Below, in pieces: positions 1 to 25,671 of a stretch of DNA of 25,671 bases. Below the pieces are notes generated by a model. It searched no databases, was not told the DNA's origin, and saw only the letters and a list, made by a program, of their open reading frames with translations. The DNA lies in IMG/VR virus record IMGVR_UViG_3300009146_000032, positions 1 to 25,671 of that record. The stretch is one strand, 5' to 3'. Both the position numbers and the translations under genes were made by a program. The stretch's first letter is position 1, and each line of letters starts with the position of its first letter. Origin of the DNA: a virus.

Positions 1-181
1 ACGCCATGCGACACGCGGCAAGTCGGTTTCAACGGCCCGGGGTGGCCGGATCGCCGCCGTGCCGGCGCCAGACTGACCGGAGCGGGCCTGTGGCGGCCCA
101 GGCCGGTGCCCGTGGCCACCGGACGCTCTCGGAGCCCTACAGCGCCCAGTTCAACCCGACCCCAGAACGGAGTGTGACGGG
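1..181. other. Left edge: possible gene tail and leader of the terminase operon
   Basis: No complete gene is visible. One plus frame is open from base 2 to a TGA at 74-76 and could be the last codons of a gene that starts outside the window; another is open from 1 to a TGA at 175-177. Neither has a recognisable product. A 6-bp stem lies at 103-108 and 117-122 (CCGGTG/CACCGG). Because a small terminase gene starts at 182, this is where a cohesive-end or packaging site could lie, but nothing in the sequence proves it. Confidence 0.25.
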
Positions 182-670
182 ATGCCGCGACCTGGCCGTC
201 GTCCTCGACCGACGGCGCTGAAGATCCTGGAGGGGGAGCGGCCCTCGAGGATCAACGACGACGAGATGGCCGTGGTCCCTGGTGTCCCGGGCCTGCCGGG
301 CGAGCTCGACCCGGACGTCGCCGGCGTGTTCGCCGAGCTGGTCGAGCTGCTCGAGCCGACCGGGGTGCTGACCGCCCTCGACGGCCTGGCCCTCGCAGCG
401 TTCGCCCAGGCCGTGTCGACCCATCGCCGGGCCGCGGCACTCGAATCGAGCGTCGGGCCGCTCGTGCTCGACGAGCGTGGCCAGCCTCGACAGAACCCGG
501 CGAACCGGGTGCGCCGCGACGCCGGCCGGGACATGCTGCGCTGGTGCGCCGAGTTCGGCATGACCCCCTCGGCCCGCTCCCAGATCGCCCGGCGGTTCGC
601 CGGCGGCACCCAGATGGGCGCCTCGCCCAACCAGGTCGCCGCCAAGTACCTCACCGGAGGCGCCTCGTGA
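182..670 (+). CDS. terS: Phage terminase small subunit, P27 family
   Basis: The small terminase recognises phage DNA and recruits the large subunit for packaging into the prohead. The 162-residue protein has the P27-family hallmarks: a basic Pro/Arg start followed by a 'PTALKILEGERPSRIN'-like segment at residues 10-25, a helical middle (about 45-95), and a later helical part with 'NPANRVRRDAGRDMLRW' and 'FGMTPSARSQIA'. The length fits the family. The ATG start has a GGAG about nine bases upstream. Its stop overlaps the GTG of the next gene (GTGA). Unusually, the large subunit does not follow directly but lies about 2.2 kb downstream. The assignment rests on motif recognition only. Confidence 0.85.
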   Translation: MPRPGRRPRPTALKILEGERPSRINDDEMAVVPGVPGLPGELDPDVAGVFAELVELLEPTGVLTALDGLALAAFAQAVSTHRRAAALESSVGPLVLDERGQPRQNPANRVRRDAGRDMLRWCAEFGMTPSARSQIARRFAGGTQMGASPNQVAAKYLTGGAS

Positions 671-1503
671 TCTCGCACGCTGACGCCAAGGTCGCTGGAC
701 GACTGCACGTGCACCGCTTCACGCTCCGGGAGGGCACCCGCGGTATCCGAACCTTCGTCCACCTCTACCAGCAGGAAGACGGCGAAGACCGCAAGGAGCT
801 GGCCGAGGCCTCGTGCGAGGCGTACATCGCATCAGGCGCCCGAAGCACCGGCATCTCACTACAGCTCGGCAGCACCGCCAGCGTGAAGTTCTTCGCCGGT
901 GTCGCTCACTTCTTCAACGTATGGCTCAAGATCGGCTCCGGTCGGCTCGCAGGCAACCTCTACCGCAAAGGCGGCAGAACCTACGAGTGGTCTCAGAAGC
1001 TGAGCGACAAGACCGTCGCCTCGGTCTCCATCCACAGCGGATCCGTCTGGTGGGAGCTGTGGCAGAAGCGCCACGAGTGGCACTCGTCGACACCGCGCTG
1101 GCGGAACGGCTACTTCAACCCGACCGACTGGGCACTCGGCCGACGGGTCTACTCGAAGCAGGTCGTCGAGGGACCCGTCGAAGTCACCGTCCCGATGCCC
1201 GAGGGCGGCTATCCGGCGGTCGTCACGATCGAGTTGGGCACGTGGAAGCGCCCGCGGTGGCCGTGGCCTATGCACCTCCACGCCTACAACATCGACATCC
1301 TCAAGCCCGACGGTGAACCGAACGGCTACATCCCGGTCCCGGGCAAGGGCGAGAACAGCTACGACTGTGGCGGCGATGGCACGTTCTCGATGAGCGGACC
1401 CGGTCGCACCATTGAGGAAGCGATCGCTGGCATGGTCGAGAGCACCCTCGCAACCCGCCGCCGTCGCGGTGTCGCCGCTGACTACGCGGAGCCGATCTCG
1501 TGA
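667..1503 (+). CDS. Hypothetical protein, 278 aa, lower GC than its neighbours
   Basis: The function is unknown. The frame is open further upstream, but GTG at 667 is preferred because it makes the 4-base GTGA overlap used throughout this operon. The protein is rich in Trp, Tyr and Gly: a central 'VWWELWQKRHEWH' stretch, then a C-terminal part with 'WKRPRWPWP', 'PVPGKGENSYDCGGDG' and a helical end with 'EEAIAGMVEST'. The C-terminal pattern resembles uncharacterised actinophage proteins as I remember them; that is recall, not a search. There is no signal peptide or membrane segment. Base composition stands out: the 60-base stretches at 901-960 and 961-1020 each have 36 G+C, against 46 of 60 at 3181-3240 in the large terminase. 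This suggests a separate origin. Confidence 0.75.
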   Translation: MISHADAKVAGRLHVHRFTLREGTRGIRTFVHLYQQEDGEDRKELAEASCEAYIASGARSTGISLQLGSTASVKFFAGVAHFFNVWLKIGSGRLAGNLYRKGGRTYEWSQKLSDKTVASVSIHSGSVWWELWQKRHEWHSSTPRWRNGYFNPTDWALGRRVYSKQVVEGPVEVTVPMPEGGYPAVVTIELGTWKRPRWPWPMHLHAYNIDILKPDGEPNGYIPVPGKGENSYDCGGDGTFSMSGPGRTIEEAIAGMVESTLATRRRRGVAADYAEPIS

Positions 1504-1706
1504 TCACCGGCGATCTGAGCTGGACACAGCCGGCGTGCAACCGGTGCTTCGAGGCCCGCCACCCCGGTAAGACGCCGTCCCGGCTCGTCGATCCCGACGT
1601 CGAGGTGTGCTGCTTCTGCGGCGCCGCCACCCCCTCGGGCATCTTCGTGCGGGTCGACCCGACGACGGTCCCGCACGCCCACCGGCTCCGGGACGACGGG
1701 ACGTGA
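1500..1706 (+). CDS. Small zinc-ribbon-like protein, 68 aa
   Basis: GTG at 1500 overlaps the stop of the gene before it. The 68-residue product carries two cysteine pairs, 'CNRC' (residues 13-16) and 'CCFC' (36-39), spaced as in a small zinc ribbon. The role is unknown; such proteins may bind nucleic acid or protein, or only stabilise a small fold. It is the first of three Cys-rich small proteins placed between the two terminase genes. The stop overlaps the next start, so translation is probably coupled. Confidence 0.65.
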   Translation: MITGDLSWTQPACNRCFEARHPGKTPSRLVDPDVEVCCFCGAATPSGIFVRVDPTTVPHAHRLRDDGT

Positions 1707-1810
1707 ACCTCGACCTCGCCGTGCTGTCGATCGTGGCGATCGTGCTCGTCATGCTGCTCGTGTTCGGGTTCGCCGCCGCCGGAGGCCACCGGAAGGATCG
1801 GCCGCGGTGA
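1703..1810 (+). CDS. Single-span membrane microprotein, 35 aa
   Basis: GTG at 1703 overlaps the preceding stop in the GTGA pattern. The product is one hydrophobic helix of about 22 residues ('LAVLSIVAIVLVMLLVFGFA') followed by a short basic tail (HRKDRPR), which predicts an N-out, C-in single-pass protein. All but a few codons end in G or C, and both ends overlap neighbouring genes, which supports a real gene despite its size. The function is unknown; a holin or antiholin role cannot be excluded, but a holin-like gene lies elsewhere in the window. Confidence 0.55.
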   Translation: MNLDLAVLSIVAIVLVMLLVFGFAAAGGHRKDRPR

Positions 1811-1899
1811 CGCCGGACTTCGGGACGTTCGTGATCATCGTCGTGGTCGTCGCGGCGTTCGCCGTCGCCATGTACGTCGCCGGGGACCGCCGGCCGTGA
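1807..1899 (+). CDS. Single-span membrane microprotein, 30 aa
   Basis: GTG at 1807 overlaps the previous stop and TGA at 1897-1899 overlaps the next GTG. The 30-residue product has a hydrophobic core 'FVIIVVVVAAFAVAMYVAG' and ends DRRP. It is the second of two consecutive one-helix peptides. The overlaps on both sides and the strong G/C preference at third positions are the evidence. The function is unknown. Confidence 0.5.
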   Translation: MTPDFGTFVIIVVVVAAFAVAMYVAGDRRP

Positions 1900-2108
1900 G
1901 CGGACCGATCTGGCCGCCGGGTGAGGTCGACTGGGTGGTGCGCGGCGCCCGGGTCGTGGTCGAGGACGACCGGTATAGCTATCACGGTGAGACCGGCGTC
2001 GTGCTGTCGAGGGCGAAGTACACGGCGCTCGTGCGCCTCGACGCCGGCGAGACCGTCGACGCCGGACTCTCATCCCTGAAACCGGAGGCGACCCTTGGCG
2101 ATCCGTGA
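1896..2108 (+). CDS. Small SH3/KOW-like protein, 70 aa
   Basis: GTG at 1896 overlaps the previous stop. The 70-residue protein has a pattern typical of small SH3- or KOW-type beta barrels: 'VRGARVVVEDD', 'YHGETGVVLS', 'YTALVRLDAGE', then 'SLKPE'. Such folds bind RNA, DNA or protein; the role here is unknown. Its end overlaps the next gene by 14 bases, longer than the usual four, because that gene uses a TTG start. Confidence 0.6.
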   Translation: MSGPIWPPGEVDWVVRGARVVVEDDRYSYHGETGVVLSRAKYTALVRLDAGETVDAGLSSLKPEATLGDP

Positions 2109-2319
2109 TGACGACGGCTGCGAAGTCTGCATGGGCCGGGCCGACACGGTCGGCACGGTGGCGTTCGTGCTCGACGGCATCGACGTCGTCGTCGCCACGT
2201 GCCGGGACTGCATGGCCGCCGTGTTCACAGCGATGACCGACCGGGCGAACGACGCCGCCACGACGATCAACGCCGAGATCGACGCCCTCCTGCGCCTCCT
2301 CGGGAAGCCGGGCTCGTGA
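2095..2319 (+). CDS. Small zinc-ribbon-like protein, 74 aa, TTG start
   Basis: There is no ATG or GTG start in this frame near the 5' end. TTG at 2095 is supported by GGAGG at 2083-2087 at good spacing, so the start is decided by the ribosome-binding site. The protein has 'CEVC' (residues 9-12) and 'CRDC' (35-38), a probable Cys4 zinc site separated by a beta-rich stretch, then a helical C-terminus. It is the second Cys-rich protein of the island. The function is unknown. Confidence 0.65.
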   Translation: MAIRDDDGCEVCMGRADTVGTVAFVLDGIDVVVATCRDCMAAVFTAMTDRANDAATTINAEIDALLRLLGKPGS

Positions 2320-2562
2320 ACCAGGTCGTGGCCATCGGCGACTGCTGGCTGTGCGGCCGCACGTTCCTATTCGACGCCGACGCCGTGCCGTCGATCTGGG
2401 TCGACTCGGCCACGATGTTGTCGACACCGGATGACTGGATCCTGCCGGAGACGGCCGTGCGCGAGCCCGTGTGGCTACCGGTGTGCCCAGGCGGTCACGA
2501 CGGTGCGGCTCGACCGCGGCGTCACCGACCTGCACGGCGAGCGCTGGGCCCGCCTGTCGTGA
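2316..2562 (+). CDS. Small Cys-rich protein, apparently frameshifted near 2488
   Basis: GTG at 2316 overlaps the previous stop. The first part reads 'GDCWLCGRTFLFDADAVPSIWVD' (split here: CWLCGR, then DADAVPSIWVD), a pattern seen in small actinophage zinc proteins, up to 'VWLPVC' at 2469-2486. After this the frame gives a low-quality Arg/Pro run and reads straight into the next gene, producing an artificial 182-residue fusion (2316-2864). If one base is skipped in the CCC at 2486-2488, the text becomes 'QAVTTVRLDRGVTDLHGERW' and ends at TGA 2560-2562, which overlaps the next GTG exactly as elsewhere in the operon. The repaired product would be about 81 residues. A second Cys pair is incomplete. 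Confidence 0.55.
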
Positions 2563-2864
2563 TCTCGCGGGGGTGGATCGTGGGGGTCGCCCTGGCGGTG
2601 GTGGCCGGCATCGGGCTGGACCGGGCGTTTCTCATCCACCGGCTGCGGCGCCGGCAGGCCCGTGATCATGCGACCCGGGCCGAGCTGCTGGCCGAGATGC
2701 CGGTGCGGAGCGTGCCGCCGGTCCGCGGTGTCGTGATCGACGCCGGCGGCGGGCAGGTTGGGATCATGGTCGAGCGGGACGTCGAGGGCTATCCGGCGGT
2801 CGGGACACCGGTGGCGCTGGTCGAGACCGGGCCGTCGGTGCTCGAGGATCGCCCGGACCCGTGA
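2559..2864 (+). CDS. Membrane-anchored small protein, 101 aa
   Basis: GTG at 2559 is preferred over reading the frame from 2316, because the operon uses GTGA overlaps and a membrane helix then sits at the true N-terminus. Residues 5-20 (GWIVGVALAVVAGIGL) form one hydrophobic segment, followed by a basic stretch 'HRLRRRQARDH' and a soluble domain with 'VRGVVIDAGGGQVGIMVE' and 'GTPVALVETG', which looks beta-rich. It precedes the large terminase and overlaps it by four bases. The function is unknown. Confidence 0.55.
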   Translation: MISRGWIVGVALAVVAGIGLDRAFLIHRLRRRQARDHATRAELLAEMPVRSVPPVRGVVIDAGGGQVGIMVERDVEGYPAVGTPVALVETGPSVLEDRPDP

Positions 2865-4543
2865 ACAAGGGCGCGGCGTTCGCGGAGTGCGCGACGTCGA
2901 AGGCGCCGCTCCGGGACGGGAACCGCAAGTCGTGCGACCGGTGTGACCGTCGGGGCCGGCACTTCTGCGGGCCGCGGGCGGCGCACGTCGTCGGGTTCAT
3001 TCAGGAATGCGCGGTGCACACGAAGTCGAGGTGGGCGCGCAAGCCGTTCCTGCTGACCGACTGGCAGCGCCGGGAGATCGTCGAGCCCGTGTTCGGGTGG
3101 GTCGAGTGGTCCGCCGAGTTTGAGCAGTGGGTGCGGGTGTACCGGGTGATCTGGCTCTCCGCTGGCCGCAAGAACGGCAAGTCGGAGCTGCTGGCCGCCC
3201 TGGCCCTGTACCTGCTGCTGGCCGACGGCGAGCAGGGCGCCGAGCTGATCGGCTGTGCCGGCACCCGCCGGCAGGCCGGCAAGGTGTTCGCCGTCGCGGT
3301 GCGGATGATCCAGTTGTCCCCGGCGCTGTCCGAGCTGCTGGCCATCGGCGAGATCTCGATCACGAAGCACGACGGCGCCCGGATCGCGCACATTCCGACC
3401 GGGTCCTGGTACGAGTGCATCTCGGCCGATGCCGATAACGCGCTGGGGGAGAACATCCACGGGTGCCTGTTCGACGAGGTGGCCACCCAGCCGAACGACG
3501 CCCTGTGGCACGCCGTGCGGACCTCGATGGGCACCCGGCCGCAGGCGATTCTTATCGCAGCGACGACCGCGGGGGACCGGACGCATGGGTTCGCCGCCCG
3601 GGAGGCCGCCTACTGCAAGCGGGTCGCGGCGGACCCGGGCCTCGACCGCCGGCGGTACGTGTGGATCCGGGCCGCCTCGCCGGCGGCTGCGGTGAACGAC
3701 CCGACGGCGTGGGCCGCGGCCAACCCGGCGCTCGGCCACTTCCTGTCGCCGGCGGCCCTGGCCGACGAGGCGGCCGAGGCGATGATCGACCCGCGCAAGG
3801 CGAAGGCGTTCCGCCAGTACCGGCTCAACACGTGGCAGCGACCCGAGTCCCGGTGGCTGCCGGCCGGCCGCTGGCGCACCGGCCACCCGATCGACCGGGC
3901 GACCCTCGCCGGGCGGCGGGCGCACGGCGGCGTCGACCTGGCCGCCGTCTCCGATCTGACGTCGCTGTGCTGGTTCTTCCCGCCCCCCGACGAGGAGGGC
4001 CGGGCCGCCGCGCTGTGGCACCACTACGTGCCCGCCGCCGCGGTCGAGCGCCTCGACGAGATCACGTCCGGGTCGTTCAGCCAGTGGATCGCCGACGGCT
4101 GGGTCACGGTGACCCCCGGCGAGGTCGTCGACTACCGGCCCATGCGGGCCGACATCGCTGCGGGGTACCGGGACTTCGCGCTCAATGACCTCGGGATCGA
4201 CCGGTGGAACAGCTCGGAGACCGTCACGTGGGCGCAGGAGAACCTGCCGCGCCTCGAGGTGTCCCTCGTGTCCCAGTCGTTCATCGGCCAGTCGGCGGCG
4301 CTGAAGGCCATCGACCGGCTGCTGCGCGAACGGCGCCTCGACGTCGGCGCCGACCCCGTCGCTGCGTGGTGCGCCGCGTGCTGCGAAGTCGTTCAGGACC
4401 GGGCAGAGAACATCAAGCTGACGAAGCCGGATCGGGCGCGGGCCGCGGCCCGGATCGACGACGTCGCCGCGCTGGCCAACGCCGTCGACGGCTGGCTGCG
4501 GGCGCCGGCACCGAAGAAGAAGGGCCGCGCCGTCGGCTTCTGA
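2861..4543 (+). CDS. terL: Phage terminase large subunit
   Basis: This is the packaging motor: an N-terminal ATPase drives DNA into the prohead and a C-terminal RNase H-fold nuclease cuts it. The 560-residue length is normal for HK97-type enzymes. Visible motifs are a Walker A-like 'SAGRKNGKS' (100-108), Walker B 'CLFDE' (202-206), coupling motif 'AATT' (233-236), nuclease acidic residues in 'GGVDLAAVSDLTSL' (D359, D365) and the C-terminal acidic pair in 'RIDDVAALANAVDGW' (about 533-534). An N-terminal Cys cluster (C25, C28, C36) could bind zinc. GTG at 2861 overlaps the previous stop. The first in-frame text is unusual for the family, so the true start could be somewhat later. Confidence 0.93.
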   Translation: MNKGAAFAECATSKAPLRDGNRKSCDRCDRRGRHFCGPRAAHVVGFIQECAVHTKSRWARKPFLLTDWQRREIVEPVFGWVEWSAEFEQWVRVYRVIWLSAGRKNGKSELLAALALYLLLADGEQGAELIGCAGTRRQAGKVFAVAVRMIQLSPALSELLAIGEISITKHDGARIAHIPTGSWYECISADADNALGENIHGCLFDEVATQPNDALWHAVRTSMGTRPQAILIAATTAGDRTHGFAAREAAYCKRVAADPGLDRRRYVWIRAASPAAAVNDPTAWAAANPALGHFLSPAALADEAAEAMIDPRKAKAFRQYRLNTWQRPESRWLPAGRWRTGHPIDRATLAGRRAHGGVDLAAVSDLTSLCWFFPPPDEEGRAAALWHHYVPAAAVERLDEITSGSFSQWIADGWVTVTPGEVVDYRPMRADIAAGYRDFALNDLGIDRWNSSETVTWAQENLPRLEVSLVSQSFIGQSAALKAIDRLLRERRLDVGADPVAAWCAACCEVVQDRAENIKLTKPDRARAAARIDDVAALANAVDGWLRAPAPKKKGRAVGF

Positions 4544-4623
4544 AGGGTCCGGGACGCAAGCCACGTCCCCGCCCGGCGAGCGTATCCCGGTGCTGTGACG
4601 GCGGAGCGCGCTAGAACCTGAGG

Positions 4624-4761
4624 GTGACCGACCCGACCCGCCGCCCTCGCACAGACCCGGCGCAGGTTCTGGCCGGGGTGCTCGTGCTGGTGGTCCTGGT
4701 CGCGGTCGTGCTGGGGATCGCCACGCTGATCATCTGGTGGTGGCGCACGGTCATCGGGTGA
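4624..4761 (+). CDS. Membrane microprotein between terminase and portal, 45 aa
   Basis: GTG at 4624 opens a 45-residue frame with a polar Arg/Pro N-terminus (residues 1-14) and one long hydrophobic helix ('VLAGVLVLVVLVAVVLGIAT' and onward) that ends WWWRTVIG. Almost every codon ends in G or C. There is no good Shine-Dalgarno sequence; GAGG touches the start codon. Its TGA stop lies inside the 18-bp palindrome before the portal gene. It is the fourth one-helix protein in the left arm. The function is unknown. Confidence 0.5.
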   Translation: MTDPTRRPRTDPAQVLAGVLVLVVLVAVVLGIATLIIWWWRTVIG

Positions 4762-4774
4762 CCGGCCGGTCACC
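4757..4774. promoter_or_regulatory. 18-bp perfect palindrome, candidate operator
   Basis: GGTGACCGG is followed directly by its exact reverse complement CCGGTCACC. The core, TGACC-N4-GGTCA, recurs with 13 of 14 bases identical at 7493-7506. Here it covers the stop of the 45-residue gene and the -35 region of a predicted promoter for the portal gene, a position where a bound repressor or activator would control head-gene transcription. Which protein binds is not known. Confidence 0.5.
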
Positions 4775-4785
4775 GCGCCTAGCCT
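4758..4785 (+). promoter_or_regulatory. Predicted leaderless promoter of the portal gene
   Basis: GTGACC (4758-4763), then 16 bases, then TAGCCT (4780-4785), followed by seven bases and the GTG of the portal gene at 4793. The -10 fits the actinobacterial TANNNT pattern and its distance to the start codon fits a transcript that begins at the start codon. No Shine-Dalgarno sequence precedes the gene, as expected for leaderless translation. The -35 lies in the 4757-4774 palindrome. Confidence 0.45.
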
Positions 4786-4792
4786 TCAGGCC

Positions 4793-6208
4793 GTGGCCGA
4801 CGATCGAACGCCCGAACAGTGGCGTGATGTCCTGCTGCGCGAGCTTGCGGCGCGCCAGCTCGAGCTCGACATCCGCTTCGCCTACTACGACGGCGACCAC
4901 CCGCTCCCTCGGGCGCCGGCCGCGGCCCGTGAGGCGTACCAGCGGTTCCTGCGCCAGTCCCGGTCGAACTGGGTGCAGCTCGTCGTCGACGCTGTCGCCG
5001 AACGCCTGCAGGTCGTCGGGTTCCGCTTCGGTGGCGACGAGACCGGCGACCGCGACGCCTGGGCGATCTGGCAGGCCAACGGCCTCGACGCCGACTCGGA
5101 GCTGTCCCAGACCGACGCCCTGACCGGTGGCGTGTCGTACGTGTCGGTGTGGCCCGACGAGGACTCGCCGGTCGGGGTCACGATCGCGGCCGAGCACCCG
5201 ACCCAGACGATCGTGGCGTTCGATCCCCGCCGGCGCCGGCGTCGGGTGGCGTCGCTGAAGGCGTGGGTCGACGGCGATCGCTGGATGTGCTGGGTGGCCA
5301 CTCCCGCCGAGACGGTGACGTGGTCGGCGCCCGCCGCCGGCGCCGCGCTGGCCGTGCAGCCGGGCTCGTGGGAGGAGGTCGACCAGACCGAGAACCCGTT
5401 GCACGAGGTGCCGGTGATCGAGCTGCGGCCGTGGCCGCGCACCCGGCCGCTGCAGCCCGGCCAGGTCCCGGGCCGCTCGGAGATGGACGGCGTCCTCGAC
5501 ATTCAGAATCGGATCAATACGACGACGTTCAACCGGATCATCGCCACCGAGTACGCCGCCTACCGGCAGAAGTGGGCGACGGGCCTCGAGGCGCAAAACA
5601 AGCGCGACCCGACCACGGGCGACGAGGTCCTCGATCCCGTCACCGGGCTCCCCATCCCCGTGTCGCCCTACGACACGGCCGTCGACCGGCTCTGGGTCGC
5701 GGAAGACCCGGGCGTGAAGTTCGGCGAGTTCGGCGAGTCCAACCTGGCGGGCTACATCAACGCGGCCCGGTCCGACGTCGAGCAGCTGGCCGCCATCACC
5801 AAGACGCCACCGCACTACCTGCTCGGATCGATCGTCAACGCCTCGGGCGACGCGCTGAAGGCCGCCGAGACCGGGCTCGTGTCGAAGGTGCGTCGCCGGG
5901 CCGGGCACTTCGGGGAGGGCTGGGAAGACGTGATGCGCCTGGCGTTCACCGCCACCGGCGACGCTCGGGCCGTCGACTTCGAGGCCGAGGTCATCTGGCG
6001 GGACTTCGAGACCCGGTCCGAGGGCGAGCGGGTCGACGCGCTCATCAAGATGGCCGCGCTCGGCGTACCGCGCCCGGTCCTGTGGCAGCGCTGGGGTGCC
6101 TCACCGCAGGAGGTCACCCGGTGGCAGGCCATGGAGGCGGACGCCGCCCTGCTGGCCGCCATCGGCGGCGCGCCGCTGCCCGGTGAACCGGCGCCGGTAC
6201 CGGTGTGA
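4793..6208 (+). CDS. Phage portal protein, SPP1 gp6-like
   Basis: The portal forms the dodecameric ring at one head vertex through which DNA passes. The 471-residue protein fits the SPP1 Gp6-type family: an N-terminal helical part with 'YYDGDHPL' and 'SNWVQLVVDAVAERLQV' (about 58-74), a middle with 'WQANGLDADSELSQTDAL' and 'GVSYVSVWPDE', the stem and clip region containing 'DGVLDIQNRINTTTFNR' (about 236-252), and late 'KTPPHYLLG' and 'SGDALKAAETGLVSKVRRR'. GTG at 4793 is chosen because it starts the conserved text and follows the TAGCCT promoter. Its end overlaps the MuF-like gene by four bases. It stands in the normal order portal, MuF, scaffold, capsid. Confidence 0.93.
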   Translation: MADDRTPEQWRDVLLRELAARQLELDIRFAYYDGDHPLPRAPAAAREAYQRFLRQSRSNWVQLVVDAVAERLQVVGFRFGGDETGDRDAWAIWQANGLDADSELSQTDALTGGVSYVSVWPDEDSPVGVTIAAEHPTQTIVAFDPRRRRRRVASLKAWVDGDRWMCWVATPAETVTWSAPAAGAALAVQPGSWEEVDQTENPLHEVPVIELRPWPRTRPLQPGQVPGRSEMDGVLDIQNRINTTTFNRIIATEYAAYRQKWATGLEAQNKRDPTTGDEVLDPVTGLPIPVSPYDTAVDRLWVAEDPGVKFGEFGESNLAGYINAARSDVEQLAAITKTPPHYLLGSIVNASGDALKAAETGLVSKVRRRAGHFGEGWEDVMRLAFTATGDARAVDFEAEVIWRDFETRSEGERVDALIKMAALGVPRPVLWQRWGASPQEVTRWQAMEADAALLAAIGGAPLPGEPAPVPV

Positions 6209-6939
6209 GCATCACCCCCGTCGATCGGCTGATGGACGGCTACGCCCGGGCGCACTACCGGTACGGCGAGGCCATCGCGGCCACGATCGGCCGCCAGTTC
6301 GTGACCGTCGGCGCCGTCGACGACCAGGCCGCCGCGGTGTTCATCGAACGGGCCTCCTCGACGGCGGCCGCCGGCCGGGACGGGGTCGCTCGGCTGTCCT
6401 CGACGTTCCTGGCCCGCCAGGTCGCCATGATGTCCGACGGCGAGATCCGGACCGTCGAGATCCCGCCCGGCGCCCTGGAGACCGAGGCGCTGCGCTCCGG
6501 GCTCACCGACGAGCAGCTGTGGATGCGCCCGATGATCACCGCCCGGGCCGCGCTGGCCGCCGGCGTCGTGTTCGCCGCCGCGCTGGCCAAGGGCCAGGCC
6601 GTTGCCGCCATGACCGCGCACACCGACGTCGCGCTGGCCCAACGCTGGGCGGCCCGCCACGCCCTGGCCGACGACGAGCGGGTCATCGGCACCCGCCGGG
6701 TCCCGGGCTGGTCGAGCTGCACGATGTGCGCCGGCAACGCCGACCGGGTGTACCGGGTCCTCGAGCTGCTGCCGATCCACTCGGCCTGCCGCTGCACCGT
6801 GTCCGCCGTGGTGGCCGGCCGCGACCCCGCCGGCCGCCGGAACGAGGTCACGGCCCGGGCCGCGGCCAAGCCGCCGGCGGAGCGGGTCGAGATCGACCAC
6901 AGCACCGAGATCGCACCCAGCCTCGTGGAGGTGACCTGA
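6205..6939 (+). CDS. MuF-like minor head protein
   Basis: MuF-like proteins sit next to the portal and help capsid assembly; some copies are injected with DNA. The 244-residue product is mainly helical in its first two thirds and then shows the family signature at about residues 165-200: 'WSSCTMCAG', 'LELLPIHSACRCTVSAVV', with paired cysteines and a His before the CRC. No toxin or protease domain is fused to the C-terminus. GTG at 6205 overlaps the portal stop, and only one base separates it from the scaffold gene. Confidence 0.8.
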   Translation: MSITPVDRLMDGYARAHYRYGEAIAATIGRQFVTVGAVDDQAAAVFIERASSTAAAGRDGVARLSSTFLARQVAMMSDGEIRTVEIPPGALETEALRSGLTDEQLWMRPMITARAALAAGVVFAAALAKGQAVAAMTAHTDVALAQRWAARHALADDERVIGTRRVPGWSSCTMCAGNADRVYRVLELLPIHSACRCTVSAVVAGRDPAGRRNEVTARAAAKPPAERVEIDHSTEIAPSLVEVT

Positions 6940-6940
6940 G

Positions 6941-7495
6941 ATGCCCGACCAGCCCGACCCCTCGACTGCCGAGCCCGATCAGCCCGAGACCGACCCGCCA
7001 CCCAAGCCCGACCCGGAGCCCGATACCGAACCGGCCGACCTCAAGAAACTTCAGGCGACGTTGGCGGCTGAGCGGCGGGCGCGGGTCGCGGCGGAGCGCG
7101 AGGCCGCCAAGCTGCGCGACGAGCACGCCACCGACGCCGACAAGGCCCTGGCCGCGGCCCGCGACGAGGGCCGCCGCGAGGCGCTCGGTCAGATCTCGGC
7201 CCGCATGGTCGACGCCGAGGTCCGCGCCGCCGCCGCCGGGCGCCTCGCGGACCCGGCCGACGCGGCCCGGCTGCTCGACGTCGCCACGTTCGTCGATGAC
7301 GACACCGGCGAGATCGATCGGGCCGGCATCGGCGCGGCCATCGACGAGCTCATCGAAGCGAAGCCGTACCTGAAGGCCGGGGAGCCGGCGCGCAACGGGC
7401 ACCCACCGCCGGCGGCGCCGCAGGGCACCCGGCCCGGCCCGGCCGTCGAGGGTGACGGCGACGCGTTCCTGCGCCGGGTGGCGCGCGGCAACTGA
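6941..7495 (+). CDS. Scaffolding protein
   Basis: Scaffold proteins shape the procapsid and leave before packaging. The 184-residue product has a Pro/Asp-rich acidic N-terminus (residues 1-35), a long charged helix likely to form a coiled coil (about 36-90: 'LKKLQATLAAERRARVAAER' and following), an alpha-helical middle ('AAAAGRLADPADAARLLDVA'), and a Pro-rich linker before a short C-terminal basic segment 'FLRRVARGN', which would be the capsid-binding end. Position immediately before the capsid gene and composition support the call. The stop TGA starts the second TGACC-N4-GGTCA site. Confidence 0.82.
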   Translation: MPDQPDPSTAEPDQPETDPPPKPDPEPDTEPADLKKLQATLAAERRARVAAEREAAKLRDEHATDADKALAAARDEGRREALGQISARMVDAEVRAAAAGRLADPADAARLLDVATFVDDDTGEIDRAGIGAAIDELIEAKPYLKAGEPARNGHPPPAAPQGTRPGPAVEGDGDAFLRRVARGN

Positions 7496-7506
7496 CCGAC
7501 CGGTCA
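7493..7506. promoter_or_regulatory. Second TGACC-N4-GGTCA inverted repeat, before the capsid gene
   Basis: TGACCGACCGGTCA differs by one base from the core of the palindrome at 4759-4772, and as there its first three bases are the stop codon of the upstream gene. It opens a 159-base gap (7496-7654) before the capsid gene, in which there is no convincing coding frame; GGGAGGG at 7641-7647 is the capsid ribosome-binding site. I infer a shared operator or processing site. No good -10/-35 pair stands beside this copy. Confidence 0.4.
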
Positions 7507-7654
7507 TACTGAACCCGAGCCGGGACGACGTGATGTCAACCGGCGGGCCGGCAACGGCCGGGCGCGTGATGCGCCGAACCCCGGAGTGACGGCGCGATGC
7601 CAATCCCCGAGGTCGAGCTGAGCTGTATTCGACCATCGAAGGGAGGGCGCTGCC

Positions 7655-8662
7655 GTGCCCGTCATCGACTCGACGTTGATCCCGACGTCGATCAGCACCC
7701 AGATCATCGGCGCCGTCACCGAGCAGTCAGTCGTGATGAAGCTGGCCAACCGCCAGCCCATGCCGACCGGCGCCACATCCGTCCCGATCCTCAAGACCCT
7801 CCCGACGTCGGGCTGGGTCAACGGCCACGGCGGCCGCAAGCCGGCCACGACCATCGAGTGGACCTCGGACAACATCGTCCCCGAGGAAGTCGCCGCGGTC
7901 ATCGCCGTCCCGCAGTCGCTGATCGACGACAGCGGCATCCCGATCTGGCCTGCCGTGCAGCAGGCCATCGTCGACGCCGTCACCTACAGCATCGACTCGG
8001 CGATCCTGTTCGGCGAGAACGCGCCACCGACGTTCCCGGTCGACGGCATCGCCGGTCAGGCCCTCGCCGCGGGCCGGGTAGCGCACGCACCCGCAGCCGG
8101 TCCGCCCGTCGTCGACATCGCCGAGGCGATCAACCAGGCGATGGCCGACGTCGAAGCCGACGGCGTGATGCCGACCGGGCACGCCGCGGACGTCACGCTC
8201 AAGTCGAAGCTGCGCGGCCTGCGCACGACGACCGGCGAGCCGCTGTTCGTCCCGAACCTCGGCGCCGGCATGTACGACACCATCTGGAACCTGCCCGTTG
8301 CCTGGTCGGCGTCGGGCGCGTTCGACATCACCGTCGCCGATCTGATCACCGGCGACTGGTCCAAGGTGATCGTCGGTGTCCGTCAGGACATCCGGGTCGA
8401 GACCTCGACCGACGGCACGATCGTCGACTCCGCCGGCAAGGTGCTCGTGTCCGCGTTCCAGGACAACCAGGTGCTGATGAAGGTGTTCGCCCGCCTGGGC
8501 TACGTCATCGGCATCCCGGTCAGCCGCCGGGCGAACGGCCCGGCGTTCCCGTTCGGGCTCGTCAAGTCCGGCACCGGCGTCGGCACGTTCGCCGCCCGCG
8601 GCGCCGAGGGCGACGAGACCGGCGACGAGACCGGACCCGCCGCCAAGACCACCAAGCGCTGA
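7655..8662 (+). CDS. Major capsid protein, HK97 fold
   Basis: The main shell protein, 335 residues. It shows the pattern of HK97 gp5-like capsid proteins without a delta domain: an N-terminal arm, 'VVMKLANRQPMPTGATSVPI' (about 27-46), 'WTSDNIVPEEVAAVIAVPQS' with 'LIDDSG' (spine and P-domain), 'AVTYSIDSAILFGE', then the A-domain 'VVDIAEAINQAMADVEADG', 'LKSKLRGLRTTTGEPLF', and 'VLVSAFQDNQVLMKVFARLG' near the C-terminus. The scaffold is a separate gene upstream. GTG at 7655 has a strong GGGAGGG eight bases upstream. The last 25 residues are Gly/Glu/Lys-rich and probably flexible. Confidence 0.9.
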   Translation: MPVIDSTLIPTSISTQIIGAVTEQSVVMKLANRQPMPTGATSVPILKTLPTSGWVNGHGGRKPATTIEWTSDNIVPEEVAAVIAVPQSLIDDSGIPIWPAVQQAIVDAVTYSIDSAILFGENAPPTFPVDGIAGQALAAGRVAHAPAAGPPVVDIAEAINQAMADVEADGVMPTGHAADVTLKSKLRGLRTTTGEPLFVPNLGAGMYDTIWNLPVAWSASGAFDITVADLITGDWSKVIVGVRQDIRVETSTDGTIVDSAGKVLVSAFQDNQVLMKVFARLGYVIGIPVSRRANGPAFPFGLVKSGTGVGTFAARGAEGDETGDETGPAAKTTKR

Positions 8663-8681
8663 GTCCCGAGGGGTCGGGGGA

Positions 8682-9101
8682 ATGGGCGCGCCGCTGTGTG
8701 AGATCGCCGACGTCGAGGCGCTCATCGGCGCGCCCGTCCCCGCCGACCGAGTCCCCGGCGTCACCCGGCTCATCGAGCTGGCGTCGGGGGTCGTGGCCGC
8801 CGGCTGCCGGACGCTGCCGACGATCACACCCGACGTGGTCACCACGGTCACCGCAACCCTGGTGACCCGCCAGTACCTGAACCCGTCGATGGCGTCGTCG
8901 GAGGGCCTGGCCGGCTACCGGATCAGCCACTCGGCGCATGGCCTGGTCCTCACGGACGCCGACCGTGCCGCCCTGGGCGACTGGGCCGCGGTGCCGGCCG
9001 GCAAGGGCGCCTACAGCGTCCTCACCCCCTCGCCGTTCGCCTACGGGAACGAGCAGCCCGGATGGCCGTTCGTGCTCGTCGACGAGGAGCCCGTCCCGTG
9101 A
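8682..9101 (+). CDS. Head-tail connector (adaptor) protein
   Basis: Adaptor proteins bind below the portal and begin the neck. The 139-residue product has the family pattern: 'CEIADVEALIGAPVPADRV' at the start, a helix 'VTRLIELASGVVAAGCRTL', and 'VVTTVTATLVTRQYLNP' followed by 'SEGLAGYRIS' and 'LTDADRAAL'. It is the first gene after the capsid, where this protein is expected. ATG at 8682 follows a G-rich ribosome-binding site. The stop overlaps the next GTG by four bases. Confidence 0.8.
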   Translation: MGAPLCEIADVEALIGAPVPADRVPGVTRLIELASGVVAAGCRTLPTITPDVVTTVTATLVTRQYLNPSMASSEGLAGYRISHSAHGLVLTDADRAALGDWAAVPAGKGAYSVLTPSPFAYGNEQPGWPFVLVDEEPVP

Positions 9102-9442
9102 GCGTCGCCGCGCTCGCCCGGCGCCCGGCGTTCCTGCACCGCCGCCTCGGCGACATCGGCGCCGTCGACCCCTACAACGCGGACCTCGGCGAGTGGGAGG
9201 CGACCCCCACCCGGGCGTACGGCACCCAGCGGCGGGCGAACGAGCAGACCGACGACGGCGGGATGGTCTCGGTCGAGGACTGGTCGCTCGTCTGGGCCGA
9301 CGACCTGCCGGCGGCGGCCGCCGACCGGCTCGACATCACCGGCATCGGCCTGTTCGAGCTCGTCGGGCCCGCGCAGCGGGTCGTGCACCCCCAGACGAAC
9401 CGGTTCAGCCACGTCGAAGCGACCGGGCGGCTGGTGACCTGA
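9098..9442 (+). CDS. Head-tail stopper (head closure) protein
   Basis: The stopper seals the packaged head below the adaptor. The 114-residue protein reads as a small beta barrel: 'AYGTQRRANEQTDDGGMVSV', 'EDWSLVWADDLPAAAADRLD', 'GIGLFELVGPAQRVVHPQT', then 'HVEATGRLVT'. The closing 'GPAQRVVHPQTNRFSHVEAT' resembles the head-tail joining family. The call depends mainly on position (adaptor, stopper, gp10-like, terminator). GTG at 9098 overlaps the adaptor stop. Confidence 0.7.
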   Translation: MSVAALARRPAFLHRRLGDIGAVDPYNADLGEWEATPTRAYGTQRRANEQTDDGGMVSVEDWSLVWADDLPAAAADRLDITGIGLFELVGPAQRVVHPQTNRFSHVEATGRLVT

Positions 9443-9792
9443 TGGCCGCCAAGGTCTCCCTCGACGTCGACGTCACCTTCAGCCCGGACCCGGGCGGGTA
9501 CCGCGACATCGGGTTCATGCCGGGCATGCGGCCCTTCACGACCGAGACCGCCACCCGCTACGCCGCGCTCGCCCGCCAGTTCACGCCGGCGAACACGGGC
9601 CGGGTGCGCCGCGCCATCCGCGTGATGGTCCCGGGCGCCGACCGCCGCTCGGTGTACACGGGCGTGCGGGCCAGCTGGTCGTTCTGGCACTTCGTCGAGT
9701 TCGGCACCGCCCACCAACGCCCGGCGGCACCGTTCCGCAACGCCGCCGGCGCGCTCGGCCTGCACTTCGATGACTCCGGCCGGGGGTCGTGA
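9442..9792 (+). CDS. HK97 gp10-like neck / minor tail protein
   Basis: ATG at 9442 overlaps the previous stop (TGATG). The 116-residue protein ends with the clear HK97-gp10 family signature 'WHFVEFGTAHQRPAAPFRNA' (about residues 83-102), preceded by 'ANTGRVRRAIRV' and 'SVYTGVRASWSF'. Proteins of this family act in neck or tail completion. It sits between the stopper and the tail terminator as usual. Confidence 0.85.
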   Translation: MAAKVSLDVDVTFSPDPGGYRDIGFMPGMRPFTTETATRYAALARQFTPANTGRVRRAIRVMVPGADRRSVYTGVRASWSFWHFVEFGTAHQRPAAPFRNAAGALGLHFDDSGRGS

Positions 9793-10289
9793 TGGCGCTC
9801 GTCACGATGCCCGACGTCGAACGGCTCGTCATCGACGCCCTCATCGCCGATCCCGACGTCGCCGCGCTCGTCTCGGGCCGCGTCTACGGCGCGCTCCCGA
9901 ACGCCAAGGTGTTCCCTCTCATCCGGGTCGTTCGCTACGGCGGCCAGATGATCGACGGCGGCGACCCGTTCTGGGCCGACGCGCCGGCCCTGCAGATCGA
10001 CACGTGGGCCGACCGCAAGGCCGAAGCCGTCGGCCTGGCCGAGGTCGTGCGCGCCGTGTGCGCCCAGCGCCTGGCCGGCACCCATCCCGGCGGCGTCGTC
10101 GCCGGCGTCGGCATCGGCACCTCCGTCTACGACCCCGATCAGTCGTTCAACCCGGCGAAACCGAGGGTGCGCCTCTCGCTCGATCTGGTCACCCGGCCGG
10201 TCCCGGCCGGCCCGTTCGCTCACAGCTCGCCTCTCGCGGCCGCCCCGCGGGAGACCGAACCGACCGGGCCGTCCCCGGTCAGAAAGTAG
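9789..10289 (+). CDS. Tail terminator (tail completion) protein
   Basis: The terminator caps the tail tube and joins it to the head. GTG at 9789 gives the GTGA overlap; the ATG at 9792 right after it is equally possible and shortens the product by one residue. The 166-residue protein has 'MPDVERLVIDALIADPDVAALV', 'VYGALPNAKVFPLIRVVRYGG', 'ALQIDTWADRKAEAVGLAEV' and 'RLSLDLVTRPVP', the alpha/beta pattern of small terminators, plus a Pro-rich tail of about 30 residues. The position before the major tail protein supports this. Confidence 0.75.
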   Translation: MMALVTMPDVERLVIDALIADPDVAALVSGRVYGALPNAKVFPLIRVVRYGGQMIDGGDPFWADAPALQIDTWADRKAEAVGLAEVVRAVCAQRLAGTHPGGVVAGVGIGTSVYDPDQSFNPAKPRVRLSLDLVTRPVPAGPFAHSSPLAAAPRETEPTGPSPVRK

Positions 10290-10297
10290 GACCCCGC

Positions 10298-11146
10298 ATG
10301 ACCGTTCAACTGAACGCCTACCAGCCCGACGCGGACGGCGACCCGCTGCTCGTGTACGCGGACGTCACCGAGGCCCAGTGGCCGGTGACGATCGCCTGGG
10401 GTGACGGCTCGACCGACCAGGTCCCCGCCGACGACGAAGAGGACATCGAGCACACCTACCGCCAGGGCGGCTCGTTCAACGTGACGGCCACCGACGCCGC
10501 CGGCGCCTCTTCCCAGTCGACCGTGACGCTGCCCTTCAGCGAAGCCCGGGCGGCGTCGGCCGCCGCCGGCGCGACCCCGATGGCGGCCGGCGGCGCCAAG
10601 GGCGACCCCGACGCCGTCGTCCTCGGCCCGGGCCTGCTCTTCGTCGGCGACACGAGCGCCGCCGACCCGCCCGACGCCACGACGCCGCCGTCGGCGACCG
10701 CGTTCCGGCCGGTCGGCTACACCGAGGAGGGCTCGTCGTTCGCGTACGAGACGACGTCTGAGGACATCACGGTCGCCGAGGAGAACGACCCGATCCGCAC
10801 CGTCCCGACCGGCACCTCCTCGACGCTGTCGTTCTCGATGGCCGAGATGACGTGGGAGAACCTGCTCCTCGCCCTCAACGCCGGATCGTCGGCCGGTACG
10901 ACGCCGCCGACGGCGCCGACGCTGATCGAACCGGTCGAGCCCGGCACCGAGCAGCGCGTGAAGCTCATCTGGGACTCCGACTACGGGTCCCGGTGGATCT
11001 TCCGGCAGTGCATCCAGTCCGGGACGCTCACGATCGACCGCAAGAAGGCACCTGACAAGGGCCTGCTGCCGGTCGAGTTCAAGTGCGAGAAGCCGCCCAC
11101 GGGCGCGCCGTTCGCGGTGATCCCGAGTGCCAGCGGGCTTGTCTGA
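10298..11146 (+). CDS. Major tail (tube) protein with N-terminal PKD-like domain
   Basis: It polymerises into the tail tube. Residues about 28-78 look like a PKD immunoglobulin-like domain: 'WGDGSTDQV', 'IEHTYRQGG' and 'FNVTATDAAGAS' are typical. A Gly/Ala linker (about 85-105) follows, and then the tube domain with 'LFVGDTSAADPPDATTPPS', 'FRPVGYTEEG', 'FAYETTSEDITVAEENDPI', 'TLSFSMAEMTWENLLLALN' and 'WIFRQCIQSGTLTIDRKKAP', which match actinophage tube proteins. Ig-like decoration domains of tail proteins are more usual at the C-terminus. ATG at 10298 is preceded by a GTAGGA; the stop overlaps the next ATG. Confidence 0.85.
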   Translation: MTVQLNAYQPDADGDPLLVYADVTEAQWPVTIAWGDGSTDQVPADDEEDIEHTYRQGGSFNVTATDAAGASSQSTVTLPFSEARAASAAAGATPMAAGGAKGDPDAVVLGPGLLFVGDTSAADPPDATTPPSATAFRPVGYTEEGSSFAYETTSEDITVAEENDPIRTVPTGTSSTLSFSMAEMTWENLLLALNAGSSAGTTPPTAPTLIEPVEPGTEQRVKLIWDSDYGSRWIFRQCIQSGTLTIDRKKAPDKGLLPVEFKCEKPPTGAPFAVIPSASGLV

Positions 11147-11583
11147 TGCATCTCGGCGAGCTGGCTGCCGCGAAGGCCGAGACGACCGCCGAGCCGATCA
11201 CGTTCGACTGGCACGGCCACAAGATCCGGTGCCGGGCCGAGCTGCCGGCGCTGCCGCTGCTCGAGCTGGCCGCCACGGGCGACGAGCTGAAGGACACGGC
11301 CGCGGAGGACGACTTCATGGTCGTCGGCGCCGCGTTCTACCGGTTCCTCGAATCGGTGATCGACCCGGGCGACTGGTCGGTGTTCCGGCGGGTCTCGACC
11401 CAGCAGGGCGACGGCCCGGAGCAGCTCCTGCCGCTCGTCGAGCAGCTGGGAGCCGCGATCTCGGGACGCCCTACCGGGCGGCGATCCGCCTCGCCCGGTG
11501 GGCCGCCACGAACTACGGGTACCTCGACGGGACCGTTGCCCTCGCGGGCATCGACCTCGGACGTGTCAGTGCTCGCCGGCTGA
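11146..11583 (+). CDS. Tail assembly chaperone G-like (short form)
   Basis: G-like chaperones bind the tape measure before the tail tube forms. ATG at 11146 overlaps the tail-protein stop (TGATG). The 145-residue product has a folded part up to 'LLPLVEQLGAAISGRPTGRR' and then an out-of-frame-looking Ser/Thr/Gly/Pro tail, typical of the short form whose end overlaps the T frame. The longer G-T product is described separately. Position between tail tube and tape measure is diagnostic. Confidence 0.8.
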   Translation: MHLGELAAAKAETTAEPITFDWHGHKIRCRAELPALPLLELAATGDELKDTAAEDDFMVVGAAFYRFLESVIDPGDWSVFRRVSTQQGDGPEQLLPLVEQLGAAISGRPTGRRSASPGGPPRTTGTSTGPLPSRASTSDVSVLAG

Positions 11584-11753
11584 CCAACATCGCCTACGCG
11601 GTCCTCACCCGTGGTCTCGACGACGACGGCGTGACCCGCCTCAACGCCAACCTCCTTGAACCGGTCCTGACTGACCGGGCTCGTCGGCGGATCGCGCAAC
11701 GCCACCGCCGGGTCGCGGTCGCGCGCTTCGGAGGGGAGGTGCTCGCCTCGTGA
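11146..11753 (+). CDS. Tail assembly chaperone G-T fusion made by -1 frameshift
   Basis: From about 11469 the -1 frame encodes the T domain: 'YRAAIRLARWAATNYGYLDG', 'LAGIDLGRVSARRLTNIAYA', 'LTRGLDDDGVTRLNANLLEP', ending at TGA 11751-11753, which overlaps the tape-measure GTG. The T frame has no plausible start of its own, so a ribosomal frameshift from G is expected, as in other siphophages. No textbook X-XXY-YYZ heptamer is present; CTCGGGA at 11460-11466 (codons TCG GGA re-pairing as CTC GGG) is the best candidate and would join AAIS to GTPYRAA. The exact slip site is uncertain. Confidence 0.7.
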
Positions 11754-14700
11754 CCACGATCGGTGACGCCTTCGTCGCCATCCGCCCGGACCTGTCGGGG
11801 TTCGCGGCGGAGACCAACCGCGGCGTGTCCGGCGCGCTCGCCGGCGTCGGTGACGCCCTCGCCGGTGTCGGCCGGGCCGTGTCCACGGCGTTCACGATCG
11901 GCGCCACCGCCGCCGCCGGCTTCGGAGCCGCCGCGGTGGCCGCCGGCAAGGACTACAACGTCCTGTCCCAGACCTCGACCGCGGCGTTCAAGACGATCCT
12001 GGGCTCGGCCGACGCCGCCCAGGAGATGATGGGCAAGATCGCGGCGTTCGCCAAGACGAGCCCGTTCCCCCGTCAGGCGTTCATCGAGGCCACCCAGCAG
12101 ATGCTGGCCTTCGGGTTCTCGGCCGACAAGGTCGTGCCGACCCTCGACGCCATCCAGAACGCCGTGGCGGCCACCGGCGGCGGCGCCGCCCAGATCGGTG
12201 AGATCGCCGACGTCCTCTCCAAGGTCCAGTCGACCGGCAAGTTCAGCGCCGATGTCCTGAACCAGCTCGGCGTGCGCGGCGTCGACGCCGCCAAGCTGAT
12301 CGGCGCCGAGATGGGTCTGACGTCGAACCAGATCCGCTCACAGATCACCGAAGGCACCCTCGACGCCGGCAAAGCCCTCGACGCCCTCACCGCCGGCATG
12401 GCCAAGTCCTTCGCCGGCGCCGCCGCCGGCGTGAAGGAGACCTGGGTCGGTGCCACCGACCGGATCCGCAGCGCCACCCGCGACATCGGCTCCATCATCG
12501 TCGAGCCGTTCATCTCCAAGGCCGGCGGCGGCATGGCCGTCACCTGGGCCAACGACATCGCCAACGCCCTGCGCGGCCTCGAACCGGCGATCGCGCCACT
12601 GGTCAGCATCGTCGTCGAACGGCTCGGCCCGGCGCTCGGGTCCGTCACGCCGATCATCGAGAAGGTCACCGGGCTGTTCAAGGGCATCGACAGCACCGAG
12701 ATCACCGGCGCCGTCGACAGCCTCTCCGGGCTCGCACCCATCCTCGGACCACTGGCCGGCGCCATGCTGGCGGTCGGCGGAGCGAACATCGCCGATCAGC
12801 TCGGCCCGCTCGGCCAGCTCGTCCCCACCCTCTCGCCGATCACCGCCGCGCTCGTCGGGATGGCGATCGCCACGCCGTCGGTGCGCGAAGCGATCGGTGA
12901 GCTGGCCGGCGCCATCGGCCCGCTCGTCGCCGACCTCGGGTCCGCGCTGCTGCCGGTCCTCGACGCCCTCAGCGTCGCTGTGTCGATGATCGCACCCATC
13001 TTCGTGCAGCTCGTCACCGCGGCCATCCAGCCGTTGATGGGTGCGCTGATCCCGCTGATCCCGCTCGTCGTCGACGTCGTCACCATCCTCGGCGACTCCC
13101 TCTCCGGTGCTCTGGGCGCGCTCATCCCGATCGTGTCCTCGGTCGTGCAGACCCTGACCGGGCTCCTCGGCCCGATCCTCGCCGCGCTCCTCCCGGCCCT
13201 CGGCACGCTGGTGAGCGTCGTCGGGGGTGCCCTTCAGACGGCGCTCACCGCGCTGCAACCCCTGTTCGCCGCGCTCGTCCCCATCGCCACCCAGCTCGGC
13301 AACCTGTTCGGGACCCTCATCACGAACGCGCTCGCCGCGCTCATGCCCGTGTTCAACGCCCTGGTGCCGATCATCAGCCAGGTCGCCACCGTGTTCGGGA
13401 CGCTCGTCACCGACACGTTGGCCACGATGATGCCGGTCATCACCGCCGTCGTGCCGATGATTTCCCAGCTGGCCACCATGTTCGGCCAGGTCCTCGCCGG
13501 CGCCCTGGGCGCCATCATGCCGCTCATCACGGCGCTGATGCCGATCTTCGGGACCCTCGCCGGCCTCCTGGTCGGGGTGGTCAAGACCGCCCTCGACGCC
13601 CTCATGCCGGCGCTCACCGCGCTGATGCCGATCATCGGGCAGATCGCCGGGATCATCGCCGACGTCCTGGGCCGGGCGCTCGAGGTCCTCATGCCCGTGA
13701 TCAGCCAGGTCGCCGGCGTCCTCGCCGGCGTCCTCGGTACGGCGATGCAGACCCTCGGCCCGATCCTCGAACGGCTCATGCCCGTGATCGGCCAGCTCGC
13801 CGACACCATCGGCAACGTCCTGATGACCGTCCTCGACGCGCTCGCACCGATCTTCGCCGCGTTGATGCCCATCGTCGGTCAACTCGCCGACCTGCTCGCC
13901 GGCGTGTTCGGGACCGCGTTGAACGCGCTCATGCCGATCCTCGAAAAGCTGATGCCGGTCGTCGCCAAGGTCGCCGACATCCTCGGTGACGTCCTCCTGA
14001 CCGCCATCAACGCGCTCATGCCGATCTTCGACGCGTTCAGCCCGATCATCGGGACGCTCGCGGGGATCATCACCGACCTGCTGGGCACCGCGCTCGACGC
14101 CCTGATGCCGATCATCGACGCCCTCATGCCGATCTTCAGTGAGATCGGTGACCTGTTCGTCGAGATGGCACCGGTCATCAAAGACCTCGGCACCGCCGTC
14201 TCCGGGATCCTCATGCAGGCCCTCGACGCGCTGATGCCGTTGATCAAGGCGTTGATGCCGATCATCACCCAGATCCTCGGTGTGCTCGGCCCGATCCTGA
14301 TGGCGTTGATGCCGCTCGTCCAGATCGCCGGCACCCTCCTGCAGGCGTTGATGCCCGTCGTCACCCTGCTGGTCAACCTCGCCGCAACCGTCCTCACCGC
14401 GCTCGTCACCGCCCTGACGCCGGTCATCTCGGCGTTCACGTGGCTGATCGAACACATCCTCCCGCCGATCGTCACGCTCATCGAGAACCTCGTGAACTGG
14501 ATCGGCAACGCGTTCTCGGCGTTCACCAACATCGGTGACCTGTTGGGCAAAGTCGGCGAATGGTTCAGCGGGCTCGGCGAGAAGGTCGGCGCGTTCATCG
14601 GTACCGCCACCACCTTTTTCTCGGAACTGCCCGGCAAGATCGGCGGCTATCTGGCGAACCTCGGGACGCAGCTATGGGACACGTTGAAGGGCGCCGTGCA

Positions 14701-15355
14701 ACGGATGATCGACGCGCTCGCCGAGATGATCCCCAAGTTCCTCGACTGGTACCTGTCACTGCCCGGCAAGGTCATCGGCGCGCTCGCCAACCTCGGCTCC
14801 ATGCTCTTCGACGCGCTCAAGGGCGCCGCCGGCTGGATGATCACCGGCGTCACCGACAAGATCAAGGAACTGATCGACCTGTTCACCGGTCTCCCGAAAC
14901 GCGTGATCGACGCGATCGGCGACGCCGGCCGCATGCTCCTCGACGTCGGCGGCAAGATCATCCAGGGCCTCATCGACGGCATCACCGGCGCCCTCGGCAA
15001 GCTGAAAGACACACTCGGCGGGATCGCCGGGAAGATCGTCGAGTGGAAAGGCCCACCCGCCTACGACCGCAAGCTGCTCGTCAAGACCGGCTCGCTCGTC
15101 ATGGAAGGCCTGATCGGCGGCATCGAATCCCAGCTCGGCGCCCTCGAAGACACGATGACCGCGGTCACGACCACGATCGCCCAGACGCCACTCACCCTCA
15201 CCGGCGGGTTCGGCGCCGGCCCGCCCGTCGGCACCACGGGCGCCGCCGGCGCCGGCCCGGCCGTCGTCATCGAGAACGCCTCGTTCCACGACGAAGCCGA
15301 CCTCGACCTGCTGCTGCGCACCACCGAGTTCGCCGTCCTCGCCGGGAGAACCTGA
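11750..15355 (+). CDS. Tape measure protein
   Basis: The 1201-residue protein sets tail length; at the usual 1.5 angstrom per residue it would give a tail of roughly 180 nm. The N-terminal part (1-330) has 'IRPDLSGFAAETNRGVSGAL', a hydrophobic stretch, and 'AFAKTSPFPRQAFIEATQQM', typical of tape measures with a TP901-type N-terminal region. Residues about 335-900 are strongly hydrophobic with tandem repeats. The C-terminus contains 'VEWKGPPAYDRKLLVKTGSL' and 'VMEGLIGGIESQL', a common tape-measure end motif. No lysozyme or peptidase domain is visible. GTG at 11750 overlaps the T stop. Confidence 0.95.
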   Translation: MTTIGDAFVAIRPDLSGFAAETNRGVSGALAGVGDALAGVGRAVSTAFTIGATAAAGFGAAAVAAGKDYNVLSQTSTAAFKTILGSADAAQEMMGKIAAFAKTSPFPRQAFIEATQQMLAFGFSADKVVPTLDAIQNAVAATGGGAAQIGEIADVLSKVQSTGKFSADVLNQLGVRGVDAAKLIGAEMGLTSNQIRSQITEGTLDAGKALDALTAGMAKSFAGAAAGVKETWVGATDRIRSATRDIGSIIVEPFISKAGGGMAVTWANDIANALRGLEPAIAPLVSIVVERLGPALGSVTPIIEKVTGLFKGIDSTEITGAVDSLSGLAPILGPLAGAMLAVGGANIADQLGPLGQLVPTLSPITAALVGMAIATPSVREAIGELAGAIGPLVADLGSALLPVLDALSVAVSMIAPIFVQLVTAAIQPLMGALIPLIPLVVDVVTILGDSLSGALGALIPIVSSVVQTLTGLLGPILAALLPALGTLVSVVGGALQTALTALQPLFAALVPIATQLGNLFGTLITNALAALMPVFNALVPIISQVATVFGTLVTDTLATMMPVITAVVPMISQLATMFGQVLAGALGAIMPLITALMPIFGTLAGLLVGVVKTALDALMPALTALMPIIGQIAGIIADVLGRALEVLMPVISQVAGVLAGVLGTAMQTLGPILERLMPVIGQLADTIGNVLMTVLDALAPIFAALMPIVGQLADLLAGVFGTALNALMPILEKLMPVVAKVADILGDVLLTAINALMPIFDAFSPIIGTLAGIITDLLGTALDALMPIIDALMPIFSEIGDLFVEMAPVIKDLGTAVSGILMQALDALMPLIKALMPIITQILGVLGPILMALMPLVQIAGTLLQALMPVVTLLVNLAATVLTALVTALTPVISAFTWLIEHILPPIVTLIENLVNWIGNAFSAFTNIGDLLGKVGEWFSGLGEKVGAFIGTATTFFSELPGKIGGYLANLGTQLWDTLKGAVQRMIDALAEMIPKFLDWYLSLPGKVIGALANLGSMLFDALKGAAGWMITGVTDKIKELIDLFTGLPKRVIDAIGDAGRMLLDVGGKIIQGLIDGITGALGKLKDTLGGIAGKIVEWKGPPAYDRKLLVKTGSLVMEGLIGGIESQLGALEDTMTAVTTTIAQTPLTLTGGFGAGPPVGTTGAAGAGPAVVIENASFHDEADLDLLLRTTEFAVLAGRT
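13241..14089 (+). repeat. 29-residue (87-base) tandem repeats in the tape measure
   Basis: Residues 498-780 split into nine units of exactly 29 residues and one shortened unit of 22 (643-664). The consensus is roughly ALxALMPIxxALMPIIGQLA followed by GxLAGVLGT. Each starts at a codon such as GCG CTC GAC GCC at 13241, 13328 and 14090. More diverged copies continue on both sides, to about residue 900. The repeats are hydrophobic and helix-like; the DNA copies differ at many positions, so they are old. Confidence 0.8.
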
Positions 15356-16233
15356 TGCTGCTCCTGCGCCTGGGCGCCGACCGCCTCGACCTCTCCGACT
15401 ATGAAGCCAACGGCGTGTATGTCGCCAAGGTCGACATCGGCCAACCAGCGGTGCGCGAGGTCGCCTACGACCTGCCCGACCGCGACGGCACCCTCGACCT
15501 GACCGCCTACGTCGGCGCCCGGCTCATCACCCTCTCAGGGCAGATCATCGCCTCGCCGGCTGCCGGCACCCGCCAGCAGATCATCGACCGGCTATCCCTG
15601 TTCTGCCGGCCCGGCGTCCGCCCGACCCTCACCGTCGCCCTCAACGACGACATCCCCCGCACGATCGCCCTGCGCGGCGACCAGTGCGCCGCACCCATCG
15701 AACGCCCGGGCCGCTGCCCGTTCGCCGCGTCCTGGAAAGCACCCGATCCCCGGTTCTACCGGGCCGACGCCGCCGGTAACCCGGTCGTCTCGTCGGTCAC
15801 CGTGTACCCGCCGATGTCGACCAGCCAAGGGCGCGCCTACGCGCTCGTGTTCCCCCGCGTGTACCCATCGAGCTGGGGAGGATCCGGGTTCGCCGTCGCG
15901 CACGTCCACGGCGACTATCCGACGTGGCCGATCTACACGATCCGCGGGCCGGCGACGAACCCGATCGTGACCACGAGCGACCCGGCCGGGAACACGTCGG
16001 CGGTCGCGTTCTCGACGCTGATCCTCGGGATGGGCGACTACCTCACCGTCGACACCGCGGCCCGGGCCGTGTGGCTGAACGGCGACCGGAACGCAGACCG
16101 GTACTCGACCCTCGACGTCGCCCGAACCAGGTGGGGACCGCTGCACCCCGGTGACACGACCGTCACGTTCAACGCGCAGACCTTCGCGTCGCCAGCGCAG
16201 CTCGACGTCTCCTGGACCGACGCCTACCTATGA
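15355..16233 (+). CDS. Distal tail protein (Dit-like)
   Basis: Dit forms the hub between tail tube and tip. The 292-residue protein follows the tape measure with a TGATG overlap. The N-terminal half has the siphovirus tail-component pattern: 'LGADRLDLSDYEANGVYVAK', 'REVAYDLPDRDGTLDLTAYV', 'RLITLSGQIIA', 'ALRGDQCAAPIERPGRCPF' with 'ASWKAPDPRFY'. The C-terminal half is a beta-rich domain with 'DYPTWPIYTIRGPATNP' and 'YLTVDTAARAVWLNGD', which fits the C-terminal domain of Dit-like proteins. ATG at 15355 is forced by the overlap. Confidence 0.82.
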   Translation: MLLLRLGADRLDLSDYEANGVYVAKVDIGQPAVREVAYDLPDRDGTLDLTAYVGARLITLSGQIIASPAAGTRQQIIDRLSLFCRPGVRPTLTVALNDDIPRTIALRGDQCAAPIERPGRCPFAASWKAPDPRFYRADAAGNPVVSSVTVYPPMSTSQGRAYALVFPRVYPSSWGGSGFAVAHVHGDYPTWPIYTIRGPATNPIVTTSDPAGNTSAVAFSTLILGMGDYLTVDTAARAVWLNGDRNADRYSTLDVARTRWGPLHPGDTTVTFNAQTFASPAQLDVSWTDAYL

Positions 16234-16243
16234 AGGGGACCTG

Positions 16244-17221
16244 ATGGCCCGAACGAGAACCGCACCCGAGGGCGAAGCCGGGTTCCCGACGCTCACCGAC
16301 GTCACGGTCAACCCGCTCGCCCTCACCGGCCTGAGCCAGCCGCTGTGGCTGCAGAACTCGACGTACCCGGCCGCCCTCGACCGTCAGCTGATCACCGCCG
16401 CGTTCCGGCCCGGCGTGGTTGGCCTGACCGAGCTCGCCGTGACGCAACGGGCCGCCGGCGCGAACTTCTCGGTCGACGTCGCCGCCGGCCGGGCGGTTGT
16501 CCCCGTCACCGACGCACCGAACCTCGGCTCGGCGCTGTGCGCCTCGACGGCGGTGAACAACCTGACCGTCGCCGGCGCGCCCGGTGCCGGCCTGTCGCGC
16601 ATCGACCTCGTGATCGCCCGGGTCTACGACGCGTCCGTGATCGGTGGGTCGATCAACGGATGGCAGCTGGAGATCGTCACCGGCACCCCGGCGGCATCCC
16701 CGGCCGCGCCGGCTCTACCGGCGTCGTCACTCGAACTCGCCCGGATCGCCGTCGCATCAGGACAGGCATCGGTCACGACGGCGAACATCACCGACCGCCG
16801 CGTCCAGTCCTCGTCAGCAGGTGGCCCGGTCGAGCGGTTCGTGTACACGTCGCCGAACGTCAACGTGGGCGCGAGCCAGAGCTTCACGCTCACCACCTTC
16901 ACGATGCCGTTCGCCGGTTCGATCATCGCCGAGTTCGTCGCGACCTGGGATACGGCGTTCGGCACATCGGCGCTGGTCGCCGGCACCGGGCAGCTGACGA
17001 CGTCGACCCCGGCGGCCGCCGTCACGAACCTGGGCCTGGGTCCCCGGAGTCCCGCGAGCAGCTATTGCGGTCAGTGCACGATGTTCGGCAAATGGGCGAG
17101 CATCGCCGCCGGCACCGCGGTCACCATCGCCGGCGCCTTCGCGTCCACCCTCGGTGGCACCGACCCCGTGAAGCTCCTTCACGTCGCCGGGACTGTCCGG
17201 CTGGTTCCGTTCGAGTTCTGA
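16244..17221 (+). CDS. Minor tail protein, possible host-binding tip protein
   Basis: The 325-residue protein begins with the pattern seen in actinophage minor tail proteins: 'NPLALTGLSQPLWLQNSTYP', 'AALDRQLITAAF', 'VTQRAAGANFSVDVAAGRAV', 'SRIDLVIARVYD', 'LEIVTGTPAASPAAPALPAS' and 'ITDRR' (about 20-190). The C-terminal 130 residues ('FVYTSPNVNVGASQSFTLTT' and beyond) are a separate beta-rich domain that could bind the host surface. ATG at 16244 has GAAGGGG about six bases upstream. It is followed by an overlapping gene for a second tip protein. Confidence 0.75.
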   Translation: MARTRTAPEGEAGFPTLTDVTVNPLALTGLSQPLWLQNSTYPAALDRQLITAAFRPGVVGLTELAVTQRAAGANFSVDVAAGRAVVPVTDAPNLGSALCASTAVNNLTVAGAPGAGLSRIDLVIARVYDASVIGGSINGWQLEIVTGTPAASPAAPALPASSLELARIAVASGQASVTTANITDRRVQSSSAGGPVERFVYTSPNVNVGASQSFTLTTFTMPFAGSIIAEFVATWDTAFGTSALVAGTGQLTTSTPAAAVTNLGLGPRSPASSYCGQCTMFGKWASIAAGTAVTIAGAFASTLGGTDPVKLLHVAGTVRLVPFEF

Positions 17222-18294
17222 TGCCGCCGTACTACCAGTTCGTGTTGACCCAGCCGGCATCCGCCGGCGGGTCCTCGCTCGCCGAGTTGACCGAGGCAAG
17301 GTCGCGGCGGCTCGACTTCGGGCTCGACGACGACGCCAAGGCGTCCTGGACGCTGCCGGGCCGGCACCAGCAGACCGCGCTGATCGATGAGATCGAGAAC
17401 GACGTCGTCGTCGCCCGGGACGGCGTCGCTCTGTTCCGTGGTCGCATCAACGCCAGCGACGACACAGTCTCGGCGAACGTGCATACCTGCACCTTCAACG
17501 CGGTCGACTACCGCGGGCTGCTCGCCCGCCGCATCCTCTGGCCCACCTCGACCGCCACGTTCACCCAGATCGACCAGGCGCAGATCGCCGCCACCCTCAT
17601 CAACGAGTCCCAGGCGCTCGGCACGCTCGGCATCATCGCCTCGCCGGCCGCCACCGGCGTGAAGCGTGACCGCACCTACGACGTCGGATCCACGATCGGC
17701 GAGCTCATCGCGTCGCTCGGCCGGGTCATCAACGGGTTCGAGTGGGACATCTCCCCGACGCTCGCCCTCAGGATCTTCTATCCCCAGCGCGGCGTGGTGA
17801 CCCCCGTGTTCGTCGCCGAGTACGGCCGCAACGTCACCGACGTGCGCCGCACCGTCGCCTCCGGGGACTTCGCCAACGCCATCCGGTACTCCGGCAAGGA
17901 CGGCGTCGCCTCGGCCATCCGGGTCATCACCCCCGGCCCGGAGGGCCGCTGGGAACGCCAGCTCGGCAACCCCGACGTCACCACCGCCGGCGCCGTCAAC
18001 GACCAGGCCGACGGCGCCATCGCCGCCGTCTCCACCATCACGCCCGCTTACAGCGTCACGTTGGCGCCCGGCGTGTGGGCGCCCGGCGTCGTGTGGCTGG
18101 GCGACACCGTCCGCCTGCTCGTGCGCTCCGGGCGCCTCGACGTGAACACGACCGCCCGGGTCGTCGGCGCCTCGATCGACATCGGCGACCACGGCGAAGA
18201 GCAGGTCAGCCTGCAGCTCGCCCGCTACCGCGGGAGCCTCCCGGCCCGGCTCGCCGACTACCAGTACCGCCTCGACCGCCTCGAAAGGAGCTGA
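17221..18294 (+). CDS. Tail tip hub protein, Tal/Gp37-like
   Basis: ATG at 17221 overlaps the previous stop. The 357-residue protein resembles the hub proteins of actinophage tails (Gp37-like / Tal N-terminal domains): 'TLPGRHQQTALIDEIENDVV', 'VARDGVALFRGRI', 'HTCTFNAVDYRGLLARRIL', 'GSTIGELIASLGRVINGFEW', 'GDFANAIRYSGKDG' and 'HGEEQVSLQLARYRG'. Such proteins form the trimeric tip. No enzymatic domain is fused. The end has an AAAGGAG that serves the next small gene. Confidence 0.75.
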   Translation: MPPYYQFVLTQPASAGGSSLAELTEARSRRLDFGLDDDAKASWTLPGRHQQTALIDEIENDVVVARDGVALFRGRINASDDTVSANVHTCTFNAVDYRGLLARRILWPTSTATFTQIDQAQIAATLINESQALGTLGIIASPAATGVKRDRTYDVGSTIGELIASLGRVINGFEWDISPTLALRIFYPQRGVVTPVFVAEYGRNVTDVRRTVASGDFANAIRYSGKDGVASAIRVITPGPEGRWERQLGNPDVTTAGAVNDQADGAIAAVSTITPAYSVTLAPGVWAPGVVWLGDTVRLLVRSGRLDVNTTARVVGASIDIGDHGEEQVSLQLARYRGSLPARLADYQYRLDRLERS

Positions 18295-18296
18295 CC

Positions 18297-18449
18297 ATGT
18301 CCAAGGGCAAGAAGTCCGGCCAGTCCGCCAAGGACCCGGACGCCTACGACACGATGCGCGACAAGGGCATGTCCAAGGGCAAAGCCGCCCGGGTCTCGAA
18401 CGCCCAGCGCACCAAGGGCCGCCGGCCCAACAAGCGCGGCAGCCGGTAG
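18297..18449 (+). CDS. Small basic protein, 50 aa
   Basis: ATG at 18297 follows AAAGGAG six bases upstream, one of the best ribosome-binding sites in the window. The 50-residue product is very basic and contains 'KDPDAYDTMRDKGMSKGKAA' with 'RVSNAQ', which resembles a family of short proteins with a KDPxxYxxLRDxGMSKxKAARIAN core (remembered as DUF7218, uncertain). Its role is unknown; nucleic-acid binding is likely from charge. It ends the plus-strand operon with TAG at 18447-18449, directly abutting the minus-strand stop. Confidence 0.75.
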   Translation: MSKGKKSGQSAKDPDAYDTMRDKGMSKGKAARVSNAQRTKGRRPNKRGSR

Positions 18450-18872
18450 TCAGCGCTCGGCGTCGGCCAGCTCTTCGGCCAGCCGGTCCCGCAGCGCCCG
18501 CAACGTCACGCCGGCCCGGTGGCCGTCCCGGTAGAACTGGCGGCCTGTCAGCTCGCCAGGGTCGCCGGCCAGACCCTGGACGAGGGCAAGGGCGAAGTCG
18601 GCCCGGTCGCGCTCGTCCATCGGCGTGGGCCGGCCCGGGTTCCCTGAAGGGCGGCCTTGCTCGACGAAGCGGATCAGCTCCTCGAGGCGTTCGGCCACGA
18701 CCAGCGCCGTCCGGTGCAGGGATAGCTCGCGGTGTAGTTCGTCGCGCGGCACGGCCCGATAGAGCTGTCCGCCCTGGGCGCCACCTGGCGCCAGTGTCAC
18801 CTCAGCGGCGAACGTGCCGTTGACGAACACCTGCCCGTTCGGGTGCACCTCGACCGCGACCGGCGAGTCCAT
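18450..18872 (-). CDS. Hypothetical protein, 140 aa
   Basis: This is the last gene of the minus-strand operon. ATG at 18872 overlaps the previous stop (TGATG). The protein has a beta-rich start ('VAVEVHPNGQVFVNGTFAAE', 'VTLAPGG'), a middle helix 'LSLHRTALVVAERLEELIRF', a Pro/Gly linker, and a helical end with 'DFALALVQGLAGDPG' and 'LRALRDRLAEELADAER'. I do not recognise the family. Its TGA (18452-18450) touches the TAG of the convergent 50-residue gene with no base between. Confidence 0.7.
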   Translation of the reverse strand: MDSPVAVEVHPNGQVFVNGTFAAEVTLAPGGAQGGQLYRAVPRDELHRELSLHRTALVVAERLEELIRFVEQGRPSGNPGRPTPMDERDRADFALALVQGLAGDPGELTGRQFYRDGHRAGVTLRALRDRLAEELADAER

Positions 18873-19678
18873 CAGCCGGCCAGCTGCTCGTCGACGGCGG
18901 CCTCGACGTCCCGCAGCTCGGCCAGCACCCGGTTCGAGCGGGCCAGGGTGGCCTGCTCGCCGCCGGCGGCCCGCGCCCGGGTCCAACGGTCGTCGCGGCG
19001 CTCGCCGGTGATGGCGGCCTGGCGCATGTGCTTGAGGGCGAGCTTGTAGGTCGTCGACCCGGATCCGTGCAGCGGGGTGGGCGATCCCTGCAGCGGCGTG
19101 TACCGCAGGATCGTGCCGTGGTGCAGCGCGGCGTACTCGACGACGAACCGCATGAGCGGCGTCAGCTCGGCGAGGTCGGCCCAGCGCTGCAGGTCGAGGC
19201 GCAGCTCGACCCGGTTGTAGTCCTCGAACCCGGGATTGAAGCGCAGCCAGTTGCCGGCGGCTAGGTGCTCGCCGCGGCCCAGCTCGGCCCGGCGGCGCAC
19301 GCACCGCCCGAGTTCCCGGCCGACGTTGCGGTCCATGTACAGCCACGCCCACGACAGGATCGACCGGCCACCGTCGGGCTCCCAGGCGATGGCCGCCGAC
19401 ATGATGGCGTCGATGGCCACGTCCATCAGGTCCTCCTCGTCCCGGCCGCCCAGCAGCCGCCGCGACGCCAGGTACTTGCGGGCCAGCGCGACTGGGTCCC
19501 GGATGGGTTCCAGACCGCGGGCCAGGCGCTGGCGGGTCTCCTCGAGGTCGTAGGCCGGGCGCATGCCGGCGGTCGGGTCGCCGTACCGTCGCCAGCGGTC
19601 GTAGTGGGCCTCGCACCATCCCCGGGCCATGGCCAGCTCGTCGCAGCCCTCGATCGAGCAACGCTGTGGCGGCTTCAC
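18872..19678 (-). CDS. Zinc-finger protein with sigma-factor-like segments
   Basis: GTG at 19678 overlaps the previous stop. The 268-residue protein starts with a CxxxxC-x9-CxxH finger (C7, C12, C22, H25) followed by 'WRRYGDP', a module often found at the front of phage HNH or DNA-binding proteins. Residues 62-130 then resemble sigma-70 region 2: 'RDEEDLMDVAIDAIMSAAIA', 'WEPDGGRSILSWAWLYMDRN'. Residues about 165-222 could be a region 4-like helical part ending 'GSTTYKLALKHMRQA'. If true, it may direct RNA polymerase to late promoters. The match is by eye and the zinc finger is unusual for sigma factors, so the function is an inference; a DNA-binding protein of another type is possible. Confidence 0.6.
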   Translation of the reverse strand: MKPPQRCSIEGCDELAMARGWCEAHYDRWRRYGDPTAGMRPAYDLEETRQRLARGLEPIRDPVALARKYLASRRLLGGRDEEDLMDVAIDAIMSAAIAWEPDGGRSILSWAWLYMDRNVGRELGRCVRRRAELGRGEHLAAGNWLRFNPGFEDYNRVELRLDLQRWADLAELTPLMRFVVEYAALHHGTILRYTPLQGSPTPLHGSGSTTYKLALKHMRQAAITGERRDDRWTRARAAGGEQATLARSNRVLAELRDVEAAVDEQLAG

Positions 19679-20094
19679 ACCGAGGCCTTCAGGTCGATGC
19701 AGTCGGCGGGGGAGCGGGCTCCGCAGCCGGCGTGGAAGTGGATCCCGAACAGGTCCATGCCGCCGGCGGCGACCATCGAGGCCAGGGCGACACCCTCGGC
19801 GAGATGGTTGAACGCCTCGGCCGTCCCCGGCGTCGGCCCGGTTACGTGACCGTCACCCGTCTTGCGGGCCTTCGTGCCCTTGGTGCGGTAGAGGATGCAG
19901 TCGCCGTGCGCCGCCACGACGTCGCCGCACACCTTGGCCCGCTCGCACATCTGGTCCGCCGGCGCACCGTGCCACTTCAACTGCCACAGCGGCACCGCGA
20001 TACGCAACGCCATCACCAGCGCCTCGTTCCAACAACTGCCGGTTCCCGCTCGGCCGTCCGCCTGCAGTTTCCCGATCGCACCGTCGAGGCCCAT
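19675..20094 (-). CDS. Hypothetical protein, 139 aa
   Basis: The family is not recognised. ATG at 20094 is preferred; TGA at 19675-19677 overlaps the next GTG. Visible segments are 'GSCWNEALVMALRIAVPLWQ', 'LKWHGAPADQMCERAKVCGD' with several Cys, 'DCILYRTKGTKARKTG', 'TPGTAEAFNHLAEGVALASM' and 'MDLFGIHFHAGCGARSPADC'. The conserved-looking Cys and His could bind metal. There is no membrane segment. It lies between the broken small gene and the zinc-finger protein. Confidence 0.65.
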   Translation of the reverse strand: MGLDGAIGKLQADGRAGTGSCWNEALVMALRIAVPLWQLKWHGAPADQMCERAKVCGDVVAAHGDCILYRTKGTKARKTGDGHVTGPTPGTAEAFNHLAEGVALASMVAAGGMDLFGIHFHAGCGARSPADCIDLKASV

Positions 20095-20100
20095 ATGCAG

Positions 20101-20358
20101 TTATCCCCGCCGCCGGTGGCCGGCGGCCCGGCAGATATCGAAGATGAGGGCGATCTGCTGGTAGTTCCCGACGTCCCACTCGGCGACCAGCTCGAACAGG
20201 TCGCGGGGCTTGCCGATCTCGGAGAACGGGCTGGGCGACACACCGGGCCAGCGCCGGGTCGTGGGCCGCGGCAGGTTCCGGTACCAGGTGTCGGCCACCG
20301 CCCGGCATCGCTCACACGTGTCCGGTGCCGTCGATCTTGGCCCGGGCACGGCGAACAC
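20101..20358 (-). CDS. C-terminal part of an apparently frameshifted gene
   Basis: The frame from GTG 20358 gives 85 residues, but its first 15 codons have poor third positions. Clear coding begins at 'DTCERCRAVADTWYRNLP' with a CxxC, then 'TRRWPGVSPSPFSEIGKPRD', 'LFELVAEWDVGNYQQIALIF' and 'DICRAAGH'. Stop is TAA at 20101-20103. The upstream piece 20312-20416, in another frame, seems to supply the N-terminus; a repaired protein would be about 110 residues. The function is unknown. Confidence 0.55.
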   Translation of the reverse strand: MFAVPGPRSTAPDTCERCRAVADTWYRNLPRPTTRRWPGVSPSPFSEIGKPRDLFELVAEWDVGNYQQIALIFDICRAAGHRRRG

Positions 20359-20416
20359 TGTCGGTGGCCATCGTCCGCAGCTGGCCGGCCGTGCTCGTGT
20401 CGCAGGTCGTGGTCAT
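20312..20416 (-). pseudogene. N-terminal part of the same gene, broken at about 20314
   Basis: ATG at 20416, preceded by GGGTGAG, opens a 34-residue frame with almost perfect G/C third positions: 'TTTCDTSTAGQLRTMATDSV', 'RRARAKIDGTGHV', then TGA at 20314-20312. Just there (minus-strand text CACGTGTGAG) the other frame takes over with TGTGAGCGATGC = CERC. Two bases missing from a GTGTGT run, or one extra base, would explain it. It may instead be a separate microprotein overlapping the next gene. Confidence 0.45.
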
Positions 20417-20450
20417 CTCACCCGGCACCGGGGTTCATGAAGGCCAGAGC

Positions 20451-20837
20451 CTAGAGACGGCCCTCGCCGGCGCCGGGGACCGTTGCGTTACCGAACCCAC
20501 CGTCGACGGCCGCGGTGCGCCGGCTGTGACAGGGCGTGCACCGGGCCTGCAGCCACTGGTCGCCGTCGGGGTCGACGACGCCGGCGGCCACCAGCTGCCG
20601 GCGGGAGACGGGCGCGTGGTCGGACTGGGTGGCCCGGGCGCCGCAGTCGACGCAGAACGGGTGCCGGGTCAGGTGCTCGGCCGACCGGGCCGCCCAGGCG
20701 CGGCCGTACCCACGGGCCGACGGCGTCCCCCGGGCGACCTCGGCCCGGCGGTCACAGTCGCTGCAGCGTCCCCGCCCGGGTGGCGGCCGTCCCGGGCACC
20801 CAGGTGTCGAGCAGCGCCGTGCGGGCCGGGCCGGCAC
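20451..20837 (-). CDS. HNH endonuclease, HK97 gp74-like
   Basis: HNH proteins of this type work with the terminase of cos phages and are needed for packaging cuts. The 128-residue product has zinc-binding Cys pairs (C9/C14, C25/C28, C62/C65, C100/C103), 'SDHAPVSRR' carrying the catalytic DH (D73, H74) and 'CTPCHSRRTAAVDGGFG' with the final His (H104). GTG at 20837 is used; AGGAAG in the palindrome upstream is its likely ribosome-binding site. Unusually it is far from the terminase, in the lysis operon on the other strand. Confidence 0.85.
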   Translation of the reverse strand: MPARPARRCSTPGCPGRPPPGRGRCSDCDRRAEVARGTPSARGYGRAWAARSAEHLTRHPFCVDCGARATQSDHAPVSRRQLVAAGVVDPDGDQWLQARCTPCHSRRTAAVDGGFGNATVPGAGEGRL

Positions 20838-20839
20838 CG

Positions 20840-20855
20840 GTAGGAATCTTCCTAC
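20840..20855. repeat. 16-bp palindrome spanning holin stop and HNH ribosome-binding site
   Basis: GTAGGAA, two bases, TTCCTAC is a perfect inverted repeat. In the minus direction it contains the TAG stop of the holin-like gene and the AGGAAG that precedes the HNH GTG. Folding would hide the ribosome-binding site, so translation of the upstream gene could couple or limit HNH synthesis. A protein-binding site is also possible. Confidence 0.45.
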
Positions 20856-21124
20856 GTCTTGGCTGAGGGGTGGGCGGCCCAGCCGAGGACGGCGCCGATG
20901 ATCAGCGACAGCTGGGTGTCGAGGACCTGGGCGAGAGCGGAGCGGTCGGCCTCGGGCCGGAAGACGGCCAGCGCGGCGAGGGTGACGACGCTGATGAGGA
21001 GCAACGCCGCGGCGATCTTGCCGAAGATCAGCAGGAGCTCGTCGGCGGCCTCACGCCTCGGCTCGGCGGTCACCTCGAGCTCGACGGGCTCGCCTGGAGG
21101 GGTCAGGTCACCGGTGCTGTCCAT
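20852..21124 (-). CDS. Holin-like membrane protein, 90 aa
   Basis: It lies directly after the endolysin and overlaps its end by 22 bases. Residues 1-30 are acidic and cytoplasmic-looking, residues about 30-56 form a hydrophobic helix ('LLIFGKIAAALLLISVVTLA') and about 70-84 a second ('TQLSLIIGAVLGWAA'), ending in a short polar tail. Two spans, small size and the endolysin neighbour support a holin, which would make membrane lesions to release the lysin. There is no sequence-level family match that I can name. Confidence 0.65.
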   Translation of the reverse strand: MDSTGDLTPPGEPVELEVTAEPRREAADELLLIFGKIAAALLLISVVTLAALAVFRPEADRSALAQVLDTQLSLIIGAVLGWAAHPSAKT

Positions 21125-22251
21125 GAGGCCATCCAGGTCTGGGGGCCGACGACGCCGTCGACGGTGAGGTTCTTGTCGGCTTGGAACGACTTGCAGATCC
21201 CGAGGCTCTCGCGGCCGTACCAGCCGTCGGTGTCGAGGCGCCATCCGCGGGCGGCCATCTGGGTCTGCCACTGGGTCACGTCGCCGCCGTGCAGCATCGG
21301 GTCGGCCAGCAGCAGGTACCGGCCGGGCCACGCCGGTGACGGCCCGGGCGCCGGCGTCGCCGGGCGCGCCCAGGCGTAGGCCTCGGAGATCACGTGCATC
21401 GTGGCCGGCCCAGCCACGCCGTCGACGACCAGGCCGTGAGCGGCCTGCAGGGCACGCACCGCCGTGTCGGTGTCGCCGCCGAACACGCCGTCGGCGCCCG
21501 CGGGCCCGCACGGGTAGCCCATCCCGATCAGCAGCTCCTGCAACATCTTCACGATCCCGCCCGACATGCCCATCCGCAACATGCCGTCCTGCTGCGGCTC
21601 GGTCGGGGTGCCGACGCCGGTGGGCGGCGGGATCGGCCGGCCCTGCCCGGCGAGGATCTCGAGCACGAGATCCCGGATCCGGTGGGCGTTGATCTTGCCG
21701 GCGTCCCAGTGGTCGTTGAACGGGATGTACACGTGCGCCGCGATGCCGTCGAAGCGCTTCCACGCCTCCGGGCTCATCCGCTGCGGCGCCGACTCGGTGG
21801 CCAGCGTCCCGGACAGGGAGCCCATGTCGGGCGTGTTGTGCGGGTTGATCGGCACCCCGCAGCCGATGACGTCGGCGATCACGTCGGCGATCTGGTAGAG
21901 CGTGTCGTCGTCCCAGCTGGCGGTCTCGGCGGCCCGACCGCAGATCTCCATCTGGATGGCCCGACCCCGGTTCGTCTGCCACCCGGCCCGGCCGCCCTTG
22001 AGGGCGCACGCCGACCAGTCGAGCGGGATGTACTGCACCCGCCGCCGGGTGCCCATCGGGTCGATCGTGAGGTGCGGCGCCGAGCACGGCTTGCCCTTGA
22101 ACAGGTTGTTGATCCCGTTGATGCTGCCGGCCGGCGACTCCGTCGTGTGCAGCACGAACGCCCAGGCGTAGTCGCCGTGCATCGTGCCCGGCCCGGTACA
22201 CGACGTGATCTGCAGGCGCTCGTACTTGGCGGCCGGCAACCAGGACTGCAT
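21103..22251 (-). CDS. Endolysin: N-acetylmuramoyl-L-alanine amidase with two peptidoglycan-binding repeats
   Basis: This enzyme cuts the bond between muramic acid and the stem peptide to lyse the host. Of 382 residues, about 25-195 form an amidase-2/PGRP-type domain: likely zinc ligands H35 ('VLHTTESP'), H173 and D183 ('AHVYIPFNDHWDAGKIN'). A Pro/Gly linker follows, then two PG-binding-1 repeats: about 225-285 ('GADGVFGGDTDTAVRALQAA', 'VDGVAGPATM') and 320-377 ('TDGWYGRESLGICKSFQ', 'TVDGVVGPQTW'). ATG at 22251 overlaps the preceding stop. There is no signal peptide, consistent with holin-dependent export. Confidence 0.9.
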   Translation of the reverse strand: MQSWLPAAKYERLQITSCTGPGTMHGDYAWAFVLHTTESPAGSINGINNLFKGKPCSAPHLTIDPMGTRRRVQYIPLDWSACALKGGRAGWQTNRGRAIQMEICGRAAETASWDDDTLYQIADVIADVIGCGVPINPHNTPDMGSLSGTLATESAPQRMSPEAWKRFDGIAAHVYIPFNDHWDAGKINAHRIRDLVLEILAGQGRPIPPPTGVGTPTEPQQDGMLRMGMSGGIVKMLQELLIGMGYPCGPAGADGVFGGDTDTAVRALQAAHGLVVDGVAGPATMHVISEAYAWARPATPAPGPSPAWPGRYLLLADPMLHGGDVTQWQTQMAARGWRLDTDGWYGRESLGICKSFQADKNLTVDGVVGPQTWMASWTAPVT

Positions 22252-22466
22252 CAGACGGCCGTGACCCGCTCGACCCGGTCGGCCAACGCCCGCAGCAGCC
22301 CGGGCAGGTACTCGTCGACGGCGGGTTGCAGGACCAGCGGGCCGATGCCGACGGTGACGTGCCGGCCGGGCAGCTCGTCGTCGCCCTCGTGCGTGGCGAT
22401 GTCGGCCGCCCGCACATCGTCGGCGCTGATCACGAGCGACGCCGTGAACGGCCGGAGACCGCACAT
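22251..22466 (-). CDS. Hypothetical protein, 71 aa
   Basis: ATG at 22466 and TGA at 22253-22251 overlap the neighbours in the TGATG pattern, so this is a real member of the operon. The small acidic protein begins 'MCGLRPFTASLVISADDVRA', continues 'HEGDDELPGRHVTVGIGPLV' and ends in a helix 'LPGLLRALADRVERVTAV'. No family is recognised and there is no membrane segment. It precedes the endolysin. Confidence 0.65.
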   Translation of the reverse strand: MCGLRPFTASLVISADDVRAADIATHEGDDELPGRHVTVGIGPLVLQPAVDEYLPGLLRALADRVERVTAV

Positions 22467-22933
22467 CAGCGCTGGGACCCGAACGTGGTCTCGATGCCGC
22501 CACCCGAATCGGCGACGGCGTCAGCCGCCGCGTCCCGCCGGCGCTGCTGCCGTTCGATCTGCGGGTGTTCGAGTGGCTGTTCGAGTGTTCCGGCGTCGGC
22601 GGCCGGCGGGTCGGCCTCGAGGCGCCGGCGGGCCTCGGCCGCCAGGTCGTGGAGGCGGCCGGCGAGGATCACGATGCGCTCGCCGAACGGGTTGCGGGCC
22701 GACCGGCCGATCTGCTCGACCCGGCGGGCGAGGTCGCTCAGCTCGCGGGTGCCGAGCGTGCCGACACGCCCGGGCACGTCGGCCAGCCCGGTCATGGCCG
22801 GGTCGTCGTCCTCGTCGCCGTCGGGGTCCTCCTCGCCGGGCGTGCCGGGCTGAGGCGGCATGTCGGGACCGGCCGGCGCCGTCGGGTCGGGCTGGTCGGG
22901 CAGCGGCTGGTCGGGAGGGAAGGCGGTGCTCAT
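22466..22933 (-). CDS. Acidic proline-rich protein, 155 aa, first gene of the lysis operon
   Basis: The frame is open further upstream, but ATG at 22933 is chosen because a TANNNT element stands eight bases before it. Residues 1-50 are Pro/Asp/Glu-rich and disordered-looking ('FPPDQPLPDQPDP', 'EEDPDGDEDDD'). The middle is a helical segment ('LADVPGRVGTLGTRELSDLA', 'RRVEQIGRSARNPFGERIVI', 'LAGRLHDLAAEARRRLEAD'), then a Gln/Arg-rich stretch. The N-terminal style resembles the scaffold but the helix does not. The function is unknown. Confidence 0.7.
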   Translation of the reverse strand: MSTAFPPDQPLPDQPDPTAPAGPDMPPQPGTPGEEDPDGDEDDDPAMTGLADVPGRVGTLGTRELSDLARRVEQIGRSARNPFGERIVILAGRLHDLAAEARRRLEADPPAADAGTLEQPLEHPQIERQQRRRDAAADAVADSGGGIETTFGSQR

Positions 22934-22941
22934 GGCCGTCC

Positions 22942-22970
22942 ACGCTAGGAGCGCGGCCCGCCGGGGTCGC
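22942..22970 (-). promoter_or_regulatory. Predicted leaderless promoter of the minus-strand lysis operon
   Basis: On the minus strand GCGACC (22970-22965), 17 bases, TAGCGT (22947-22942), eight bases, then ATG at 22933. There is no Shine-Dalgarno sequence. The arrangement is close to the portal promoter (GTGACC, 16, TAGCCT, 7, GTG), so the two late operons may share one type of promoter. Two examples are too few to be sure. Confidence 0.4.
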
Positions 22971-23020
22971 GGACGAGGGGATCCGCCGGCGCCCGGGCGC
23001 CCTGGGCGACGATCACACCC

Positions 23021-23104
23021 ATGACCGTCACCGACGTCCTGCTGTGGATCATCCTCGCCGGGGTCGCCGTCCTCGTCCTGCTGGCGATCCTCCGCCGGGC
23101 CTGA
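23021..23104 (+). CDS. Possible membrane microprotein, 27 aa
   Basis: ATG at 23021 opens a 27-residue frame that is almost entirely one hydrophobic helix ('VLLWIILAGVAVLVLLAILR') ending RRA. All codons after ATG end in G or C, except none visible. It has no ribosome-binding site and stands alone on the plus strand, divergent from the lysis operon, with hairpins just after its stop. It matches the style of the other one-helix peptides (1703, 1807, 4624). It may be chance. Confidence 0.4.
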   Translation: MTVTDVLLWIILAGVAVLVLLAILRRA

Positions 23105-23126
23105 TCCACCGCGCCGGTCGCCGGCG

Positions 23127-23153
23127 GACCCCCGGTTCCCATGCCCGGGGGTC
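23127..23153 (+). terminator. 9-bp hairpin after the 27-residue frame
   Basis: GACCCCCGG (23127-23135), a nine-base loop, then CCGGGGGTC (23145-23153) is a perfect stem. There is no T run on either side. It stands 22 bases after the stop of the small plus-strand frame and 14 before a larger hairpin; the pair could insulate the lysis promoter region from the integration region. Confidence 0.45.
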
Positions 23154-23166
23154 GTCCGGCAACGGT

Positions 23167-23212
23167 CACGGCCCGCCCGCCCGGTCGGGTCGTCCGGGTC
23201 GGGCGGGCCGTG
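23167..23212. terminator. Large GC-rich hairpin, probable bidirectional terminator
   Basis: CACGGCCCGCCCG (23167-23179) pairs perfectly with CGGGCGGGCCGTG (23200-23212), a 13-bp stem; the loop can form a further CCCGG/CCGGG stem. It is followed by no T run, as is common for terminators in high-GC bacteria. It lies between the lysis side and the attP/integrase side and is symmetric, so it could stop transcription from either direction. Confidence 0.6.
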
Positions 23213-23260
23213 CCACATGCCGCTCGCTAGCGCTGGTTGCGGACCGTCACGTACCCTCGT

Positions 23261-23457
23261 CTGGCCGCAGGTTGGCCGCAAGTGGCCTCAGATCGGCCAA
23301 ATCAAGAGGGCTGGGTGGTAACCGTTATTCGATTCGGAGGGGTGCGGCGACCACGAAGGATGGCCTCGCACCCCAGGTGACCAGCAGAATTGATGCAGCC
23401 CAATGCATCCCCCGGCACCCCAGTTTCGCCTCGTTTGGCCGCAAGTTTGGCCGCAAG
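23261..23457. other. Candidate phage attachment site (attP)
   Basis: Two clusters of short direct repeats flank a spacer next to the integrase gene. Left: CTGGCCGCAG (23261-23270) and TTGGCCGCAAG (23272-23282). Right: TTTGGCCGCAAG twice in perfect tandem (23434-23445, 23446-23457). These look like arm-type integrase sites. Between them, GATGCA-N6-TGCATC at 23392-23409 has the form of core-type sites around a crossover. The core identical to a host tRNA or gene cannot be identified without host sequence. The stretch 23213-23484 has no gene. Confidence 0.55.
23339..23374. repeat. 8-bp inverted repeat inside the candidate attP
   Basis: GGGGTGCG (23339-23346) and CGCACCCC (23367-23374) are exact reverse complements 20 bases apart, with a small CCA/TGG pair inside. 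It could be a terminator, a binding site for an accessory factor, or part of the bacterial target captured in attP. It is too short to be a tRNA. Confidence 0.4.
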
Positions 23458-23484
23458 CTGTCAGGCCTTGCCCAGCTTTGAACT

Positions 23485-23508
23485 CGCCCGACGCCGTGCC
23501 GTCGGGCG
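23485..23508 (-). terminator. Hairpin after the integrase operon
   Basis: CGCCCGAC (23485-23492), eight-base loop, GTCGGGCG (23501-23508): a perfect 8-bp stem placed 15 bases beyond the last stop of the minus-strand integration operon (23523). It lacks a T run. It would end int transcription before attP. Confidence 0.55.
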
Positions 23509-23522
23509 CCCGCAGCGTGCCC

Positions 23523-23615
23523 TCAGCCGATGGTGACCGCCGTGTGAAGGTCCGAGAGCGACACTGGCGACGGATCCTCGACGGGGTCGATGTCCACGGT
23601 CAGCGTGAACCTCAT
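23523..23615 (-). CDS. Small protein after integrase, 30 aa
   Basis: ATG at 23615 overlaps the integrase stop as ATGA. The 30-residue product begins 'MRFTLTVDIDPVEDPSP' and continues 'VSLSDLHTAVTIG'. A small protein starting MRFTLT is common in actinophage genomes as I recall. The codons mostly end in G or C. The function is unknown. Confidence 0.5.
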   Translation of the reverse strand: MRFTLTVDIDPVEDPSPVSLSDLHTAVTIG

Positions 23616-24745
23616 GCCTGGGTACCCCCTTCGCCGGTGGCCTCGCCGTCCTCGGCCTCGGGCTCGGGGACCGGGCCGAGCGCCGCGTTGAGGGCGGTCT
23701 TGGCCATCGGGTCCGAGTCGCGCAGCCAGTGGGCGTAGGTCGACGCGATCGTCTCGACGGCGTCGCCGACGTAGGCCGCGACCTCCGCAAGGGGGACCCC
23801 CCGGGCGAGCATCGCGGAGACGCAGTAGTGCCGGGCCGCGTGGAACTTGAAGCGCATCGGGTCGAGCCCGGCCGCCTTGAGGGCGGCCTGCCACTCCTTG
23901 TAGAAGTCAGCCCGCGACACGACCAGGAAGGGAACCTGAGACGTCGGGTCCTCGCCCATGATCCTGCGCAGGTAGAAGAGCACGACGTCGGGCAGGTCGA
24001 TGGTTCGCTTCCCGCGCCAGGTCTTCGGGCCGACCCGACCGCGGCGGGCCTGCTGGGCGTCGATGGTCAGCGTGCCGGCTTCGAGGTCGACCTGGGCGGG
24101 GGTGACGCCGAGGATCTCACCGATGCGCAACCCGCACCCGATCCCGAGGGCGACGGCGATACGGAACGAGGCCGCCGCGGCGGCGAGGATGGCGAGGGCC
24201 TCGGCGTGGGTCGGGACATCATCCGCGGTGACGATGCCGGCGCTGTCCCGGGTGTCCCGGCGAGGCATCTGCAGCCGGATCGTGGGATCCGAAGGGATGA
24301 GCCCATCGTCGAAGGCCTGCCGCATGACGGCCTTGGTGTAGTGCATCGTGAGCTTGACCGTGTTCCGGGCGTAGCGCGTCAGCAGGGTCTTCTGCAGCGC
24401 CTGCAGACGGAGCTTGCTGAGGTCGACCAGACGCATCTCGCCGATCTCGGCGTAGGCCCGCTTCAGCGGTGTGTGCACGGCTGTGGGATCAGCCGGGCTC
24501 TGCGCGGCGCGCCACACTTCGGCGAACGCCTCGAACGTGTCGGTCGAGGGCGGCGGTGGCTTGTCGGGCGGGTGTTCGGCGACCCGCTCCTGCTTCTCGA
24601 AGAGCTTGGCCTTGGTCATCTCGTTCGGTCCGAAGTGCCGGTGGGCCTGGGAGCGGTCGAGGCGCCGGGCCTCGACGCAGATGATCTCTCCCTCCTTCGG
24701 TGCGCAGCGCTCGCCGCTGCCGGCCTTGACTCGCTTGATGCTCAT
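23612..24745 (-). CDS. int: Tyrosine integrase
   Basis: It joins attP to the host attachment site and, with an excisionase, reverses this. The 377-residue length is typical. The N-terminal arm-binding part is basic, a SAM-like core-binding domain covers about 68-155, and the catalytic domain shows R207 ('GCGLRIGE'), a beta-hairpin Lys (K241 or K246), H302 and R305 ('FHAARHY') and nucleophile Y337 ('STYAHW'). The usual LGH histidine is replaced by Asp (YVGDAVET, D328), a variation I believe occurs in actinobacterial integrases. ATG at 24745 has AGAAGGG about nine bases upstream. The last bases overlap the 30-residue gene. Confidence 0.93.
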   Translation of the reverse strand: MSIKRVKAGSGERCAPKEGEIICVEARRLDRSQAHRHFGPNEMTKAKLFEKQERVAEHPPDKPPPPSTDTFEAFAEVWRAAQSPADPTAVHTPLKRAYAEIGEMRLVDLSKLRLQALQKTLLTRYARNTVKLTMHYTKAVMRQAFDDGLIPSDPTIRLQMPRRDTRDSAGIVTADDVPTHAEALAILAAAAASFRIAVALGIGCGLRIGEILGVTPAQVDLEAGTLTIDAQQARRGRVGPKTWRGKRTIDLPDVVLFYLRRIMGEDPTSQVPFLVVSRADFYKEWQAALKAAGLDPMRFKFHAARHYCVSAMLARGVPLAEVAAYVGDAVETIASTYAHWLRDSDPMAKTALNAALGPVPEPEAEDGEATGEGGTQA

Positions 24746-24781
24746 GTTCGCTACCCTTCTGGTGCTTGCTGTGAATGGTTG

Positions 24782-24813
24782 ACGGGCCGGGTCGGTGCTT
24801 CGACCCGGTCCGT
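24782..24813 (-). terminator. Strong hairpin between the 83-residue gene and integrase
   Basis: A 13-bp stem with one G-T pair: bases 24782-24794 pair with 24801-24813 around a six-base loop (core CCGGGTCG/CGACCCGG). In the minus direction it follows the stop of the 83-residue gene (24818) and precedes the integrase start by 36 bases. It has no T run in that direction; on the plus strand a TTTCGTT follows. It may reduce integrase expression from the upstream promoter. Confidence 0.55.
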
Positions 24814-24817
24814 TTCG

Positions 24818-25069
24818 TTATCGAACGCCCTCGGTGATGAGCATCGGCGGCAGCATCAGGCGGCCGTCGTCGCCGTCGTAGCCGCAGAGCACGACGGGCG
24901 GGCCGAAGATGTCGGCGTCCATGCCGGCCAGGGCCTCGACGTCGGCGAGGCTGTCCATGCGGCGCTCGCGGAGCAGCTCGGCGTCGGTGTACCGGTAGAT
25001 GTGCAGGACGACGCCGCCGGGCTGGCGGCCGGGTTCGATGCTGCGGGGGAACCGGTCGTCGGTGCTCAC
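24818..25069 (-). CDS. Hypothetical protein, 83 aa
   Basis: GTG at 25069 overlaps the stop of the HTH gene (GTGA), which decides the start. The protein has 'GGVVLHIYRYTDAELLRERR', 'MDSLADVEALAGMDADIFGP' and 'VVLCGYDGDDGRLMLPPMLI', alpha/beta in appearance. No family is recognised. Being between the HTH gene and integrase, it may take part in integration control, but this is only context. Confidence 0.65.
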   Translation of the reverse strand: MSTDDRFPRSIEPGRQPGGVVLHIYRYTDAELLRERRMDSLADVEALAGMDADIFGPPVVLCGYDGDDGRLMLPPMLITEGVR

Positions 25070-25320
25070 GGCCGCTGTGTTCCCGGCCGAGGTGGGCGCC
25101 GAGGGTCGCCGTCGAGGATGTCGAGGGGCTGGAGTCGCCGGCCGGTGAGGCTGGCCCACTGGACGAGCTCGCCGTAGGCGATGAGGTGGCGGCCGGCGGT
25201 GGTCCAGGTGGGGTCGAGCGCGCCGCGTTGGATGAGCTTCTTGACGGCCTCGGGCGACATGTTGAGGAGTGCAGCGCAGTCACCTACGGAGAGGGGACGG
25301 TACTTCACGCGGGGTTCCAT
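25066..25320 (-). CDS. HTH DNA-binding protein, probable excisionase
   Basis: Excisionases bend attL/attR so that integrase can reverse the reaction. ATG at 25320 is chosen over the longer open frame because a TACAAT stands seven bases upstream and the text before it is not protein-like. The 84-residue protein has a winged MerR-like helix-turn-helix ('YRPLSVGDCAALLNMSPEAV', 'KKLIQRGALDPTWTTAGRHL', 'IAYGELVQWA'), as in the HTH_17 family. First place in an operon with integrase supports Xis; a small repressor is the alternative. Confidence 0.7.
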   Translation of the reverse strand: MEPRVKYRPLSVGDCAALLNMSPEAVKKLIQRGALDPTWTTAGRHLIAYGELVQWASLTGRRLQPLDILDGDPRRPPRPGTQRP

Positions 25321-25327
25321 GTTCGGG

Positions 25328-25333
25328 ATTGTA
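25328..25333 (-). promoter_or_regulatory. -10 element of the integration operon
   Basis: Minus-strand TACAAT (one base from TATAAT) lies seven bases before the ATG at 25320, with no Shine-Dalgarno sequence between. This predicts a leaderless transcript. No good -35 hexamer is seen; at that distance there is instead a palindrome (25347-25357), so activation or repression there is likely. Confidence 0.5.
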
Positions 25334-25346
25334 GCGTCCCCAGCAA

Positions 25347-25413
25347 GGGACAGTCCCCCTAAGGGGATGGCGTAACTACATAGACGTAACTTGTCCCTCT
25401 GGAGGGAAAGTTT
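25347..25413. promoter_or_regulatory. Cluster of palindromes and direct repeats, probable lysogeny-control operators
   Basis: Within 67 bases there are GGGAC-A-GTCCC (25347-25357), CCCCT-A-AGGGG (25356-25366), the direct repeat CGTAACT at 25371-25377 and 25385-25391, and a long imperfect inverted repeat AACTTgTCCCTC / GAGGGAAAGTT (25388-25412) followed by TTTTC. The first lies over the -35 position of the HTH-gene promoter. The last could also be a small terminator on the plus strand. Confidence 0.5.
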
Positions 25414-25415
25414 TC

Positions 25416-25627
25416 TCACGCCTCGTGGCCATCACCGGATCAAGCCGTATCAGACGGTCGGTACCGGTATGCCACGGGCGTAGTGCGAGAGGTGTCGGAA
25501 TAGGTGCCGATACGCGCCCAGCGTGCATCACACCCTTGGGGACCATCCTTGACCTGGCCGTCTCCGTGTGGCGTAGTTCACGGCCGGCGGGTGACGCACC
25601 GTGATCACGCCAAGGAGGCACACGACA
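25416..25627. other. Divergent intergenic region before the right-arm gene
   Basis: No credible gene is seen; the base composition is less GC-rich than elsewhere. It contains two related 10-base words, AGGTGTCGGA (25490-25499) and AGGTGCCGAT (25502-25511), twelve bases apart. A possible plus-strand promoter is TTGACC at 25549-25554 with GTAGTT at 25573-25578 (18-base spacing). AAGGAGG at 25612-25618 is a perfect ribosome-binding site for the gene at 25628. Confidence 0.45.
25549..25578 (+). promoter_or_regulatory. Possible rightward promoter
   Basis: TTGACC matches five of six bases of the -35 consensus; GTAGTT eighteen bases later is a weaker -10. It is 50 bases upstream of a gene start with a strong ribosome-binding site, and divergent from the integration operon. 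It would be the early lytic (PR-like) promoter. The weak -10 limits confidence. Confidence 0.35.
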
Positions 25628-25671
25628 ATGGCTCCACCACACACCCCACGAAAACAATTATTAACGACACG
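25628..25671 (+). CDS. Start of a plus-strand gene cut by the window end
   Basis: ATG at 25628 lies nine bases after AAGGAGG. Fourteen codons are visible, 'MAPPHTPRKQLLTT', open to the window edge. The codons CGA AAA CAA TTA TTA ACG are far more A/T-rich than the left arm. This would be the first early gene of the right arm. The product cannot be named. Confidence 0.5.
   Translation, partial: MAPPHTPRKQLLTT

Follow-up and report, generated by a model that had tools for sequence, protein, structure and literature searches.

Does the reading frame at 18872-19678 (- strand) encode a phage sigma factor equipped with a zinc finger, as the original prediction had proposed? The window, that is, the whole stretch of DNA that was analysed, is IMG/VR record IMGVR_UViG_3300009146_000032, with a length of 25,671 bases and a GC content of 71%; no near-identical phage is on record. 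Its + strand up to 18294 carries siphophage head and tail genes, which include those for the terminase small and large subunits, the portal, the major capsid protein, the tape measure and a minor tail protein. After 18294 follows a convergent gene block on the - strand, to which the frame in question (hereafter P0001) belongs. According to the ORF list, P0001 starts with GTG at 19678, stops with TGA at 18874-18872 and encodes 268 amino acids. The GC content at its three codon positions is 0.74/0.52/0.94 overall, and every segment is coding-like by this measure. P0001 is thus a real gene of 268 codons. It overlaps each neighbouring ORF by a few bases: the stop of the upstream ORF B (19675-20094, - strand) overlaps its GTG start (GTGA), and the ATG of the downstream ORF C (18450-18872, - strand) lies on its stop. 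This arrangement suggests that its translation is probably coupled with that of both neighbours. For these two ORFs, no recognisable relative turned up in Pfam, PHROGs or the phage collection.

Further upstream on the same strand are another ORF (20101-20358), an HNH endonuclease gene (20451-20837), a holin-like ORF (20852-21103), an endolysin gene (about 21103-22326) and an integrase gene (23612-24745). The position of P0001 downstream of the lysis genes is by itself no proof of a late role, and a scan for sigma-70-type promoters over 17800-25671 of the window found none. We compared the slot between tail genes and lysis genes across related phages. In a phage with the same type of capsid and tail (L007), the slot holds an ORF resembling ParB/DNA methyltransferases (1917-3215, - strand), and in another (L008) it holds an HNH gene and a similar ParB/DNA-methyltransferase-like ORF (2314-4071, + strand), both of these ORFs being named by eye from their translations. 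The slot is therefore variable, and P0001 lies outside the shared core. No full-length relative of P0001 was found among 29 related viral records, by peptide patterns in viral and genome contigs, or by tblastn in phages and plasmids. Scanning genome contigs with the large terminase gave no match, and no host was assigned.

The N terminus of P0001 certainly contains a zinc finger. It occupies 19571-19660 (- strand, residues 7-36), follows the pattern C7-x4-C12-x9-C22-x2-H25 (Cx4Cx9CxxH) and ends in GDP. The CxxxxC/CxxH finger of the original prediction is thus present, but its type is common to phage HNH endonucleases and is not a feature of sigma factors. Residues 6-36 matched two HNH endonuclease families, phrog_5351 (E=2.6e-7) and phrog_1271 (E=1.3e-5), which share with P0001 the N-terminal Cx4Cx9CxxHY...GDP, and tblastn of P0001 matched phage HNH proteins, with most matches stopping shortly past the finger. 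Taken together, the family and tblastn matches stop at or before residue 61, with the exception of one weak gapped match. These comparisons identify the finger as the common N-terminal finger of phage HNH endonucleases. Scanning viral contigs with the finger pattern returned at least 120 stretches, and the matches listed comprise 121 distinct viral ORFs. Inspection by eye classed many of these as HNH proteins, and a crude regular expression classed 50. HNH is the usual partner of this finger. In one finger ORF (L107, match at 4469-4512, - strand), the C terminus is helix-turn-helix-like and no HNH is evident, which indicates that the HNH-type finger has other partners as well. The HNH endonuclease encoded at 20451-20837 (- strand) in the window itself carries an N-terminal cysteine finger, CSTPGC...CSDC, whose layout resembles that of the P0001 finger. 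This neighbouring protein is a possible local source of the finger.

Beyond the finger, the original prediction pointed to two strings, DEEDLMDVAIDAIMSAAIA and WEPDGGRSILSWAWLYMDRN, as following the sigma-70 region 2 pattern; both are found in P0001, at residues 80-98 and 99-118. They cover the core motif EDL-x14-WEP-xx-G at 19367-19435 (- strand, residues 82-104). After back-translation, this motif occurs once in the window and never in 100 dinucleotide shuffles, so its presence is more than chance, its meaning as a sigma motif being a separate question. In an alignment with E. coli sigma-70, the spacing DL-x14-aromatic-x4-G is the same in the two proteins. The residues D86 and V87 of P0001 stand at the positions of sigma-70 Q406 and E407, two contact residues of that protein, and these replacements call for caution about the predicted binding of P0001 to core polymerase.

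The searches against sigma families were mixed. When a piece of 72 amino acids was searched, Pfam Sigma70_r2 (PF04542) matched with E=0.041 and 14.1 bits, the cutoff being 24, and was the sole Pfam match for residues 61-132. A Sigma70_r2 search of the whole window record gave E=0.002, only at P0001, and the same search of the 29 related viral records gave no match. With a longer piece of P0001, TFIIB_C_1 was also matched (E=0.055), and the Pfam search with the full-length protein reported neither family. TIGR02937 (Sigma70-ECF) and phrog_351 had no match in the record at E<=10, nor did an NCBIfam search of P0001 return a match. Combining Pfam with hhalign, we placed the sigma-70 region 2-like segment at 19298-19498 (- strand, residues 61-127), which weakly matches region 2.

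How much can the motif alone tell us? The DNA pattern for EDL-x14-[FW][DE]P-xx-G picked out sigma factors, judged by eye, in 77 of 88 stretches of viral contigs. When the motif was shortened by leaving out E and its aromatic position was fixed as W, there were 43 viral carriers, of which only about 10 were sigma factors. Since most carriers of the W form are not sigma factors, the motif alone is no proof of sigma identity for P0001. Three viral proteins (L299, L318 and L330) share the region 2-like motif DLFSCIDxxFIxTCRAWDPxKGTFSTLLTVFCEG, and in L299 Pfam sees region 2 alone.

The controls were matched for the motif and for the finger; the labels sigma and chance on the motif matches were assigned by eye, and Pfam and PHROG confirmed a sample of the sigma factors. 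With a profile built from 13 viral sigma factors, hhalign gave P0001 a probability of 67.6%. The best among 40 motif-matched non-sigma ORFs reached 24.6% (L324, possibly a sigma factor itself) and the next 7.7%, while the 121 finger ORFs reached at best 28.4% among the matches listed. Other viral sigma factors scored at least 60% in 59 of 71 cases, the weakest at 20.7%. P0001 thus scores above both control sets and towards the low end of the range of true viral sigma factors. A profile of 49 non-redundant viral sigma factors gave 26.8 bits to P0001, at most 18.8 bits to chance motif hits and at least 38.5 bits to left-out sigma factors. When the motif columns of this profile were masked, the score of P0001 fell to -2.1 bits, within the chance range. 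A fixed-register matrix without the motif columns still gave p=0.009 when compared with shuffles and p=0.0125 with 506,738 background positions, but the score was under that of all true sigma factors bar one doubtful case. A profile of 13 phage sigma sequences chosen without the motif gave 3.5 bits. By these tests together, the similarity of P0001 to sigma factors is borderline and carried mostly by the motif.

On this evidence, we suggest, with a probability of about 0.55, that P0001 is a very divergent phage sigma-like protein. The region 2 assignment of the original prediction is the best-supported reading by Pfam and by hhalign against the controls, but it stays below the curated cutoffs and is not secure; the profile search it proposed scored above the controls with hhalign and gave no match with TIGR02937, phrog_351 and NCBIfam.

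The main alternative, which we regard as possible but not probable, is a DNA-binding zinc-finger protein of HNH-associated type, with a non-sigma helical body in whose alanine-rich helices DL-x14-WEP-xx-G arose by chance. The scarcity of sigma factors among carriers of the short W form, the drop of the masked profile to chance level and the silence of several sigma models would all fit this explanation. Chance, however, does not readily account for an hhalign score that exceeds every one of the 40 chance carriers and 121 listed finger ORFs, or for non-motif columns that by themselves still yield p of about 0.01. An HNH endonuclease in decayed or variant form, with its finger kept and its nuclease part lost or changed, is unlikely. 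In its favour, this finger usually comes with HNH, and about 0.8 kb upstream the same strand carries an HNH gene whose finger is similar. No HNH match, however, followed the finger in the family and tblastn searches; the HNH fold that the original prediction named as a refuting outcome is not what is seen. The reading frame also stays open and coding-like through to its end, unlike a decayed gene.

Structure prediction was also considered. From the single sequence of P0001, AF2 reached a pLDDT of only 36. When 13 viral sigma ORFs were added to the input, the block pLDDT over residues 61-120 was 78-96, and the best solved matches of this model were sigma domain 2, with Z of about 9-10. Because the input held sigma rows, the model is no independent evidence, and the domain 2 that the proposed structure prediction delivered is conditioned on them. 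A Foldseek search with the same model found nothing at E<=0.001 in PDB or BFVD; sigma factors made up many of the top rows, and among the viral rows A0A516LLJ9, an unnamed entry, ranked best (E=1.5e-3).

By contrast with region 2, the region 4-like segment of the original prediction did not hold up. Its expected position, 19010-19186 (- strand, residues 165-223), is not recognisable as region 4. Two HMM profiles and hhalign found nothing convincing over residues 131-268, and a region 4 helix-turn-helix was accordingly rejected; with the sigma rows in the AF2 input, pLDDT was mostly 31-51 over residues 141-230 and mostly below 50 at the expected position. Some of the sampled viral sigma factors likewise have no Pfam region 4 (L241, L212, L299 and L317).

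If P0001 is indeed sigma-like, the fold of residues 61-127 would be that of sigma domain 2. This segment would engage host RNA polymerase at the beta-prime coiled-coil and open the -10 element, and the N-terminal HNH-type finger would contribute DNA contacts. Since region 4 is not recognisable in P0001, we propose that the finger perhaps takes over what region 4 contributes in ordinary sigma factors. The promoters it would choose, the timing of its action and the genes it would serve are likewise matters that we infer. That such proteins form a whole class of phage sigma factors, with promoter recognition served by an HNH-type finger fused to sigma domain 2 instead of by region 4, seems rather unlikely. 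A finger-plus-EDL pattern matched 24 times in viral contigs, with no finger-sigma fusion among the matches, and no paper in the literature searched combined phage sigma factors, zinc fingers and HNH.

P0001 resembles the phage sigma-70-family factors (phrog_351; PF04542) in the region 2 motif and its spacing (DL, 14 residues, aromatic, acidic, P, G) and in helical layout, and its length is similar to those of the small phage sigma factors L256, L241 and L309. It differs from them in a similarity that stays under curated cutoffs, in the changed Q406/E407 positions, in the extra N-terminal zinc finger and in the missing recognisable region 4. From the finger-bearing phage HNH endonucleases, it differs in having no HNH nuclease motif after the finger. 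T4 gp55, a late sigma factor, is a phage sigma-like protein that functions without a region 4 of its own, and gp33 and gp45 are its T4 partners. P0001 would be like gp55 in being sigma-like without its own region 4, a likeness by description with no homology shown, and unlike it in that no counterpart of gp33 or gp45 was identified here.

Sigma factors encoded by phages are already well known: a survey of 4,350 phage genomes found at least one in 13.4% of them (PMC9429907). What P0001 would add, if our reading is true, is a DNA-binding finger that a transcription factor shares with phage HNH endonucleases. It would also be a case, in a high-GC siphophage, of a sigma-like protein functioning with no recognisable region 4.
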